Positions 1 to 64,000 of a stretch of DNA of 64,000 bases are shown here, piece by piece. Under the pieces are notes generated by a model. That model was not told the origin of the DNA. It ran no database searches and saw only the letters and a list, made by a program, of their open reading frames with translations. This DNA is from Lachnospiraceae bacterium (GTDB taxonomy: Bacteria > Bacillota > Clostridia > Lachnospirales > Lachnospiraceae): assembly GCA_030524705.1 (NCBI GenBank), contig JAUNGD010000005.1:1-64000 (forward strand). The letters are read 5' to 3'. The first letter of the stretch is position 1, and every line of letters starts with the position of its first letter. Both the position numbers and the translations under genes were made by a program.

Positions 1-521
1 ATAAAAAATCAAACAGAGAGTTAAAGCGCGCAAACCGTAAGATGAGTGAGTACGGTCTGCAGCTTCGCGAAAAGCAGAAAGCAAAATTCATCTACGGCGT
101 TCTGGAGAAGCCGTTCCGTAACTACTACAAGAAAGCCGACAGAATGCAGGGCCAGACAGGTACAAACCTGATGGTGCTTCTGGAGAGCAGACTTGACAAC
201 GTAGTATTCCGTATGGGTCTTGCAAGAACAAGAAAAGAAGCAAGACAGATCGTTGACCACAAGCACGTTCTCGTAAACGGCAAGCAGGTAAACATCCCGT
301 CTTACCTTGTAAAGGCTGGCGATACAATCGAAATCAAAGAGAAATGCAAAGGCTCTCAGAGATACAAAGACATCCTTGAGGTGACAGGCGGACGTCTGGT
401 ACCGGAATGGCTGGATGTTGACACAGAGGCTTTGAAGGGAACTGTGAAGGAGCTTCCGTCCAGAGAAGCCATCGACGTTCCGGTTAACGAAGTGCTTATC
501 GTCGAGTTGTATTCTAAGTAA
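1..521 (+). CDS. rpsD: 30S ribosomal protein S4 (5' end outside window)
   Basis: Ribosomal protein S4, a primary 16S rRNA binder that nucleates small-subunit assembly and usually represses its own operon. The reading frame is open from base 3 ([20 protein letters not shown]), which is the conserved S4 N-terminal region, so the gene begins before the window and the internal ATG at 42 is not the start. The S4 RNA-binding domain follows ([20 protein letters not shown], then the [12 protein letters not shown] segment), and the frame ends with the usual [14 protein letters not shown]. It heads the typical Bacillota rpsD-rpoA-rplQ arrangement. Identification is secure; only the first roughly 25 residues are missing. 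Confidence 0.97.
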
Positions 522-646
522 GGTCCGCGCAGGCAGTGAGCCATGCAAAATTAACAGAGGACAAAATGACTGTTAGCACGGCTGCCATGCCGATACGTCG
601 CATAGATACCCTCAAAAAAGCAAACCCAGTAAGGAGGGGCTAAATA

Positions 647-1606
647 GTGTTCGATTTCAACAAACCTAAAATTGAAATTGCAGAAATGTCAGAGGATAAG
701 AGATTTGGAAGATTCGTAGTAGAACCGCTGGAGAGAGGCTATGGTACGACCCTTGGAAATTCTCTGAGAAGAATCATGCTTTCTTCTCTGCCGGGAGCTG
801 CTGTCAGCCAGGTTAAAATCGAAGGCGTACTTCACGAGTTCAGTTCTATCCCTGGCGTGAAGGAAGACGTTACAGAGATTATTATGAATATCAAGTCACT
901 GGCTATCAAAAATACCAGTGAGACGAATGAAGCCAAAATTGCGTATATTGAGTTCGAAGGCGAGGGCGTAGTTACCGCAGCGGACATCCAGGTTGATCAG
1001 GATATCGAGATCATGAATCCGGATCAGGTGATCGCTACCCTGAATGGCGGCGCAGACAGCAAGCTTTACATGGAGCTTACGATCACCAAGGGCCGCGGAT
1101 ACGTCAGCGCAGACAAAGGCAAATCAGACGATATGCCTATCGGCGTGATTGCAGTTGATGCGATCTACACACCGGTGGAGCGTGTAAATTTGACTGTCGA
1201 GAATACGCGTGTAGGTCAGATTACCGATTACGATAAGCTGACTTTGGATGTATATACGAATGCAACGCTGGAGCCGGACGAGGCTGTCAGCCTTGCGGCA
1301 AAGGTACTGAGCGCACACCTGGGACTGTTCATCGACCTGTCTGAGAATGCAAAATCAGCAGAGGTCATGATCGAAAAGGAAGACAACGAGAAAGAGAAGG
1401 TTCTGGAAATGAACATCGACGAGCTGGAGCTTTCCGTACGTTCCTTCAACTGCCTGAAGCGCGCAGGTATCAATACCGTAGAAGAGCTTTGCAACAGGAC
1501 TTCCGAGGATATGATGAAGGTCCGCAACCTGGGCCGCAAATCCCTTGAGGAAGTGCTCGGCAAGCTGAAAGAGCTTGGATTATCACTGAATCCCAGCGAC
1601 GAATGA
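647..1606 (+). CDS. rpoA: DNA-directed RNA polymerase alpha subunit
   Basis: RNA polymerase alpha, 319 residues, the family's normal length. The N-terminal dimerisation domain is visible ([20 protein letters not shown] near residues 30-50), as is the C-terminal domain that contacts UP elements and activators ([17 protein letters not shown], then [16 protein letters not shown]), joined by an acidic linker. The start is GTG at 647 because AAGGAGGGG at 631-639 lies at proper spacing and the protein begins [10 protein letters not shown] as in relatives. It lies 125 bases after rpsD with no clear terminator between them, so the two are probably co-transcribed. Confidence 0.98.
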
Positions 1607-1607
1607 G

Positions 1608-1664
1608 GACACACGAGCGAAGCGAGATGTCCGATACTTCTCAAAAAGCGAAGCGTTTGAGAAG
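1608..1664 (+). repeat. Spacer with GAGCGAAGCGAG motif and a 9-bp hairpin between rpoA and rplQ
   Basis: The 139-base rpoA-rplQ spacer holds two adjacent dyads. GGACA...TGTCC flanks the near-palindrome GAGCGAAGCGAG. It is followed by a perfect stem CTTCTCAAA (1637-1645) with TTTGAGAAG (1656-1664), whose loop repeats AGCGAAGCG. No T-run follows, so these are not classical terminators. I infer RNA processing or attenuation elements, or a dispersed intergenic repeat; the sequence does not decide which. Confidence 0.5.
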
Positions 1665-1751
1665 GGCCCCGCAACACGAAGGAATATAAAAGCGTATCTT
1701 CAGTAAGCCCGAAGCGCATGGTGATACGTTCCCGAATGGAGGAAAATGAAA

Positions 1752-2288
1752 ATGGCAGGTTATAGAAAACTCAGCAGAACAGCAGACCAGAGAAAGGCTC
1801 TGCTCAGAAATCAGGTAACAGCTCTGATCTACAGAGGTAAGATTGTTACGACAGAAGCAAAGGCAAAAGAAGTACGTAAGATTGCTGAAGGGCTTATTGC
1901 TGCGGCAGTAAGAGAAAAAGACAACTACGAGACAGTTACCGTTACTGCAAAGGTTGCCCGCAAGGACAAAGACGGTAAGAGAGTGAAGGAAGTTGTAAAC
2001 GGCAAGAAGGTTACCGTATACGACGAGGTTCAGAAGGAAATCAAGAAGGACAATCCCAGCAGATTGCACGCACGCCGTCAGATGCTGAAGGTTCTGTATC
2101 CGGTAAAGGAAGTTCCGACTGAAGCAGCAGGCAAGAAGAAAAATACAAAGGAAGTTGATCTTGTAGCTAAGCTGTTTGATGAGATCGCACCGAAGTATGC
2201 AGACCGCAACGGTGGTTACACCAGAATCGTAAAGATCGGTCAGCGTAAAGGTGACGGAGCTATGGAAGTAGTTCTTGAGCTGGTTTAA
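1752..2288 (+). CDS. rplQ: 50S ribosomal protein L17, long form
   Basis: L17, a large-subunit protein near the peptide exit tunnel. The conserved N-terminus ([20 protein letters not shown]) and C-terminus ([20 protein letters not shown]) are intact. The usual bacterial protein is about 115-130 residues; this one has 178 because of a lysine-rich insertion at about residues 57-113 in the middle of the fold. ATG at 1752 is preferred over ATG at 1746: GGAGG at 1738-1742 is 9 bases from the former and only 3 from the latter. It is followed by a strong terminator that ends the ribosomal operon. Confidence 0.96.
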
Positions 2289-2312
2289 TTAAAAAGAACA
2301 GATGCAATAGAA

Positions 2313-2345
2313 AGGCTGTTGCCCGCCAGGGCAGCGGCCTTTTTC
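2313..2345 (+). terminator. Intrinsic terminator after rplQ
   Basis: A 12-bp stem (AGGCTGTTGCCC with GGGCAGCGGCCT, two G-U pairs) with a 4-base loop is followed at once by a T-run. It ends the rpsD-rpoA-rplQ transcript. Confidence 0.93.
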
Positions 2346-2357
2346 ATATAATAGGAA

Positions 2358-2377
2358 ATTCCTCCTGACGGAGGAAT
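2358..2377. repeat. Perfect 8-bp hairpin beside the IS91-type element
   Basis: ATTCCTCC-TGAC-GGAGGAAT forms a perfect hairpin between the rplQ terminator and the transposase module. IS91-family ends often carry subterminal hairpins, so this may mark the end downstream of the transposase. I could not define the exact boundary or confirm the flanking tetranucleotide. Confidence 0.3.
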
Positions 2378-2428
2378 GCTGAATTAAAATAGCTCGCCAA
2401 GGACGGGCATACTAATAAGACGAATGAT

Positions 2429-2548
2429 TTAGCAGATATAAAACCCTTCTTCAGATTCGTCACCATCAAGGTCATCATCCTCAGTGAGGAAGTAATGCAT
2501 GTCGAGCAAATCAGAGTCAGTCATGTTTTTGATCAGCTTAGCTGTCAT
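2429..2548 (-). CDS. Small acidic ORF (39 aa) downstream of transposase
   Basis: A 39-codon frame, MTAKLIKNMTDSDLLDMHYF then an acidic tail (EDDDLDGDESEEG), ending FYIC. Its ATG overlaps the TGA of another open frame (2545 up to about 2661) in an ATGA arrangement. That upstream frame reads plausibly as protein (ending EELRQKYIKNPPET) but has no ATG after the transposase stop. The set may be one or two accessory peptides of the insertion element, or a decayed tail. No homologue recognised; coding status uncertain. Confidence 0.35.
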   Translation of the reverse strand: MTAKLIKNMTDSDLLDMHYFLTEDDDLDGDESEEGFYIC

Positions 2549-2662
2549 GTTTCCGGAGGATTTTTGATATATTTTTGCCTGAGTTCCTCTATAAATTTTG
2601 AATCAATTGTATAAGACTCCTGTCTGTTGATATTTTCAGTATGGAGCAGACAGAAGATAAAA

Positions 2663-3820
2663 TCAAGTACATTTGCCACTGGAGCGGCAATGATATTTTG
2701 CCATTGCCCTTTCATAGAGTTCTTGCAGAGAAACAGGCACATGTTTATGGTAGAGTTCCAGGAACTCCATTTTGTGGTTACATTTTGGACATTGAAGAGG
2801 ATCGTAACCAAAAGATAAAAGAAAGAGCTTCCGCCATGTATTAAAGCCAAGCAGGATTCTGTGCTTGGATTTAGGGACTGCCCTGCGGAGCTTCTCGTCA
2901 GATTTGCGGTGCCTTGCATAGAGTCCGTAATAACGTGTCATTTTGAAATATTTTTCAGGTATGTGCTGAATAAGCAGGGAAATAAAGTCCATTACAGGAA
3001 CTGTTTTTTTCACATAGGAGTTATTTTCGTGTTTATTGTAATGGAAGGTCACGTTTTCCCCATCATAGGAATCAATGCGGGAAGTGGCAACAACAGGGCG
3101 GCCGAGATAACGGCTGATGTATTTTACAACAGTGTCAGTGTCAAAGAGATTAGGCTTTGCATAGACATAAAAACCGTTTTTATCTTTTTTGTAAATAGCA
3201 GCTTTGGTTTTTTTGAAAGAAGGACCAATACGCTGTTCCAGCTCATTCAGAAGTGCAGTCTGGAAAGCTTTACGGAGATAGGTGTAATTAAAGTGCTTAA
3301 CAACTCTCCAGAAACCGTCATCGGAGAAACCGCCTTCGGTAAGAAGACAATGAATATGGGGATTCCATTCCAGAGGTCTGCCGAAGGTATGCAGGACACA
3401 GATGAAACCGGGGACAAAGTTTCTGCTTTTGTTCATTTCATGGAACAGTCTGAGAATAACGCTGCGAACAGCCTGAAAAAGGCAGTCGAGCAGGGAGCGT
3501 TGGTTCAGAAAGAAAGGGCGCAGATCTTCATCAATGGTAAAAACAAGGTGCCTGTGGGTACAGCCAATGAGTTTAAAGGACATTTTAGTAGAGCGGTCAA
3601 TGCAGTACTTGTTGCCACAGGTAGGGCAAAATTTGGAATGGCAGCGGAAAGGAACGAATTTCAGTTCGCCGCAGTGGGGACAGCCGTACATGGCACCGCC
3701 ATAAGAAGGAACACCACAGTTGATCATCTTCTCAATATTTTCCATAACAATGGGACGGGGATGAAGAATATATTCAATTTCTTCGTAATGTTCTTTAAAA
3801 ATCTTTTGCAGGATGTTCAT
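2663..3820 (-). CDS. IS91-family (HUH/Y2) transposase
   Basis: 385-residue rolling-circle transposase. It has an N-terminal zinc-ribbon (CPHC, then FCPTCG), the metal-binding HUH motif in WNPHIHCLLTEGG, and the paired catalytic tyrosines in KYISRYLGRP (Y-x3-Y), which together define the Y2 IS91 group. The C-terminal CPKCNHKME adds a second Cys pair. The frame is intact and full length, so the element may still be active. Such elements can mobilise neighbouring DNA by one-ended transposition, which bears on the origin of the adjacent island. Confidence 0.9.
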   Translation of the reverse strand: MNILQKIFKEHYEEIEYILHPRPIVMENIEKMINCGVPSYGGAMYGCPHCGELKFVPFRCHSKFCPTCGNKYCIDRSTKMSFKLIGCTHRHLVFTIDEDLRPFFLNQRSLLDCLFQAVRSVILRLFHEMNKSRNFVPGFICVLHTFGRPLEWNPHIHCLLTEGGFSDDGFWRVVKHFNYTYLRKAFQTALLNELEQRIGPSFKKTKAAIYKKDKNGFYVYAKPNLFDTDTVVKYISRYLGRPVVATSRIDSYDGENVTFHYNKHENNSYVKKTVPVMDFISLLIQHIPEKYFKMTRYYGLYARHRKSDEKLRRAVPKSKHRILLGFNTWRKLFLLSFGYDPLQCPKCNHKMEFLELYHKHVPVSLQELYERAMAKYHCRSSGKCT

Positions 3821-3907
3821 AAGAGTATTATGAAGGAAAGAATAGACGAAGCCTATTTTTATGATTGATAAAGATAAACATTTTTTAGCATATTATATAG
3901 GCAATTA

Positions 3908-3936
3908 TTGTAATTTAAGAAAGAGTAAGTTATAAT
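3908..3936 (+). promoter_or_regulatory. Candidate sigma-A promoter of the ATPase-PIN-ligase operon
   Basis: TTGTAA, a 17-base spacer and a perfect TATAAT lie about 50 bases before the ATPase start, in a very AT-rich stretch. The -10 match is perfect; the -35 matches 4 of 6. Confidence 0.55.
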
Positions 3937-3985
3937 TTGTGTATTAAAGAAGCTACATATAAAAGTATAGTTTGTGAGGTGTGGC

Positions 3986-5392
3986 ATGATTGATCATTTG
4001 CATATAGAAAATTTTAAAGGATGGAAAGATACTGGTACGATTAAGCTATCACCTTTAACTGTTTTTTTTGGAGCAAACAGTTCAGGAAAGTCGAGTATAG
4101 GGCAATTTTTGATGCTATTAAAGCAGAGCGTAGAGTCATCTGACCGGAAATCTGTTTTTTTTACGGGAAATGAGGATACAGCTGTGGATCTCGGGTTGCC
4201 AACAGATTTAGTTTTTGATAGAGACTGGAAAAATGAAATTAGATTTTCGTATGACTGGACTCCAGAAAAGGAATTGATTTTAGGTGACGTTGTACGAGAA
4301 AAAAAATTTACTGTAAAACATATATCTTTTTTGGGAGATGTAAAAATTGTAGAAGAAGAAAGTCAAGAAGTTGAGGTACGGGAATTTAATTATTCTCTGA
4401 AGTTGACGAATGGAGAGCAGGTTGAAATAGGGTTAAGAAAGAAAAGTATGTCTAACACTACTAAGAGAGGATACGAATTGTTGTACAAGAATTATGATTT
4501 TGTACGATCCAGAGGGCGTGTATGGGATATTACATCGATTGTTAGATTTTATGGTTTTCCAGATGAAGCAGTAGCGTATTATCAAAATGCGAATTTTCTT
4601 CAGAATATTAATTTGGTACATGAGAAACTTTTCTCTACGATTTATTATCTTGGTCCACTGAGGAAACAAGCGAAAAGGCTTTATACATGGACGGGGCGCA
4701 GACCAGAAGGAGTTGGTAATTTAGGGGAAGATGCAATACAAGCAATTTTGGCAGCAGATAATGAAAATCGGATGATTAATTTAAAATATAAAAGTCCAAG
4801 AAAGCCATTTAAAGCGATTGTAGCAGAGATGTTAAAAAAAATGTCTTTAATTGAAGATTTCAAAATTGAAAAAATTTCTGAGAAACGCCAGGATTATGAT
4901 GTGAAAGTAAGAACAAAAGGGTCTAAAAATTGGGTAGATATTCCAGATGTTGGAATGGGTGTTTCTCAGGTTTTGCCGGTTATCGTAGAATTATTTTATG
5001 CCCCGCCAGGTTCCATCATTATTATGGAACAGCCGGAGTTGCATTTGCATCCAAGTGCACAGGCAGGTTTGGCAGATGTGATGATTGATGCAATCCATGC
5101 GAGAGAAAATTATGGGGCCAGAGGTATTCAATTAATAATTGAAACACACTCTGAATATTTTTTAAGGAGATTACAACGGCGAATGGCAGAAGGAACTTTA
5201 GCATGCGATGAGTTTTCTGCATATTTTGCAAATAATGATGAATTTCCAGCAAAATTGGAAGAATTACAGGTCGATATTTTTGGAAATATTGAAAATTGGC
5301 CCAAAAACTTTTTTGGAGATATAGCTGGGGATATTTATGCACAAACAGATGCTTCTTTGCAAAGAAGAATAAGTGAGGAGATTCATGAGTAA
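3986..5392 (+). CDS. AAA/OLD-like ATPase with DUF3696 C-terminus
   Basis: A 468-residue ABC/SMC-type ATPase. Residues 1-40 carry the family opening (IDHLHIENFKGWKDTG) and Walker A GANSSGKSS at about 29-37. Walker B is IIIMEQPELHLHP near 345-357, followed by the D-loop/His segment IETHSEYFLRRLQRR. The C-terminus (NWPKNFFGDI) is the DUF3696 signature. ATG at 3986 is chosen because GAGG at 3976-3979 precedes it by six bases; the in-frame GTG at 3974 lacks a site. Its stop overlaps the next start by 8 bases. Such ATPases typically act as sensors or switches for a partner nuclease; that role here is inferred. The gene is AT-rich compared with both flanks. Confidence 0.88.
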   Translation: MIDHLHIENFKGWKDTGTIKLSPLTVFFGANSSGKSSIGQFLMLLKQSVESSDRKSVFFTGNEDTAVDLGLPTDLVFDRDWKNEIRFSYDWTPEKELILGDVVREKKFTVKHISFLGDVKIVEEESQEVEVREFNYSLKLTNGEQVEIGLRKKSMSNTTKRGYELLYKNYDFVRSRGRVWDITSIVRFYGFPDEAVAYYQNANFLQNINLVHEKLFSTIYYLGPLRKQAKRLYTWTGRRPEGVGNLGEDAIQAILAADNENRMINLKYKSPRKPFKAIVAEMLKKMSLIEDFKIEKISEKRQDYDVKVRTKGSKNWVDIPDVGMGVSQVLPVIVELFYAPPGSIIIMEQPELHLHPSAQAGLADVMIDAIHARENYGARGIQLIIETHSEYFLRRLQRRMAEGTLACDEFSAYFANNDEFPAKLEELQVDIFGNIENWPKNFFGDIAGDIYAQTDASLQRRISEEIHE

Positions 5393-5906
5393 ATATATTA
5401 TAGATGCAAATGTTGTACTGTTAGCAGGAACACCCGTAAAAGATATTCCCAGAGAGCAATTGCTGTGTGCAAAAAAATGCGTTGATTTTATTCAAAATTT
5501 TATGCGGGATAAAAATGCAAGTCTTGTTTTGGATGATTCGGGGAGAATTTTAAAAGAGTACAGAGGGGCTCGAAAGGTAGGAAATTCTCCAAATCTTGCA
5601 ACAGTGTTTTGCAATTGGGCGCATCAAAATATGCCTAAATATGCAAAAGATTTTGTTCATTTGGATGAAATACAGGAAAATGTATTTCAGGAATATCCTG
5701 CAAATCAACAATTAAAAGAGTTCGATCCTCCAGACCGTAAATATATAGCAATAGCATATAAACATCCAGATTCTCCGCCAATTGTGGAAGCCAGTGATTC
5801 AAAATGGTGGGGGATAAAAGAAGCATTGAAAGAAAATAAAATAGAAGTAATATTTGTTGATGAGGAGTACATAAAAAATAAATATATGAAGAAAATAGGA
5901 ATATGA
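5385..5906 (+). CDS. PIN-like nuclease partner of the ATPase
   Basis: A 173-residue protein with PIN-domain features: an opening strand with Asp (SKYIIDANVVLL, D7), a central acidic pair and E58 (LDDSGRILKEYRG), D117 in DPPDRKYIAIAY and D138 in EASDSKWW. These give the four-acid layout of PIN ribonucleases, which cut RNA with Mg2+ or Mn2+. No substrate can be read from the sequence. The start at 5385 follows GAGGAG and overlaps the ATPase stop; its own stop overlaps the ligase start in ATGA, so the three genes are translationally coupled. PIN is inferred from motifs, not from a search. Confidence 0.72.
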   Translation: MSKYIIDANVVLLAGTPVKDIPREQLLCAKKCVDFIQNFMRDKNASLVLDDSGRILKEYRGARKVGNSPNLATVFCNWAHQNMPKYAKDFVHLDEIQENVFQEYPANQQLKEFDPPDRKYIAIAYKHPDSPPIVEASDSKWWGIKEALKENKIEVIFVDEEYIKNKYMKKIGI

Positions 5907-6583
5907 AAGAATATTTTAAATTTCCAACAACACGATATCTTACCTTTCCGAATAAAGGAATTGAGAGAAATGATAAATTGTATTCTGTAGATGAAATGAA
6001 AGAGCTTTTGAGGCATCAGATTATAGTAGAAGAAAAAGTAGACGGAGCTAATTTGGGAATTTCTTTTAATACAGATGGAGAACTTTGTTTGCAAAACCGC
6101 GGAAATTGGTTAGATGAGCCATATACAGGACAATGGAGAACTTTAGGTGGATGGTTAGCTCCAAAAGTAGATTTATTATTTGAAACACTTTTTGACAGAT
6201 ATATTTTGTTTGGGGAATGGTGCTATGCAGTTCATTCTGTGTATTATAGTATGTTGCCAGATTTATTTATTGCATTTGATGTTTTTGATAAGCTGGAGAA
6301 TAAATTTTTTTCTGTCAATGAAAGAAACAAGATGTTAAAAAATTTACCAATAGTTGTAGTTCATCAATGTGGAAAGGGCGTGTATAGTTTAAAAGATCTG
6401 GAATATTTTTTTGATAAGTCGTTTTACGGTGAAGATTTATGCGAAGGAATATATATACGTCAAGATGAAGGAAAATGGCTAAAACATAGGGCGAAAATGG
6501 TTCGAAAAGAGTTTCAACAGTGTATAAGCGAGCACTGGTCAAAAAAAGAATTGAAGTTAAACAAAGTAAAATGGTTGGTTTAA
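5903..6583 (+). CDS. RNA ligase family protein (nucleotidyltransferase)
   Basis: A 226-residue ATP-dependent RNA ligase-type protein. Motif I is EEKVDGAN with predicted adenylated Lys45; motif III is FGEWCYAV (G104-E105-W106); motif IV is EGIYIR (E181-G182); motif V is KHRAKMVR (K194, K198). The order and spacing fit the Rnl2/RNA_ligase family, which reseals nicks or breaks in RNA through a protein-AMP and RNA-adenylate intermediate. No extra domain is present. Coupling to a PIN nuclease gene through a 4-base overlap suggests cut-and-reseal chemistry, which is an inference. Confidence 0.83.
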   Translation: MKEYFKFPTTRYLTFPNKGIERNDKLYSVDEMKELLRHQIIVEEKVDGANLGISFNTDGELCLQNRGNWLDEPYTGQWRTLGGWLAPKVDLLFETLFDRYILFGEWCYAVHSVYYSMLPDLFIAFDVFDKLENKFFSVNERNKMLKNLPIVVVHQCGKGVYSLKDLEYFFDKSFYGEDLCEGIYIRQDEGKWLKHRAKMVRKEFQQCISEHWSKKELKLNKVKWLV

Positions 6584-6605
6584 ATTGATTGCTGAAGGTG
6601 ATATG

Positions 6606-6637
6606 GCTTCGAGATCTTAAAGCTCGAAGCTTTTTTT
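6606..6637 (+). terminator. Intrinsic terminator after the RNA ligase gene
   Basis: GCTTCGAG (6606-6613) pairs with CTCGAAGC (6623-6630), followed by seven T. It closes the three-gene operon but lies only 16 bases before the next ATG, leaving no room for a promoter between them. Confidence 0.88.
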
Positions 6638-6653
6638 GAAGTGGAGGAAAGCT

Positions 6654-8270
6654 ATGAGCATGAAAGTACTGATTGCAGATGATGAAGAAAAGGTTTGCCA
6701 GCTGATTGTTCACCTGGTTGACTGGGAAAGCCTTGATATGGAGGTCGTAGCAGTCACCCATAATGGGATTGAGGCACTGGAAGCTATTCGGAAGTGGAAG
6801 CCTGATATTGCCATTACGGATATTCGAATGCCGGGCTGCAATGGTCTGGAGTTGATACAGGAGTCAAAAACGATATCTCCGCAGATGGAATTTATCATCA
6901 TCAGCGGTTACCGCCATTTTGAATATGCACAGACCGCGATCCGCTTTGGCGTAAAGGACTACCTGCTGAAGCCGATCAAAAAAGAAGAGCTGAACAGTAC
7001 CCTGAAACGGATGCATGACTCCTATATGGAGCGGAACAAGCGGTTGTCTCAGGAGGAAATGTATCAGATTACCCTGCAGAATAATCTCGACCGGCTGCGG
7101 GCCGGCCTGTTTTCCGATGTACTTCTGCGAAAGAAAATAGATGTATCGGAGCTGGAAATTGTCCTGATGAACGAAAAGTATCATTATCAGTTCCACCCCG
7201 GCTGTTTTCAGGTCGTTGTGATCAAGATGGACGGCGTGGACACCCGGATCATGATGAACCAGGAATTTTTGCAGGAGAAGGTCCTGGAGGCCTTCAATAA
7301 TCGTATCCGGGAATATTGCTTTGATTCGGAAATCTGTCTGGAAAATTATACGTGTTATGCGGTGCTGAATTATCCGGAAGAAAACAGCAAAGCCGTGCGC
7401 CGGGTTCTGAAGCAGATTCTGGATCATTTGCTGCTGCAGAATGATATTTTTGAAAATCTTCGCGTTACGATTGGAAGCGGCAGCGTAGAAAACGGAATCG
7501 AGACGATCCACCGCTCAATGAAAACGGCTTCCCTGGCGGCAGAAGAACGCCTGCTGCAGGGGACCAATCGGGTTCTGGAATGTGAAAATCAGCCGCGGCA
7601 GTCCTTTGCGGAAAATGCGCTGTTTTATGATTTTAACCAGTGGATGGGTACGGCTGTGGAAAATCTGGATGAAAAGGCTATCAGCAATGCAATCTTCAGC
7701 CTGAAACAGGAAATGCTTAAATGCGATGCTGTGAGCGGACATGATATTTTGCAGATGGGAAAAGAGATTGTACAGATTTATCTGTTTACAGTGCGGAAAA
7801 ATAAATTTCCGCTGCACGTGGATGAAAGCTGGTTTGAGGACTATGTGCGTGCGATAGACAGTATGAGCAGTGTAGATGAAATCTTCCGCTATGCGGAAAA
7901 AACAGTCAGAGAATCCTTTCATGAACTGATACAGGTAAAAATGGCGGAGGACAACCGTCCCATCCGCATGGCAAAGCAGTATATCAAAGAAAATTTCGGC
8001 AGTTCGATCACACTGGAGATGGTGAGCAGCCAGGCGGGCTTCAATCCTGCATATTTCAGCACCATGTTTAAAAAAGAGACGGGAGCAACATTTTCCGAAT
8101 ATCTTTTGCAGGTCAGAATAGAAGCGGCGAAGGAAATGCTCCGTGACACGAATCTGAACATATCCGAGATCTGTGAACGGGTCGGATACAGTGACAGCAA
8201 ATATTTCACGAAAACCTTTACCCGGGAAGCAGGGCTGAAGCCAAATCAGTACCGCAAGCTGTATTCATAG
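6654..8270 (+). CDS. YesN-type response regulator (REC + AraC HTH)
   Basis: A 538-residue two-component regulator. The N-terminal receiver domain has the acidic pocket D9-D10, phospho-acceptor Asp56 (ITDIRMPG) and the conserved Lys in YLLKPIKK. After a long middle region the C-terminus has two AraC-type helix-turn-helices (SITLEMVSSQAGFNPAYFST and NISEICERVGYSDSKYFTK). Start 6654 has GGAGG 8 bases upstream. It forms an operon with the histidine kinase downstream and lies beside an RbsABC-type transporter, the usual target of YesN/YesM systems. The upstream terminator means its promoter must lie within or before the ligase gene, or transcription reads through. Confidence 0.92.
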   Translation: MSMKVLIADDEEKVCQLIVHLVDWESLDMEVVAVTHNGIEALEAIRKWKPDIAITDIRMPGCNGLELIQESKTISPQMEFIIISGYRHFEYAQTAIRFGVKDYLLKPIKKEELNSTLKRMHDSYMERNKRLSQEEMYQITLQNNLDRLRAGLFSDVLLRKKIDVSELEIVLMNEKYHYQFHPGCFQVVVIKMDGVDTRIMMNQEFLQEKVLEAFNNRIREYCFDSEICLENYTCYAVLNYPEENSKAVRRVLKQILDHLLLQNDIFENLRVTIGSGSVENGIETIHRSMKTASLAAEERLLQGTNRVLECENQPRQSFAENALFYDFNQWMGTAVENLDEKAISNAIFSLKQEMLKCDAVSGHDILQMGKEIVQIYLFTVRKNKFPLHVDESWFEDYVRAIDSMSSVDEIFRYAEKTVRESFHELIQVKMAEDNRPIRMAKQYIKENFGSSITLEMVSSQAGFNPAYFSTMFKKETGATFSEYLLQVRIEAAKEMLRDTNLNISEICERVGYSDSKYFTKTFTREAGLKPNQYRKLYS

Positions 8271-8307
8271 ACCGTATCGGGTGAATTTTATGGACAGGGG
8301 GTAGGCT

Positions 8308-9375
8308 ATGAAAAAGAAGATATACCTTGTGAAGCGGACGCAAATTGCCCTGACCGCGCTGTTCATACTGGCTGCGGTCATGGATCTCGTAGTGTGGCTG
8401 AGAGCCGGGGAGGACACTGTTTTGCATATGGCGGCCATCTGCAGTGCCGTCTTGCTGGCCGCCGCCGCGTATTATGTTTTATTTGAAATCCTGCGGCCGT
8501 ATATCCAGCTGAAAAAAATGTACCGGCTGCTGGCAGACGGGTATTTTATGGAGAAGCTGTACGAATACGGGATTCAGTTTGACGGTCAGGTGGAGATGGC
8601 TCAGAAGAAGCTTATGGAGAGAATGAGCGAGAGCGATATTCTGTCGCTGTCCAAGAAACAGGCGGAATACCTGGCTCTGCAGAATCAGATCAATCCCCAC
8701 TTTTTGTATAACATCCTGGAGGGGATTCGAAGCGAGGCGCTGTTGGCGGGGATGGACAGCGTGGCAGAGATGACGGAGGCGCTGGCCACCTTTTTCCGGT
8801 ATACGATTTCGAAGGTGGATCATCTCGTTACCCTAGAGGATGAGCTAGCAAATATCGAGAACTATTATGTGATCCAGCAGTACCGTTTCGGGGACAGGCT
8901 GAGCCTGTCCATCGAATATGAGGATGACGATGAAATGGAAGCGCTGAGCTGCCTGATCCCGAAGCTGACGCTGCAGCCGATCGTAGAAAATTCGATCTAT
9001 CACGGGCTGGAGGAGAAAATCGGAAAGGGACATCTGAGGATTCGGATTGCCCTTACCCGGCAGCGGCTTCTGATTACAATATCGGACGACGGCGTCGGTA
9101 TGGCGCCTGATATGCTGGATAAGCTGAACCGCAAGATGACAACGGCTTTGATGGAGGATCTGAAGACAAATTCGGAAAAACGGGGCGGGATCGCGGTCAT
9201 TAACGTCAACAACCGCATCAAGCTGCTGTTCGGAGAGGAATACGGACTTTACTTTTACAGTACGCCGGGGCTGGGAACGGACGTGGAGATCACGCTTCCG
9301 GTAAGGACCCGGGGACAGGAGAGGGAAGAGCATGAGAGAAGAAGTGCTTCGGATGGAGCACGTAACGACGGATGA
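8308..9375 (+). CDS. YesM-type sensor histidine kinase
   Basis: A 355-residue membrane sensor kinase of the His_kinase/HATPase class. Two N-terminal transmembrane segments (about residues 12-32 and 40-60) enclose a very short external loop, so there is no large sensor domain. The phospho-acceptor His131 lies in QNQINPHFLYNILEGIR; the N box is LQPIVENSIYHGLE and the G box SDDGVGM. With so little extracellular sequence it probably senses through a partner, possibly the adjacent binding protein or the degenerate ABC protein whose gene overlaps its last 44 bases. Confidence 0.92.
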   Translation: MKKKIYLVKRTQIALTALFILAAVMDLVVWLRAGEDTVLHMAAICSAVLLAAAAYYVLFEILRPYIQLKKMYRLLADGYFMEKLYEYGIQFDGQVEMAQKKLMERMSESDILSLSKKQAEYLALQNQINPHFLYNILEGIRSEALLAGMDSVAEMTEALATFFRYTISKVDHLVTLEDELANIENYYVIQQYRFGDRLSLSIEYEDDDEMEALSCLIPKLTLQPIVENSIYHGLEEKIGKGHLRIRIALTRQRLLITISDDGVGMAPDMLDKLNRKMTTALMEDLKTNSEKRGGIAVINVNNRIKLLFGEEYGLYFYSTPGLGTDVEITLPVRTRGQEREEHERRSASDGARNDG

Positions 9376-10831
9376 TTTTGAAATCACAAATCTCGACAAC
9401 ATGTCGATGCATATTTTTAAGGGCGAGATCGCCGGGCTTCTTCCGATTGACGAGCAGGGCAGGAAAAAGCTTCTGGAAGTGCTTTGCAGCAACGCTCCCC
9501 TCCAATACGGAAGGGTCTACCTGGAAAATGATCTGGTCAACAGCTATCTGAAAAGCGGACAGAGGGCGAACCGGGTGTATGTAATTTCCAGACAAAATCG
9601 GCTGATCCAGGATTTAAGCGTCTGTGACAATATCTTTGTGATGCGCCGGGGCTTCCGGCAGTATGTTGTGAACAAGAAGATACTTTACAGCGAGGCAAAA
9701 CGGATCCTGGATCAGCTTCAGATGAATATTGACCCGGGAGCTCCGGCGGATACCCTGACGGACTATGAACGGGTAGTTATAGAGCTTATAGAGGCTGTAG
9801 TGCAGCGCTCCAGCCTGATTGTTATTGACGAGATTGGTACGACGCTGGGAACCCAGGAGCTCATCAGGCTCCGGGAACTATTCAGATATTATGCAGGTCA
9901 GGGTTTTTCTTTTTTATATATCGGCAATCATCATGAAGAGGTGCTTCCCATGTGCGACCGTACCATGTTGATGAAGGGCGGCAGGATCGTGCATATTGTG
10001 CAGGGGGAGGATATTACCGATGAAGAAATTCTGAAGGTGGCAGGGTCTGCGCGTTTTCCAGAGCTGTATCTGCAAAGAGAAGGGGTTCTGCCGGCGGAGG
10101 AGGAAGAAAAAAAGAATGTGCAGGATCAGACGGCGGCTTTGGAATTCCGGGATATAACGACAGAATACCTGGAGCATCTGAGCTTTTCCGTGTGGCCAGG
10201 AGAATGTATCGTGCTTCTGGACCGGGGGATGTCCCCGGATGATGAGATATTAAATATCGTTTCCGGAGACAGTGCAAAATGGAAAGGGGAGATTATCTGC
10301 GGCGGAAAAAAGCTGAAGCCCGGCCAGCGGAAATTTCTTGATGAGTCCATTGCCATAATTGAAGAATATGCCCACAAATCAATGATTTTTCCGGATCTGT
10401 CTTTTATGGACAATCTGTGTATTTTAATGGATCGGAAGGTGAAGGGATTCTGGATGCAGGATAAGATCCGTAAAAGCATCAGAAAGGAATATGCGGACGT
10501 ATTCGGCGGTAACCTGGATGTGATGGACATGCGGAAGGTCTCCAAAATGGCAAAATATACGCTGGTGTATTACCGGTATTATATGCTCCGGCCCAGGGTG
10601 GTTTTTTGTGTTCAGCCCTTTGCCGGCGCGGATCTTTATCTGCGGGAGCATATCCTGGATCTGATTCAGGCACTGAAGAAGCGGGGAATTGCGGTGATCA
10701 TACTGACCACTGGCTCTACGGACGCTTCCTTTGCTGCGGACCGTCTGATCATGCTGGAGCATGGCAGGCTGGTTCGGGAATTCCAGAAGGAAGAATTTAA
10801 ATATTTGTGGGAGAATCTTTACAAGAACTAA
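9332..10831 (+). CDS. Degenerate tandem ABC protein, probably regulatory
   Basis: 499 residues with the two-cassette layout of RbsA/MglA sugar ATPases, but the catalytic motifs are lost. The first Walker A reads LLPIDEQGRKKLL with no GK[ST]; the first signature is LTDYERVVIELI in place of the usual LSVAQQQ-type motif; the first Walker B (LIVIDEIGTTLG) is partly kept. In the second half, Walker A is replaced by VLLDRGMSPDDE and Walker B by VVFCVQPFAGAD. It is therefore unlikely to hydrolyse ATP. The gene overlaps the kinase gene by 44 bases and is separated by a terminator from the intact transporter operon, which suggests a signalling role within the two-component system. Confidence 0.7.
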   Translation: MREEVLRMEHVTTDDFEITNLDNMSMHIFKGEIAGLLPIDEQGRKKLLEVLCSNAPLQYGRVYLENDLVNSYLKSGQRANRVYVISRQNRLIQDLSVCDNIFVMRRGFRQYVVNKKILYSEAKRILDQLQMNIDPGAPADTLTDYERVVIELIEAVVQRSSLIVIDEIGTTLGTQELIRLRELFRYYAGQGFSFLYIGNHHEEVLPMCDRTMLMKGGRIVHIVQGEDITDEEILKVAGSARFPELYLQREGVLPAEEEEKKNVQDQTAALEFRDITTEYLEHLSFSVWPGECIVLLDRGMSPDDEILNIVSGDSAKWKGEIICGGKKLKPGQRKFLDESIAIIEEYAHKSMIFPDLSFMDNLCILMDRKVKGFWMQDKIRKSIRKEYADVFGGNLDVMDMRKVSKMAKYTLVYYRYYMLRPRVVFCVQPFAGADLYLREHILDLIQALKKRGIAVIILTTGSTDASFAADRLIMLEHGRLVREFQKEEFKYLWENLYKN

Positions 10832-10857
10832 TGATTGTCCCCTAAAATCAAACGAAG

Positions 10858-10895
10858 CACCCCTGTTTTTGAAAAAACGGGGGTGTTATATTTTA
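10858..10895 (+). terminator. Intrinsic terminator after the degenerate ABC gene
   Basis: CACCCC-T-GTTTTT pairs with AAAAAC-G-GGGGTG around a short loop, followed by a T-rich tract. It separates the regulatory genes from the transporter operon. Confidence 0.8.
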
Positions 10896-10948
10896 TATAT
10901 GCGAAGCAAGGCTGCGAAGGCGGCTGTAAATAAGGAAAGGTAGGGAAT

Positions 10949-12451
10949 ATGGGAGAATATATTGTTGAATTAAAAGATGTGACAAAAGCATTCCCAGGTG
11001 TACTGGCCCTTGACAAAGTACAGTTCAACCTTAAAAGCGGTGAAGTAATGGCGCTTTTGGGAGAGAACGGTGCAGGAAAATCGACCCTGATGAAAATTTT
11101 AAGCGGCGTATATACTAGAGACAGCGGTGAGATGAGGATCTTCGGAAAAGAGGTTGGAGATATGAATCCGAAGCTGGCTCAGGAAATGGGCGTAGCCATC
11201 ATCCATCAGGAGCTGAATATGTGTCAGCATCTGACGGTAGCTCAGAATATGTTTCTCGGACGGGAGATCATGAAGGGGCGTCAGGTGGATAATAAGGCAA
11301 TGAATGCCGAGGCGAAAAAGATTCTGGACGAATTGAACATCGACCTTGACCCCGAGACGGTGGTGGGGGATCTTCCGGTATCGAAGCAGCAGATGGTAGA
11401 GATCGCAAAGGCATTGTCTACAAAAGCGAAAATTCTGATCATGGACGAGCCGACATCGGCGCTGACCTCAAAGGAGATCGACGATCTGTTTGTGATCATC
11501 CGCAAGCTGAAGGCGGACGGAAAGGGAATCGTATATATTTCCCATCGTCTGGAGGAGCTGCAGCACATCGTTGACCGTGTGACCATCATGAGGGACGGCA
11601 AATACATACTGACAAATGATTTTTCGGCGATGACGATGGAAGAGATCATTGCAAATATGGTAGGCCGGGAGATCAAGGAGAAATTTCCGCGGATTTCCTG
11701 CAGCAAGGGAAAGAAGATCCTGGAGATTAAAAACCTGAACGCCGGACGCATGGTCCGGGATGTCAATTTTGAGTTATATGAGGGCGAGATCGTAGGTTTT
11801 GCAGGACTTATGGGAGCGGGACGTACTGAAACGACAAGAGCGATTTTCGGAGTTGACCAGAAGGATTCGGGCCAGATTATTCTGGATGGTAAGGAAGTAA
11901 AGATTACGTGCCCGATGGACGCCATCAAGGCAGGAATCGTACTGGCGCCGGAGGACAGAAAAAAGGACGGACTCTGTACGAAGCTGAGCATCCGGGACAA
12001 TATTGCGCTTCCGAATCTTGACATCCTCTGTGATAAGCTGGGCGTAGTAAACCGCAAAAAAGAGAAAGAGATGTCAGATAAGGCTGCTTCTGATCTGAAG
12101 ATCAAGCTTCCCAACGACCAGGTGGATGCAGGCTCTCTCTCCGGCGGTAATCAGCAGAAGGTTGTAGTCGGAAAATGGCTGGCGAGAAATTCCAGGGTGG
12201 TGATTTTCGATGAGCCGACCCGTGGAATCGACGTTGCGGCAAAGGTAGAGATCTACAATCTGATGAACCAGCTCAAGGCCCAGGGCATTGGAGTTATGTT
12301 CGTATCCTCTGAGATGCCGGAGGTTATGGGAATCAGCGATCGTATTATTGTTATGTGCGATGGCAGGATCACCGGTGAACTGATGAGAGAAGATGCGACA
12401 CAGGATCAGATCCTGACGTATGCGACAAGGTTTGAGAGCAAGCTCGGATGA
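10949..12451 (+). CDS. Sugar ABC transporter ATPase (RbsA/MglA type)
   Basis: A 500-residue double-cassette ATPase for a monosaccharide importer. Cassette one is complete: Walker A GENGAGKSTL near 37-46, signature LPVSKQQMVEIAKAL, Walker B ILIMDEPTSAL. Cassette two has the typical variant Walker A (GLMGAGRTE), LSGGNQQKV and VVIFDEPTRGIDV. The start follows GGAAAGGTAGGGAAT. It leads the operon with a permease and a binding protein, so it energises uptake of a pentose or hexose. The exact sugar cannot be read; D-lyxose isomerase downstream makes lyxose or a related sugar possible. Confidence 0.93.
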   Translation: MGEYIVELKDVTKAFPGVLALDKVQFNLKSGEVMALLGENGAGKSTLMKILSGVYTRDSGEMRIFGKEVGDMNPKLAQEMGVAIIHQELNMCQHLTVAQNMFLGREIMKGRQVDNKAMNAEAKKILDELNIDLDPETVVGDLPVSKQQMVEIAKALSTKAKILIMDEPTSALTSKEIDDLFVIIRKLKADGKGIVYISHRLEELQHIVDRVTIMRDGKYILTNDFSAMTMEEIIANMVGREIKEKFPRISCSKGKKILEIKNLNAGRMVRDVNFELYEGEIVGFAGLMGAGRTETTRAIFGVDQKDSGQIILDGKEVKITCPMDAIKAGIVLAPEDRKKDGLCTKLSIRDNIALPNLDILCDKLGVVNRKKEKEMSDKAASDLKIKLPNDQVDAGSLSGGNQQKVVVGKWLARNSRVVIFDEPTRGIDVAAKVEIYNLMNQLKAQGIGVMFVSSEMPEVMGISDRIIVMCDGRITGELMREDATQDQILTYATRFESKLG

Positions 12452-12491
12452 CCGCAGGGATAAACTAGAAAATTTTTCGGAGGGAAATATT

Positions 12492-13493
12492 GTGGAAAAA
12501 GAAAAGCAAAGCGCATTAAAAAAATTTTTGGCAATCCGGGGAATGGGGCAGGTAGTGACGGTTACCGTCGGCCTGATCGTGCTGTGTATCGTATTCGGTA
12601 TCATGAATCCAAACTTTTTCTCCAGCCGTAATATTGGCAATCTGCTTCGTCAGATCGCGCCAATCCTGATCGTGGGTATCGGACAGTCCTACGTACTGAT
12701 CACAGGAAACATCGACCTTTCCATCGGATCTGTATTGGGTATGAGCTGCATGATCTCTGCAACGCTGATGACTAAGGGAATGAATCCCTGGGTGGCAGTT
12801 ATCCTTACGGTTATCATCTGTATCCTGACAGGCGTTTTGAACGGACTGCTGGTAGCACAGTGCAAGCTGCCGCCGTTTATTGCAACCCTTGGTACGATGA
12901 CCGTAGCCCGCGGCGTGGCTCAGTTTGTAAATGGAAACTACAACACAGATGCAATCGGTGAAGAGGCTGAGTTCTTCCGGGACGTATTTTATTACGGTAA
13001 GACCGCCGGCATTTTCAATCCGGTGTGGATCGCATTGATTCTGTTTCTGGTGTTCAACTTCCTGCTTTCCCGTACGAGAACGGGACGCCATACATACGCC
13101 ATCGGCAGCAACATCGACGCAGCAAAGCTTTCCGGCGTCAACGTTGTGGCGACAACGGTAAAGGTATACGTTGTCAGTGCATTCTGTTCCTGCATCGCAG
13201 GTCTGATCACCTGTGCAACCGCAGGTATGGGTACTATGGATGCAGGTAACTCTTACGAGATGTATGCGGTAGCGGCTTCCGTTATCGGCGGCGTATCTAC
13301 ACTGGGCGGCCAGGGCCTCCTGATCGGTACCGTGATCGGCGCAGCTATCTGGGGCGTGCTCCAGAACGGCCTTCAGTTTGCCGGGGCTCCCGTGGTCATC
13401 AGAAATATCGTGATCGGTATTATCGTAGTCGTATCGGTACTTCTCGATGTCATCATCCGTACCGGAGCACCGAGAAAGAAGAAAGTGAAATAA
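12492..13493 (+). CDS. Sugar ABC transporter permease (RbsC type)
   Basis: A 333-residue BPD_transp_2 permease with about ten hydrophobic segments and the family motif ITGNIDLSIGSVLG near residue 75. The EAA-like loop ending TGRHTYAIGSNIDAAKLSG contacts the ATPase. GTG at 12492 is preferred because GGAGGG lies just upstream, while the in-frame ATG at 12420 lies inside the ATPase gene and has no site. It forms the membrane channel of the importer with the genes on either side. Confidence 0.92.
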   Translation: MEKEKQSALKKFLAIRGMGQVVTVTVGLIVLCIVFGIMNPNFFSSRNIGNLLRQIAPILIVGIGQSYVLITGNIDLSIGSVLGMSCMISATLMTKGMNPWVAVILTVIICILTGVLNGLLVAQCKLPPFIATLGTMTVARGVAQFVNGNYNTDAIGEEAEFFRDVFYYGKTAGIFNPVWIALILFLVFNFLLSRTRTGRHTYAIGSNIDAAKLSGVNVVATTVKVYVVSAFCSCIAGLITCATAGMGTMDAGNSYEMYAVAASVIGGVSTLGGQGLLIGTVIGAAIWGVLQNGLQFAGAPVVIRNIVIGIIVVVSVLLDVIIRTGAPRKKKVK

Positions 13494-13578
13494 GAAAGCG
13501 GCAGGAGCCAGCACAGTTAAGATATTGGGGCGTGAAGCTTTAATATAGAAAAAAATTTTTTAAGGGAGGTTTCTAATT

Positions 13579-14496
13579 ATGAAACGTAAATTAATCGCAG
13601 GTTTACTCGCAACAGCAATGGTTAGCAGCATGGTAGTAGGAACAGCAGCATTTGCAGATGAAGACATCAGTGTTATTCTGATCACAATGGATAGTACAGA
13701 CCAGCACTGGGTATCTGTTGACGGCGGCGCACAGAAAGCAGCTGAGGAGCTTGGTGTTACATATCAGTGGATGGCTCCGGACAAGAAGGATGACGCACAG
13801 CAGATTGAGCGTGTAAACAATGCAATCGCAGCAGGCGCAGACGCTATCATGATCGCAGCAAACGGCCCGGATGCAGTTACAGCATCTTTGAAGGAGGCTG
13901 AGGCTGAGGGCATCAAGATCGTATACGTTGACTCTCCGGCAAATCTGGAAGCAGAGGCTACCTTCTCAACAGATAACGAGGCTGCTGGTAAGACGGCAGG
14001 CGAAGAGATGCTGAAGGAGCTGGATGCTCAGGGCATCACAGAAGGAAAGATCGGTATTGTCAATGTAAACGCTTCTACCGATTCCGCACTGAAGCGTGAA
14101 GCTGGTTTCCGTTCTGCATTTGAAGGAACAGACTTCGAACTGCTTGAGACACAGTATGGCGAAGGCGACGCAGCAAAATCTCAGGACATCGCTGACAACT
14201 ACATCACAGAAGGCGTAGTAGCTATTTTCGGAACAAACGAAGGCGGTACAGTTGGTGTCGGCAACGCAATCAAGGGCAACGGCGGCGGAATCATCGGCGT
14301 TGGTTTCGATAAGTCTGACGCGATCCTTTCTCTGATCAAAGACGGTTCTCTTCTGTGCGCTATGGCTCAGAATCCGGACGTTATGGGATATGAAGGCCTG
14401 AAAGCAGCAGTTGCAGCAGTTAAGGGCGAAGAAATCGCTGAGACAAACGTGGATACCGGCGTATCTGTTCTGACAGCAGAGTCTCTTGCAGAGTAA
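13579..14496 (+). CDS. Sugar-binding protein (RbsB type) without lipobox
   Basis: A 305-residue Peripla_BP_4 solute-binding protein. A signal peptide (charged MKRK, hydrophobic core, AFA before DEDI) is followed by the two-lobed fold, with GADAIMIAANGPDAV and GVVAIFGTNEGGTVGVG as ligand-side segments. There is no cysteine after the signal sequence, so it lacks the lipoprotein anchor expected of a Gram-positive binding protein and would be cleaved and released or held in the wall. GGGAGG precedes the ATG. The operon terminator follows 45 bases downstream. Confidence 0.92.
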   Translation: MKRKLIAGLLATAMVSSMVVGTAAFADEDISVILITMDSTDQHWVSVDGGAQKAAEELGVTYQWMAPDKKDDAQQIERVNNAIAAGADAIMIAANGPDAVTASLKEAEAEGIKIVYVDSPANLEAEATFSTDNEAAGKTAGEEMLKELDAQGITEGKIGIVNVNASTDSALKREAGFRSAFEGTDFELLETQYGEGDAAKSQDIADNYITEGVVAIFGTNEGGTVGVGNAIKGNGGGIIGVGFDKSDAILSLIKDGSLLCAMAQNPDVMGYEGLKAAVAAVKGEEIAETNVDTGVSVLTAESLAE

Positions 14497-14540
14497 TACG
14501 GAGCGGTAGTAGTTTGGAATAATAATTCAAGCATGTAATC

Positions 14541-14581
14541 TGCCGGGGGTGCTGCATAGTAGCGGCAGCCCCGGCATTTTT
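14541..14581 (+). terminator. Intrinsic terminator after the binding-protein gene
   Basis: A 15-bp stem with one mismatch (TGCCGGGGGTGCTGC with GCGGCAGCCCCGGCA) followed by TTTTT. It limits the rbsACB-like transcript; the esterase gene starts 22 bases on. Confidence 0.92.
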
Positions 14582-14602
14582 GCGCAAAAGCGGGAGGGGA
14601 CA

Positions 14603-15682
14603 ATGGACTATAGGGAAATGATTGAGCGGCTGCGGAATGGAGCGGAGGATTCCTGTAAAGATGGAGTACGTTATGTTGTAAAACCAATACCGGACCGGAT
14701 CGGAGACGGAATACTGGATCCCCGTCTTCTGGAAGCCGCCAAAGGCGGAGTAGGAATCAGCTATCCGAAGGACAACCGAAACGTGACAGAGCAGGAGCTG
14801 AAAATTATACGGCAGGAAATCGGCGCGCCGAACCGGGAGGTAACAAAGGGAGCGCTGTCGGAACAGAATTATGAGATTTTGAAGGAAGACGGAAGTAAGA
14901 TCGTTTTTCGGCGATATGAGGCAGAGAAAAAAGAAAAGCTTCCGGTTCTGATCTATATTCATGGCGGTGGATTTATCGGAGGAGAACTGGAAATGTGTGA
15001 AAATCTCTGCCGGGATATTGCGAGAAGCGCTCCTGCGGCCGTATTTTCGGTAGAATACCGGCTCTGCCCGGAGTTTCAATATCCATTTGCAGTGAATGAC
15101 TGTTTTGATGCGGTGGATTATATTCTGGAGCATTTGGGAGAATGGGGGCTTGAGGAAAGCGCTGTATCTATTGCAGGAGACAGCGCAGGAGGCAATCTGG
15201 CACTATGCTGCAGTATGCGTGAAAAATATAACCGCACGAACCGGATCAGGCAGCAGATTCTTCTTTATCCTGCTATTAATATCGGTAAATATGAATTTGA
15301 CGATTTTCACTGGCGGGAGGATTTTTACACCTGGAGCAGTGATGCGGAAGAAAGAGAGATTCAGGGAAAGCTGGCCAGGGATGTGGGGATTTTTGACGAC
15401 CTGATGGCCGAAACGTATGCGGGCGGAATCGGGAGAACGAAGGATATTTATGTGTGTCCGATCCTGAACACGGACTGGTCAGATATGCCGGAGACGGTTC
15501 TGGTTCTTGGAGAATATGATTACCTGAGCCAGGAGGGAATCTATCTTGCCGGAAAGCTGGCCCAGGCTCAGAATACGGTGAGTGTATACTGGTATAAGGG
15601 AATGTGCCATGCGTTTGGAGAGCATTTGGGGGATTTTCCCCAGGCCGAAGACATGATGCGTGTAATGGCAGAAAAAGTGTAA
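14603..15682 (+). CDS. Alpha/beta hydrolase, HSL-type esterase
   Basis: A 359-residue hormone-sensitive-lipase-type esterase. The oxyanion-hole motif IHGGGFIGG precedes the nucleophile motif AGDSAGGN; the acid is likely in LGEYDYLSQ and the catalytic His in GMCHAFGEH. No signal peptide is seen, so it is cytoplasmic and acts on a small ester, perhaps an acylated sugar taken up by the neighbouring importer. ATG at 14603 follows GGGAGGGGA; the longer frame from 14549 overlaps the terminator stem and is rejected. Confidence 0.88.
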   Translation: MDYREMIERLRNGAEDSCKDGVRYVVKPIPDRIGDGILDPRLLEAAKGGVGISYPKDNRNVTEQELKIIRQEIGAPNREVTKGALSEQNYEILKEDGSKIVFRRYEAEKKEKLPVLIYIHGGGFIGGELEMCENLCRDIARSAPAAVFSVEYRLCPEFQYPFAVNDCFDAVDYILEHLGEWGLEESAVSIAGDSAGGNLALCCSMREKYNRTNRIRQQILLYPAINIGKYEFDDFHWREDFYTWSSDAEEREIQGKLARDVGIFDDLMAETYAGGIGRTKDIYVCPILNTDWSDMPETVLVLGEYDYLSQEGIYLAGKLAQAQNTVSVYWYKGMCHAFGEHLGDFPQAEDMMRVMAEKV

Positions 15683-15689
15683 CGACAAA

Positions 15690-15718
15690 TTGACGCTGTA
15701 TACCTCTGATGGTATAAT
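15690..15718 (+). promoter_or_regulatory. Near-consensus sigma-A promoter for the ferredoxin-isomerase genes
   Basis: TTGACG, exactly 17 bases, then TATAAT, 31 bases before the ferredoxin ATG. It starts a new transcription unit covering at least the ferredoxin and lyxose isomerase genes. Confidence 0.88.
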
Positions 15719-15748
15719 CAAAGGTACTAAGAACATGGAGGTATACAT

Positions 15749-16138
15749 ATGAAAAAATTAGTAGTAACTGACAAAACGGCCTGTAAGGCATGCCTGAGCT
15801 GTGTAATTGCATGTTCCGAGGCTTTCTACAAAGAATTTGATCCGGCAAAATCCTGCATCCAGATCGTATCTAAGACAGGAGATGACGCAACAGTAAAGGC
15901 TTGTATTCAGTGCGGAAAATGTGCAAGAAACTGTGAAGCCGGAGCGATCACGCAGAATGCAAAGGGCGTTTACATGGTGAATAAAAAGCTGTGTACCGGC
16001 TGCGGAAAGTGTGTAGAAGTCTGTCCGATGGGCGTCATGGTGAAAGCGGAGACTTCGCCGGTGGCGTCCAAGTGCATTGCATGCGGTATCTGCGCAAAAG
16101 CATGTCCTATGGGCATCCTGGAAGTACAGGAGAAATAA
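15749..16138 (+). CDS. Polyferredoxin with four 4Fe-4S motifs
   Basis: A 129-residue iron-sulfur protein with four cysteine clusters: CKACLSCVIAC, CIQCGKCARNC, CTGCGKCVEVC and CIACGICAKAC. The arrangement is like CooF/HycB electron-transfer subunits. No large catalytic partner lies next to it; it sits between an esterase and a sugar isomerase under its own strong promoter. It may supply electrons to an enzyme encoded elsewhere. The start has GGAGG upstream. Confidence 0.88.
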   Translation: MKKLVVTDKTACKACLSCVIACSEAFYKEFDPAKSCIQIVSKTGDDATVKACIQCGKCARNCEAGAITQNAKGVYMVNKKLCTGCGKCVEVCPMGVMVKAETSPVASKCIACGICAKACPMGILEVQEK

Positions 16139-16155
16139 CCAAGGGGGAAAAGATA

Positions 16156-16839
16156 ATGAAACGATCTGAAGTAAATGCATGTATTAAATACATGGAAAAT
16201 TTGATCAAGGAGCATGGATTTGAGCTTCCGCCGTTCTGCAGCTGGACGCCGGAGGACTGGAAGACAAAGGGCCATGAATATGATGAGATCCGTGACAATA
16301 TGCTGGGATGGGATATTACAGATTACGGTCTCGGCGACTGGGAGAAGGTGGGATTTGCCCTTATTACCATCAGAAATGGCAATCAGCACAATCCGAAATA
16401 CAAAAAGGTATACGCTGAAAAGCTTTTGATGCTCAAGGAGACACAGCATTCACCGCTGCATTTCCACTGGACAAAGAGCGAGGATATTATCAACCGCGGA
16501 GGCGGTACTCTGATTATCCATGTATGGAACGACGACGGAAACGGCGGACTGGCTGATACGGATGTTCTGGTTAACTCTGACGGCCGTTCTTACTATGTAC
16601 CGGCAGGTACCGGCGTGGAACTGACGCCGGGGGAGAGTATTACTCTTTGGCCCCACCAGTATCATGACTTTGACATCAAGAAGGGTACCGGAGATGTCCT
16701 GATCGGTGAAGTATCCATGTGCAACGACGACAATACAGACAACCGCTTTTATGAGGAAATGGGACGTTTCCCGAAGATCGAAGAGGATGAGCCGCCGTAC
16801 CGTCTGCTTTGCAACGAGTATCCGGCAGCAAAAGACTGA
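16156..16839 (+). CDS. D-lyxose ketol-isomerase
   Basis: A 227-residue cupin-fold isomerase of the D-lyxose/D-mannose isomerase (YdaE) family, interconverting D-lyxose and D-xylulose. Metal ligands are visible in SPLHFHWTKSEDI and in LWPHQYHDF. The usual family length is about 225. ATG at 16156 follows AAGGGGGAAA and lies 17 bases after the ferredoxin stop, so the genes are co-transcribed. Together with the importer and LacX-type epimerase it argues for pentose catabolism in this locus. Confidence 0.85.
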   Translation: MKRSEVNACIKYMENLIKEHGFELPPFCSWTPEDWKTKGHEYDEIRDNMLGWDITDYGLGDWEKVGFALITIRNGNQHNPKYKKVYAEKLLMLKETQHSPLHFHWTKSEDIINRGGGTLIIHVWNDDGNGGLADTDVLVNSDGRSYYVPAGTGVELTPGESITLWPHQYHDFDIKKGTGDVLIGEVSMCNDDNTDNRFYEEMGRFPKIEEDEPPYRLLCNEYPAAKD

Positions 16840-16856
16840 TAAAAGAACTGTAGATG

Positions 16857-16880
16857 ACAGGGTGGCTTTGGCTGCCCTGT
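16857..16880 (+). other. Hairpin between lyxose isomerase and epimerase genes
   Basis: ACAGGGTGGC-TTTG-GCTGCCCTGT forms a 10-base-arm hairpin with one mismatch and one G-U pair, followed only by TTG. It may be a weak attenuator or a 3'-end stabiliser; it is not a full terminator. Confidence 0.4.
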
Positions 16881-16907
16881 TTGATGATTGACAGAAAGGA
16901 AATGAAA

Positions 16908-17783
16908 ATGAATTATACAATACAAAACGGTTTTCTGACTGTTGAGGTCAGCGACGCCGGAGCAGAGCTTCAGTCCATTAAAAGTGCGGACGGGACAGAG
17001 TATCTGTGGCAGGCAGATCCTGCCTTCTGGCACGACAAGGCGCCGAACATTTTTCCATATGTAGCGCGTATGACAGAGGGAAGATATACGATTGACGGCG
17101 AAGGCTATGAGATGAAAATTCACGGTTTTATCAAGTATATGACGCTGCAGATGGAAAAGCAGAGTGCGGACAGTATCACCTTCCGCCTCGACAGCAATGA
17201 GCAGACAAAGGCTCAGTATCCCTATGATTTTACATACCGGATCACATATACATTGAAGGACAGCACGATCGTCACGACTACCAGTGTGGAGAACAAAGGA
17301 AATAGCAGAATGTATTTTGCCGTCGGCGGACATCCGGGCTTCAACGTACCCCTGGAGGATGGACTGGGATTTGAGGATTATTACCTGGAATTTTCCCAGC
17401 CGGCACATCCGTACCGTGTAGGCTTCACAGAGACATGCTTCCTTACGGGAAAAGATGAGCTCTATGCTTTGAAGGATGATACGAAGATCCTGCTGCAACA
17501 TGGCCTTTTTGACGAGGACGCAGTTGTTTTGAAGCATATGGCCCGGCAGGTCAGACTGGCCAGCGACAAGGGATCCAGAAGCGTTACCGTGACATATCCG
17601 GACTTCCCGTACATTGGCTTCTGGCACAAGCCAAAGAGCGAAGCACCCTATGTTTGTATCGAACCCTGGAGTGCATTGCCATCCCGGGACGGCATCGTGG
17701 AGGAGCTTTCCCAGCAGGCAGATATGACCGGACTTGATGCGGGAAAGACGTATGAGACAGCTTGGACGATAGAGATTAAATAA
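16908..17783 (+). CDS. Aldose 1-epimerase family protein (LacX-like)
   Basis: A 291-residue galactose-mutarotase-fold protein of the LacX branch. Family features include PNIFPYVARM, EMKIHGFIKY with the conserved His, GGHPGFNVPL with the second His, and CIEPWSALPSR. It probably interconverts sugar anomers in the cytosol for the adjacent isomerase. The second of two close ATGs (16908) is used because AAAGGA lies seven bases before it; the first is one base away. It closes the sugar locus. Confidence 0.88.
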   Translation: MNYTIQNGFLTVEVSDAGAELQSIKSADGTEYLWQADPAFWHDKAPNIFPYVARMTEGRYTIDGEGYEMKIHGFIKYMTLQMEKQSADSITFRLDSNEQTKAQYPYDFTYRITYTLKDSTIVTTTSVENKGNSRMYFAVGGHPGFNVPLEDGLGFEDYYLEFSQPAHPYRVGFTETCFLTGKDELYALKDDTKILLQHGLFDEDAVVLKHMARQVRLASDKGSRSVTVTYPDFPYIGFWHKPKSEAPYVCIEPWSALPSRDGIVEELSQQADMTGLDAGKTYETAWTIEIK

Positions 17784-17837
17784 GGATCAGAAATGACAGA
17801 CGCTGAGGCTCAATAGGAACAAAAGATAAAAATAAAC

Positions 17838-17864
17838 GGGGGCACTGCATTTTGCAATGCCCTC
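17838..17864. terminator. Bidirectional terminator between convergent genes
   Basis: GGGCA-CTGCA and TGCAA-TGCCC form a stem between the epimerase (+) and cyclophilin (-) genes. A T-rich tract follows on the minus strand (CCCGTTTATTTTT) and a weaker one on the plus strand, so it probably serves both. Confidence 0.7.
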
Positions 17865-17888
17865 ACTTATTGCTTTTATGTGTTATTC

Positions 17889-18410
17889 TCAGGCTTTTTG
17901 AGGCTCCGGATAATCTACACCAAACGTATCGACGGTCATGGATGCGATTTTCTGTGTCTCCATCGGCCGGTCGCGGTAATCGGTGGGGGTTTCGGCAATC
18001 TTATTTACGATGTCCATACCTTCTGTCACTTTGCCGAATGCAGCATATGCACCGTCAAGATGCGGAGCAGCCTCGTGCATGATGAAGAACTGGCTTCCGG
18101 CAGAGTCCGGATGCATAGCCCGGGCCATGGAAAGAACGCCTGCTTCGTGCTTCAGGTCATTTTTAAAGCCATTCTGGGCAAATTCTCCGGGAATCGTGTA
18201 GCCGGGGCCTCCCATGCCGGTGCCATCCGGGCAGCCGCCCTGGATCATGAAACCGCTGATAACTCTGTGGAAGATCAGGCCATTGTAAAAGCCCTTATTC
18301 ACAAGGCTGATGAAATTATTGACGGAATTCGGTGCGGTCTCAGGGTAAAGCTCAGCCTTTATAACATCGCCGTTTTCCATGGTTATAGTAACAATTGGAT
18401 TCTGTGCCAT
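17889..18410 (-). CDS. Cyclophilin-type peptidyl-prolyl isomerase
   Basis: A 173-residue cyclophilin that speeds cis-trans isomerisation of prolyl bonds. Diagnostic segments are [37 protein letters not shown] and [12 protein letters not shown]. There is no signal peptide, so it is cytosolic. It is transcribed opposite to its neighbours and ends at the shared terminator. Confidence 0.95.
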
Positions 18411-18449
18411 AGCAATATTCCTTTCTTTTTGTATAGTTTAGGTTGGTTC

Positions 18450-18752
18450 GCCAAATCATCAAATCCGCAGACCGCCGTGCAAGCCCGTCTGTCTGCGTTT
18501 TGTTGACCAGGATCTGCAGGAGAAAAGGCAGAGCTATGAAAAAGCTGCGCTTTTTCAAGCTCGCTTTGCTCGCCAAATCATCAAATCCGCAGACCGCCGT
18601 GCAAGCCCGCCTGTCTGCGTTTTGTTGACTAGGATCTGCAGGAGAAAAGGCAGAGCTATGAAAAAGCTGCGCTTTTTCAAGCTCGCTTTGCTCGCCAAAT
18701 CATCAAATCCGCAGACCGCCGTGCAAGCCCGCCTGTCTGCATCTTTGCTGAC
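18450..18752. repeat. 122-bp tandem repeat, about 2.5 copies
   Basis: Copies begin at 18450, 18572 and 18694 (GCCAAATCATCAAATCCGCA), spaced exactly 122 bases; the third is cut after about 50-58 bases. The two full copies differ at only a few positions. Each unit ends with the hairpin GAAAAAGC-TGC-GCTTTTTC, flanked by AGCT/AGCT on the minus strand. A short frame beginning MKKLRFFKLALLAKSSN recurs in each unit but has no homologue known to me and is probably not translated. The array fills the gap between two minus-strand genes. Confidence 0.9.
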
Positions 18753-18802
18753 TTGGCTCTGCCTTTTCGAATATTATATCAATTTTGGGCAGGATTGCAA
18801 GG

Positions 18803-19747
18803 CTATATCAGTCCGAGGGATTTCAGTATGAAGAGCCATCCGGTCAGTGTAAATGCGCTGAACAGTGTGGTAAGCATCACGGTACTGGAGGTCAGGGTTC
18901 CGTCATGCCCCATGTTTTTCGCCATGATGTAGCTGCTCACCGTTGTGGCGGAGCCCAGCATGACGAGAATGGCCACCAGTTTTTCCTGACGGAAACCAAG
19001 CTGTACCGCAATAGGAAGGAAAACCGCCGCCAGAATCACCAGCTTGATTACACTGGCCAGGGCGGATGTTTTTAACTGGCCGGTGGCCTGTTTCCAGTCG
19101 AAGGAGGCTCCCATAGCCATAAGCCCCAGCGGGGAGGCGAGGACAGCCATATTTTTGACGGTCTTTCCCAGGATAACAGGCATCGGAAGCTTCAGGCACG
19201 ACCAGATGATCCCGGCTGCGATTCCCAGCAGGATCGGATTTGTGATGATCCCCCGTAAGGTCTGCAAAAGCAGCTTCCTGTCCATTTTACTTCGCTGCGG
19301 TTTCATGACAGAGAGGACGATTACGGCTATAATATTGTAAAGAGGAACCGTGGCAATAATCATCAGCGGCGCCATTCCTGCATCGCCATAGATATTTTGT
19401 ATAAAAGCAATTCCCATGATCGCAGCGCTGCTGCGGTAGGAGGCCTGAATGAACTCACCCTGAACCGTTTTATCCTTCAAAAGGAAGGAGAAGGCCGTGA
19501 CCGCTAAAATGGAGATCAGTGTGGCGAAGAAACAGAAAAGGACGAAACGGAGATCCCAGACCTCAAAAAAATCAACAGTGGCCAGATCCTGAAATACGAG
19601 GACGGGAAGCGCCGCCTGAAATACAAACTTGTTCATTTTATTGACAAAAGGCTCATCCATCAGTCCGACGCGCCGGAAGAACCATCCCAGGATCATGGTA
19701 AAAAATATAGGCAGGGTGGCGTTCAGACTGAAAATCAGGTTGTTCAT
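18803..19747 (-). CDS. AEC family transporter (auxin efflux carrier type)
   Basis: A 314-residue membrane protein with about ten transmembrane segments in two halves, opening with LNATLPIFFTMILGWFFRR and containing the helix break motif ITNPILLGIAAG in the middle, both typical of the AEC/PIN-like carrier family. Bacterial members export or exchange organic acids such as malate; the substrate here is unknown. The next minus-strand gene is the cyclophilin, about 390 bases downstream across the 122-bp repeats. Confidence 0.88.
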   Translation of the reverse strand: MNNLIFSLNATLPIFFTMILGWFFRRVGLMDEPFVNKMNKFVFQAALPVLVFQDLATVDFFEVWDLRFVLFCFFATLISILAVTAFSFLLKDKTVQGEFIQASYRSSAAIMGIAFIQNIYGDAGMAPLMIIATVPLYNIIAVIVLSVMKPQRSKMDRKLLLQTLRGIITNPILLGIAAGIIWSCLKLPMPVILGKTVKNMAVLASPLGLMAMGASFDWKQATGQLKTSALASVIKLVILAAVFLPIAVQLGFRQEKLVAILVMLGSATTVSSYIMAKNMGHDGTLTSSTVMLTTLFSAFTLTGWLFILKSLGLI

Positions 19748-19837
19748 ACTAATCCTTCTTTCTGCTATAATTATAGATATTTTCCTGAAAACATAATATC
19801 AGTATCATATCACAAACGGGGGAAAAGGCAAAGTAAT

Positions 19838-20752
19838 ATGATGAAAGAAAAGCAGGGGCTGAAAACAGTACTTTTTTATGTGAATGATAAGTGGAGGAAA
19901 GCAGCAGAAAAACTGGCAGAGACTTTAATACAGTCACAGGTCAGAGTTTCTTTTTTGAAGCAAAAGGAAGCAGGGCAGCTTGTTCATTATGTTCTGGAGC
20001 AGTCTGACAGTAAAGGGGCGTTCCAACATATTCTGGTGGTGACTGACTCTGAAAAGCTGGCCCGGGAACTGACGCACAGCAGAACTGCCTGCGTGGGATG
20101 TGCGGAGCAATCGAGCGGATATTTTGAAGGTGCGGGAATGGTGACAGATGCTCCTGATGCGTTAAGCGCTGAAGAACTGGAGGAATATCTGTTTCACTAT
20201 CATGGATGGCCGGTCACGGCGGCTGTTACGGAGCGGTTGATTTTGAGGGAAATAGCGATAGAAGATGCAGAAGGATTGTATCGGATCAGCATTCAGGATG
20301 GAATGCGGTATTTACAGGACACAATGGAAAAAAATTTTTTCAGGAAAGAGAATCTTCTATCTTATATAAAGCAAATATACCAGCTGCAGGGCTACGGCCT
20401 GTGGAGCGTACGGAAAAAGGATGGTACTCTGATCGGCTGCTGCGGGCTGGCCAATACCGCTGCAAAGGACGGAGGAATGCACCTGGAGCTTCAGTATATG
20501 CTGGACGAAAAGTTTCAGCATTATGGGTACGGGCTGGAAATGTGCCGGGCAGCCATAAAGTATGCATTTGCCCGAACCTCCTGGGACGAGATATGGCTGC
20601 GTATCCATCCGGAGAATCAGGCGTCCCTGCGGTTGGCAGAAAAGCTTGGGTTTCGCTGTGAAAAAACAGAAACGTCGGGAATGCTGTGCTTCAGAAAAAG
20701 CTTAGATTGTTTTTTAGCTGCAGGAGTTGCACAAGACGCGGGTAATCTTTAA
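19838..20752 (+). CDS. GNAT N-acetyltransferase with extra N-terminal domain
   Basis: 304 residues. The C-terminal half (about 128-295) is a GNAT domain of the RimJ/RimL type: VTERLILREIAIEDAEGL, then YMLDEKFQHYGYGLEMCRA and RIHPENQASLRLAEKLGF, which bind acetyl-CoA. The first 125 residues form an alpha/beta domain (KTVLFYVNDKWRKAAEKLAE, then HILVVTDSEKLAREL) I do not recognise; it may be a HAD-like or other Rossmann-type remnant. The acceptor is unknown. Its stop codon overlaps the LysR stop in a shared TTAA. Confidence 0.8.
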   Translation: MMKEKQGLKTVLFYVNDKWRKAAEKLAETLIQSQVRVSFLKQKEAGQLVHYVLEQSDSKGAFQHILVVTDSEKLARELTHSRTACVGCAEQSSGYFEGAGMVTDAPDALSAEELEEYLFHYHGWPVTAAVTERLILREIAIEDAEGLYRISIQDGMRYLQDTMEKNFFRKENLLSYIKQIYQLQGYGLWSVRKKDGTLIGCCGLANTAAKDGGMHLELQYMLDEKFQHYGYGLEMCRAAIKYAFARTSWDEIWLRIHPENQASLRLAEKLGFRCEKTETSGMLCFRKSLDCFLAAGVAQDAGNL

Positions 20753-21648
20753 GCTCCCAAATAGGAAGTGACGCCGGGAATTGTGTTCAATTCATGATTC
20801 AGTGCAGTTAAAAAATGGTTGATTACTTCCGTTTTCTTATTCCCGCTTTTTAAGTAATAAATGATTCTGTCCGGCGGCGGTGATGCTATCTGATAAACGG
20901 AGACATAATCCAGTGAGGCCAGCTTACAGGCAACAGATGATGGCACGATTGCCCAGGCGTTTTTCCAGGAAAGAACATGCTCCAGCAGGTTCATCTGGTC
21001 CAATGAAACACGGTATTCCGGCGTGGATTTGAACCAGAAATCATGCCATGCATCATATTCAGGATTCCAGGGAAGCCGGATTTCCTGGTCAGGTTCAAGC
21101 ATCTGGGGATGAACAGTTTCGGGATAATTCCTGCTGTTATTGGACACGAATACCATACGTTCCTGAAACACCGGAATGGTTTCGACGCCTTTATAATAAA
21201 TATCGTCTGAAATCAGCGCAATATCAATAAGGCCATTTGCAACATACTGGTAGGATTCAAACGAATGGTAATTATGAAAGCAGATACGGATATGATCGCC
21301 CGCTGTTTCTGCAATCTTTTCAAAGACGTGGGGAAGAATATAGCTGCTTACACTTCCAACGGATGCAATGTTTAGTATATTGGAACTGTCCAGATTGTTT
21401 AATTCCCAGGCTTCCTGCCAGATGTTCAGCCATTTCTGTGCAATGGGGACGAAAGCCTCTCCTTTGGTGGTCAATTCTATATTTCTCTGTCCCTTTTTCC
21501 GTGAAAACAGAGGGTATCCTAATTCATCTTCCAGAGTTTTGATCCTGCGGCTTAATGCGGGCTGTGTGACGTACAGATTTTGTGCAGCGGACGAAATAGA
21601 ACCGGCTTTTATAATTTCAAAAAATGCTTCTATTTCCAGATGGGTCAT
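20749..21648 (-). CDS. LysR-type regulator
   Basis: A 299-residue LTTR. The N-terminal winged helix (EIEAFFEIIKAGSISSAAQN, then YVTQPALSRRIKTLE) is intact and is followed by the two-lobed effector domain. It is divergent from the MATE gene at 21754, with a 105-base AT-rich gap that contains near-palindromic TATAAA/TTTATA sequence, a suitable place for a shared operator. It probably controls the MATE pump. The effector cannot be inferred. Confidence 0.9.
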   Translation of the reverse strand: MTHLEIEAFFEIIKAGSISSAAQNLYVTQPALSRRIKTLEDELGYPLFSRKKGQRNIELTTKGEAFVPIAQKWLNIWQEAWELNNLDSSNILNIASVGSVSSYILPHVFEKIAETAGDHIRICFHNYHSFESYQYVANGLIDIALISDDIYYKGVETIPVFQERMVFVSNNSRNYPETVHPQMLEPDQEIRLPWNPEYDAWHDFWFKSTPEYRVSLDQMNLLEHVLSWKNAWAIVPSSVACKLASLDYVSVYQIASPPPDRIIYYLKSGNKKTEVINHFLTALNHELNTIPGVTSYLGA

Positions 21649-21753
21649 AGATCTTCACCTCTAAATATAAAGTATTATTTATATTTTATACCTGAAATAA
21701 GCATTTTACAATGATTATATTGTGAGATAGACTGACTGATGAGGTGAAAACAA

Positions 21754-23085
21754 ATGAAAATCACGGATGATCTCACGAGGGGAAATATTAGAAATCAGTT
21801 GGTCGTACTTGCCTTGCCGCTTATATTGGGAAATATTTTTCAGCAGCTTTATAATACCATTGATTCCTTTATCATAGGCAGGTATATCGGCCATACCGCC
21901 TTTGCTGCCGTTGGAGTGGCCGGGAATATTATGAATTTATTCATTTTTGTGATAAACGGCGGCTGTAATGGTATTTCGATCATATTTGCAGAATTGTATG
22001 GGGAAAGAAAATGGGACGGGCTGCGGAGGGAAAGCTTTCTATCCTTTTCCTTCGGTTGTTTTGTGGCTGTGGGACTTAGCCTTGCAGGGCGACTGACCTT
22101 GCCGTTGCTACTGGGCGTGATTCATACGCCTGCAGAGGTGCGAATATTTGTACAGGACTATTTGCGGATGATTTATCTGGGATTGCCTGCCGTTTTTTTA
22201 TACAATTGGTGTTCGTCCGTTTTGCGGGCGATAGGAGATACGAAAGCTCCGCTTTGGATACTTGTGATTGCAATGGTTCTAAATTTTAGTCTGGATTATT
22301 TACTTGTTGTCTGCTGTGGCGCGGGAATATCCGGCACGGCAGCCGCGACCGTAGTATCACAGCTTTTTGCATCCGCTTTTTGCTTTCTGTATATAAAGCT
22401 CAGACATCCATGCTTATTATTTAGCCGTGAGGATGTGGCATTTGACCGGAGACTGCTGCTTAAGACTATAACGTTCGGGGTAATTTCCGCCCTTCATCAA
22501 TCCAGCCTTTATATTGGAAAATTGTTTGTCCAAGGGGCGGTGAATACTGCGGGGACAGAGATGATATCTGCCTATACAGTGACAATGCGAATCGAAGGAT
22601 TTGCAAATTCCTTTGGAGACAGCGGCAGTACGGCAATTTCCGTATTTGTGGCACAGAACAGAGGTGCCGGTGAATATGAGAGGGTGAAGCAGGGCTTTAG
22701 AAAAGGCACAAAAATGATGATACTTCTCGGTATTTGCCTGTCCTTCGGTATGGTTTTGGTTACGCCCGGAGCAACTGCATTGCTGATGGGAAAGGTATCG
22801 GAGGGTCTTGCGGAAAATGCAGAGACGTATATGAAAGTAATTGCGGTCTTCTATGTTCTGTGTTTTATCGGTAATTCCTTTGTGGGCTTATACCGCGGAT
22901 TGGGTATGGTCCATATACCGGTGATCGGGACAATACTGCACATTTCGATCAGGGTTATTTTTTCTTATCTGTTCATCGGGGGTATGGGACTGCCGGCGGT
23001 GGCGGCGGCCACCGGGATTGGCTGGGTGGCGGTGGTTGTTTTTCAAAGCACCCTGTATAAAAGAAGGAAGGATATATGTAAATAG
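21754..23085 (+). CDS. MATE family efflux transporter
   Basis: A 443-residue multidrug and toxin extrusion protein with twelve predicted membrane helices in two similar bundles. Typical segments are LALPLILGNIFQQLYNTIDS at the start and SGTAAATVVSQLFASAFCFL at the centre. It would exchange cations (Na+ or H+) for organic compounds. GAGGTGAAAACAA precedes the ATG. The divergent LysR gene is its likely regulator. Confidence 0.92.
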   Translation: MKITDDLTRGNIRNQLVVLALPLILGNIFQQLYNTIDSFIIGRYIGHTAFAAVGVAGNIMNLFIFVINGGCNGISIIFAELYGERKWDGLRRESFLSFSFGCFVAVGLSLAGRLTLPLLLGVIHTPAEVRIFVQDYLRMIYLGLPAVFLYNWCSSVLRAIGDTKAPLWILVIAMVLNFSLDYLLVVCCGAGISGTAAATVVSQLFASAFCFLYIKLRHPCLLFSREDVAFDRRLLLKTITFGVISALHQSSLYIGKLFVQGAVNTAGTEMISAYTVTMRIEGFANSFGDSGSTAISVFVAQNRGAGEYERVKQGFRKGTKMMILLGICLSFGMVLVTPGATALLMGKVSEGLAENAETYMKVIAVFYVLCFIGNSFVGLYRGLGMVHIPVIGTILHISIRVIFSYLFIGGMGLPAVAAATGIGWVAVVVFQSTLYKRRKDICK

Positions 23086-23109
23086 TTATTTTCGTATTAT
23101 CTCATGCGG

Positions 23110-23388
23110 TTATAATTGTTCCCGTATGATTCGGGCCAGCGTTACAGCGGTACTTTCAAATTCTTCGCATGACGTATAGGCATAGGAGAGCCGCAGGGAA
23201 TTGTTGTGTTCAAAATCATAAACAGCTCCCGGATTCAAAAGTATTTTGTGTTTAACTGCATTTTCAAAGAGCAGCTCCATATTGATACTGCGTTTTATGG
23301 TAAGCCAGATATAAAATCCGCCGTTCGGCACATTCCAGGCTGCTTTATCTGGTTTCCATTCTATTTGTATGGGCGGGGTCCGCTTCAA
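23110..23388 (-). pseudogene. Remnant of a PLP aminotransferase/MocR-type C-terminus
   Basis: 92 codons that match only the C-terminal small domain of fold-type-I aminotransferases as found in MocR regulators: NVPNGGFYIWLTI, ILLNPGAVYDFEHNN, SLRLSYAYTSCEEFE. The catalytic lysine region and the HTH domain are absent, and the 190 bases upstream hold no matching frame. A TTG with an AGGAG site could start translation, but the product could not be an enzyme. Read as a 5'-deleted gene. Confidence 0.75.
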
Positions 23389-23578
23389 AATATCATCTCC
23401 TAGTTTGGTTGGTTTAAATTATGCCTGTTTGGATGGTTACAAACGGGCACAGTAAAGCTATAATGAATTGGCAGTGAGTAAAACGGAACTATAACAGCAT
23501 AACGATTTTATTATATCATATGATCTCAGCTGCATAAAGAAGCAGAGATAAAATTTGGTTGGGTTAGGAGAAAAGAAA

Positions 23579-24190
23579 ATGAGCTATTTTTTACAGGGCT
23601 TGACCATGGGGCTTGCCTATGTTGCGCCTATTGGACTTCAAAATTTATTTGTGATCAATTCGGCATTGACACATCCACGGCGGAGGGCCTTGCTCACTGC
23701 ACTGATCGTCATTTTCTTTGACGTCACACTGGCATTGGCGTGCTTCTTCGGAATTGGCGCCGTGATGCAGCGCTATGAATGGCTGCAGCTGCTGGTTTTG
23801 TTTGCCGGGAGTCTGATTGTGATTTACATAGGGATTGGCTTGTTAAGATCGAAGGTGGAGGAGCTGGAAAAAACAGAAATAGACCCATCTATATGGAAGA
23901 CGATTTCTTCCGCCTGCGTTGTGACCTGGTTCAATCCGCAGGCAATCATAGACGGCACGATGATGCTGGGAGCGTTTCACGTTACGCTTGCGCCGCCGCA
24001 GTCTGCGCCGTTTATCTCCGGGGTTGCTGCGGCGTCCTGCATATGGTTTTCAGGATTGACCTTGGTAATTTCCATTTTCAGCAGTAAATTTAACGTGAAA
24101 ACACTGCGGGTTATAAATTTAATCAGCGGCGTCGTTGTTATATTTTACGGGACAAGATTGTTTTTGAATTTCCTGTCAATGGCAGTCTGA
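23579..24190 (+). CDS. LysE/ArgO family amino-acid exporter
   Basis: A 203-residue inner-membrane exporter with about six helices. The family signature GLAYVAPIGLQNLFVINSAL is at the N-terminus, and VVTWFNPQAIIDG marks the centre. These proteins export basic amino acids such as lysine or arginine. ATG at 23579 is chosen since TAGGAG lies 8 bases upstream. Its 3' end overlaps the convergent HxlR frame by 46 bases. Confidence 0.9.
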   Translation: MSYFLQGLTMGLAYVAPIGLQNLFVINSALTHPRRRALLTALIVIFFDVTLALACFFGIGAVMQRYEWLQLLVLFAGSLIVIYIGIGLLRSKVEELEKTEIDPSIWKTISSACVVTWFNPQAIIDGTMMLGAFHVTLAPPQSAPFISGVAAASCIWFSGLTLVISIFSSKFNVKTLRVINLISGVVVIFYGTRLFLNFLSMAV

Positions 24191-24483
24191 TACAATTGCG
24201 CTGGCAAAAGTCTGAAAAATAGGAATTTTACCGGGAAGGGCGTTAAACTATCTTCCCGGTGGAGAAAACCGTCCTGTTCCGGCTCCCGAAGCTGTTTGGT
24301 CAGAGTCGATTGGGTGATTCCATCAAGGCGGCGCATCAGTTCTCCAAAACGCTGAACCTTATAAAAGGTTACATACCAAAGGATCAATATCTTCCATTTA
24401 TCGCTCAAAACAGACTGAAGTCTGCTCAGGGGTACACATCTTGCAAGCATTTCTTCCGTGTTGAATTTATTATCAGCCATCAA
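24145..24483 (-). CDS. HxlR-type HTH regulator with altered C-terminus
   Basis: 112 residues. The winged-helix part is clear (CVPLSRLQSVLSDKWKILIL, FGELMRRLDGITQSTLTKQL). After LREPEQDGFLHRED the expected wing and VEYSLT segment is lost and the rest (FPVKFLFFRLLPAQLYQT) is unlike the family, ending in overlap with lysE. A perfect stem CCGGGAAG/CTTCCCGG at 24231-24259 lies at the point of divergence and could act as a terminator between the convergent genes. It may be a truncated or frameshifted regulator of the MATE gene on its other side. Confidence 0.55.
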   Translation of the reverse strand: MMADNKFNTEEMLARCVPLSRLQSVLSDKWKILILWYVTFYKVQRFGELMRRLDGITQSTLTKQLREPEQDGFLHREDSLTPFPVKFLFFRLLPAQLYQTAIDRKFKNNLVP

Positions 24484-24574
24484 AATCTCTCCGTTTCATG
24501 ATATGAGTACAGTATAACGAAATCAGGGCAGAAAAATAAGCAGGCGCTTTTTTGACAGTTAGTATGAAAAAAGA

Positions 24575-24641
24575 AGTTTCCTTTATTGTGGAGCGGTGCA
24601 AACGTCTGGATGCGGCGGAAATCGGATACAGGCAGGAAACT
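24575..24641 (+). other. Possible structured leader before the second MATE gene
   Basis: The 346-base gap between the HxlR start and the MATE start has no convincing gene. AGTTTCCT at 24575-24582 can pair with AGGAAACT at 24634-24641, enclosing a 51-base G-rich interior. I could not match it to a known riboswitch class (the guanidine-I consensus does not fit). It may be a leader element or decayed sequence. Confidence 0.3.
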
Positions 24642-24737
24642 GGGAGGAGGAAGCAACCTGTCAGATTATGAAGCGGCGTCTTTGTTTTTGTATCACCGTG
24701 CTACAGATTTTTCTGCCAAATCAATTTCTTTTTGGAT

Positions 24738-24759
24738 AAAAAAAGCTCCTTTATGGAGC
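24738..24759 (-). terminator. Orphan minus-strand intrinsic terminator
   Basis: On the minus strand GCTCC-ATAAA-GGAGC is followed by seven T. No minus-strand gene ends here; the flanking MATE gene is on the plus strand. It may be left from a lost gene or protect the HxlR promoter region from antisense transcription. Confidence 0.55.
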
Positions 24760-24829
24760 GTACAAAGCGGTCTGAATTTTATATACTTTATATGGTTAGA
24801 TACGGCTGATAAATAAGGAGGAGGTAGAA

Positions 24830-26206
24830 ATGATGAAAGAGCCACTTGATACAAGAACAAAATTATTAACGAAAAAACCAGTTGCCCTGATGATAGAACT
24901 CAGTATCCCTGCGGTTCTCGGCATGGTGGTGGTCGGACTTTATAACATGATGGATTCTATTTTTGTCGGACAGATGGTAGGAGCCGCACAGATGGGAGCC
25001 GTATCAGTATCTTATCCATTTACCCTGATCAATGCGGGTTCCGCCGCTATGCTCGGTGTGGGTTCCGCTTCGGTCTTATCCCGTGCCATAGGAAAGAAAG
25101 ATGAGGGAACCATAAAAAAGATCATGGGAAATCTGGTTGCAATGGTTCTTTTGCTGTCGGTTATCTACACCGTTGTCGGTATGGTATTTACAAGGCAGCT
25201 TCTGACTCTGGCCGGGGCCAGTGACAACATTTTAAATTACGCCGAAAAGTATCTTCGCATCGTGTTTGCCGGATCACTGTTCGTAAACTTCTTCCAGAGT
25301 GCCAACATGGTCATTCGTGGGGAAGGGCAGCTGAAAAAGGCAATGACGATTATTGCCAGCGGAGCGATTCTGAACATTATCCTCGACCCGATCTTTATTA
25401 CAGTTTTAAAGCCTTACGGAATGGGGATTGAGGCAGCCGCTTATGCGACGATCCTTTCCCAGTTTATCCAGGCTGCTGTTACCTTGTGGTATTTCAAAAA
25501 GAAAAGCCCGAATGTAAAAATCGGACGCATCCGTATTGACGGGACGCTGCTTCCCCAGGTTCTTTCTGTCGGCGTTTCCGCACTGCTGATGCAGGTGCTG
25601 ACTTTAGTACAGCAGACGGTGATCTACCGTGTGGCGTCAAACTACGGCGGCGAGACTGCCCAGATTCTTCTGGGTGCGGCTCTCAGGTTCTGGAATTTCT
25701 CCTTTGTTCCTCTGTGGGGCATCAGCCAGGGCTTCCAGCCTGCGGCGGGTACGAACTATGGCGCAAAGGATTATGACAGGGTGAAAAAACTGACAAAGGT
25801 GTTTGTGATTGCGGCAACGGTATTATCTTTGGTATTTTATATCCCGGTTGAACTGTTCCCGGACAAGGTTCTTTCCATGTTCATCACAACGCCGGGTGTG
25901 GCAGCGTCGGGAGCCACTAATTTCCGCATCATGTTCAGTACCTACATTCTGCAGGGAAGTTTCCTGATCGCTGTGACGCTGTTCCAGTCTTTGGGGAAAG
26001 CGAACAAGGCAACCTGGCTGGTGCTGTTCCGTCAGATCATTTTGTTTATCCCGCTTTGTGTGCTTCTGCCAAAACTTGGCGGCATGGGTATCCGTGGTGT
26101 CTGGCTGGCGATTGCCCTTACCGATGCGATCCTTGTAGTGATCACTGTTTCCATGATGCTCTCCGAGTTTCGGAAGATGCCGGCAACGCTGGAAGAGAAA
26201 CGGTAA
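24830..26206 (+). CDS. MATE family efflux transporter (MepA-like)
   Basis: A 458-residue MATE pump of the MepA/DinF-type branch: KKPVALMIELSIPAVLGMVV near the start, MMDSIFVGQMVGAAQMGAVS in helix two and PLWGISQGFQPAAGTNYGAK in the second half. Twelve helices are expected. GGAGGAGG precedes the tandem ATGs at 24830/24833. It is divergent from the HxlR-type gene, a common pairing for drug-inducible pumps. It is clearly different from the MATE gene at 21.8 kb. Confidence 0.93.
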   Translation: MMKEPLDTRTKLLTKKPVALMIELSIPAVLGMVVVGLYNMMDSIFVGQMVGAAQMGAVSVSYPFTLINAGSAAMLGVGSASVLSRAIGKKDEGTIKKIMGNLVAMVLLLSVIYTVVGMVFTRQLLTLAGASDNILNYAEKYLRIVFAGSLFVNFFQSANMVIRGEGQLKKAMTIIASGAILNIILDPIFITVLKPYGMGIEAAAYATILSQFIQAAVTLWYFKKKSPNVKIGRIRIDGTLLPQVLSVGVSALLMQVLTLVQQTVIYRVASNYGGETAQILLGAALRFWNFSFVPLWGISQGFQPAAGTNYGAKDYDRVKKLTKVFVIAATVLSLVFYIPVELFPDKVLSMFITTPGVAASGATNFRIMFSTYILQGSFLIAVTLFQSLGKANKATWLVLFRQIILFIPLCVLLPKLGGMGIRGVWLAIALTDAILVVITVSMMLSEFRKMPATLEEKR

Positions 26207-26211
26207 GGAGG

Positions 26212-26277
26212 GACACCGGCTTCATCGGAAATCCGAACTGTGGAAAGACCAGGTTTTTCAATGTCCATGACAGATGA
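26212..26277 (+). pseudogene. Short feoB-like N-terminal remnant
   Basis: Directly after the MATE stop an open frame reads DTGFIGNPNCGKTRFFNVHD and stops. This closely resembles the G1 (P-loop) start of the ferrous iron transporter FeoB, where GNPN-x-GKT is followed by LFN. Only about 20 codons remain, without a start codon. I read it as a scar of a deleted feoB-type gene. Confidence 0.5.
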
Positions 26278-26325
26278 ATTGTGGGCAGATAGTGGAAAAA
26301 GAATTTTGCAGTAAATAATTCAGGG

Positions 26326-26363
26326 GAAGCCAGTGTTTTTAATGAGAGCATTGGCTTCTTTTC
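26326..26363 (+). terminator. Intrinsic terminator before the AraC gene
   Basis: GAAGCCAGTG pairs with CATTGGCTTC around a 13-base loop and is followed by a T-rich run. It ends transcription from the MATE gene. Confidence 0.8.
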
Positions 26364-26457
26364 TTTGTTTACACAGTTAGCAGGGATGTAATATACTTCT
26401 AAATTAGAGTGTAAAACCTGCTGATTGGAGCTGAATGGAGTGCGAAAAAAATATATA

Positions 26458-27486
26458 ATGGAGCATGCCAGGGGAATGCTGGCAGAACAAATAAAGAATA
26501 ATGGAATCGTAGAAAGGGATGCTATGAACAAAACTGTCACGAAAAATGCAAAAGGGTTGTCTGCGGTGATTCCAAAAGATAATGATGGATATTGCACGGT
26601 TTATAAAATGGATTGTGCCGATGGTTTGGGTCTGATGACAGTTTATCAGGTTTATCCGGGTATACAGCTTATTTATAACGATTTTGAGGCTGCAAGCTGT
26701 GACTGGAGGGGGAATCTGGACAAGAATATACTGGAGATCAATCATTGCCGTGAGGGGCGGGAGGGAAGTACGCTTTTAAGTGGCTCCTGCCTGTATCTCG
26801 GTGAAGGGGATCTATCCATACATACCATGGACAACTGTTCCCCGGAGATGAGTTTTCCATTAAAACATTATCGTGGAATTTCTGTGGTGATCAATCTGAA
26901 AAATGCAGCAGAAAATCCGCCGGAAATTTTGTCCGAAAGCGGTATTGATATTTTGGAATTTAAGGAAAAATTCTGTGCCGATGGAAGCTGCTTTGTTATG
27001 CGGGCAAAAGATGAGATTGAACATATCTTTTCTGAACTTTATTCTGTGCCGGACTGTCTGCAGAAGCCTTACTTTAAGCTAAAGGTCCAGGAACTTTTAT
27101 TATTTCTGTGTATGGTAGACGTATCGAAAGAAAAGCAGCGGGAGCAGTATACCTCCCCGCAGGTGGAAATCGTAAAGGAAATCCATAAAAAGCTGATTTC
27201 TAACTTGCAGGTTCGCCCTACGATCGAGGCGCTTTCCAAAGACTATTTGATTAACACAGCAACTTTAAAGGATACGTTTAAAGGAATTTACGGGAAACCG
27301 ATCGGTGCATATATGAAAGAATATCGAATGAAACAGGCCGCCGTTCTGCTCCGGCAGACACAGGCCAGTATTGCAGAGGTTGCAAATCAGGTTGGGTATG
27401 AGAACCAAAGCAAGTTTTCGGCAGCCTTTCGTGATATTCTGAAAATAGCACCTGCTGAGTACAGGAAACAGAACAGCAGTGATTGA
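26458..27486 (+). CDS. AraC-family regulator
   Basis: A regulator of about 342 residues. The C-terminal ~100 residues have the two AraC helix-turn-helices (TIEALSKDYLINTATLKDTF and SIAEVANQVGYENQSKFSAA, then FRDILKIAPAEYRK). The N-terminal part is a cupin-like sensor with LEINHCREGREGS. The start is uncertain: ATG at 26458 is used, an in-frame TTG at 26425 has no ribosome site, and ATG at 26524 has AAAGGG close upstream and would give 320 residues. No target is obvious, as genes on both sides are remnants. Confidence 0.85.
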   Translation: MEHARGMLAEQIKNNGIVERDAMNKTVTKNAKGLSAVIPKDNDGYCTVYKMDCADGLGLMTVYQVYPGIQLIYNDFEAASCDWRGNLDKNILEINHCREGREGSTLLSGSCLYLGEGDLSIHTMDNCSPEMSFPLKHYRGISVVINLKNAAENPPEILSESGIDILEFKEKFCADGSCFVMRAKDEIEHIFSELYSVPDCLQKPYFKLKVQELLLFLCMVDVSKEKQREQYTSPQVEIVKEIHKKLISNLQVRPTIEALSKDYLINTATLKDTFKGIYGKPIGAYMKEYRMKQAAVLLRQTQASIAEVANQVGYENQSKFSAAFRDILKIAPAEYRKQNSSD

Positions 27487-27492
27487 CTTTTT

Positions 27493-27614
27493 CTATACTC
27501 TTGTATTTGCCTCATAGAAGGCCTGATACGCATTTTGCAGTTTTTTCAGGTTCTTTGGATCTTTGCCTCCCACCGGCTTGCCATCCAGCCTGGAGGCGCG
27601 GATGCACAGATCGG
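27493..27614 (-). pseudogene. C-terminal fragment of an unidentified minus-strand gene
   Basis: On the minus strand a protein-like frame ends ASRLDGKPVGGKDPKNLKKL and, after a helix-like QNAYQAFYE, stops at 27493, seven bases after the convergent AraC stop. The frame meets a stop just above 27614, exactly where the plus-strand LysR fragment begins. The family is not recognised. It looks like the 3' end of a gene cut by a deletion. Confidence 0.45.
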
Positions 27615-27881
27615 GGCGGCTTTACCCCGCATATCATACACCGGGAAAAGGAAATCCAGACCCTTCTTTTAATGATCTCCGCCGGGATGGGGATCGCTGT
27701 TTTGCCGGAATATTGCGTCCGCTATTATGTCCGGGCAAAGAATCTGAAGATCCTGCGGCTTGTCACGGAAGAGGGAAGCCCGGAGAGTATGAATTTTGAA
27801 ATTAGCTGGAAAAGGGATAACACGAATCCTGCCGTTTTGCAGCTCCTGAACTGGATTAAATTTAGAAAAGCGACAGAGTAG
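27615..27881 (+). pseudogene. C-terminal fragment of a LysR-type regulator
   Basis: The frame reads GGFTPHIIHREKEIQTLLLM then ISAGMGIAVLPEYCVRYY, the well-known end of an LTTR effector domain (TLLxxVAAGxGIALLP in relatives). The DNA-binding domain and first lobe are missing. Sequence before 27615 in this frame is unlike LysR and belongs to the fragment on the other strand. A deletion product of a once larger regulator gene. Confidence 0.75.
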
Positions 27882-27911
27882 GGAGAAAAACAAATTTATA
27901 AATTGAGCGAA

Positions 27912-27928
27912 AATGTAAAATTTACATT
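27912..27928. promoter_or_regulatory. LacI-type operator A
   Basis: AATGTAAA-A-TTTACATT, a 17-base perfect dyad upstream of the enoate-reductase operon promoter. The same ATGTAA/TTACAT half-sites recur at 28060 and around 33.5-33.7 kb next to the LacI gene, so this is assigned to that regulator by inference. Its centre is 147 bases from operator B. Confidence 0.6.
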
Positions 27929-28007
27929 AATACAATGGAAAATACTACAAAAACGTGGCAATATTTTTGTCGAAAAGAGCTAAAAACAGAAAAATACACT
28001 TTTGATG

Positions 28008-28036
28008 TTGACAGAATGCGAAAAATATGCAATTAT
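28008..28036 (+). promoter_or_regulatory. Candidate promoter of the enoate reductase-etf operon
   Basis: A perfect TTGACA, 17-base spacer, then AATTAT (4 of 6). It lies between operator A (upstream) and operator B (about 25 bases after the expected start), a classic layout for repression. Confidence 0.6.
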
Positions 28037-28059
28037 TTACATAAAATACAAGAGAAATA

Positions 28060-28074
28060 ATGTAAAAATTACAT
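28060..28074. promoter_or_regulatory. LacI-type operator B
   Basis: ATGTAA-AAA-TTACAT, a perfect 6-base dyad just downstream of the predicted transcription start. A further half-site TTTACAT lies at 28036-28042. Confidence 0.6.
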
Positions 28075-28163
28075 AATTTAGAGGATTCGGAGAAAGAGAA
28101 TTTGTATGAAAATCGTAAAGAAAATATAAAAATGAGAATAAGGGACAGGAGGTAAATGATAAA

Positions 28164-30131
28164 ATGAATAGTTCACAACGAGAATTCAAGTATTTATTCT
28201 CACCTTTTAAAATCGGAAATGTGGAAATAAAAAACCGTATGGTTTTTCAATCCCACGTACCCTATTTTGCAACACAAGATGGATATCCTACTGAAGCTAC
28301 AAAGAGATATTATCTCGAGCGGGCAAAAGGCGGTGTTGGACTTATTGTAATAGAAAGTATGATGGTTCATCCAAGCGGTATCTATGCTCCGGGATGTATG
28401 TGCCTGTGGAAAGAGGGCATAGCAGAAGCTTTTAAGGACTTTCCGGAACGTGTTCATCAGTATGGAACAAAGGTTTTCGGACAGCTTTCCCATCCGGGCG
28501 CCAATGTGTTTGCAAAACCGCATCAGATGGCAAGTGCCCCCTCTCAGGTTCCGGATGATGAGGCCAGAGTAATTCCAAAAGAGCTGGATATCGAAACAAT
28601 TGAAGAGATTATTCAGGGATTTGCGCAGAGTGCACTGTTGCTGAAGCAGACAGGCTTTGATGGTGTAGAATTAAAATTTGCCCATGACGGGTTGCTGCGT
28701 GCTTTTGTATTGCCGAATCTGAATCGCCGGACTGACAAATACGGCGGAGACTACGAAGGGAGATTAACTTTTTTTAAAGAGCTGGTACAAGCAATACGGG
28801 AAAAGGTCGGTCCTGATTATCCGGTGGGAGTTCGCTTGTGTTTGGATCAGTTTTCAGAAAAAGGGGTTACTCAGGAATATGGCATTAAACTGGCGAAATC
28901 CTGTGAGCGGCTGGGGATTAATTATATTAATGGAGATTCCGGCGGTTGTGTAGATTGTTCTATGCAGATTTATCCAATGTACTTGCCGCTTGGCGTAGGC
29001 GTTTACCTTGCTTCGGCAGTGAAAAAGGCAGTTAATATTCCGGTATTTGCATGTGGGCGTGTGAATGATCCTGTATTGATGGAGATGATTTTAGAAGAAG
29101 GCCATGCGGATATGGTAGGAAGTGCCAGACAGTTTATCTGCGATCCAGAGACTGCTAATAAAGCAATGGCGGGAGAGTTGGATGATGTGCGTCACTGCAT
29201 AGCATGCAACGATGGATGTCTGTTCCAGTGCATGCAGGGAAAACCAATCCGCTGCGTTCAAAATCCTGCAACAGGACGGGAACAGGAATTGGGAATCGGA
29301 ACACTGCAGCCCGCGGAGGAACCAAAGAATATTATGGTCATTGGCGGTGGTATCGCTGGTATGAAATTTGCTGAAATTGCAGCAAAGAGAAAGCATAAAG
29401 TAACAGTTTATGAAAAAGAAGAGATTTTGGGCGGCCAGCTTAATATTGCTGAAAAGATGCCATATAGAGCAGAAATAACAGAAGTTTCCAGATATATCCG
29501 TTTGCAGTTAGATAAGTATGGAGTTGAATGTCATACGAATGTAAACGTAGATCTGGGCTTGGTGGAAAAAGAAAATCCGGATGTGGTGGTAGTTGCAACG
29601 GGTTCTAAGGCATATGTTCCAGAGATAAAAGGGGACAAGAATACCAGGGTTAAGATTATGGATGTGCGTTATGCTCTGACCCATCCGGGAGAAATTGGTG
29701 ATAATGTAGTAGTATTTGATAAACATGGACATATTCAGGGCGCCGGAATTGTTGAGTTGCCATTATCTATGGGAGCAAAGGTACATTACTTCACTCCATA
29801 TGAGAAAATAGGTGCTGATGTCGATCCGGCTACTACCGAGTTGATCCGTAAGAGACTTTTTGATTATGAAGATTTTGAATATCAGATTCATTACACGATA
29901 GAAGAAGTAAAAGAAAATGCAGTGATTATGAAACATTGTTACAGCCAGAAGCAAGTGGTTGTTGAGAATGTGGATACTCTGATCTATGCTCATTATTCTG
30001 TTTCTGATACGGCGCTCTATAAAGAACTGAAAAAGTCCCGTAAGCAAGTATATTCGGTGGGTGATTGTAATGCACCAAGACTGATTGAACAAACAATTTA
30101 CGATAGTGAGATATTGGCAAGAGAATTATAA
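28164..30131 (+). CDS. Fe-S/FMN/FAD enoate-reductase-type oxidoreductase
   Basis: 655 residues in the 2,4-dienoyl-CoA reductase / 2-enoate reductase / trimethylamine dehydrogenase family. An old-yellow-enzyme FMN barrel fills residues 1-335 (LFSPFKIGNVEIKNRM; DKYGGDYEGR). The 4Fe-4S cysteines begin at C345 (CIACNDGC, then a later C). A pyridine nucleotide/FAD domain follows (IMVIGGGIAGMKFAEIAA). Relatives reduce C=C bonds or demethylate amines; daidzein reductase is of this type. EtfB and EtfA genes follow directly, so electrons probably pass to or from an ETF. AGGAGG lies 10 bases before ATG. The substrate is unknown; neighbouring sugar genes suggest a glycoside aglycone. Confidence 0.87.
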   Translation: MNSSQREFKYLFSPFKIGNVEIKNRMVFQSHVPYFATQDGYPTEATKRYYLERAKGGVGLIVIESMMVHPSGIYAPGCMCLWKEGIAEAFKDFPERVHQYGTKVFGQLSHPGANVFAKPHQMASAPSQVPDDEARVIPKELDIETIEEIIQGFAQSALLLKQTGFDGVELKFAHDGLLRAFVLPNLNRRTDKYGGDYEGRLTFFKELVQAIREKVGPDYPVGVRLCLDQFSEKGVTQEYGIKLAKSCERLGINYINGDSGGCVDCSMQIYPMYLPLGVGVYLASAVKKAVNIPVFACGRVNDPVLMEMILEEGHADMVGSARQFICDPETANKAMAGELDDVRHCIACNDGCLFQCMQGKPIRCVQNPATGREQELGIGTLQPAEEPKNIMVIGGGIAGMKFAEIAAKRKHKVTVYEKEEILGGQLNIAEKMPYRAEITEVSRYIRLQLDKYGVECHTNVNVDLGLVEKENPDVVVVATGSKAYVPEIKGDKNTRVKIMDVRYALTHPGEIGDNVVVFDKHGHIQGAGIVELPLSMGAKVHYFTPYEKIGADVDPATTELIRKRLFDYEDFEYQIHYTIEEVKENAVIMKHCYSQKQVVVENVDTLIYAHYSVSDTALYKELKKSRKQVYSVGDCNAPRLIEQTIYDSEILAREL

Positions 30132-30159
30132 AATTTCCCGGCAAGCGAGGTGACGACGT

Positions 30160-31008
30160 ATGAATGTGGTTGTGTGTATTAAACAGGTTCCAAATACAAA
30201 AGAAGTAAGGATTGATCCTGAGACAAAGAATATTGTAAGAGAAGGCGTTCCTAGTATTCTGAATCCTTATGATGCAAATGCGATTGAGGCTGCATTACGG
30301 ATTAAGGAAGAAAATGGCGGAAGTGTTATTGCCATTTCCATGGGTCCGCAGCAGGCGGCAGAGGTATTGCAGGAAGCATTGAATATGGGAGTTGACAGAG
30401 CAATTTTATTATCTGATCGGCTTTTTGCTGGTTCTGATACGTTGGCTACAGGATATGCACTGTCCGGGGCTATTAAAGGCCTGAAACCGGATTTAATATT
30501 ATGCGGTTCAGAAGCCATTGATGGATGTACGGGACAGGTCGGCCCTATCATAGCGGAAAATTTGGGTATACCTCAGTTTACATATGTTCATGAAATTTCT
30601 GTGCAAGGAAACTCTGCGAAAGTCAGTCGTGAAGTAAAGGAAGGCTATGAACTCCTTTCATGTAAATTGCCTGTTCTGGCATGTGTGCTTAAAGGAATTA
30701 ATATACCGAGAAAACCGGGAATCAGTGAGAAATATCCGGAAGTATTATCTGCAAAAGATTGTAATATGGATGCGCAAAGACTGGGAATTAAAGGTTCGCC
30801 TACGAGAGTAGCGCATATTTCATCTTCTGGTAAAAGTATCTCCAGTTTTGTTTCTGTAGATGGCTCGCTTTCACCCGGGGAAAGAATTAAGCTTCTGATG
30901 AATGGCGGTATTGTTCCTAAAAAGATTAATTTCACAAAGGGTACAGCCAGGGATTTGGCAGAGGTTATTTTGAGTGATAGTACTGTAAAAGGTCACCTGC
31001 ATAGTTAA
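30160..31008 (+). CDS. etfB: Electron transfer flavoprotein beta subunit
   Basis: A 282-residue EtfB, with the family opening MNVVVCIKQVPNTKEVRIDP, the nucleotide segment SDRLFAGSDTLATGYALSGA and the recognition-loop region KGINIPRKPG. It binds AMP or FAD and pairs with EtfA encoded 14 bases downstream. It lies 28 bases after the enoate-reductase gene, which makes that flavoenzyme its likely partner. It is a little longer than the common 250-265 residues, with the extension at the C-terminus. Confidence 0.95.
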   Translation: MNVVVCIKQVPNTKEVRIDPETKNIVREGVPSILNPYDANAIEAALRIKEENGGSVIAISMGPQQAAEVLQEALNMGVDRAILLSDRLFAGSDTLATGYALSGAIKGLKPDLILCGSEAIDGCTGQVGPIIAENLGIPQFTYVHEISVQGNSAKVSREVKEGYELLSCKLPVLACVLKGINIPRKPGISEKYPEVLSAKDCNMDAQRLGIKGSPTRVAHISSSGKSISSFVSVDGSLSPGERIKLLMNGGIVPKKINFTKGTARDLAEVILSDSTVKGHLHS

Positions 31009-31022
31009 AGGAGGTAGGAAAT

Positions 31023-32234
31023 TTGCTGCAGATAGATAAAGAAAAATGCATTGGGTGTGGGCTGTGCGCAAAGTCCTGCTTTTCAAATGCAATAAAAATA
31101 GAAGAAAAAAAGGCAATACCTGTAGAGGGATGTATATATTGCGGAAGTTGCGTAGGTGTGTGTCCGGTAAAAGCGATAAAATTGGAAACGAGTGATAATG
31201 GTCCGGTGGAAGATTTATCTTCTTATAAAGGAGTATGGGTCATTATTGAGAATGATCCGGTCACAAAAATGCCGAAAAAAGTATCTTATGAACTTCTCAG
31301 CGAAGGCAGAAAACTGGCCGATAAACTTGGAGAAGATGTATATGCAGTTGATTTGTGCGTGGGCGCAGACGGACAAACCATGGAGGAACTGCAAAGTGTT
31401 GGATGTGACCATTTGATTTTGGTGGAAGATGCTGTGCTGGAACAGTATAATACAGAATTATTTTCTGGGATTGTAACTGGATTGATCAGACAAAGAAAAC
31501 CGTCTATTGTACTCTTTGCAGGAACGCAAAACGGGCGCGATCTGGCGCCCAGAGTATCAGCAAAACTTCAGGTAGGCCTTACGGCAGACTGTACAGGTCT
31601 GGAAATTAATGAGGCTGGTGAATTAGTGCAGGTAAGACCGACATATGGCGGAAATGTGATCGCTTCCATTGTTACACCAAACCATCGACCGCAGATGGCG
31701 TCTGTCAGAGGTAATGTGTTTTCGGTAGTGCATGCCGCTGAAAAAAAGGAACTGGACGTTATAAAATCGGAAATTCTGATTGACAAAAGTTCTTTAAAGG
31801 TAAAGAGGGTCGGTTTCAAGCCGAAGAAAGTGATTTATAAAGACGTGGAAGAGGCGGATATTGTCATTGTCGGAGGATATGGAGCAGGTAAAAAGGGATT
31901 TGAACTGATTCATGAATTGGCAATTAAATTAAGTGCTGCCGTGGGCGCTACAAGAAAAGCAGTAGATGAAGGCTGGGCGCCGTTTGAGATTCAAGTGGGG
32001 CAGACTGGCAAGGTAGTAGCGCCGGATCTGTATATCTGTTTTGGAGTATCAGGTGCGCTGCAGCATACGATTGGTATTCGTGGAGCGAAGAAGATTATAG
32101 CGGTTAACGATGATCCCACTGCACAGATTTTTGGCATGGCAGATGTCGCTATTTTGGGAGATAGTACAGAAATTCTGCAGACCCTCATTAAGCTGGCGGA
32201 TGAAAAGGGCAGAGAAGTTTTTTCTGTAAGTTGA
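31023..32234 (+). CDS. etfA: Electron transfer flavoprotein alpha subunit with ferredoxin domain
   Basis: 403 residues. The N-terminal 60 form a 2[4Fe-4S] ferredoxin domain (CIGCGLCAKSC, C9-C19; CIYCGSCVGVC). The EtfA domain follows and ends with the FAD-binding site (VGQTGKVVAPDLYICFGVSG, then AVNDDPTAQIFGMADVAILG). Ferredoxin-fused EtfA occurs in anaerobes such as Acetobacterium CarE, where the ETF takes part in electron bifurcation. The start is TTG at 31023 with AGGAGG upstream; it reads LQIDKEKCIGCG. The operon ends at the terminator 22 bases later. Confidence 0.94.
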   Translation: MLQIDKEKCIGCGLCAKSCFSNAIKIEEKKAIPVEGCIYCGSCVGVCPVKAIKLETSDNGPVEDLSSYKGVWVIIENDPVTKMPKKVSYELLSEGRKLADKLGEDVYAVDLCVGADGQTMEELQSVGCDHLILVEDAVLEQYNTELFSGIVTGLIRQRKPSIVLFAGTQNGRDLAPRVSAKLQVGLTADCTGLEINEAGELVQVRPTYGGNVIASIVTPNHRPQMASVRGNVFSVVHAAEKKELDVIKSEILIDKSSLKVKRVGFKPKKVIYKDVEEADIVIVGGYGAGKKGFELIHELAIKLSAAVGATRKAVDEGWAPFEIQVGQTGKVVAPDLYICFGVSGALQHTIGIRGAKKIIAVNDDPTAQIFGMADVAILGDSTEILQTLIKLADEKGREVFSVS

Positions 32235-32255
32235 TTTTTTATAGACTCCCTGTTG

Positions 32256-32296
32256 AAAAGGAGCCCGGGTTCTTAGCAGAATCTGAGCTCCTTTTT
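32256..32296 (+). terminator. Intrinsic terminator after etfA
   Basis: AAAAGGAGC and GCTCCTTTT enclose a 23-base loop that contains a second small stem (TTCT/AGAA), followed by T. It can also act for the convergent LacI gene. Confidence 0.85.
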
Positions 32297-32348
32297 CGTG
32301 AAAAAATCAATGAATGGTGACGCTATGCTGCAAGCGTGACGCGCAAGT

Positions 32349-33392
32349 CTAGATAGTGGAAGATGTGGACTCTCGTATAATAAGTTCCGTGTTCAATTTC
32401 ATGTGTTTTACTTCGGATAGCGGGTTGGATATTTTTTCAAACATTAATTCACCCGCTAGGAATCCAAGCTGAAACTGTGGCTGACTGATAGTGGTTATGG
32501 AAGGCGTAGTAAGCTGGGAGACAATGGTATTATCAAAGCCAATAACCAAAATATCCTCTGGTACCCGCAGGGCATAGTATTGGGCGGCACGAATGGCCGC
32601 CGCTGCCAGAACATCAGATACGGCAAAAAAACAATCAGGTGCATCAGGCATAGACAGCACTTTTACAATAGAAGAAAATGCCATATCATAGTTCAAATCT
32701 GGTAATTGAATAATCCAATGGGCGGGAATGTCAATGTTGTATGTCTGCATAATGGAACGAAAGGCTTTTAAGCGGGCCTGAGAATACTTGTAGCTTAATG
32801 GGCCGTTGATAAAGCCGATTCTGTTTTTTCCCATAGAAAGAAAATAGTCCATCGCGCATTGAGTAGCAGCATAATCATTAATTCCTACAGAAGACGCATA
32901 AGGATTCTCTGTGCATTCACAACATTGAACTACCGGGATAAATTCTGTAATTTTTTGCAATAATGAAACGGATGAGAGATACAGTGTAATAAGTCCTGAA
33001 ATCCCCAGAGCGGATACCAATTCGAGAAAACTGTCAACCGTGGCCGGAGTAATTTCCTCTGAGTATAACAGAAATTCAAAATTGTTATTTTTGGCGGATG
33101 ATTCAATTCCTTTTATGATTTCAGAATAAAAGGGATTGGACATCATGGTGACATGTACCAGTATCAGCTTTCGGGAATTCTTTTTTTGATTTTCAGCAGG
33201 TGGCGGTGCCTCCAACGGTGCTTTAAAGGGTTTAAAAACATAGCCTAATTCTTTGGCAGTTTCCATGATAAGTTGATAAGTTTCTGGTTTGACGATTCCT
33301 GTTCCGTTAAAAGCGCGTGATACAGTTGCAGTGGAGATGTTAGCCTTTTGCGCAATATCTTGTACGGTAACTTTGGATTTTCTCCTTCCCAT
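32349..33392 (-). CDS. LacI-family transcriptional regulator
   Basis: 347 residues. The N-terminal HTH is typical (KVTVQDIAQKANISTATVSR, then AFNGTG), followed by a hinge with an unusual APLEAPPPAENQKKN linker and a periplasmic-binding-type effector domain that senses a sugar or glycoside. The start at 33392 (MGRRKSK) has GGAG at good spacing; the longer open frame to 33518 is rejected. The gene lies between the two operons it probably controls, each with ATGTAA/TTACAT palindromes at its promoter. Confidence 0.92.
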   Translation of the reverse strand: MGRRKSKVTVQDIAQKANISTATVSRAFNGTGIVKPETYQLIMETAKELGYVFKPFKAPLEAPPPAENQKKNSRKLILVHVTMMSNPFYSEIIKGIESSAKNNNFEFLLYSEEITPATVDSFLELVSALGISGLITLYLSSVSLLQKITEFIPVVQCCECTENPYASSVGINDYAATQCAMDYFLSMGKNRIGFINGPLSYKYSQARLKAFRSIMQTYNIDIPAHWIIQLPDLNYDMAFSSIVKVLSMPDAPDCFFAVSDVLAAAAIRAAQYYALRVPEDILVIGFDNTIVSQLTTPSITTISQPQFQLGFLAGELMFEKISNPLSEVKHMKLNTELIIRESTSSTI

Positions 33393-33522
33393 TGTTTTCT
33401 CCTTTATATGTAGATTTATATTTGATTTCCGTTTTAACAAAACCAGTAAAAATAGAGTAATCGCCGTAGATGTATTTGATTTTGGAATATTATAACATAA
33501 AACATTGTAAATGCACACAAAA

Positions 33523-33548
33523 ATTTACATAATAAAATTACATGTAAT
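33523..33548. promoter_or_regulatory. LacI half-site cluster at its own promoter region
   Basis: ATTTACAT (33523-33530) and ATTACATGTAAT (33537-33548) give three copies of the TTACAT half-site about 130-155 bases before the LacI start on the minus strand. This suggests autoregulation. Confidence 0.45.
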
Positions 33549-33634
33549 AAAACGAAAAATATATGAAAAGAGTACAAAAAACAGGGATTAAATACAGATA
33601 AAGTGACGAAAACATGAAAAAATGGAAAAAATAT

Positions 33635-33663
33635 TTGACATTTATGGTGAAAAATGTAATAAT
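33635..33663 (+). promoter_or_regulatory. Candidate promoter of the Gfo/Idh-ABC operon
   Basis: A perfect TTGACA, 17-base spacer and AATAAT (TAATAA in the next register), about 70 bases before the first oxidoreductase. An ATGTAA half-site overlaps the -10. Confidence 0.6.
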
Positions 33664-33676
33664 AATGGCATGAAAC

Positions 33677-33695
33677 AAATGTAATTATTACATTT
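33677..33695. promoter_or_regulatory. LacI-type operator C
   Basis: AAATGTAAT-T-ATTACATTT, a 19-base perfect dyad centred about 15-20 bases after the predicted transcription start, with another TTACAT at 33697-33702. It is the best-conserved member of the operator set. Confidence 0.65.
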
Positions 33696-33731
33696 TTTAC
33701 ATTTACGGATAATGAAAGAAAAGAGGAAATA

Positions 33732-34880
33732 ATGAAAAAGTTAAAAGTTGGTATTGTTGGATCAGGCATGATGGCATGCAATCATATGGACGCACTAGGC
33801 AGAATCCCGGGTGCAGAAGTAGTAGCTATTGCAGATCCATATGCGAAGAGTTTGAAGGAAGTTGCAGAAAACTATGGTGTTCCTTATACATTTTCTGATT
33901 TCAAGGAGATGTGCGAGAATGTGAAACCAGATGTAATCCATGATTGTACGCCAAATAATGAGCATTTTTCTATTAATGAATATGCCATTATGAATGGAAT
34001 TGGTATTTATTCCGAAAAGCCTTTGACGGTGACACTGGAAGAAGCTGATAAGCTGTGTGATCTGCTGAAAAAAAATCCGGTACCAAATGGAGTCAATTTT
34101 AATTATCGCAGTAATGCTATTGTTCGGGAGATGCGTGCAAGAATCCGTACTGGACAGGCTGGTTCACCATTATTGGTCCATGGTGGTTATCTGCAGGATT
34201 GGCTGATGTATGAAAATGATTATAACTGGCGGTTGGATTCGCGCAGAGGAGGTGTGTCAAGAGCAGTAGCTGATATTGGTTCTCATTGGTTTGACACCGT
34301 ACAGTTGGTTCTTGACAAAAAGATAACATCTGTGTATGCAAGGCTTTTGACGGTTTATTCAGAAAGATTAAAACCACTTCAGGAAGTACAGACTTTTTCA
34401 AAAGCACAGGAAGAAGCAACATATGAAAGGGTTCCGGTAGATACGGAGGATGCAGGGATGATCATGGTACAATTTGAAGATGGAACACTTGGGAATGCCG
34501 TAATATCGCAGGTAAGCGGCGGATATAAGAACGGATTGTCACTGACCGTAGATTGCGCAAAATGTTCTCTTCGCTGGAATCAGGAAGAGGCTGATCATCT
34601 GATTATCGGAAATCGTGAAAATGGAGTTGCAAAGGTTTATGCAGCGTCAGGAGGCATGACTCAGGATGCAAATGCTTATGCTACACTGCCGGGAGGACAT
34701 CCGGCAGGTTGGGCAGATGCATTACGAAATAATATCCGGTTATTCTACAATGCGATACAAAATGATACATATCAGCAACCGGATCAGGAGTATGCTACTT
34801 TTGAGGATGCCGCATACATTATGAAAATCGTTGAAGCATGCTTAAAAAGTAATCAATTAAACAGATGGGTTTCTGTTTAA
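33732..34880 (+). CDS. Gfo/Idh/MocA-family oxidoreductase
   Basis: A 382-residue NAD(P)-dependent sugar oxidoreductase. The Rossmann motif is VGIVGSGMMACNHMDALG, the conserved EKP motif reads YSEKPLTV, and the catalytic region is AVADIGSHWFD. Family members oxidise or reduce hydroxyls of sugars and cyclitols, often making 3-keto sugars before glycosidic bond cleavage. It is the first gene of an operon that also holds an ABC importer, a second Gfo/Idh protein and two TIM-barrel isomerase-like genes. Substrate not determinable from sequence. Confidence 0.9.
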   Translation: MKKLKVGIVGSGMMACNHMDALGRIPGAEVVAIADPYAKSLKEVAENYGVPYTFSDFKEMCENVKPDVIHDCTPNNEHFSINEYAIMNGIGIYSEKPLTVTLEEADKLCDLLKKNPVPNGVNFNYRSNAIVREMRARIRTGQAGSPLLVHGGYLQDWLMYENDYNWRLDSRRGGVSRAVADIGSHWFDTVQLVLDKKITSVYARLLTVYSERLKPLQEVQTFSKAQEEATYERVPVDTEDAGMIMVQFEDGTLGNAVISQVSGGYKNGLSLTVDCAKCSLRWNQEEADHLIIGNRENGVAKVYAASGGMTQDANAYATLPGGHPAGWADALRNNIRLFYNAIQNDTYQQPDQEYATFEDAAYIMKIVEACLKSNQLNRWVSV

Positions 34881-35076
34881 GGCGTATTTGTAAAGTTCAT
34901 AACGGCCAGATACTTTATTTTATAATTCTGAAGTAAAGGAACAAAGTCTGATAGATATTAAAGTAAGAGGGCGGAAAAGAGGTGAAAAAGATATTGCTTG
35001 CGGAAACGAAGATATCAGGCCGTAATTATAAAATGGTGACCAAAATATAAAAAATAAGGAAAAGGAGCGTAATACT

Positions 35077-36123
35077 ATGATCAAAAAAAGAGCGACAGCC
35101 GTTATGGTATGTTTGGGAATGATGACCGGACTTATGGCAGGAAGTATCCAGACTGTGCAGGCACAGGAAGATGAAAGGGAAGAAATCACGATCGCATGGG
35201 TCGTTGATAATGTGGATATCAGTCAGAGAAATCTGTATGACACGGCAGTTGATTATGCAAATTATCTGAATGATACAAGGGATGATATTCATATTGAGCT
35301 GACGCTGTTTGACGGTACTGCATCTGTTGAAAAACAGATTTCTGATATCGAAACGGCAATTGCAATGGGAGTTGACTGTATTTCACTGGCATCCGTTGAA
35401 CCGGAAGGTATACGTCCGGCAGCAGAAGCGGCAATGGAAGCTGGAATTAAAGTTTTGAACTGGAGAGATGAAGGCGACTGGTGTACTGTTCATTTTATCG
35501 CAGCAAATGAAGATAAAAAAGGTCAGGCTCAGAGAGACTGGACCAGACAGTATCTTGAAGAGAATCCAGATGCTGTTTTATATGCTGGCTTACAGTACGG
35601 TGCAACAAGCCATCCGAACTGTTTCCCGAGAATGCAGTACATGAAAGATCTGGAGGAAGAATTCCCGGATCGTTTTCAGATATTGGTTGAACAGTACAGT
35701 GATTGGAGTACCAATACATCTATGACAATGGTAGAAGACTGGCTGCAGGCATACCCGCAGATGAATTATATTGCTTCTGCATCCGAGGAACAGATGCTTG
35801 GAGTTATTGAAGCAGTAAAGATTCATTCATCATTGGATGATTTCGTATTAGTAACACATAATGGCGAGCAGACAGGTATTGATATGCTAAAGAATGGTGA
35901 AGTAGAGATGGTAGTTGCTCAGACATTCCCGATTTTCGCACAGGGCATTATTGATTACTGCGTGAAAATGCAGATGGAAGATTTTACAGGCAGTGTGGAT
36001 ATGAGTGATTATTCAATCAAAGTGCTTACCCCGGAAAATGTTGCAGATTACGAGAAGCTGATCCAGGTTGATTATTATAATAATCAGTACTATGAGCCGA
36101 TTCTTGCAGATTCTTACAAGTAA
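35077..36123 (+). CDS. Sugar-binding protein without lipobox
   Basis: A 348-residue Peripla_BP_4-type solute-binding protein. A signal peptide (MIKKRATAVMV, hydrophobic core, VQAQ before EDERE) precedes ITIAWVVDNVDISQRN and the two-lobed fold (IAMGVDCISLASVEPEGIRP; MNYIASASEEQMLGVIEA). The only early Cys is inside the hydrophobic core and does not form a lipobox, so the protein should be cleaved by signal peptidase I. It is the ligand receptor for the ATPase and permease downstream. AAGGAG precedes the ATG. Confidence 0.9.
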   Translation: MIKKRATAVMVCLGMMTGLMAGSIQTVQAQEDEREEITIAWVVDNVDISQRNLYDTAVDYANYLNDTRDDIHIELTLFDGTASVEKQISDIETAIAMGVDCISLASVEPEGIRPAAEAAMEAGIKVLNWRDEGDWCTVHFIAANEDKKGQAQRDWTRQYLEENPDAVLYAGLQYGATSHPNCFPRMQYMKDLEEEFPDRFQILVEQYSDWSTNTSMTMVEDWLQAYPQMNYIASASEEQMLGVIEAVKIHSSLDDFVLVTHNGEQTGIDMLKNGEVEMVVAQTFPIFAQGIIDYCVKMQMEDFTGSVDMSDYSIKVLTPENVADYEKLIQVDYYNNQYYEPILADSYK

Positions 36124-36242
36124 AAAACTGGCTTGAAAGGACGGTGGAGACGGGGATGTTACACTCCCGGTCTTCACCGCCTGGATTACTCAATCGTCAG
36201 GAGCTAGTTATAACCAGCAAAATGGAAGAGAAGGTACTGGAT

Positions 36243-37757
36243 ATGAAAAAGGCAGATGATGATATCATCTTATGGATGAAAGATATTGAAAAATCTTTTA
36301 GCGGGGTGCAGGTTTTAAAAAAAGTTCAGTTAATGATAAAGGCCGGGGAGGTACACGCATTAGTAGGCGAGAACGGCGCGGGAAAATCTACCCTGATGAA
36401 AATATTGCTTGGAATTTACCGTAAGGACGGGGGCGAGGTTATATATCGTGGAGAGAAGATGGAATTCCATTCACCGGCAGATGCACTTAACCGTGGGATT
36501 TCTATGATTCACCAGGAGGTATGCCTGATTCCTGATATGACGGTGGCAGAAAATATCTTTCTTGGCAGAGAAGACAATTTTTCACGTGCAAACGTTTTGC
36601 TTGATGTGGCAAAACAGAGAAAACAGGCAAAAGAGTTGTTAGAAAGATTAAAATTGGATATTTCAATTGATGCGAAGGTACAGGAACTTAGTGTTGCGCA
36701 GATGCAGCTGGTAGAGCTGGCGCGGGCAGTGTCTTATGATCCTAATATTGTTATTATGGATGAACCGACATCGGCATTATCAAATACGGAAATTGAAAAA
36801 TTGTTTTCTGTAATAAGAATGCTTACTTCCCAGGGCGTTTCCGTTATTTTTATTTCACATAAACTGGAGGAAATATATGAGGTATGCGACAGGATTACTG
36901 TTATGAGAGATGGAGAATATATCATAACAAGTGATTGCAGTGAATTACAGGAAAAAGATTTAATTAATTATATAGTAGGAAGAAAAGTTGACGTACTGTA
37001 CGAAAAAGAAAAAGTAGAACAGGGTGAGGAGGCGCTTCGGGTGGAAGGACTTGTAAGATCAGGCACATCCTCTGAAGTGAGCTTTTCTGTCAAAAAGGGT
37101 GAGGTTCTTGGATTTTGCGGTCTGATGGGTGCTGGTCGTTCAGAGATACTGAGAGCTGTGTACGGCATCGATAAAAAAGTAAAGGGTGATATTTATGTTG
37201 AAGGTGTCCGACAGAATATTTACAGTCCCAAAACGGCTCTGAAATGTGGAATAGCAATGGTGACTGAGGATAGATTGCGGCAGGGGGTTATCGGTGCTTT
37301 ATCACTGGTTCAGAATGTGACTATTTCGATGTTTGACAGGATTTGCAGCGGTCTGGGCTTTTTTCATCCGTCCAGAGAAAAAGGTATTTTTGTTGATATT
37401 GCAAAGAAACTATCTATCAAATACGCTTTTATGGATGCCTCAATCTCTAATCTGAGTGGAGGAAATCAGCAGAAAGCGATTATAGGGAGAGCAATGCTGA
37501 CAAATCCTAAAGTTATATTGTTTGATGAACCGACACGTGGAATAGATGTCGGGGCGAAGGCCGAGATTTATAAACTGATTGATGAACTTGCAGCAAATGG
37601 TTTGGCGGTTGTTATGATTTCCTCAGAACTTCCGGAATTGTTATCTCTTTGCGACAGGATTGCGGTCATTCGTGAAGGCGAGATCGTATATGAATGTGAA
37701 CGGGAGAAGGCAACGCAGGAATTATTGATGGGGTATGCATTTGGAACCAAAGGATGA
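36243..37757 (+). CDS. Sugar ABC transporter ATPase (RbsA/MglA type)
   Basis: A double-cassette ATPase of about 504 residues. Cassette one has GENGAGKSTL, LSVAQMQLVELARAV and IVIMDEPTSALS; cassette two has GLMGAGRSE, LSGGNQQKAI and VILFDEPTRGIDV. The frame is open back to a GTG at 36144, but residues before MKKADDDI are not family-like and 36243 has GAGAAGG nine bases upstream, so it is preferred. It drives the second sugar importer of the window, with the binding protein before and the permease after. Confidence 0.92.
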   Translation: MKKADDDIILWMKDIEKSFSGVQVLKKVQLMIKAGEVHALVGENGAGKSTLMKILLGIYRKDGGEVIYRGEKMEFHSPADALNRGISMIHQEVCLIPDMTVAENIFLGREDNFSRANVLLDVAKQRKQAKELLERLKLDISIDAKVQELSVAQMQLVELARAVSYDPNIVIMDEPTSALSNTEIEKLFSVIRMLTSQGVSVIFISHKLEEIYEVCDRITVMRDGEYIITSDCSELQEKDLINYIVGRKVDVLYEKEKVEQGEEALRVEGLVRSGTSSEVSFSVKKGEVLGFCGLMGAGRSEILRAVYGIDKKVKGDIYVEGVRQNIYSPKTALKCGIAMVTEDRLRQGVIGALSLVQNVTISMFDRICSGLGFFHPSREKGIFVDIAKKLSIKYAFMDASISNLSGGNQQKAIIGRAMLTNPKVILFDEPTRGIDVGAKAEIYKLIDELAANGLAVVMISSELPELLSLCDRIAVIREGEIVYECEREKATQELLMGYAFGTKG

Positions 37758-37778
37758 TACAGGAGGCGGGGAAATACA

Positions 37779-38741
37779 ATGAAATCACAGGTTAAAAAGT
37801 TTGGTTCGACACTTATAAAAGGAAATAAGGCTGTTTTAATGGTAGCGATTTTAGCAGTTGCGTTGTCTTTTTTATCACCTATTTTCCTGACTCGTGTCAA
37901 CCTGTTAAATGTATTGAGACAGGTATGTGTTAGTACAATTATTGGATGTGGATTTACCATGGTTTTGGGAAGCGGAAATATCGATTTGTCTGTCGGCTCA
38001 ACCGTGGGATTTACAAGCATCGTAATGGCGAAAGCCATGGTTGCGGGAGTGCCGGTTTCAGTCTCGATATTATTGGGAGTTATCACTGGAATTATTATAG
38101 GAATCATCAATGCCGGTATCATAATTTATTTTAAGCTTCCGCCGTTTATCGTAACGCTTGCGATGATGCAGGTACTGAGAGGAAGCTGCTACCTGACGAC
38201 AGGAATGCTGCCGGTTACAAATGTTCCTAAAGAGTTCTCCTGGCTGGGCCAGGGATCTGTTTTGGGGATTCCGGTACCGATATATATCATGCTTTTAATG
38301 GTAGTTGTAATCTGGATTGTTGTAAATCGCACAAAATTCGGACGATATCTGTTGGCCATAGGAGGAAATGAAGAGGCGGCAAGAGTAAGTGGTGTTAATG
38401 TTGAAAAAGTGAAAATTGGAGTTTTTGCCACTATGGGAGCTTGCTCAGCACTGGCCGGTATGGTTATGTCAGCGAGGGCATCATCCGCACAGCCTTCAGG
38501 CGGATTGAATATGGAGATGGACTGTATTGCAGCGGTGGTGGTTGGCGGAACCAGTATGCAGGGTGGAAGCGTTAATGTAGTGGGCGCATTTTTTGGATGC
38601 CTGGTTGTGGGTATCATCAATAACGGATTGAATCTGATGGGGGTAGATTCCAACTGGCAGGTAGTAGCCAAGGGCTTACTGATTCTGTTTGCTGTTATTC
38701 TGGATAGTGTATCTCAGAAAGTATACGGTAAAGCAAGATAA
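37779..38741 (+). CDS. Sugar ABC transporter permease (RbsC type)
   Basis: A 320-residue BPD_transp_2 permease with about ten hydrophobic helices. The signature LGSGNIDLSVGSTVGFTS is near residue 65 and the coupling-loop segment KFGRYLLAIGGNEEAARVSG near 190. It completes the importer with the preceding two genes. GGAGGCGGGG lies before the ATG, 21 bases after the ATPase stop. Confidence 0.92.
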   Translation: MKSQVKKFGSTLIKGNKAVLMVAILAVALSFLSPIFLTRVNLLNVLRQVCVSTIIGCGFTMVLGSGNIDLSVGSTVGFTSIVMAKAMVAGVPVSVSILLGVITGIIIGIINAGIIIYFKLPPFIVTLAMMQVLRGSCYLTTGMLPVTNVPKEFSWLGQGSVLGIPVPIYIMLLMVVVIWIVVNRTKFGRYLLAIGGNEEAARVSGVNVEKVKIGVFATMGACSALAGMVMSARASSAQPSGGLNMEMDCIAAVVVGGTSMQGGSVNVVGAFFGCLVVGIINNGLNLMGVDSNWQVVAKGLLILFAVILDSVSQKVYGKAR

Positions 38742-38840
38742 GATTTTGAAATTTTCAGATGAGATTAATATTTTAGCGTATATACACTGCAATACATAGC
38801 AGGTATAAAAATAAATAATAAAAAGAAAAGGGGAATTATT

Positions 38841-39722
38841 ATGCAGATTGGTCTTCAGATGTTCACAGTTAGAAATAGTTTTTCCAAGGATCCGATGGGG
38901 ACGTTGGAACAGATCGCAAAGATAGGCTATAAAAATATTGAGATGGCGAACCATAATGCCTACGAAGATGTAGGAACGGGTGTAGGCCTGTCTTTGAAAG
39001 AGTTCAAAGCAAAGGTTGACGAACTGGGAATTAATGTGGTTGGCGCGCATATTTTGCCGGCAGACGGTGCAAAAAATATTGATCCGTTTTTCAGGGATTA
39101 TGACCGGTTTAAAAAGATTATTGATTTCTATGCAGAATTGGGCAGTAAACATCTGTCTATTCCAATTGACTTTTTCCCGACCAAGGATTACCTCCTGAAG
39201 CGCTGTGAATCATACAATAAACTCGGAGAGATGTGTGCTGAAGCAGGCATTTACCTGCTGTACCACAATCACTATAATGAATTTCAGCGGTTAAATGGTG
39301 AATACATGATGGATCTAATCATGGAGAACACGGATCCGAAATATCTGGGGGTAGAGCTGGATGCATACTGGATGGTTCGCGGACTTTTTGATCCGAGAGA
39401 TAAAATCAGAGAATTTGGTAACAGGCTGGCTATCCTGCATGAGAAGGATTTCCCGTTAAGTCAGATTGATAATCTGAATGCATGGAAAGTAATTGATCAG
39501 GATGTTCCCTGTGATTACGTATCTTTCCACAGTGCTACGGATCCTGAGTATTTCATTGAGATTGGTGATGGTATTATTAAGATTCAGGATGTAATTGATG
39601 CGGGTAATGAGTTTGATGTACCGTACATTTTTGTGGAACAGGATTATACAAAGATGGCAGAGCTTGACAGCATTAAGAGAAGCTATGATAATTTCCGCAA
39701 AATGAGAGATCTGGAATGGTAA
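38841..39722 (+). CDS. Sugar phosphate isomerase/epimerase-like TIM barrel
   Basis: A 293-residue AP_endonuc_2-type TIM barrel. Metal and substrate residues are visible in GLQMFTVRNSF, YHNHYNEFQ (His), GVELDAYWM (Glu, Asp) and VEQDY (Glu). Relatives are inosose or sugar isomerases/dehydratases, and in C-glycoside catabolism similar barrels (DgpC type) act on 3-keto glycosides made by Gfo/Idh/MocA enzymes. It is related to, but clearly different from, the barrel at 41.0 kb. Confidence 0.85.
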   Translation: MQIGLQMFTVRNSFSKDPMGTLEQIAKIGYKNIEMANHNAYEDVGTGVGLSLKEFKAKVDELGINVVGAHILPADGAKNIDPFFRDYDRFKKIIDFYAELGSKHLSIPIDFFPTKDYLLKRCESYNKLGEMCAEAGIYLLYHNHYNEFQRLNGEYMMDLIMENTDPKYLGVELDAYWMVRGLFDPRDKIREFGNRLAILHEKDFPLSQIDNLNAWKVIDQDVPCDYVSFHSATDPEYFIEIGDGIIKIQDVIDAGNEFDVPYIFVEQDYTKMAELDSIKRSYDNFRKMRDLEW

Positions 39723-39836
39723 CTTTTGAGCGATATTGCTGACGGGTATGGGATGTTCATGTATTTTGGACATCCTGTATTCAAATACGCAAAGATGTGG
39801 TATTGGCGGAGAAATTCGGATTCAGGAGGTACTCAG

Positions 39837-41027
39837 ATGGAAAGAGTAGGATTAGGCATAGTAGGCGGAGGCGCCATAGCAAGACGCATTTTAGCGCATT
39901 TGGATCAGGAGGATGTGAAAGATAAAGTTTTTCTTGCCGCGATATGTGACCCTGCGCCGGGAAGAGCGCAAGAAATTGCTGAGACATTTCATATCGCCAG
40001 ATGGTATCTTTCGCTTGAAGAAATGCTGGCGGACAGTGAGGTTGATGCGGTTACATTATGTACACCGATAGGACTTCATTTTCAGCAGGGAATACAGGCG
40101 ATTGAAGCCGGAAAACATGTACATTTTAACAAGACTATGGCGGTTACAACAAAAGAAGTGGATATGTTGGTAGAAGCAGCCCAAAAGAAAGGCGTAAAAC
40201 TGGCAGCTTCACCGGGAAATATGCTGTGGCCGTTTAACCAGCGAAAAAGAAAATATATTTTGGAAGGAAAACTTGGAAAGGTTGTGTGGGCATCCGGCTG
40301 CAGCGGCAACAGTGCGACTTATCACCTGAATGAAGGAGAACGAAGAAACACAGGTAATGCATCCCACAATGTAAATCCGGCATGGTATTTCCAAAAAAAT
40401 GGCGGCGGTCCTTTGTATGATAGTACGATTTATGCAATTCACAGCATCACGGGAGTCCTCGGACCGGCCAAATCTGTCCTGGCAGTTTCAAAGAAAATGA
40501 GAGAATCTTTTATTTTTAATGGTATAGAGATTAACAATGAAATGGATGATTTCATTGTTATGATATTGGAATTTGAGGGAGGAGCCCACGGTATTATTTA
40601 TGCGATTCCGACAGAAGAACCAGAGGCACTGGGCGGACAGTTTGGAGTATTCTACGGCCTGGATGGTTATATTGACAGAGTGGGATTAAATGGAGAAATG
40701 AATCTCAAATATGAAGGTGACAGGATGCCGCATCATTTTGGAGAACATGGTAAATTGTGGGAATGTCATGTATATGAAGATGTTATGCAGCTGGTCAGCT
40801 GGATTCTGGAGGATGGAGAAGAACCTTTGTGTTCCGTCTCACATGCAAAACATGCGATTGAAATTATTGAAGCATGTTACGAATCAATCAGAATTGGAAC
40901 AGCAGTACCTTTAAAAACAACATTTACACCTCTCACTCTGGAAGAAATCAACAGAAATCTGGAAAAGTTCGGAGGAAAAGGACCAGGTACGCGAGTTCCG
41001 CAATTTGGAGGGGATTATGAAGTATAG
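39837..41027 (+). CDS. Gfo/Idh/MocA-family oxidoreductase with altered EKP motif
   Basis: A 396-residue relative of the sugar oxidoreductases. The Rossmann motif GLGIVGGGAIARRILAHL is present. At the usual EKP position the sequence is HVHFNKTMAV: lysine stays but Glu and Pro are replaced. The C-terminal domain includes NPAWYFQKNGGGPLYDSTIY, resembling the catalytic region of the family. ATG at 39837 follows AGGAGG; the frame open from 39726 is rejected as it lacks a site. It may act on a different sugar position from the enzyme at 33.7 kb. Confidence 0.87.
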   Translation: MERVGLGIVGGGAIARRILAHLDQEDVKDKVFLAAICDPAPGRAQEIAETFHIARWYLSLEEMLADSEVDAVTLCTPIGLHFQQGIQAIEAGKHVHFNKTMAVTTKEVDMLVEAAQKKGVKLAASPGNMLWPFNQRKRKYILEGKLGKVVWASGCSGNSATYHLNEGERRNTGNASHNVNPAWYFQKNGGGPLYDSTIYAIHSITGVLGPAKSVLAVSKKMRESFIFNGIEINNEMDDFIVMILEFEGGAHGIIYAIPTEEPEALGGQFGVFYGLDGYIDRVGLNGEMNLKYEGDRMPHHFGEHGKLWECHVYEDVMQLVSWILEDGEEPLCSVSHAKHAIEIIEACYESIRIGTAVPLKTTFTPLTLEEINRNLEKFGGKGPGTRVPQFGGDYEV

Positions 41028-41047
41028 ATCGGAGGTGAAAAGAAAAT

Positions 41048-41962
41048 TTGAAACTTGGACTTTTAAGTGCCATATTAGGAGACATGAGTTTTGAAGGGAT
41101 GATTGAATATGCCTCAAAGGTTGGCTATGAATGTGTGGAGGTTGCCTGCTGGCCCAAAGGAAAAGCGAACAGAAAGTATGCTGGAGTTACGCATATTGAT
41201 GCAGATACTTTCAATGATAACGTGGCGGAGCACATACAGGAACATTGTAAAATACATAATATTGAATTATCAGCGCTTAGCTATTATGGTAATCCGTTAG
41301 CTGAAAACGAAGAGGTGGCGAAAGCTTCCGCAGAACATACAAAGAAACTTATTAAAGTAGCGAATGCTTTGGGGATTGATTGTGTGGGGGCTTTTATTGG
41401 ACGTTCTGAATACAAAAATGTAGAGGAGAATTTGGAACGGTTTAAAAAAGTATGGATTCCGATTATCGATGAGGCTGAAAAGAATAATGTAAAAATTGTG
41501 ATCGAAAATTGTCCGATGCTGTTTACTAAAAATGAGTGGCCGGGCGGACAGAATCTTGCGGCTACACCGGACATATGGAGGAAGATGTTTGACGAAATCC
41601 CGAGTAAGAACTTAGGACTCAACTATGACCCTTCACATTTTATCTGGCAGCAAATGGATTATATTAAACCACTCTATGAGTTTAAAGACAGAATCTACCA
41701 TCTTCATTTTAAAGATATTAAATTGTATAAAGAGAAACTTGCTGATGTGGGCATTATGGCTTATCCACTTAATTATATGTCTCCTAAATTGCCGGGCTTG
41801 GGGGATGTGGATTGGGGCAAGTTTGCTTCGGCACTTTATGATATAGGATATGATGGACCGGCTTGTGTAGAGATAGAAGATACGGCATTTGAAGGGTCAC
41901 AGAAAGGAATTAAGCGGGCAGTAGAACAGTCGTACAAATATATGAGACAGTTTATTGCTTGA
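41048..41962 (+). CDS. Sugar phosphate isomerase/epimerase-like TIM barrel
   Basis: 304 residues, AP_endonuc_2 TIM-barrel family. Likely metal ligands are in VIENCPML (Glu), LNYDPSHFIW (Asp, His), HLHFKDIKL (His, Asp) and VEIED (Glu), the standard set of inosose dehydratase and sugar epimerase relatives. TTG at 41048 is the start, with GGAGGTGA about ten bases upstream; it reads LKLGLLSAILGDMSF. Last gene of the LacI-controlled operon; a hairpin with a short T-run follows. Confidence 0.85.
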   Translation: MKLGLLSAILGDMSFEGMIEYASKVGYECVEVACWPKGKANRKYAGVTHIDADTFNDNVAEHIQEHCKIHNIELSALSYYGNPLAENEEVAKASAEHTKKLIKVANALGIDCVGAFIGRSEYKNVEENLERFKKVWIPIIDEAEKNNVKIVIENCPMLFTKNEWPGGQNLAATPDIWRKMFDEIPSKNLGLNYDPSHFIWQQMDYIKPLYEFKDRIYHLHFKDIKLYKEKLADVGIMAYPLNYMSPKLPGLGDVDWGKFASALYDIGYDGPACVEIEDTAFEGSQKGIKRAVEQSYKYMRQFIA

Positions 41963-42026
41963 TTAATTTTTTGCGGGAATGTTAATATTCCAGAGGAGCA
42001 GACGATAAAGCGACGGGTATGTATCA

Positions 42027-42052
42027 AACAATGGATGCATGTCCGTTGTTTT
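42027..42052 (+). terminator. Probable terminator of the sugar operon
   Basis: AACAATGGA and TCCGTTGTT (one G-U pair) enclose TGCATG, followed by a short T-run. The rest of 41963-42234 shows no gene. Confidence 0.65.
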
Positions 42053-42234
42053 AGTTAACTCAATTTTAACAGAACGTGTTGCAGATCTTGAATCTTGACC
42101 ATAATGGATCAGCAGCGTATCTGGCATGCCGACTGTGATTCGACAACGTCGGAAAATCTGTCAAAACAGTCATTTTTTACTTTATGGAGGGCAAAATACA
42201 GATGAAAATTGTTAATAAATTAACAAAAAAATCG

Positions 42235-42263
42235 TTGACAGATATAGATTAAGCTGGTAGACT
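42235..42263 (+). promoter_or_regulatory. Promoter of the cobalamin-regulated operon
   Basis: A perfect TTGACA, 17-base spacer and TAGACT (4 of 6) immediately upstream of the riboswitch, so transcription would start near 42270. Confidence 0.75.
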
Positions 42264-42279
42264 GTTGTTAGTGTGAATA

Positions 42280-42465
42280 TGCCGTATTGAGTGGATTCCT
42301 CCGGCTTGCCGGAGTGAATACTAAGAGGGAATCAGGTGAGAATCCTGAACGATCCGGTCACTGTGAGCAGGGAGCGAGATTTCATGGGCCATTACATATT
42401 GTAAAGTGTGAGAAGGCGGAATTGAACGATGATCTGTGAGCCAGGAAACCTGCTTAATATTAGAG
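42280..42465 (+). ncRNA. Cobalamin (B12) riboswitch
   Basis: The conserved core is readable: GGGAATCAGGTGAGAATCCT at 42327-42346, then GATCCGGTCACTGTGA, a variable region, and the B12 box AGCCAGGAAACCTGC at 42439-42453. Order and spacing match the adenosylcobalamin aptamer. Outer limits are approximate. Two terminator-like hairpins (42498, 42628) follow, so the likely mechanism is premature termination when cobalamin is bound. The controlled operon begins with malate dehydrogenase, an unusual target since it holds no B12 biosynthesis or transport gene. Confidence 0.93.
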
Positions 42466-42497
42466 ATGAGCTACCGTGAATAGCGATGAAATCTAAG

Positions 42498-42529
42498 AAA
42501 GCAGCGACAGAGCGCTTGGCTGCTTTATT
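42498..42529 (+). terminator. Terminator-like hairpin 1 downstream of the riboswitch
   Basis: AAAGCAGC pairs with GCTGCTTT around a 13-base loop, followed by a short T-rich stretch. It lies some 30 bases after the aptamer and could be the expression platform. Confidence 0.55.
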
Positions 42530-42627
42530 CCCGCAAAGTAACAGGTTGAAGTCGGGCTTTTCCGATTTTGGAGGCCGCCGTGAGAGGAAATATCCTTCAT
42601 AGCGAAGCGGCGGGGGATTTGATTGAG

Positions 42628-42655
42628 GTTCGCCACGGAGCAGGCGAACATTTTT
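42628..42655 (+). terminator. Terminator hairpin 2 downstream of the riboswitch
   Basis: GTTCGCC-ACGGAGCA-GGCGAAC followed by ATTTTT. This is the clearest intrinsic terminator between the aptamer and mdh. The remaining leader to 42816 contains no gene. Confidence 0.75.
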
Positions 42656-42816
42656 AATAAGAAATTTTGTTAAAAATATAACGAAAAAGGAGGGGAGGTA
42701 GCGAGAGCATTTGGGAATAGCAGAAAGGGCATATGGAACACAGGTTGTTGAGACGAATTTATAAAAAATAGGAATGGAACTGATACAAGACCAGGAAATG
42801 ATCGAAAGGAGTATGT

Positions 42817-43764
42817 ATGAGCAGTAAAATCACGATTATTGGAGCAGGAAGCGTAGGGTCAACCATCGCGTATACTTTGTCAGGAATGGATGTCACATCG
42901 GAGATCGTAATGATTGACATTAATAAAGAGAAGGTAGCAGGCGAAGTTATGGATATTGAACAGGGAACCTGCTTCCGCAATCCAATTTCCATCAAGGCAG
43001 GAGAATATGAAGACGCCAAGGGTTCTGATATTGTCATTATCACATCAGGAATCGCCCGCAAGCCAGGACAGACGAGAATCGAACTGACTCAGACAAATGT
43101 AAATATTTTAAAGAGCATTACGCCGGAAATCGTAAAGGCGGCGCCGGATGCACTGTATATCATCGTAAGCAATCCGGTGGACATTATGACGTATGTATTT
43201 GCTAAAATATCAGGTGTTCCGGAGAACCATGTCATCGGTTCCGGTACGATCCTGGATACAGCCCGGCTGCGTTTCGGTCTTTCTGATCACTTTAAGGTGG
43301 CTCAGAAAAATATCCACGCTTATGTATTTGGAGAGCATGGAGATACCTCGTTTATTCCGTGGACAGGCGCTTACATTTCCGGAGCCAGTGTAGACGAGTA
43401 CTATGAGCTGATGAAGAGCACCGGAAAAGACGTGGATGAGCTGGACAAAGAGGCAATGCTGAAATACGTGCAGAAGTCAGGCGGCCAGATCATTGCAAAC
43501 AAGGGCGCTACCTTCTATGCTGTTGCCAATGCAGTCTGTAAACTCTGTGAGATCGTTCTCGCTGCATCTGATTCCATCGCAACCGTGTCTTCCATGATGC
43601 ATGGAGAGTACGGCATTGAAGACGTATGTATCAGTACGCTGACCCTTGTGGGACCGAACGGTATTCAGGGCAAGGTACCGATGCGTATGAACAAAGAGGA
43701 GATTGCTAAGCTTCAGGCCAGTGCGAACGCCCTGAAGGCAGTCATCGCTCAGATCGAATTATAA
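42817..43764 (+). CDS. mdh: Malate dehydrogenase (LDH-like family)
   Basis: A 315-residue NAD-dependent 2-hydroxyacid dehydrogenase. The NAD motif is GAGSVGSTIAY with Asp34 selecting NAD; catalytic residues are in LDTARLRF and FGEHGD (His). At the substrate-specificity loop it reads GIARKPGQTR: Arg81 occupies the position that is Gln in lactate dehydrogenases and Arg in malate dehydrogenases, so oxaloacetate/malate is favoured. Operon context with fumarase and fumarate reductase agrees. AAAGGAG precedes the ATG. Lactate activity cannot be excluded by sequence alone. Confidence 0.82.
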   Translation: MSSKITIIGAGSVGSTIAYTLSGMDVTSEIVMIDINKEKVAGEVMDIEQGTCFRNPISIKAGEYEDAKGSDIVIITSGIARKPGQTRIELTQTNVNILKSITPEIVKAAPDALYIIVSNPVDIMTYVFAKISGVPENHVIGSGTILDTARLRFGLSDHFKVAQKNIHAYVFGEHGDTSFIPWTGAYISGASVDEYYELMKSTGKDVDELDKEAMLKYVQKSGGQIIANKGATFYAVANAVCKLCEIVLAASDSIATVSSMMHGEYGIEDVCISTLTLVGPNGIQGKVPMRMNKEEIAKLQASANALKAVIAQIEL

Positions 43765-43785
43765 TTTATCCCAGGAGCACTTAGC

Positions 43786-43850
43786 CGTGCAGAAGCTGAA
43801 AAACAGGCCCGGAGATTGACTGCGGGCTTGGTGTTTTGGCTTTTTGCACG
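43786..43850 (+). other. Large imperfect hairpin between mdh and hdrB
   Basis: Arms of about 26-28 bases (CGTGCA, AGC, AAAACA and CCCG blocks pair in order) enclose an 11-base loop, filling most of the 143-base mdh-hdrB gap. No T-run follows on the plus strand. It may partly terminate or protect mRNA, setting different levels of mdh and the redox genes. Confidence 0.55.
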
Positions 43851-43907
43851 TAATTAAAAAAAGAAAATGGAAGATTGAAAAATCAGACCAGGAAAGGAAA
43901 CGGGACT

Positions 43908-44705
43908 ATGAAGTACAGTTATTATCCAGGATGCACGCTGAGAACGAAGGCAAAAGATCTGGATGCCTATGCCAGAGCCTGCGCGTCAGCCCTGGGCTTC
44001 GAGCTGGAAGAAATAGAAGAGTGGCAGTGCTGCGGCGGAGTTTACCCGCTGGGGACAGACGAGATTGCCACAAAGCTTTCTTCCGTCCGGGCGCTGAACG
44101 AGGCGAAGGAAAAGGGACAGGAGCTGGTGACCATATGCTCCGGCTGTCATCACGTGATCAAGCGTGTGAATGACGACATGAAAAACGTGGATGATATTCG
44201 AACCAGAGCCAACAATTATATGCAGCTTGACGAGCCGTATGCCGGAGAGACCAGTGTGCTGCATTATCTGGAGGTCCTGCGGGACAGAGTCGGGTTCGAT
44301 ACACTGAAGGAAAAGGTGGTCAATCCGCTGACCGGAAAAAAGATCGGCGCTTATTACGGATGTCTTCTGCTGAGACCTGGCAAAATTCTGCAGTTTGACA
44401 ATCCAGAGAACCCGAAGATCATGGAAGACTTTATCCGGGCGATCGGAGCTGAGCCGGTGATTTATCCGTACCGGAATGAGTGCTGCGGCGGCTACATATC
44501 TCTGAAGGAGAAGGAGCTGTCGGCGGGCATGTGCGGCAAGATCATGGAGAGCGCGGAGGGCTTCGGCGCAGATATGCTGATTACAGCCTGTCCGCTTTGC
44601 ATGTATAATCTGAAGAAAAACGGCAGCAGCGAGCTTCCGGTGTACTACTTTACGGAGCTGCTGGCAGAAGCCCTGGGCGTGAAGGAGGAGGTGGATCAGG
44701 CATGA
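43908..44705 (+). CDS. hdrB: Heterodisulfide reductase-like subunit B
   Basis: 265 residues with two CCG domains. The first is C9-x31-CC(41,42)-x34-CxxC (77-80); the second runs from YYGCLLLRPGK through NECCGGY to ACPLC. These bind the noncubane 4Fe-4S clusters that perform disulfide reduction in methanogen HdrB. In bacteria without CoM/CoB the terminal acceptor differs. ATG at 43908 follows GGAAAGGAAACGGG. The stop overlaps hdrC by four bases. With FrdAB-like genes downstream, electrons may pass on to fumarate. Confidence 0.92.
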   Translation: MKYSYYPGCTLRTKAKDLDAYARACASALGFELEEIEEWQCCGGVYPLGTDEIATKLSSVRALNEAKEKGQELVTICSGCHHVIKRVNDDMKNVDDIRTRANNYMQLDEPYAGETSVLHYLEVLRDRVGFDTLKEKVVNPLTGKKIGAYYGCLLLRPGKILQFDNPENPKIMEDFIRAIGAEPVIYPYRNECCGGYISLKEKELSAGMCGKIMESAEGFGADMLITACPLCMYNLKKNGSSELPVYYFTELLAEALGVKEEVDQA

Positions 44706-45091
44706 GTACTGCAAAAAAACAGGCCGAGATGATCAAAGAGATCAGCGGCGTAAACCCTCTGAAATGTATGAAGTGCGGGAAATGCTCTGCAACCTGTCCT
44801 TCCTACAACGAAATGGACATCAAGCCGCACCAGTTTGTATCCTATGTCATAAACGAAGATATTGATGCGCTGGTCAATTCAAAATCACTGTGGAAATGCC
44901 TTTCCTGCTTTGCATGTGTGGAGCGCTGCCCCAGAGACGTAAAGCCGGGCAAGCTGATCGACGCGGCAAGGCAGCTTGTGGTCCGTCAGAAGGGACAGAA
45001 TTATCTGACGGCAGATGAGATCCCCGAGCTGCTGGATCCGGAGCTTCCGCAGCAGCTGCTGGTTAGCGCACTCAGAAGATACAGGAGGTGA
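44702..45091 (+). CDS. hdrC: Heterodisulfide reductase-like subunit C
   Basis: A 129-residue Fe-S protein with two 4Fe-4S motifs, CMKCGKCSATC and CLSCFACVERC, and the typical LDPELPQQ-type tail region. It links HdrA to HdrB. It overlaps hdrB by ATGA and runs up to the hdrA start, so the three genes are translated together in the order B-C-A. Confidence 0.92.
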   Translation: MSTAKKQAEMIKEISGVNPLKCMKCGKCSATCPSYNEMDIKPHQFVSYVINEDIDALVNSKSLWKCLSCFACVERCPRDVKPGKLIDAARQLVVRQKGQNYLTADEIPELLDPELPQQLLVSALRRYRR

Positions 45092-45096
45092 GACAG

Positions 45097-47085
45097 GTGC
45101 AGAGAATTGGAGTGTTTGTCTGTCACTGCGGAAGTAATATCGCAGCAACAGTTGACGTAAAAAAAGTAGTGGAAATGGTTCAGATGGAGCCGGGTGTGGT
45201 TCATGCAGAGGATTACCAGTACATGTGTTCCGAGGCCGGACAGGCTAAGATCGCAGCGGCTATCCAGGAAAAGGGACTGACAGGGATCGTGGTTTGCTCC
45301 TGTTCCCCGAGAATGCATGAGGCGACCTTCCGCAAGGCTGCTGAGAGAGCCGGCCTGAATCCATATATGGTAGAGATCGCAAATATCCGTGAGCACTGCT
45401 CCTGGATTCACAAGAATATCGAGGAGGCCACGGAAAAGGCCGTGATCCTCGCCCGGGCAGCCATTGCCAAGGTAAATCTCAATACATCCCTGAAGCCGGG
45501 CGAGAGCCGCGTAACGAAGCGGGCCCTGGTAATCGGAGGCGGTATCGCGGGTATCCAGACCGCTTTGGACATTGCAGATGCCGGATACGAGGTGGATATT
45601 GTGGAGAAAACCCCGAGTATCGGCGGAAGAATGTCACAGCTTGACAAGACTTTCCCGACTCTGGACTGTTCCGCATGTATCCTGACTCCGAAGATGGTGG
45701 AAGCGGCGGCTCACGAAAAGATCAAGATCTATACATACAGTGAAGTAGAAAAGGTATCGGGCTTTGTGGGTGACTTTACCGTGGACATCCGCAAAAAAGC
45801 GAGAAGCGTAGATATGGATAAGTGTACGGGCTGCGGCGTCTGCCAGGAGAAGTGTCCGTCCAAGAAGGCTCCCAGCGAGTTCAACCGGGGGCTGAATACG
45901 AGAAGCGCCATCTACACCCCCTTTGCTCAGGCCATTCCGAATGTTCCGGTCATCGACCGGGAGAACTGCATCAAGTTCAAGACCGGAAAATGCGGCGTCT
46001 GCTCAAAGGTATGTCAGGCCGGCGCGATTGATTATGATCAGCAGGACGAGATCGTAACAGAAAAGTACGGAGCAATCGTGGTGGCTACCGGTTTTGATAC
46101 CATCAAGCTGGACAACTACGACGAATATGCATACAGCCAGAGCAAGGACGTCATCACCTCTCTGGAGCTGGAGCGTATCATGAATGCGGCAGGCCCGACA
46201 AAGGGTCATCTGGAGCGTCTTTCCGACGGAAAAGCACCGAAGGAAATGGTATTTATCCAGTGTGTGGGAAGCCGTTGTGCGGACAACAGAGGAAAGAGCT
46301 ACTGCTCAAAGATCTGCTGTATGTATACGGCTAAGCATGCCATGCTGATCCGGGATAAATATCCGGATGTGAATGTTACGGTATTCTACATTGATGTGCG
46401 TACACCGGGTAAGAACTTTGACGAGTTCTACAGAAGAGCGGTGGAACAGTACGGCGTGAATTATATAAAAGGCCAGGTGGGCAAGGTTATCCCGCAGCCG
46501 AACGGAAAGCTGCTGGTACAGGGAGCCGACCTTCTGGACAACAAGCAGATATTAAAGGAAGCAGATATGGTGGTGCTGGCTACGGCGATCGAGCCGAATC
46601 CTGACGTCCGCAAGATTGCGACAATGCTGACGGCAAGTATTGATACCAATAACTTCCTGACAGAGGCGCATGCAAAGCTTCGTCCGGTAGAATCCCCCAC
46701 AGCCGGTATTTTCCTGTCCGGCGTATGCCAGGGACCGAAGGATATTCCTGAGACGGTGGCCCAGGCCGGAGCTGCGGCAGTAAAGGCAATCGGACTGCTG
46801 GCTAAGGATAAGCTGCTGACGAATCCGTGTACGGCTCAGGCAGATGAACTGATGTGTAATGGATGCTCTACCTGTGCAAATGTCTGCCCGTACGGAGCGA
46901 TCACTTATGAGACACGTCTCGTAAACGACCACGGAATCCGGGAAGACCGCAGAATTGCAGTTGTAAACAGCGCACTGTGTCAAGGCTGCGGCGCTTGTAC
47001 GGTGGCTTGTCCGTCCGGTGCAATGGACCTGCAGGGCTTCTCCAACAGACAGATAATCGCGGAGGTGGATGCAATATGTCGATAG
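45097..47085 (+). CDS. hdrA: Heterodisulfide reductase-like subunit A
   Basis: A 662-residue iron-sulfur flavoprotein, the bifurcating core of Hdr complexes. After an N-terminal domain (IGVFVCHCGSNIAATVDVKK) comes FAD-binding VIGGGIAGIQTALDIADAG and the cysteine region DCSACILTPKM. Ferredoxin motifs CTGCGVCQEKC and CGVCSKVC follow, and two more at the C-terminus (CNGCSTCANVC, CQGCGACTVAC). GTG at 45097 is preferred over GTG at 45088, which overlaps the AGGAGG site. It should accept electrons from the FlxABCD-like module and split them between ferredoxin and HdrBC. Confidence 0.93.
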   Translation: MQRIGVFVCHCGSNIAATVDVKKVVEMVQMEPGVVHAEDYQYMCSEAGQAKIAAAIQEKGLTGIVVCSCSPRMHEATFRKAAERAGLNPYMVEIANIREHCSWIHKNIEEATEKAVILARAAIAKVNLNTSLKPGESRVTKRALVIGGGIAGIQTALDIADAGYEVDIVEKTPSIGGRMSQLDKTFPTLDCSACILTPKMVEAAAHEKIKIYTYSEVEKVSGFVGDFTVDIRKKARSVDMDKCTGCGVCQEKCPSKKAPSEFNRGLNTRSAIYTPFAQAIPNVPVIDRENCIKFKTGKCGVCSKVCQAGAIDYDQQDEIVTEKYGAIVVATGFDTIKLDNYDEYAYSQSKDVITSLELERIMNAAGPTKGHLERLSDGKAPKEMVFIQCVGSRCADNRGKSYCSKICCMYTAKHAMLIRDKYPDVNVTVFYIDVRTPGKNFDEFYRRAVEQYGVNYIKGQVGKVIPQPNGKLLVQGADLLDNKQILKEADMVVLATAIEPNPDVRKIATMLTASIDTNNFLTEAHAKLRPVESPTAGIFLSGVCQGPKDIPETVAQAGAAAVKAIGLLAKDKLLTNPCTAQADELMCNGCSTCANVCPYGAITYETRLVNDHGIREDRRIAVVNSALCQGCGACTVACPSGAMDLQGFSNRQIIAEVDAICR

Positions 47086-47519
47086 AAGCAAAGAACGAAT
47101 TCAAACCGAAGATCGTAGCGTTTTGCTGCAACTGGTGCAGCTACGCCGGCGCTGACCTGGCAGGAAGCAGCCGCCTTACCTATCCGGCGGATGTAAAGAT
47201 CATCCGCGTGCCGTGCTCCTGCCGTGTAAACCCGATGTTTATTTTGAGAGCCTTCGAAAAGGGCGCAGACGGAGTGATCCTCTGCGGCTGCCACCCGGGA
47301 GACTGCCATTACAGCACCGGCAACTATTATGCGAGAAGGCGAATGACACTGTTGTTTTCCATGCTGGATTACCTCGGCGTGGAGAATGGACGTACCCGCG
47401 TAGAATGGGTATCCGCTGCAGAGGGCGTGAAATTCTCCCAGACCATGAATGAGTTTGTGGAAAAGATCTATTCCCTGGGCGAGAACGTGAGATTGGGGGA
47501 TTTGCGATGCAGGAATTAA
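47076..47519 (+). CDS. MvhD/FlxD-like iron-sulfur subunit
   Basis: 147 residues of the MvhD family, which passes electrons from a hydrogenase or Flx module to HdrA through a 2Fe-2S cluster. Cys residues are in AFCCNWCSYAGADLAG, VPCSCRVN and CGCHPGDCHY. ATG at 47076 overlaps the hdrA stop by ten bases. It corresponds to FlxD of the FlxABCD-HdrABC complexes of sulfate reducers. No hydrogenase gene is nearby, so NAD(P)H is the likely donor through the FlxA-like subunit. Confidence 0.9.
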   Translation: MSIEAKNEFKPKIVAFCCNWCSYAGADLAGSSRLTYPADVKIIRVPCSCRVNPMFILRAFEKGADGVILCGCHPGDCHYSTGNYYARRRMTLLFSMLDYLGVENGRTRVEWVSAAEGVKFSQTMNEFVEKIYSLGENVRLGDLRCRN

Positions 47520-48481
47520 TCAATCGGATAAAAGAACTGCTGGCAGACGGAACGGTGGCAAGAGCCCTTGGCTGGAGGGCCGGAGACCTCCCCTACAACC
47601 CGGAGCCGGCTTACTTTGAAACAGCAGAGTCTTTGCAGGACTTCGTATACAACGGATTCTGCGGAGCAAATTTAAGTAAATATATGATCGAGGCTTCAAA
47701 GCTGGAGGGCAGGACCCTGGTCTGTCTGAAGCCCTGCGATACATACAGCTTCAACCAGCTTCTGAAGGAGCATCGCGTCGACCGGGAAAAGGCGTATATC
47801 ATCGGCGTGGGCTGCAAGGGCAAGCTGGACATCGAAAAGATCCGGCAGCAGGGAATCAAGGGCATCCAGAGCATCAGCGGAGCGGAGCTGACGGATGAAG
47901 GTGAGACCCTGACGATTCAGACCATTTACGGCGAGAAGACCTGCGCTTACAAGGACGCCATGCTGGAGCGGTGCCACGTATGCAAGGGAAAAGAGCACAA
48001 GATATACGATGAGCTGATCGGCGAATCAAAGGATACGAAGGATGCCGAGCGCTTTGCGGAGGTGGAGCGCATTGAGGCGATGACGCCGGAAGAAAAGTTT
48101 GCGTTTTTCCGGAGCGAGCTCAGCAAATGCATCCGCTGCAACGCCTGCCGCAACGTGTGTCCGGCCTGCAGCTGCCGGAAGTGCGTATTTGACAGTGTGA
48201 AATTTGACAGCTCCCAGAAAGCGAACGTGGATTCCTTCGAAGAGAAGATGTTCCATGTGATCCGGGCCTTCCATGTGGCAGGAAGATGTACGGACTGCGG
48301 AGAGTGCAGCCGCGTATGTCCGCAGGGGATTCCGCTGCACCTGTTCAACCGCAAGTTCATAAAGGACATTGACGAGCTGTACGGAGAATATCAGGCCGGA
48401 GAGGATGCGGAGGCCATTGCTCCGCTTACAAGCTTTACATTTGACGACGCAGAACCGAGCATTGTAGGAAAGAGAGGGTAA
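47507..48481 (+). CDS. Flx-type 4Fe-4S subunit (FlxB/C-like)
   Basis: A 324-residue Fe-S protein. The N-terminal 180 residues resemble the FrhB/FdhB-like fold with Cys in VCLKPCDT, VGCKGK and RCHVCKGK. A dicluster ferredoxin follows: CIRCNACRNVCPACSC and CTDCGECSRVCPQG. Its position between the MvhD-like and AsrA-like genes matches Flx modules. I cannot tell FlxB from FlxC by eye. It overlaps the preceding gene by 13 bases. Confidence 0.8.
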   Translation: MQELINRIKELLADGTVARALGWRAGDLPYNPEPAYFETAESLQDFVYNGFCGANLSKYMIEASKLEGRTLVCLKPCDTYSFNQLLKEHRVDREKAYIIGVGCKGKLDIEKIRQQGIKGIQSISGAELTDEGETLTIQTIYGEKTCAYKDAMLERCHVCKGKEHKIYDELIGESKDTKDAERFAEVERIEAMTPEEKFAFFRSELSKCIRCNACRNVCPACSCRKCVFDSVKFDSSQKANVDSFEEKMFHVIRAFHVAGRCTDCGECSRVCPQGIPLHLFNRKFIKDIDELYGEYQAGEDAEAIAPLTSFTFDDAEPSIVGKRG

Positions 48482-48484
48482 ACT

Positions 48485-49540
48485 ATGTATAAGATTGCAA
48501 GAGAAAATCTGCCCGCACTATTCCGACGGATCGCAGCGGATCAGGAATTATATCTTCCCGTAAAGGTCAGCGGTCAGGTGAACTTCGGTGCCTGGACAGA
48601 GGACGCGCAGGTAGATCTGGACACATTAAAGTCCGTAAAATCCCCGAAGGATGCATTTTTCCCTCAGAGCGAGAACCTCTACACAGTAGTAAAGGAAGGG
48701 AAAAAGCTCAGCGTTCATCCTGAAAAATTAAAGGACCAGAAATTCGTAGTCTTCGGTATGAAGGCCTGCGACGTGAAGGGGCTGGAGGTGCTGGATAGGG
48801 TATTCCTGTCCGACCCGGTGGACACCTTCTATGCGGCAAGAAGAGAGCATGGGACGGTGGTAGCCATGGCCTGTCATGAGCCGGAGGAATCCTGCTTCTG
48901 TAAGGTGTTTGGCGTGGACTGCGCCGAGCCTTCTGCAGATGTGGCTGTCTGGATGGTGGAGGACGTGCTGTACTGGAAGGCGCTCACCGCAAAGGGCGAG
49001 GAGCTGACAAAGACGGCAGAAGAACTCCTGGAGGATGCGGACGCACAGGAGGAAGCAAAGCTGGAGACAGAAAAGGCTGCGATCCGGGAGATCGTAGAGA
49101 AGCTTCCGTATTCCAATCTCTCCCTGGAGGGCTGGAACGGGGATGCGCTTTCCGAAAAATTCGATTCCCCGCTTTGGGAGACGCTGTACAAGCCCTGCCT
49201 TGCCTGCGGAACGTGTACCTTCGTCTGCCCGACCTGCCAGTGCTACGATATTAAAGACTATGATACGGGACACGGCGTACAGCGGTACCGCTGCTGGGAT
49301 TCCTGCATGTATTCTGATTTTACGATGATGGCCCACGGCAACAACCGTACGAGCCAGATGCAGCGTTTCCGCCAGAGATTTATGCACAAGCTGGTCTACT
49401 TCCCGGCGAACAACGACGGCATGTATTCCTGCGTCGGCTGCGGCCGCTGCGTGGAGAAATGTCCGGCAGCTTTAAATATAGTAAAGGTAATCAAGAAATT
49501 TGCAGAGGATTCTGCGGATAAAGCAGGAGGTGAGCAGTGA
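48485..49540 (+). CDS. Flx-type 4Fe-4S subunit, AsrA/HydB-like
   Basis: 351 residues, similar in plan to anaerobic sulfite reductase subunit A and hydrogenase beta subunits: KACDVKGLEVLDRVF and ACHEPEESCFCKVFGVDC in the N-terminal domain, then two 4Fe-4S motifs (CLACGTCTFVCPTCQC and CVGCGRCVEKC). An Ala/Glu-rich insertion lies at about 180-200. It transfers electrons between the NAD(P)H module encoded next and the rest of the complex. Its stop overlaps the next ATG. Confidence 0.82.
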   Translation: MYKIARENLPALFRRIAADQELYLPVKVSGQVNFGAWTEDAQVDLDTLKSVKSPKDAFFPQSENLYTVVKEGKKLSVHPEKLKDQKFVVFGMKACDVKGLEVLDRVFLSDPVDTFYAARREHGTVVAMACHEPEESCFCKVFGVDCAEPSADVAVWMVEDVLYWKALTAKGEELTKTAEELLEDADAQEEAKLETEKAAIREIVEKLPYSNLSLEGWNGDALSEKFDSPLWETLYKPCLACGTCTFVCPTCQCYDIKDYDTGHGVQRYRCWDSCMYSDFTMMAHGNNRTSQMQRFRQRFMHKLVYFPANNDGMYSCVGCGRCVEKCPAALNIVKVIKKFAEDSADKAGGEQ

Positions 49541-50421
49541 TGGGTGAGCAGAAGCAGGAAGCGGCAGTACATGAGTGCACCTGCCATACAAACTACACAC
49601 TGGATACTTTGATTCCGAAGATCGGCGTTATCACGGATATTCGCCAGGAGACGCCGGACGTAAAGACCTTCCGCGTGAATGCGCCGGAGGGCGGAAAGCT
49701 CTTTGAGCATATGCCGGGGCAGTGCGCCATGGTCTGTGCGCCGGGAGTCAGCGAGGGTATGTTTTCCATCACCTCTTCTCCCACAAATAAGGAATATCAG
49801 GAATTCAGTATCAAAAAGTGCGGAACACTGACGGATTATCTTCACAGCCTTCAGGTGGGAGATGAAATCACAGTTCGGGGGCCCTACGGAAATCATTTTC
49901 CGGTGGAAACCGAATTAAAGGGCAAGAATCTGCTCTTCATCGCCGGCGGTATCGGCCTTGCGCCGCTGCGCTCCGTGATCAACTACGTGCTGGACAACAG
50001 GGAGAATTACGGGACTGTGGACATTCTGTACGGCTCCCGTTCCGCGGACGACCTGGTGCAGCTTAAGGAAATACAGGAAGTATGGATGAAGGCAGAGGGC
50101 GTCAATGTGTATCTGACCATTGACCGCGAGCAGGAAGGATGGGATGGCCATGTGGGCTTTGTTCCGTCTTACTTAAAAGAGATCGGCTTTACAACGGATA
50201 AGGTGGCGCTGGTATGCGGACCGCCTATCATGATCAAGTTTGTGCTGGCAGGACTTCAGGAGCTGGGCTTCACGAGGGAGCAGGTATATACCACCCTGGA
50301 GCTGCGTATGAAGTGCGGAATCGGAAAATGCGGCCGCTGCAATATCGGTTCAAAGTACGTCTGCAAGGACGGCCCGGTATTCCGGTTTGATGAGATCGAC
50401 GAGTTGCCCAACGAGTATTAG
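49540..50421 (+). CDS. FlxA-like FAD/NAD(P)H-binding subunit
   Basis: 293 residues of the ferredoxin-NADP reductase superfamily, as in AsrB and FlxA. The FAD motif is MFSITSSPTN, the nucleotide site FIAGGIGLAPLRS, and ALVCGPPIMIKF follows. The C-terminal CGIGKCGRCNIGSKYVC binds 2Fe-2S. It takes electrons from NADH (or NADPH) into the complex. ATG at 49540 overlaps the previous TGA and is ten bases from AGGAGG; a GTG directly before it (49537) is an alternative. Confidence 0.9.
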   Translation: MGEQKQEAAVHECTCHTNYTLDTLIPKIGVITDIRQETPDVKTFRVNAPEGGKLFEHMPGQCAMVCAPGVSEGMFSITSSPTNKEYQEFSIKKCGTLTDYLHSLQVGDEITVRGPYGNHFPVETELKGKNLLFIAGGIGLAPLRSVINYVLDNRENYGTVDILYGSRSADDLVQLKEIQEVWMKAEGVNVYLTIDREQEGWDGHVGFVPSYLKEIGFTTDKVALVCGPPIMIKFVLAGLQELGFTREQVYTTLELRMKCGIGKCGRCNIGSKYVCKDGPVFRFDEIDELPNEY

Positions 50422-50438
50422 GAAAGGACGGACAGATT

Positions 50439-51113
50439 ATGGAACAGATGGTAAATGTATATTTTTTCGGTAAAAAATACAGCGTACCGGCAGAGCTGAC
50501 GATCATGACAGCCATGGAGTACGCCGGATATACCCTGAAAAGAGGGTGCGGATGCCGCCACGGCTTCTGCGGCGCCTGTGCAACGATTTACAGAATCAAG
50601 GGAAAGAATGAACTGAAGACCTGTCTGGCCTGTCAGACTCAGGTGCAGGAGGGAATGTATGTGGCAAGCATCCCGTTCTTCCCGACGGACAAGAGAACCT
50701 ACGATATTAATGAGATTAAGCCGAACCAGCAGATTATGATGGAGCTGTATCCTGAGATCTACAGCTGTATCGGCTGCAATGCCTGCACAAAGGCATGTAC
50801 CCAGGATCTGAACGTTATGCAGTACATTGCTTACGCGCAGAGAGGCGAGCTGGAAAAATGCGCGGAGGAATCCTTCGACTGTATCAGCTGCGGCTGCTGC
50901 AGCGTGAGATGCCCGGCGGAGATTTCTCATCCGATGGTGGGTCTTCTGGCAAGACGTCTGACCGGCAAGTACATCGCGCCGGAGTCAGAGCACTTGAACA
51001 AGCGCGTAGAAGAGATCCATGCAGGCGCATACGATGAGCTGATCGAGAACATCATGCAGAAGCCGATCACGGAGATGCAGGAACTTTACAACAACAGAGA
51101 GATTGAGAAATAA
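50439..51113 (+). CDS. Fumarate reductase-like iron-sulfur subunit
   Basis: A 224-residue Fe-S protein of the SdhB/FrdB kind in altered form. The N-terminal 2Fe-2S ferredoxin has CGCRHGFCGAC and a later CLAC; the C-terminal part has CIGCNACTKAC and CISCGCCSVRC. It is directly before the flavoprotein gene and is its likely electron donor. No SdhC/SdhD membrane anchor exists anywhere in the operon, so the enzyme should be soluble and coupled to HdrABC instead of menaquinone. Confidence 0.82.
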   Translation: MEQMVNVYFFGKKYSVPAELTIMTAMEYAGYTLKRGCGCRHGFCGACATIYRIKGKNELKTCLACQTQVQEGMYVASIPFFPTDKRTYDINEIKPNQQIMMELYPEIYSCIGCNACTKACTQDLNVMQYIAYAQRGELEKCAEESFDCISCGCCSVRCPAEISHPMVGLLARRLTGKYIAPESEHLNKRVEEIHAGAYDELIENIMQKPITEMQELYNNREIEK

Positions 51114-51125
51114 GGAGGGTTATTC

Positions 51126-52727
51126 ATGTTTACACCAGAAATGCTTGAGTCTGTAAAGAAGGTAGAAGCTACCAGAGCAGAACGTATGAAGACAGAGCCA
51201 AGACGTATGACAGCGGACGAAAAGGATGCCCTTCTGAAAGCATATCATCCCGATTACAGAGAGGATGGCTTCGCGGAGATCAAGATCGGACCGAATAAGG
51301 GACAGAAGGTACCCAGCGAGCTGGGACATCTCCTCCACTCCAATAGCCGCGTCTTGAATGCGGGCATCGACCTGAACAAGGTGGATTATGATGTGGACGT
51401 TCTGGTTATCGGCGGCGGCGGCGCAGGTGCATCCGCAGCCATTGAGGCGCATGAGGCCGGAGCAAATGTCATGATCGTGACGAAGCTTCGTATCGGCGAC
51501 GCCAACACCATGATGGCAGAGGGCGGTATCCAGGCGGCCGACAAGGAAAATGATTCTCCGGTACAGCATTACCTTGACGCCTTCGGCGGCGGACATTTTG
51601 CTGCAAGACCGGAGCTGCTGAAGAGACTCGTTATGGAGGCCCCGGATGCGATTCAGTGGCTGAACAAGCTGGGCGTTATGTTTGATAAGGATGAAGACGG
51701 AAGAATGGTGACCACCCACGGCGGCGGAACCTCCAGAAAGAGAATGCATGCCTGCAAGGACTACTCCGGTGCGGAGATCATGCGTACACTCCGGGACGAG
51801 GTGTTGAACCGTCAGATTCCGGTGGTGGAATTTACCTCCGCGGTGGAGCTGATCAAAGACGACAAGGGCCAGGTGGCAGGAGCCGTTCTTCTGAACATGG
51901 AGACGGATGACTACCTTGTGGCAAGAGCAAAGACCGTTATTATCGCAACGGGCGGAGCGGGACGTCTGCACTATCAGAATTTCCCCACCTCCAACCATTA
52001 CGGTGCAACGGCAGACGGACTCGTTCTCGGATACCGTGCAGGAGCGCCGCTCCTTTATCAGGATACGATTCAGTACCATCCGACGGGCGTTGCGTACCCG
52101 GCACAGATCTTCGGCGCGCTGGTTACAGAGAAGGTACGTTCCCTGGGCGCGATGCTGGTTAACGCAGAGGGTGAAGCATTCATGCATCCGCTGGAGACCC
52201 GTGACGTATCCGCTGCCTCCATCATCCGCGAGTGTACGGACAGAGGCAAGGGCGTGACGACACCGCTGGGCAGCGGCGTATGGCTGGATACTCCGATGAT
52301 CGAGCTGCTGGGCGGCGAGGGCACCATCGAAAAGCGTATCCCGGCAATGCTGCGTATGTATCTGAACTACGACATTGATATGAGAAAGGTGCCGATCCTC
52401 GTATATCCGACGCTGCATTACCAGAACGGCGGCCTGGAGATCGGCGGCGACGGCTTCACAAAGGCCATTGATAATCTGCTGGTGGCAGGAGAGGCCGTAG
52501 GAGGCATCCACGGAAGAAACCGTCTGATGGGCAACTCACTGCTGGATATTATCGTATTCGGCCGCAACGCAGGCAAGGCTGCGGCAGCAAAGGCGAAGAC
52601 AGTAGAGCTGGGAGCGCCGTCACTGAAGCACGTGGAGGATTATGCGAAGGAGCTGGAGAACGCAGGAATCGAATCCGACGACGTTTCTCCGCTGCTGCTT
52701 CCGAAGTATGCAAGACATGAGAGATAG
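51126..52727 (+). CDS. Soluble fumarate reductase flavoprotein subunit
   Basis: A 533-residue SdhA/FrdA-family protein. FAD binds at VLVIGGGGAGASAAIEAHEA. Substrate-site segments include MMAEGGIQAAD, THGGGTSRKRMHACKD, HYQNGGLEIG and GRNRLMGNSLLDI. The His that carries covalent FAD in membrane SdhA/FrdA (before T-x3-GGI) is Asn here (DANTMMAEGGI), so the FAD is probably not covalently bound. Residues 1-80 are an extension without clear homology. GGAGG lies before the ATG. Its place between Hdr/Flx and fumarase genes argues for fumarate to succinate. Confidence 0.85.
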   Translation: MFTPEMLESVKKVEATRAERMKTEPRRMTADEKDALLKAYHPDYREDGFAEIKIGPNKGQKVPSELGHLLHSNSRVLNAGIDLNKVDYDVDVLVIGGGGAGASAAIEAHEAGANVMIVTKLRIGDANTMMAEGGIQAADKENDSPVQHYLDAFGGGHFAARPELLKRLVMEAPDAIQWLNKLGVMFDKDEDGRMVTTHGGGTSRKRMHACKDYSGAEIMRTLRDEVLNRQIPVVEFTSAVELIKDDKGQVAGAVLLNMETDDYLVARAKTVIIATGGAGRLHYQNFPTSNHYGATADGLVLGYRAGAPLLYQDTIQYHPTGVAYPAQIFGALVTEKVRSLGAMLVNAEGEAFMHPLETRDVSAASIIRECTDRGKGVTTPLGSGVWLDTPMIELLGGEGTIEKRIPAMLRMYLNYDIDMRKVPILVYPTLHYQNGGLEIGGDGFTKAIDNLLVAGEAVGGIHGRNRLMGNSLLDIIVFGRNAGKAAAAKAKTVELGAPSLKHVEDYAKELENAGIESDDVSPLLLPKYARHER

Positions 52728-52742
52728 AGAGGAGTGACTGCT

Positions 52743-53585
52743 GTGCGTGAAATAAATGTGAGCCAGCTTACAGATGTAATCGAAAAGCTCTGTATAGAGG
52801 CTAATGAGCACCTTCCGGAGGACGTAAAGTGTGCGATTAAGAACTGCCGTGCCTGTGAGGACGGTGAGATCGCCAAGGGCGTGCTGGACAATATCATCGA
52901 AAATTTTGACATCGCAGATAATGAATGTGTACCGATCTGTCAGGATACCGGTATGGCCTGCGTATTTCTGGAGATCGGACAGGACGTTCACCTGGTAGGA
53001 GGAAACCTTGCTGAGGCAGTGGACGAGGGTGTCCGCAGGGGATACGACAAGGGATACCTGAGAAAATCCGTAGTAAAGGACCCGGTTCGCCGGGGCAATA
53101 CGGGAGACAACACACCGGCAATGCTCTATACCGAGATCGTTCCGGGAGAAAACATCAAGGTAACAGTGGGTCCCAAGGGCTTTGGAAGCGAGAACATGAG
53201 CATGATCCGCATGTTCAAGCCCTCCGCGGGGCTTCAGGGCATCAAGGATTTCATTCTTGAGGTAGTGGAGACCGCCGGCCCGAATCCGTGTCCGCCCATG
53301 GTGGTGGGCGTAGGCATCGGCGGCACCTTTGACAAGGCGGCGCTGCTGGCAAAGAAGGCTCTGATGCGCCCGATTGATTCCTCCAACCCGGATCCGTTCT
53401 ATGCAGACCTGGAAAAGGAAATGCTGGAGAAGATCAATCAGCTCGGCATCGGCCCCCAGGGCTTTGGCGGCAGGACTACAGCCATCGGCCTGAACATTGA
53501 GACACTGCCTACTCACATTGCAGGAATGCCCTGTGCGGTCAATATCAACTGCCATGTGACACGCCACAAAACGGAGGTGATCTAG
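52743..53585 (+). CDS. Fumarase class I, alpha subunit
   Basis: 280 residues, the N-terminal half of class I (4Fe-4S) fumarases in split form. Cluster and active-site segments are CQDTGMACVFLEIG, NTGDNTPAM, GPNPCPPMVVGVGIGG and NINCH. It hydrates fumarate to malate with the beta subunit one base downstream. GTG at 52743 is preferred to GTG at 52734, which lies within the AGGAG site. L-tartrate dehydratase is related, but the malate dehydrogenase/fumarate reductase context favours fumarase. Confidence 0.9.
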   Translation: MREINVSQLTDVIEKLCIEANEHLPEDVKCAIKNCRACEDGEIAKGVLDNIIENFDIADNECVPICQDTGMACVFLEIGQDVHLVGGNLAEAVDEGVRRGYDKGYLRKSVVKDPVRRGNTGDNTPAMLYTEIVPGENIKVTVGPKGFGSENMSMIRMFKPSAGLQGIKDFILEVVETAGPNPCPPMVVGVGIGGTFDKAALLAKKALMRPIDSSNPDPFYADLEKEMLEKINQLGIGPQGFGGRTTAIGLNIETLPTHIAGMPCAVNINCHVTRHKTEVI

Positions 53586-53586
53586 T

Positions 53587-54144
53587 ATGGAAAAACACAT
53601 TACGCTGCCCCTCACAGAAGAGCTGGCAAAGACATTACATGCAGGTGATTCCGTATACCTCACCGGCACGATCTACACCTCCCGGGATGCGGGACACAAG
53701 AGAATGTGCGAAGCACTGGCTAGAGGCGAGGAGCTTCCCTTTGACCCGACGGATGCGACTATTTACTATGTAGGCCCCACACCGGCGAAGCCGGGAGCCG
53801 TCATCGGTTCTGCAGGTCCCACCACCAGCGGACGTATGGATGCGTATGCGCCGACTATGATGTCTGTGGGAGCCAGAGGCATGATCGGCAAGGGAGCCCG
53901 TCTGCCGGAGGTCGTGGAGGCGATGAAGAAATACAGCGGCGTTTACTTTGGAGCCATCGGAGGCGCCGGAGCGCTTCTGGCAAAATGCATCAAGAGCGCA
54001 GAGCTGATCGCATATGAGGATTTGGGAGCAGAGGCTCTTCGGAAGCTTTACGTAGAGGATATGCCGCTGGTGGTAATCATCGACAGCGAGGGCAACAACC
54101 TCTATGAGATGGGACGGCAGGATTACCTGAAAAACCGTCAGTAA
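53587..54144 (+). CDS. Fumarase class I, beta subunit
   Basis: 185 residues, matching the C-terminal half of class I fumarase: TGTIYTSRDAGHKRM, GPTTSGRMDAYAP, GKGARLPEV and GGAGALLAKCI. It forms the active site together with the alpha subunit whose gene ends one base before. Last gene of the cobalamin-regulated operon; a terminator follows. Confidence 0.92.
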   Translation: MEKHITLPLTEELAKTLHAGDSVYLTGTIYTSRDAGHKRMCEALARGEELPFDPTDATIYYVGPTPAKPGAVIGSAGPTTSGRMDAYAPTMMSVGARGMIGKGARLPEVVEAMKKYSGVYFGAIGGAGALLAKCIKSAELIAYEDLGAEALRKLYVEDMPLVVIIDSEGNNLYEMGRQDYLKNRQ

Positions 54145-54181
54145 AAAGGCATTAAAAAAAGCCCAGGAAAACGGGCAGAAG

Positions 54182-54224
54182 GGACAGTGACATTCGCAGA
54201 ACGCGGGTGTCGCTGTTCTTTTTT
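54182..54224 (+). terminator. Terminator of the fumarate operon
   Basis: GGACAGTGACA pairs with TGTCGCTGTTC around a 16-base loop, followed by TTTTTT; an outer GGCAGAA/TTCTGCC pairing extends it. Confidence 0.88.
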
Positions 54225-54340
54225 CTGCCTGCTATTTTATGATAGAAGTTGCGGTTAGAGAAGACCTTTGATAAAATTAGAGAAAGACGGAGATTCCGTA
54301 TCCACGGTCTATAGAAGAAAATAAGGTATAAAAGGCTTAT

Positions 54341-54400
54341 AAAAATGGAACGCTTTTTGGAACGCAATGGCAAAAATGGAACGCTTTTTGGAACGAAATG
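54341..54400. repeat. Two 29-base direct repeats upstream of the nucleoside operon
   Basis: AAAAATGGAACGCTTTTTGG then AACGNAATG occurs at 54341-54369 and 54372-54400, with one difference. A related GAAACGCTTT lies at 54421. They sit about 95-150 bases before the promoter, as tandem regulator sites might. The rest of 54225-54658 shows no gene. Confidence 0.75.
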
Positions 54401-54493
54401 ATAAATCTTGTACGGGATTTGAAACGCTTTCCGATGGAGATTATCATGAATATTTTTATACAGTGCTTTGGCAATTCTGTTTCAGACTTTTTA

Positions 54494-54522
54494 TAGACAC
54501 CGGCCAAAAAATCTGATATAAT
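54494..54522 (+). promoter_or_regulatory. Promoter of the nucleoside operon
   Basis: TAGACA (5 of 6), exactly 17 bases, and a perfect TATAAT. Confidence 0.85.
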
Positions 54523-54529
54523 TTTATTG

Positions 54530-54570
54530 AAATTTTCAGAAAAAAGTTGAAATGCTGTTCTGAAAATTTT
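54530..54570 (+). promoter_or_regulatory. Perfect 12-bp dyad at the nucleoside operon start
   Basis: AAATTTTCAGAA (54530-54541) and TTCTGAAAATTT (54558-54569) are perfect complements with a 16-base loop, beginning 8 bases after the -10. This could be an operator over the transcription start or a 5'-end mRNA hairpin; only a short T-run follows. Confidence 0.65.
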
Positions 54571-54658
54571 TTGGAGTTAGGACATTATTCTAAACCAGGA
54601 AAATGAAGAAGACTGAAAATGTGCAAATTGACAGCATGCAGGAAGGGAGCGTGGTCGG

Positions 54659-55438
54659 ATGAATTATTCAGAGGATCCTGGTAAACAGTACCATCTTCAG
54701 GTAGGAAAGGGCGATGTCGGCCGCTATGTGATCATGCCCGGCGACCCGAAGCGCTGTGCTAAGATTGCGAAGTATTTTGACGATGCGGAGCTGATTGCGG
54801 ACAGCAGGGAGTACGTTACATACACGGGCTATCTGGACGGTGTAAAGGTCAGCGTGACCTCCACAGGGATCGGGGGGCCCTCCGCCTCCATCGCCATGGA
54901 AGAGCTTGCCATGGTGGGAGCAGATACCTTTATACGGATCGGGACCTGCGGCGGAATGCAGCTTGGCGTGAAAAGCGGTGATATTGTTATTGCCAGTGGA
55001 GCGATCCGCATGGAGGGAACCAGCAGGGAGTATGCGCCGATCGAATTTCCTGCTGTGGCAGATATTGGGATCACGAATGCTCTGATCGGGGCGGCCCGGG
55101 ATCTGGGGACGAATTACCATGTGGGCGTTGTTCAGTGCAAGGACGCCTTTTACGGACAGCATTCACCGGAGACAAAGCCCGTAAGCTACGAGCTTTTGAA
55201 CAAGTGGGAGGCGTGGAAGCGGCTTGGCTGCCTGGCGTCCGAGATGGAGTCGGCGGCTTTGTTTATCGTAGCCAGTTCACTGAAGGTCCGGGCAGGCTCC
55301 GTATTTCTGGTGGTGGCCAACCAGGAGCGCGAAAAGGAAGGCTTGGACAATCCTGTGGTGCATGATACGGATATGGCGATCCGCACTGCGGTAGAAGCCA
55401 TCCGCAGACTGATAAAGGAAGACGGACAGGGGCAGTAA
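54659..55438 (+). CDS. udp: Uridine phosphorylase
   Basis: A 259-residue nucleoside phosphorylase of the NP-I family. Phosphate and nucleoside sites are visible: [29 protein letters not shown], and [20 protein letters not shown]. The EMESA motif and the QxRE-type loop ([12 protein letters not shown]) fit uridine phosphorylases over purine-specific enzymes. It splits uridine (or deoxyuridine) to base and ribose-1-phosphate. It leads the nucleoside operon. Confidence 0.88.
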
Positions 55439-55501
55439 GGTCCCGGCAGCTAATTATGTGGATCAGGCATAATGCCTGCAATATAGAAAGGAGAAAAACA
55501 A

Positions 55502-56518
55502 ATGAATAAGAAAGTATTGGCAGTAGTATTGACAACAGCAATGGCAGCAATGGCAGTGCCCACTGTTTCCATGGCAGACGGAGAAGAATTTAAGGTAGGT
55601 CTTGTGACAGACGTCGGCGGTGTAAACGACGGCTCCTTCAACCAGTCCGCATGGGAAGGACTTCAGAGAGCAATGGACGAGCTGGGCATCGAGGCAAATT
55701 ACCTTGAGTCTTCCACAGACGCCGATTATATTCCGAACATTGAGACATTTATTGATGAGGAATATGATCTGGTTATCAGCGTAGGCTACATGCTGGCAGA
55801 CGCTACAAGAGCAGCAGCAGAAGAAAACCCGGACTGCAAATTTGCAATTATTGATGACTCAAGCATCGACCTGGACAACGTTACCTGCCTGATGTTCAGA
55901 CAGGAGCAGGCTTCCTACCTTGTAGGATACGTAGCAGGCCTTATGACGAAGACAAACAACATCGGCTTCGTGCTTGGTATGGCAAATGAGACGATGCATC
56001 AGTTCGGATACGGATACTGCGCAGGCGCTTTGGACGCAAACCCGGATATCACGATCCAGCAGTTCAACGCGAACTCCTTTGCTGACTCTGCAACAGGAAA
56101 GACAAATGCAAACACAGCAATCACCAACGGCGCAGATATTATCTTCCATGCGGCAGGCGCAACAGGTCTCGGCGTGATCGAGGCATGCCAGGAGGCTGGT
56201 ATCTATGCGATCGGCGTAGACAGCGACCAGTCCTCCATCGCACCGGATACAATCATCACCTCTGCTATGAAGAGAGTAGACAACTCCGTATATGATTCTG
56301 TAGCAGCTCTGATAGACGGCACACTGGAAGGCGGCGTTAAGACATATGACCTGGCAGCAGGCGGCGTAGATATTGCTCCGACACAGGATCTGCTTCCGGA
56401 AGATGTTATCACAGCAGTAAACGAAGTAAAAGAAAAGATCATCAGCGGCGAGGTTACTGTTCCGTCCAACAAGGAAGAGTTTGAAGCTGCATACGGTGAC
56501 GTATACGTATTGGATTAA
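55502..56518 (+). CDS. BMP-family nucleoside-binding protein without lipobox
   Basis: A 338-residue Bmp (PnrA-like) solute-binding protein. A signal peptide ending SMADGEE precedes KVGLVTDVGGVNDGSFNQSA, the family's nucleoside-site motif; LGMANETMHQFGYGYCAG and HAAGATGLGVIEACQEA follow. No cysteine follows the signal sequence, so it lacks the normal lipid anchor of this family. It serves the ABC transporter encoded at 59.0-62.6 kb, although the glycyl radical genes lie between. Confidence 0.92.
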   Translation: MNKKVLAVVLTTAMAAMAVPTVSMADGEEFKVGLVTDVGGVNDGSFNQSAWEGLQRAMDELGIEANYLESSTDADYIPNIETFIDEEYDLVISVGYMLADATRAAAEENPDCKFAIIDDSSIDLDNVTCLMFRQEQASYLVGYVAGLMTKTNNIGFVLGMANETMHQFGYGYCAGALDANPDITIQQFNANSFADSATGKTNANTAITNGADIIFHAAGATGLGVIEACQEAGIYAIGVDSDQSSIAPDTIITSAMKRVDNSVYDSVAALIDGTLEGGVKTYDLAAGGVDIAPTQDLLPEDVITAVNEVKEKIISGEVTVPSNKEEFEAAYGDVYVLD

Positions 56519-56523
56519 TAAAA

Positions 56524-58068
56524 ATGAGAGAAATTTCAATGGAGCGGGTGAATGAGACCCGGGAAAAGATTCTGGAGATTATCAAAAGTCCATCCCTGAC
56601 CCATGAGCAGAAGGTGACAAATCTGGCAGGCCAGGCGGATTCCCTTATGGAGGTTCTGGATTTGCCGGAGGGTCTGGATGAGCTGCTGAATGCTCCGGGC
56701 GAAGCACAATGTATCTGCGACCTTTCCGAGGGGCACGCACCCATGCGCCCGCGGTATATTGTTCCAGATTACGAAAAATTTATGAAGGAGGGGAGCTGCT
56801 TTCTGCAGCTTGCCCCTCCCACTGATTTATATGAAGCGCTGGACCATCTGCTGATCCTTTACAAGCATGTACCCAGCGTTACAAATTATCCCGTTTTTGT
56901 GGGACATCTTGACCGGCTTCTGGAGCCGTTTATTGATACGGTGGAGGAGGCCCAGGCCAAAAAGCTTCTAAAAATGTTCATGACGCATATTGACCGGACC
57001 GTTTTGGATTCCTTTTCCCATGCGAATATCGGCCCGGCGCCGACGAAGGCCGGAAGGCTGCTGCTGGAGGTGGAGGCTGAGCTGGAGAATGCCGTTCCGA
57101 ACCTGACGCTGAAATACGAAGAGGGCGTGACGGACGATGCATTCATGCTGAAGGCGATTGACTGTGCGCTGCACAGCGCGAAGCCAAGCTTTGCCAACCA
57201 CGCAATGTTCCGCAGCGAGCTGACGGAGGACTATGTGATCGCAAGCTGCTACAACGGCTTGCCGCTGGGAGGCGGCTCTTATACGCTCTGCCGTCTGATC
57301 CTGGGCAATATCGCAAAGCGCTCCTCTGGTATTCAGGATTTTGAGGAGAATCAGCTTCCTTACGTCATGGATATTATGGCCCGCTATATGGATGAGCGGA
57401 TCCGTTTTGAAGTAGAAGAAAGCGGATTTTTTGAGAACAATTTCCTGGCAAAGGAGGGCCTGATCCACAGAGACCGGTTTACCGCAATGTTCGGGCTGGT
57501 GGGTCTTGCGGACTGCGTCAATCTCCTTCTTGAAAAAGAGGGTAAGAGCGGACGCTTCGGCCACGACGAAAATGCCAACGATCTCGGAGTGGAGATCATG
57601 GAGATCATTCAGAAATTTAATGATGCACACGTCAATCCATACTGTGAGGTGACCGGAGGCCATTTCCTTCTGCACGCCCAGGTGGGCCTGGCGGAGGATC
57701 AGAATGTGACGCCGGGAACGCGTATCCCTATTGGAGAGGAGCCGGAGGAGCTGATCGACCAGCTTCTGGTGCTCAGCCGCTTCCACAAATATTTCCCCTC
57801 CGGGACAGGCGATATTTTCTCCATCGACCTGACGGTACACAAAAATCCAGAGTACGTTCTGGATATTATAAAGGGTGCTTTCAAGAAAGACCTGCGGTAT
57901 CTGTCCTTCTATTCCAGCGACAGCGATGTGATCCGGGTGACCGGATATCTGGTGAAACGCTCCGAGATGGAGAAGCTGGATCAAGGGCTGGCGGTGCTGC
58001 AGGATACGACGGCCTTGGGACTCGGCGCGTCGAAGAACGGCCATATTCTGGAAAGAAAGGTACGCTGA
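56524..58068 (+). CDS. yjjI: YjjI-family glycyl radical enzyme
   Basis: 514 residues of the YjjI (DUF3029) glycyl-radical family, whose reaction is not established to my knowledge. The radical glycine is in VIRVTGYLVKRSE near the C-terminus, about 45 residues from the end; the likely thiyl cysteine is in IASCYNGLPLGGG. The activase gene follows with one-base stop/start overlap. In E. coli yjjI lies next to the deo nucleoside genes; here it lies inside a nucleoside operon, suggesting a role in nucleoside or deoxyribose catabolism. ATG at 56524 is used; ATG at 56539 is an alternative. Confidence 0.85.
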   Translation: MREISMERVNETREKILEIIKSPSLTHEQKVTNLAGQADSLMEVLDLPEGLDELLNAPGEAQCICDLSEGHAPMRPRYIVPDYEKFMKEGSCFLQLAPPTDLYEALDHLLILYKHVPSVTNYPVFVGHLDRLLEPFIDTVEEAQAKKLLKMFMTHIDRTVLDSFSHANIGPAPTKAGRLLLEVEAELENAVPNLTLKYEEGVTDDAFMLKAIDCALHSAKPSFANHAMFRSELTEDYVIASCYNGLPLGGGSYTLCRLILGNIAKRSSGIQDFEENQLPYVMDIMARYMDERIRFEVEESGFFENNFLAKEGLIHRDRFTAMFGLVGLADCVNLLLEKEGKSGRFGHDENANDLGVEIMEIIQKFNDAHVNPYCEVTGGHFLLHAQVGLAEDQNVTPGTRIPIGEEPEELIDQLLVLSRFHKYFPSGTGDIFSIDLTVHKNPEYVLDIIKGAFKKDLRYLSFYSSDSDVIRVTGYLVKRSEMEKLDQGLAVLQDTTALGLGASKNGHILERKVR

Positions 58069-58910
58069 TGAAGGCGGTGGTGAACCGTATTATTCCCTTC
58101 AGCAGCGTGGACGGGCCGGGGAACCGGACTGCAATTTTCCTGCAGGGCTGTAATATCAACTGTAAATACTGCCACAATCCAGAGACCAGAGGGCTCTGTA
58201 TCGGATGCGGAAGCTGTGTGGAGCAATGTCCCGTGGGCGCATTGTCTCGGACGGCGGAGGGCAGGATACGGTATGATGCTTCAAAGTGTGTCCAGTGCGA
58301 TACGTGCATTCACGTATGCCCTCACGACAGCTCTCCGAGGACCTGGGAGATGTCGCCGGAGGAGGCATATGAGAAGGTAAAACGTCAGATTCCCTTTATC
58401 CGGGGAATTACTGTTTCCGGGGGAGAATGCATGCTGCAGCCGGATTTTCTTCTGGAGCTGTTTCGGCTGGCAGGAAAAGACGGCCTTACGACTATGATAG
58501 ACAGCAACGGGACGATTCCGTTTTGGGAATTTCCAGAGCTGCTTTCAGTGACGGACGGCGTGATGCTGGATATCAAGGCCTTTGGGGCGAAGGAGCACCA
58601 AAGGATCACGGAGGCTTCGAACGATACGGTCCTGAAGAACGCCGTATATCTGGCGGAGCAATCCAAATTGTATGAGGTGCGGTGCGTGATTGTGCCGGAT
58701 CTGTATGACGCGGAGCAGAGTATCCGTGATATGGGAAAATTCCTGGCGCCTTATTTGAAAATCCGTGAGTTTCGCATAAAAATAATTGCTTACAGACCGA
58801 TGGGAGTACGGGAAGCGTACTCCCATTATAGGATACCGGGGCGGGAATATCTGGACAGCCTGGCGGATATTTTGAGGGAATATGGTTTTAGGGACATAGT
58901 AATGATATAA
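58068..58910 (+). CDS. yjjW: YjjW-family glycyl radical enzyme activase
   Basis: A 280-residue radical SAM activase. The SAM cluster motif is CNINCKYC; a ferredoxin-like insert follows with CIGCGSCVEQC and CVQCDTCIHVC, as in activases with two extra 4Fe-4S clusters. TVSGGECMLQP is the glycine-rich SAM-binding motif. It would abstract a hydrogen from the YjjI glycine to make the radical, under strictly anaerobic conditions. Start ATG shares its A with the yjjI stop. Confidence 0.9.
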   Translation: MKAVVNRIIPFSSVDGPGNRTAIFLQGCNINCKYCHNPETRGLCIGCGSCVEQCPVGALSRTAEGRIRYDASKCVQCDTCIHVCPHDSSPRTWEMSPEEAYEKVKRQIPFIRGITVSGGECMLQPDFLLELFRLAGKDGLTTMIDSNGTIPFWEFPELLSVTDGVMLDIKAFGAKEHQRITEASNDTVLKNAVYLAEQSKLYEVRCVIVPDLYDAEQSIRDMGKFLAPYLKIREFRIKIIAYRPMGVREAYSHYRIPGREYLDSLADILREYGFRDIVMI

Positions 58911-58964
58911 AGGTGATGGAAAGGTAATAGAACGGTAATAGAAAGATAATAGAACGGTAATAGA
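58910..58964 (+). repeat. Five 11-bp tandem repeats
   Basis: The unit is AAGGTAATAGA with variants (AAGGTGATGGA, AAGGTAATAGA, ACGGTAATAGA, AAGATAATAGA, ACGGTAATAGA), exactly 11 bases each, in the gap between yjjW and the ABC ATPase gene. No gene lies here. It could be a slippage-prone spacer that changes the distance or expression of the transporter genes. Confidence 0.85.
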
Positions 58965-59031
58965 GATGCCGGAGCTGTGCAGACCTCATGCGGCCGCAGA
59001 CCGGCAATTACAGGCGAGGAGGTAAGGGAGT

Positions 59032-60576
59032 TTGGGAAGAGTGAGCCATTTGGATGAAAGCAAAGTCGTAATCCGCATGAAAGACATTGTGAAAAAGTTT
59101 GGGGACTTTACTGCAAATGATCACATCAACCTGACCGTACATAAAGGCGAGGTACACGCGATTCTCGGCGAGAACGGAGCAGGAAAGAGCACCATGATGA
59201 ATGTGCTCTGCGGACTGTACAAGCCCACCAGCGGTCAGATTTTTATTAATGAAAAGGAAGTCCATTTTTCCAGTCCGAAGGATGCCATCGACATTGGAAT
59301 CGGTATGGTACACCAGCATTTTATGCTGATTCAGCCCTTCACCGTTACGGAGAATATTATTCTCGGTATGGAGCCGGTAAAGGGGCTTGTGGTGGACAAA
59401 GAGAGCGCCAGAAAAAAGGTCATGGAACTTTCCGAGCGCTACAATATGAAGGTTGACCCGGATGCAAAGATCGAGGATATTTCCGTCGGTATGCAGCAGA
59501 GGGTGGAGATCCTGAAGGTACTCTACAGAGGGGCGGATACGCTGATCCTGGATGAGCCCACCGCGTCTCTGACTCCGCAGGAGATCGAGGGACTGATGGA
59601 GATTATTCAGAATCTGACGGCGGACGGCAAGAGCGTGATCCTGATTACGCACAAATTAAAGGAGATCACGGCGTCCTCCGACAACTGTACGATCATCCGT
59701 CAAGGCAAATACATCAATACGGTGAAGGTGGATGAAGTAAACGAAAATGACCTGGCAGCCATGATGGTGGGCCGGGATGTGAATTTTAAGGTCGAAAAAA
59801 AGGAAATGACTCCGGGAGAGATCGTTCTCGACGTAAGGGATATCCGGGCAAAGGATTACCGGGATGTGGAGATCCTGAAGGGACTGAGCCTGAATGTCAG
59901 AAGAGGCGAGATCGTGGGACTGGCAGGCGTGGACGGCAACGGACAGACCGAGCTGGTGGAGGTCTTGACTGGGCTTCGCAAGGCAGAGTCTGGTCAGGTG
60001 ACGGTACTTGGAAGGGATGTATTCAACAAATCCCCGAAGGAGACCTTTGAGAGCGGTATTTCCAGTATTCCGGCGGATCGTCAGAAGCACGGCCTGATTC
60101 TGGATTTTTCTGTTGAGGACAATATGATCCTTCAGCATTTTGAGGAGGAGCCGTATTCCTCCAAAAAGTTTTTGAACCGGAAGGCGATCCGGGAGCACGC
60201 CACGGAGCTGATGGACAAATTTGACATCAGGCCCAGGGGGACTGAGGGCAATCCGGCAGGCACCCTGTCCGGCGGTAATCAGCAGAAGGTGATCATCAGC
60301 CGGGAAGTGACGAATGACAAGGAGCTTCTGATCGCGGTAAATCCGACGAGAGGCCTCGACGTCGGAGCCATTGAGTTTGTACATAAGTATCTTGTGGAGC
60401 AGAGGAACAAAAACCGTGCGATCCTGCTGGTTTCCTTTGAGCTGGACGAGATCATGAGTCTGTCAGACCGCATTGAGGTTATCTTTGACGGACAGATTAC
60501 CGGAAGCGTACCGGGTAAGGACGCGGATGAAAAAGAGTTGGGATTTATGATGGCGGGAGGTAAGAAGCATGAATAA
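59032..60576 (+). CDS. Nucleoside ABC transporter ATPase
   Basis: A 514-residue double-cassette ATPase of the BMP-linked nucleoside importers (NupA/YufO type). Cassette one: GENGAGKSTMM, ISVGMQQRVEILKVL, TLILDEPTASLT. Cassette two: GVDGNGQTELVE, LSGGNQQKVIISREV; the second Walker B reads LLIAVNPTRGLDV, with Asn at the catalytic Glu as is common in this group. The start is TTG at 59032, nine bases after AGGAGG. It overlaps the first permease gene by 8 bases. Confidence 0.92.
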   Translation: MGRVSHLDESKVVIRMKDIVKKFGDFTANDHINLTVHKGEVHAILGENGAGKSTMMNVLCGLYKPTSGQIFINEKEVHFSSPKDAIDIGIGMVHQHFMLIQPFTVTENIILGMEPVKGLVVDKESARKKVMELSERYNMKVDPDAKIEDISVGMQQRVEILKVLYRGADTLILDEPTASLTPQEIEGLMEIIQNLTADGKSVILITHKLKEITASSDNCTIIRQGKYINTVKVDEVNENDLAAMMVGRDVNFKVEKKEMTPGEIVLDVRDIRAKDYRDVEILKGLSLNVRRGEIVGLAGVDGNGQTELVEVLTGLRKAESGQVTVLGRDVFNKSPKETFESGISSIPADRQKHGLILDFSVEDNMILQHFEEEPYSSKKFLNRKAIREHATELMDKFDIRPRGTEGNPAGTLSGGNQQKVIISREVTNDKELLIAVNPTRGLDVGAIEFVHKYLVEQRNKNRAILLVSFELDEIMSLSDRIEVIFDGQITGSVPGKDADEKELGFMMAGGKKHE

Positions 60577-61636
60577 GAAAAAGAGTATTTTAGAGAGCAA
60601 TGTGCTTTATACCATTATCGCAATTATTGTAGGTTTTCTGATCGGAGCTGTCTTTCTTCTTATCGCGGGCATCAGCCCGGCGGTAGCCTATGCAAAGCTT
60701 TTGGACAGCGTATTCGGCAAACCGAAATATATGGTGTGGACGCTGATTTATGCCAGCCCGCTGATCTTCACGGGTCTGAGCGTTGCCTTTTCTTTCCGCA
60801 CCGGCGTATTCAATATCGGCGCGGAGGGACAGTTCGTTGTGGGAAGCCTTGCGGCGTGCGTCATCGGTATTCTTTTTGACCTCCCGGTGTGGATTCATGT
60901 GCCGCTCTGTATCATCGCGGCGGCGGCGGCCGGAATGGTCTGGTCCCTGCTGGTGGGCCTTTTGAAGGTAAAGCGGGGCATCCATGAGGTATTGTCCTTC
61001 ATCATGTTCAACTGGATCGCATTTTATCTGTCAAACTATGTGGTTAACCTGGCGGCTATCCACAAGGAAGGCGGCGGAGAGGCGACAAAGGATGTGCGGA
61101 GCACTGCCAGGATTCTGGTGCCGGAGGGACTGCGGGATGCGCTGGGCTGTACTGCGGCAAACTGGGGCATCGTCATGGCAGTGGTTGCGGCTATCATTAT
61201 CTGGGTAATTATTGAAAAAACGACTCTGGGCTATAAGCTGAAGGCGGTGGGCTTCAACAGCAGCGCGGCTTTGTATGCCGGCGTGAATTCTGACCGGTCC
61301 GTGCTGACGGCGCTGGGAATTTCCGGCGCTCTGGCAGGTCTCGGCGGAGCCGTACAGATCCTTGGCATGTCAGGACGCTTGAGCCAGTTCGCGGGACAGG
61401 AGGGCTATGGATTCGAGGGAATCACCGTGGCTCTGATCGGAGCGTCAAGCCCCATCGGCTGTATATTTGCAGGTATTTTCTACGGAGCCATGAAGTACGG
61501 CGGCTCCAAGCTCAGCATCATAAAGGCCCCGGCGGAGGTCGTGGACATCATCATGGGCTGCGTCATTTTGTTCATCGCAATTTCGCAGATCTTTAAGGTG
61601 CTGCTCGGAAAGCTTACGAAAAAGGAGGTAAAATAA
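60569..61636 (+). CDS. Nucleoside ABC transporter permease 1
   Basis: A 355-residue BPD_transp_2 permease (NupB/YufP type) with about ten helices. The family segment RTGVFNIGAEGQFVVGSLAA is near residue 75, and GYKLKAVGFNSSAALYAGVN forms the coupling loop. It pairs with the second permease directly downstream as a heterodimeric channel for nucleosides delivered by the Bmp protein. Confidence 0.92.
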   Translation: MNKKKSILESNVLYTIIAIIVGFLIGAVFLLIAGISPAVAYAKLLDSVFGKPKYMVWTLIYASPLIFTGLSVAFSFRTGVFNIGAEGQFVVGSLAACVIGILFDLPVWIHVPLCIIAAAAAGMVWSLLVGLLKVKRGIHEVLSFIMFNWIAFYLSNYVVNLAAIHKEGGGEATKDVRSTARILVPEGLRDALGCTAANWGIVMAVVAAIIIWVIIEKTTLGYKLKAVGFNSSAALYAGVNSDRSVLTALGISGALAGLGGAVQILGMSGRLSQFAGQEGYGFEGITVALIGASSPIGCIFAGIFYGAMKYGGSKLSIIKAPAEVVDIIMGCVILFIAISQIFKVLLGKLTKKEVK

Positions 61637-62572
61637 ATGGATGTGATCATTAAAAATCTGGGACTTTTGATTAATGCAACACTGATTGCAACGCCTCCTC
61701 TTCTGTTGGCTGCTCTGGGCTCCTGCTTTTCGGAGCGGAGCGGAGTCATAAATATCGGAATCGAGGGAATGATGACCATTGGAGCCTTCACCGGAGCGGT
61801 GATGGGACTGAAGACCGGAAACGGATGGATCGCGTTTTTCTGTGCGGGCCTGGCCGGAGCGCTTTTCGGAGCAATATTGGCGGTGGCCTGTATCTCCTTC
61901 CATGCGGACCAGACCATCGCCGGAACGGCTATCAATTTCCTTGGGCCTGGTCTGGCGGTATTCCTCTGCAAGGCGATGTTCAATAACTCCTCGGATACCC
62001 CGGCGATGGATCCGAGCTGCAAGCTTCCGAAGCTGTTCGAGGGCGTATTTCCGGCGGGCTCCTTCTGGAGCAATGTACTGAATGTTTATTCCGTGGCATA
62101 TCTTGTATTTATCCTGGCGGTGGTCTGCTGGTTTGTATTTTACAAGACAAAATTCGGAGCGCATCTGCGGGCGGTGGGCGAGCATCCAGAGGCGTGTGAG
62201 TCCCTCGGCATCGACGTATACAGGGTTCGCTACACCTGCGTGATCCTGTCAGGCTTTCTTGCGGGCCTCGGCGGAGCCTTTGTGACACTGGCGACCATCA
62301 ACCAGTTCCGCCCCAGCGTTATCGTAGGACAGGGCTTCATCGCCATCGCGGCCGTTATCTTCGGAAAGTTTTCACCGGAGGGTGCGACAAAGGCATGCCT
62401 GCTGTTCGGCTTCTGCAGCGGCGTCAAGACCCTGGCGGGCAGCAGCAATACAATTTCCCCGAATCTGATCTCGATGATCCCGTATATCGTGACGATTCTT
62501 GCCCTGGTGCTGTTTGTCGGAAAGGCACACACCCCGGCGGCAAACGGAAAGCCCTTTGTGAAGTCCAAATAA
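61637..62572 (+). CDS. Nucleoside ABC transporter permease 2
   Basis: A 311-residue BPD_transp_2 permease (NupC/YufQ type). The conserved SERSGVINIGIEGMMTIGAF is near residue 33 and FGAHLRAVGEHPEACESLGI is the coupling loop. It starts on the base after the first permease stop, with GGAGG in the end of that gene, so the two are translated together. Confidence 0.92.
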   Translation: MDVIIKNLGLLINATLIATPPLLLAALGSCFSERSGVINIGIEGMMTIGAFTGAVMGLKTGNGWIAFFCAGLAGALFGAILAVACISFHADQTIAGTAINFLGPGLAVFLCKAMFNNSSDTPAMDPSCKLPKLFEGVFPAGSFWSNVLNVYSVAYLVFILAVVCWFVFYKTKFGAHLRAVGEHPEACESLGIDVYRVRYTCVILSGFLAGLGGAFVTLATINQFRPSVIVGQGFIAIAAVIFGKFSPEGATKACLLFGFCSGVKTLAGSSNTISPNLISMIPYIVTILALVLFVGKAHTPAANGKPFVKSK

Positions 62573-62613
62573 TCTGATTGAAGCATAAAGGAGCTGTCAA
62601 GAAATAACGAAGC

Positions 62614-63243
62614 ATGAAACAGAACAAATTTACAGCGAAAAATATATTTACTGCGCTCATGGGGGTTTTTCTCGTGGGCGTAGGCGTCTCATTCAACAAT
62701 TGCGCCGGACTGGGCAATGACCCCATCGGGATTGTCTATGACGGCATCCGAAACATTACCGGGATGAATGCCCAGCAGCTTGGGACGGCGTCTAACGTGG
62801 TCAATCTTGCGCTGGTGGTGGTACTCTGGTTTGTCGGCAGGCGGTATATCAGCCTCGGAACGCTGATTTATTTTCTGCCCTACGGAGTGTTTGTGGATTT
62901 TGGAGCTTTTCTGTACCGGCACCTGGCGGTCTCGGAAGGACTGGCCTCCAGAATCGGATTCAGTGCGGCGGGATGCCTGCTGCTGTATCTCGGCGTTGCC
63001 TTTTATATCGCGGTGGACATTGGAGTAGACCCGTTTTCCGCCGTGGTGCTGGTGCTGCGGGATGTTTCAAAAAAAGAATACCGCATAGTAAAGGTTATAT
63101 TTGATATTGCAATGATCGTACTGGGGACGGTTCTCGGCGGCAGGCTGGGAGTGGTTACGGTGGCGACAGCCCTCACCGCGGGCCCTGTGATTCAGTATTT
63201 TACGGGGCTTGTCAGAAAATACTGGCTGAAAACAGAGAAATAA
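62614..63243 (+). CDS. YczE/YitT-like membrane protein
   Basis: A 209-residue integral membrane protein with about five helices. FLVGVGVSFNNCAGLGNDPI and YIAVDIGVDPFSAVVLVLRD form two similar halves with a conserved G-x-D-P motif, typical of the YczE/YyaS/YitT group whose function is not established. It lies between the nucleoside permease and phosphorylase genes in the same direction, so a transport-related role is possible. No close ribosome site like AGGAGG is seen; AAGGAG lies farther upstream. Confidence 0.75.
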   Translation: MKQNKFTAKNIFTALMGVFLVGVGVSFNNCAGLGNDPIGIVYDGIRNITGMNAQQLGTASNVVNLALVVVLWFVGRRYISLGTLIYFLPYGVFVDFGAFLYRHLAVSEGLASRIGFSAAGCLLLYLGVAFYIAVDIGVDPFSAVVLVLRDVSKKEYRIVKVIFDIAMIVLGTVLGGRLGVVTVATALTAGPVIQYFTGLVRKYWLKTEK

Positions 63244-63255
63244 AGGAGGAAATAT

Positions 63256-63966
63256 ATGTCTAACACACCAACTCCGCACAATGGTGCGAAAAAGGAAGAT
63301 TTTGCGAAAACCGTATTGATGCCCGGGGATCCGCTGCGGGCAAAATATATTGCGGAAACGTATCTGGAAAATCCAAGACTTGTGACGTCCGTCAGAAATA
63401 TGCTGGGCTATACGGGAACGTACAAGGGAAAAGAGATTTCCGTGATGGGAGGCGGCATGGGTATCCCCTCCATCGGTATCTATTCGTATGAGCTTTTTAA
63501 TTTTTATGATGTAGATAATATTATCCGCATCGGCTCTGCGGGAGCGCTGAGCGACGATTTGAAGGTGATGGATGTGGTGATCGGCATGGGCGCCTGCACG
63601 GATTCAAACTATGCGGCGCAGTTCGGACTGCCGGGAACCTTTGCGCCGACGGCTGATTACGGACTGCTGAGCCGGGCGGTGGAAGTGGCGAAGGAGCAGG
63701 GAACGAGAGTGGTAGTCGGAAACGTGCTGTCCTCTGACTGCTTCTACAACGGCAACCCGAATGCGAACGATTTGTGGAAGAGCATGGGCGTGCTGGCGAT
63801 CGAGATGGAGGCGGCTGCGCTTTATATGAACGCGGCGAAGGCGAAAAAGAACGCACTGTGTATCCTGACAATTTCCGATCATATCTATACAGGCGAGGCG
63901 CTGAGCGCGGAGGACCGTCAGCTCGGATTCCACAAGATGATGGAGATTGCGCTGGAGCTGGCATAA
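63256..63966 (+). CDS. deoD: Purine nucleoside phosphorylase DeoD type
   Basis: A 236-residue hexameric-type PNP. It has the start STPTPHNGAKKEDF-like region, phosphate site VLMPGDPLRAKYIAETYL, RIGSAGALSDDLKVMDVVIG, EMEAAALYMNAA and the catalytic Asp in LTISDHIYTGE. It converts purine (deoxy)nucleosides and phosphate to base and (deoxy)ribose-1-phosphate. AAAGGAGG precedes the ATG. It is one of the two phosphorylases that process imported nucleosides in this operon. Confidence 0.96.
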   Translation: MSNTPTPHNGAKKEDFAKTVLMPGDPLRAKYIAETYLENPRLVTSVRNMLGYTGTYKGKEISVMGGGMGIPSIGIYSYELFNFYDVDNIIRIGSAGALSDDLKVMDVVIGMGACTDSNYAAQFGLPGTFAPTADYGLLSRAVEVAKEQGTRVVVGNVLSSDCFYNGNPNANDLWKSMGVLAIEMEAAALYMNAAKAKKNALCILTISDHIYTGEALSAEDRQLGFHKMMEIALELA

Positions 63967-63983
63967 GAAAGGAGTAATTAATT

Positions 63984-64000
63984 ATGGAAGCAAAAGAAAT
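63984..64000 (+). CDS. Start of a further gene (cut by window end)
   Basis: An ATG at 63984 with AAAGGAG 8-9 bases upstream begins MEAKE and runs off the window. It is 17 bases after deoD, so it probably continues the nucleoside operon. Too short to identify. Confidence 0.5.

What the first reader, a model, noticed from the sequence alone, without database searches (positions are those of the whole stretch)
3986..6583. Three-gene ATPase / PIN nuclease / RNA ligase operon: candidate undescribed RNA-cut-and-repair or defence system
Three overlapping AT-rich genes encode an OLD-like ATPase with DUF3696 (Walker A GANSSGKSS, Walker B IIIMEQPELHLHP), a PIN-like nuclease (D7, E58, D117, D138) and an RNA ligase-type nucleotidyltransferase (K45 in EKVDGAN). 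They are coupled by 8- and 4-base overlaps, have their own promoter and terminator, and sit next to an IS91 element. Sensor ATPase plus toxic nuclease is a common defence design; adding a ligase in the same operon suggests reversible RNA cleavage, for example cutting tRNA on infection and resealing it, or countering phage ligases. I know of no named system with this exact set.
Basis: partly seen in the sequence, partly recalled or inferred. Interest (0 to 1): 0.87.

Follow-up and report, generated by a model that had tools for sequence, protein, structure and literature searches.

The report
Phage-defence operon with built-in RNA ligase
A horizontally acquired three-gene operon pairs a sensor-type ATPase and an RNA-cutting PIN-like nuclease with an RNA ligase; the same set occurs in distant bacteria inside known anti-phage loci, which suggests an immune system that carries its own tool for resealing the RNA it cuts.

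Summary
In detail: three overlapping genes at 3986-6583 encode an OLD-type ATPase with DUF3696, a PIN-like protein and an RNA ligase. It is no chance neighbourhood. In a context-blind scan 18 of 19 ligase relatives lie directly downstream of the same ATPase and PIN, in at least five phyla. In a PIN-profile census the ATPase precedes PIN in 32 of 32 loci and the ligase follows in 22 of 31. Settings include the integrase-Psu gap of P4-like satellites, BREX operons, methylase/helicase operons and plasmids. The ATPase-PIN pair is already catalogued (PADLOC HEC-03; OLD-ABC plus PIN in BREX loci). The ligase as third member was not found in ten full-text searches. ATPase and PIN coevolve (r 0.90); the ligase is modular and sometimes absent. 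Sister ligases outside the trio sit beside an HD-Pnk-like end-healing gene (11 of 11); none was found in 41 trio-type loci. That fits PIN chemistry, whose ends should need no healing. Best reading: sensor-gated RNA cleavage with a dedicated resealing enzyme.

The parts
3986..5392 (+). OLD-type ABC ATPase with C-terminal DUF3696, HEC-03B; putative sensor/regulator
   Evidence: Pfam AAA_15 and DUF3696; HEC-03B 1.1e-120; Walker A lysine K35 in 44 of 47 aligned loci, the other 3 having a gap there
5385..5906 (+). PIN-like nuclease, HEC-03A; putative RNase effector
   Evidence: HEC-03A 1e-15; D7, E58, D117 in 47 of 47 and D138 in 45 of 47; profile match to PIN proteins, probability 87.8
5903..6583 (+). 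RNA ligase, bare nucleotidyltransferase domain of 226 aa
   Evidence: RNA_ligase PF09414 3.9e-26; K45, D47, G48, N50, R66, E105, F125, E181, K198 in 39 of 39 trio ligases
6605..6638 (+). intrinsic terminator behind the ligase
   Evidence: 9-pair stem and T run, -12.7 kcal/mol
3908..3936 (+). promoter-like match upstream of the operon (weak)
   Evidence: 10 of 12 matches, but hits not above shuffles
2663..3820 (-). IS91-family transposase gene; inserted with the trio between rplQ and a response-regulator gene
   Evidence: NF033538 3.5e-93, Y2_Tnp; in one congener (L177) rplQ and the regulator are about 140 bp apart with neither element

Best explanation
A mobile anti-phage module. SHOWN: gene order, overlaps, intact catalytic residues, recurring defence locations. 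INFERRED: the OLD-type ATPase keeps the PIN nuclease inactive and senses an infection signal, as AriA does for AriB in PARIS. On triggering, PIN cuts a host RNA (a tRNA is the likeliest target) and leaves 5'-phosphate and 3'-OH ends, as metal-dependent PIN enzymes do (recalled, from no call). The small ligase joins such ends directly, without kinase or phosphatase, and so reseals the cuts: it limits damage from leakage while the system is idle and lets a cell recover if the infection fails. The ligase is a modular insurance part, not the core.
For: Order ATPase-PIN-ligase in 18 of 19 loci found with the ligase alone, with PIN-ligase overlap of 4 bases in 15 of the 18 loci where all three were called. 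ATPase upstream of PIN in 32 of 32 and ligase downstream in 22 of 31 census loci. Defence settings: P4-like integrase-Psu gap (hotspot described in PMC9122126, passages), BREX genes, IIG/DrmMI-like methylase, DruE-like helicase. Catalytic residues kept. HD-Pnk-like healing gene in 11 of 11 stand-alone ligase loci and in 0 of 41 trio-type loci. The pairing with the ligase occurs in both main ATPase-PIN clades.
Against: The ligase is missing in 9 of 31 census loci, and its distances barely follow the ATPase's or PIN's (r 0.18 and 0.04), which argues against a fitted three-part machine. In one looked-at plasmid an HNH gene sits in its place, and in L096 ligase and HNH occur together. One ligase (L013) stands without the pair. 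No activity, target or trigger is tested. The end-chemistry argument rests on recalled PIN biochemistry. The ligase lacks a C-terminal domain, so full joining activity is uncertain.
Confidence: 0.5

Rival explanations
1. A plain two-gene abortive-infection system (HEC-03). The ligase is a frequent but separate accessory, for instance mending RNA cut by other toxins or by phage nucleases.
For: Ligase absent in 9 of 31 census loci with PIN catalytic residues kept; it does not coevolve with the pair.
Against: Overlapping genes and fixed order in many phyla; no end-healing gene found beside it, as general repair would need; 18 of 19 close ligase relatives are with the pair.
Confidence: 0.25
2. The ligase is a co-effector: cut, loss of a nucleotide and re-joining, or 5'-adenylation of cut ends, makes a damaged RNA that phage repair enzymes cannot restore.
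For: The ligase is a bare nucleotidyltransferase domain (226 aa), which could favour adenylation. PMC3710099 (passage) describes multiple cuts, as by RloC, as a way round phage RNA ligases.
Against: Ligase-less versions are common; no second nuclease or trimming enzyme is constant in the trio.
Confidence: 0.12
3. A housekeeping RNA-processing pair (like the HARP and Rnl3 link) regulated by an ATPase, not defence.
For: A PIN-type RNase with an RNA ligase as neighbour is described for HARP (PMC12153264, parts 1 and 2 of 3 read).
Against: Sparse distribution (1 of 391 genomes in the own class; 8 of 282, 8 of 297 and 15 of 398 in three phylum samples), mobile and defence settings, an empty site in a congener.
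Confidence: 0.05
4. The ligase acts on DNA, and the module cuts and joins DNA.
For: Some PDB matches of the ligase profile are labelled DNA ligase; an HNH nuclease can sit in the ligase's place.
Against: Pfam RNA_ligase and PHROG RNA ligase families match; in the PDB table RNA ligases also appear, all at weak E-values; the protein ends about 28 residues after the conserved lysine K198, leaving no room for a DNA-ligase OB domain.
Confidence: 0.05

Closest known systems
PADLOC candidate system HEC-03 (HEC-03A and HEC-03B)
   Same: Both proteins match the two HEC-03 models, 1e-15 and 1.1e-120
   Different: The two models contain no ligase; the window ligase matches only PDC-M01A at 0.0024 in PADLOC
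OLD-ABC plus PIN endoRNase modules in BREX loci (PMC12839542, passages)
   Same: OLD-type ATPase paired with a PIN RNase, in some loci inside BREX operons (here L002, L094)
   Different: The word ligase does not occur in the main text searched; here the trio also lives outside BREX
PARIS (AriA ATPase, AriB TOPRIM tRNase)
   Same: Related ATPase (AriA model 2.3e-31); gating of a tRNase by an ATPase is the working analogy (PMC12409363, passages)
   Different: PIN instead of TOPRIM; ligase added
Stand-alone RNA ligase beside an HD plus AAA_33 (HD-Pnk-like) gene in Clostridia
   Same: Related RNA ligase (about 30-39% identity)
   Different: Has an end-healing neighbour in 11 of 11 loci and no ATPase-PIN pair
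HARP and Rnl3 pair (PMC12153264)
   Same: PIN-superfamily RNase next to an ATP-dependent RNA ligase
   Different: No match to HARP or above the Rnl3 cut-off; no OLD ATPase described there in the parts read
Pnkp1-Rnl-Hen1 repair complex (PMC4411300, abstract and passages)
   Same: Bacterial RNA ligase in a multi-protein system that mends ribotoxin-cut RNA
   Different: Includes end healing and 2'-O-methylation and no nuclease of its own

Membership tests
HEC-03 (PADLOC candidate) | Adjacent HEC-03A and HEC-03B proteins | tested here: met
   HEC-03A 1e-15 and HEC-03B 1.1e-120, overlapping genes
HEC-03 (PADLOC candidate) | PADLOC's own rule for calling the system | not testable with these tools
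   Only the protein models are held, not the system rules
PIN nuclease superfamily | Four conserved acidic active-site residues | tested here: met
   D7, E58, D117 in 47 of 47, D138 in 45 of 47 with E in 2; opposite the acids of PIN_3/PIN proteins in the profile alignment
PIN nuclease superfamily | PIN fold | tested here: inconclusive
   No Pfam hit for the window protein at E up to 1; PIN_3 in 5 of 18 members, best 0.017; profile-profile probability 87.8 against pooled PIN proteins, 79 and 34 against the two sets apart, under 1 against the ligase and ATPase alignments; structure prediction off
RNA ligase (PF09414) | Family match over the curated cut-off and nucleotidyltransferase motifs | tested here: met
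   92.6 bits against cut-off 27; motif residues in 39 of 39
T4 Rnl2-type ligase with C-terminal domain | A C-terminal domain behind the nucleotidyltransferase domain | tested here: not met
   The protein ends 28 residues after K198 (alignment); that Rnl2 has such a domain is recalled
PARIS | TOPRIM effector AriB | tested here: not met
   The second protein matches only HEC-03A in PADLOC at E up to 1
Septu / retron PtuAB | HNH effector PtuB beside the ATPase | tested here: not met
   No HNH match among the three window proteins; HNH_2 genes occur next to related systems in L060 and L096
HARP-Rnl3 pair | HARP family RNase and Rnl3 ligase above cut-off | tested here: not met
   No Pfam match for the PIN-like protein; TIGR01209 18.7 bits against cut-off 136.9
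Ligase plus HD-Pnk repair cassette | HD plus AAA_33 protein beside the ligase | tested here: not met
   0 hits at E up to 1 in 41 trio-type loci including the whole window; 11 of 11 stand-alone loci hit, ten of which built the model
Anti-phage defence system | Protection against phage in an assay | not testable with these tools
   Location evidence only

The most novel reading that the evidence does not exclude
A widespread family of bacterial immune modules encodes both the weapon and its undo: an ATPase-gated PIN RNase whose 5'-phosphate/3'-OH cuts are resealed by a dedicated minimal RNA ligase, so that the immune response is a reversible arrest, or the cut-and-ligate cycle itself rewrites the target RNA.
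Probability: 0.42. Interest if true: 0.86.

Novelty: new variant of a known kind. Interest (0 to 1): 0.7.

Why it matters
RNA-cutting immune systems are usually thought to end in death or dormancy, and RNA repair is known mainly as the phage's counter-weapon or as a stress response. A defence operon that has paired with its own ligase in several phyla, without the end-healing gene that sister ligases carry, makes a clear question testable: can bacteria switch off an RNA-level immune response by mending its damage? The operon is small, and copies in P4-like satellites could be tested in standard laboratory E. coli.

Tried and rejected
Structure prediction of PIN and ligase could not run, so I compared profiles. 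The first comparisons gave 75 and 38% and, with a larger alignment, 79 and 34%; pooling the PIN_3 and PIN proteins gave 87.8%. The pooled comparison has no reversed control of its own; the reversed control was run with the 18-sequence profile against the two sets apart (under 1%). PDB searches with the PIN sequence and profile gave only unrelated hits. The viral-contig scan with the ligase alignment gave 25 loci, 2 of them with the pair. No trio was found in E. coli genomes by DNA search with the two satellite copies: no match near; 3 of 5,426 genomes with a short ATPase stretch, distant. 121 phage records hold distant ligases; PIN was not searched in phages. Rfam found nothing at the operon.

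Rejected: chance neighbourhood; PARIS, Septu or HARP membership; ligase as a strictly coevolving subunit. 'Own promoter' was downgraded.

Caveats: the census profile came from 18 PIN proteins, 17 of them beside a ligase, so ligase-less systems may be under-sampled. Three census centre genomes (G578, G579, G1159) were reached through ligase hits; without them the ligase follows in 19 of 28. Several census loci are the same places as loci. L082 (in L089) ends 127 bases after PIN and is not counted for the ligase; L078 and L079 are two pieces of one broken PIN and count once. For L167 and L172-L174 only about 1.5 kb downstream was read. The 41 loci include eight without ligase, L013, and one repeat (L097 is the contig of L003). 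Many loci are metagenome bins. The trio ligases are not one clean clade (4 changes, shuffled mean 20.2), and that quick tree has long branches. L004 and L019 have miscalled or broken PIN frames and L001 only part of the ATPase; all three were left out of the Mantel test, as was L063.
Full report
THE OBSERVATION. The window carries three overlapping plus-strand genes: ATPase 3986-5392, PIN-like 5385-5906, ligase 5903-6583. GC falls to about 34.5% in 4001-6000. Family scans give AAA_15/AAA_21 plus DUF3696, no Pfam family for the second protein, and RNA_ligase for the third. PADLOC matches the first two to HEC-03B (1.1e-120) and HEC-03A (1e-15). An IS91 transposase gene and the trio lie between rplQ and a response-regulator gene. 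Among the four nearest orthologues of that regulator, one congener (L177) has rplQ about 140 bp away with neither IS91 nor trio; in the other three the regulator has other neighbours. So the stretch looks like an insertion. The terminator hairpin is real by folding; the promoter match is not above chance.

CONSERVATION. A genome-contig scan with the ligase alone, blind to context, gave 19 loci. The same ATPase lies upstream in 18 of 19, and a PIN ORF lies between in those 18: 14 by tblastn and four by position and motif. Record titles name Lachnospiraceae, Desulfoferrobacter, Myxococcota, Acidobacteria, Planctomycetota, Rhodospirillales and Enterobacterales. The exception, L013, has the ligase beside an M78-peptidase gene and a DruE-like helicase. 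Overlaps recur in the 18 loci with all three genes called: PIN-ligase -4 in 15 (others -1, -11 and one miscalled start), ATPase-PIN -4 in nine and -8 in four.

CENSUS BY PIN. With a PIN profile: 1 of 391 genomes of the own class, the own genome; 8 of 282 in the phylum of G579, a Nannocystis; 8 of 297 in the phylum of G578, a Desulfoferrobacter; 15 of 398 in the phylum of G1159, from a record titled Rhodospirillales. In 194 relatives a single-protein PIN search found 2, one being the own genome. Over the three phylum samples the ATPase is directly upstream in 32 of 32 PIN loci. The ligase follows in 7 of 9, 4 of 7 readable and 11 of 15, that is 22 of 31, or 19 of 28 without the three centre genomes. 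The congener G034 has ATPase and PIN without ligase. On plasmids 12 of 72,556 records have the PIN, and nine of these also the ligase: six Aeromonas, one with the ligase match in two places, and Tistrella, Azotobacter, Rhodococcus. The other three are Acinetobacter soli; in the one I looked at an HNH_2 gene takes the ligase's place. Six of the twelve regions were looked at. Conversely 12 of the 21 plasmid records with a ligase match lack a PIN match.

WHERE IT SITS. L034 and L035 (IMG/VR) hold the trio directly behind an integrase gene and before a Psu gene; L035 also has a primase-helicase-like gene. That is the psu-int position which PMC9122126 (passages) describes as a hotspot of anti-phage systems in P4-like satellites. 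In L002 the trio lies between PglX and BrxHI, with PglZ further on; in L094 it follows PglZ and BrxL; L017 has a type IIG/DrmMI-like methylase before it, and L013 a DruE-like helicase after the ligase. The ORF after the ligase in L017 begins like the L013 helicase but was not scanned. In pAsa9-like L064 the trio lies near an AbiEii-type gene and a gene annotated as GTPase-associated; the latter has no PADLOC match at 1e-10. These settings differ from each other and mostly point to defence. L061 and L063 show no obvious defence neighbour in their annotation.

PIN IDENTITY. D7, N9, D50, E58, D114, D117 and W141 are invariant in 47 of 47 proteins; D138 is D in 45 and E in 2. Single-sequence Pfam hits are weak (PIN_3 in 5 of 18 members, best 0.017), and PDB profile hits are unrelated. 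A 39-sequence profile against 36 PIN_3 and PIN proteins from relatives (23 and 13) gives probability 87.8 and E 3.3e-06 over the full length, with D7, E58, D117 and D138 opposite the family's acids. Against the two sets apart it gives 79 and 34, against the ligase or ATPase alignment under 1. The positive control, PIN_3 against PIN, gives 99, and the reversed 18-sequence profile under 1. I take it as PIN-like, short of a structure.

LIGASE. K45, D47, G48, N50, R66, E105, F125, E181 and K198 are conserved in 39 of 39 trio ligases; a fortieth, L076, lies in a broken frame and was left out. The protein is a bare nucleotidyltransferase domain. In 194 relatives the ligase search found ten further genomes, with frames of about 266-324 aa and 36-39% identity in the best segment; none has ATPase or PIN within about 1.5 kb. 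In all ten loci, and in one plasmid (L205), an HD plus AAA_33 gene lies beside the ligase (Pfam on 10 of the 11; model scan 11 of 11, ten of which built the model). The same scan finds none in 41 trio-type loci. This contrast is the best sequence hint at mechanism: a ligase serving PIN cuts would need no healing enzyme.

COEVOLUTION. Over 24 complete loci ATPase-PIN tree distances correlate at 0.90 (0 of 2000 permutations as high), ATPase-ligase at 0.18 (82 of 2000), PIN-ligase at 0.04 (589 of 2000). On an ATPase-PIN tree of 47 loci (36 with, 11 without ligase) ligase presence changes at least 7 times, 5 forced by starred branches; it is still more clustered than by chance (shuffled mean about 10; 8 and 3 of 500 shuffles as low for the two labels), and one ligase-less clade has five members. 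So the ligase has been exchanged, lost or regained in both main clades. Repeated pairing speaks for a functional link; the lack of coevolution speaks against a tightly fitted subunit.

LITERATURE. Ten full-text searches listed no paper that I recognised as describing the three-gene set; I opened ten papers, mostly by passages. HEC-03 is named in one paper (passage; search). OLD-ABC plus PIN in BREX loci is in PMC12839542 (passages), whose held text has no 'ligase'. The 2016 RNA-repair survey of Burroughs and Aravind is recalled and was not held under the DOI tried, so priority for the ligase link is open.

VERDICT. A real, widespread, horizontally moving module, very probably anti-phage (about 0.85). 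PIN as RNase about 0.75. The ligase resealing PIN cuts about 0.5. The core is a known candidate; the ligase-bearing form is a new variant that deserves an experiment.

Noticed in passing
L021-L030, L205: Related RNA ligases of about 270 aa sit beside an HD plus AAA_33 (HD-Pnk-like) gene in 11 of 11 loci: a separate, apparently self-contained RNA repair cassette in Clostridia and on a Pseudomonas plasmid.
   Followed up: partly
L060 9535-10293; L096 6633-7397 (minus): HNH_2 nuclease genes: in the ligase's place in an Acinetobacter soli plasmid, and directly after the ligase in L096.
   Followed up: partly
L013 2170-2847: The ligase without ATPase or PIN, between an M78-peptidase gene and a DruE-like helicase.
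   Followed up: partly
L083, L084, L085, L173, L174: A well-supported ligase-less ATPase-PIN clade, natural controls for what the ligase adds. L090, the longer stretch around L083, has a DUF3800 gene downstream.
   Followed up: partly
L177 (unnamed congener G033): rplQ and the response-regulator gene about 140 bp apart, an apparent empty site for the IS91 plus trio insertion.
   Followed up: partly
L038, L040, L041, L043: Viral contigs with two different ligases of this superfamily a few kilobases apart.
   Followed up: no
window 42272-42471: Cobalamin riboswitch, 96.2 bits; unrelated to the operon.
   Followed up: no
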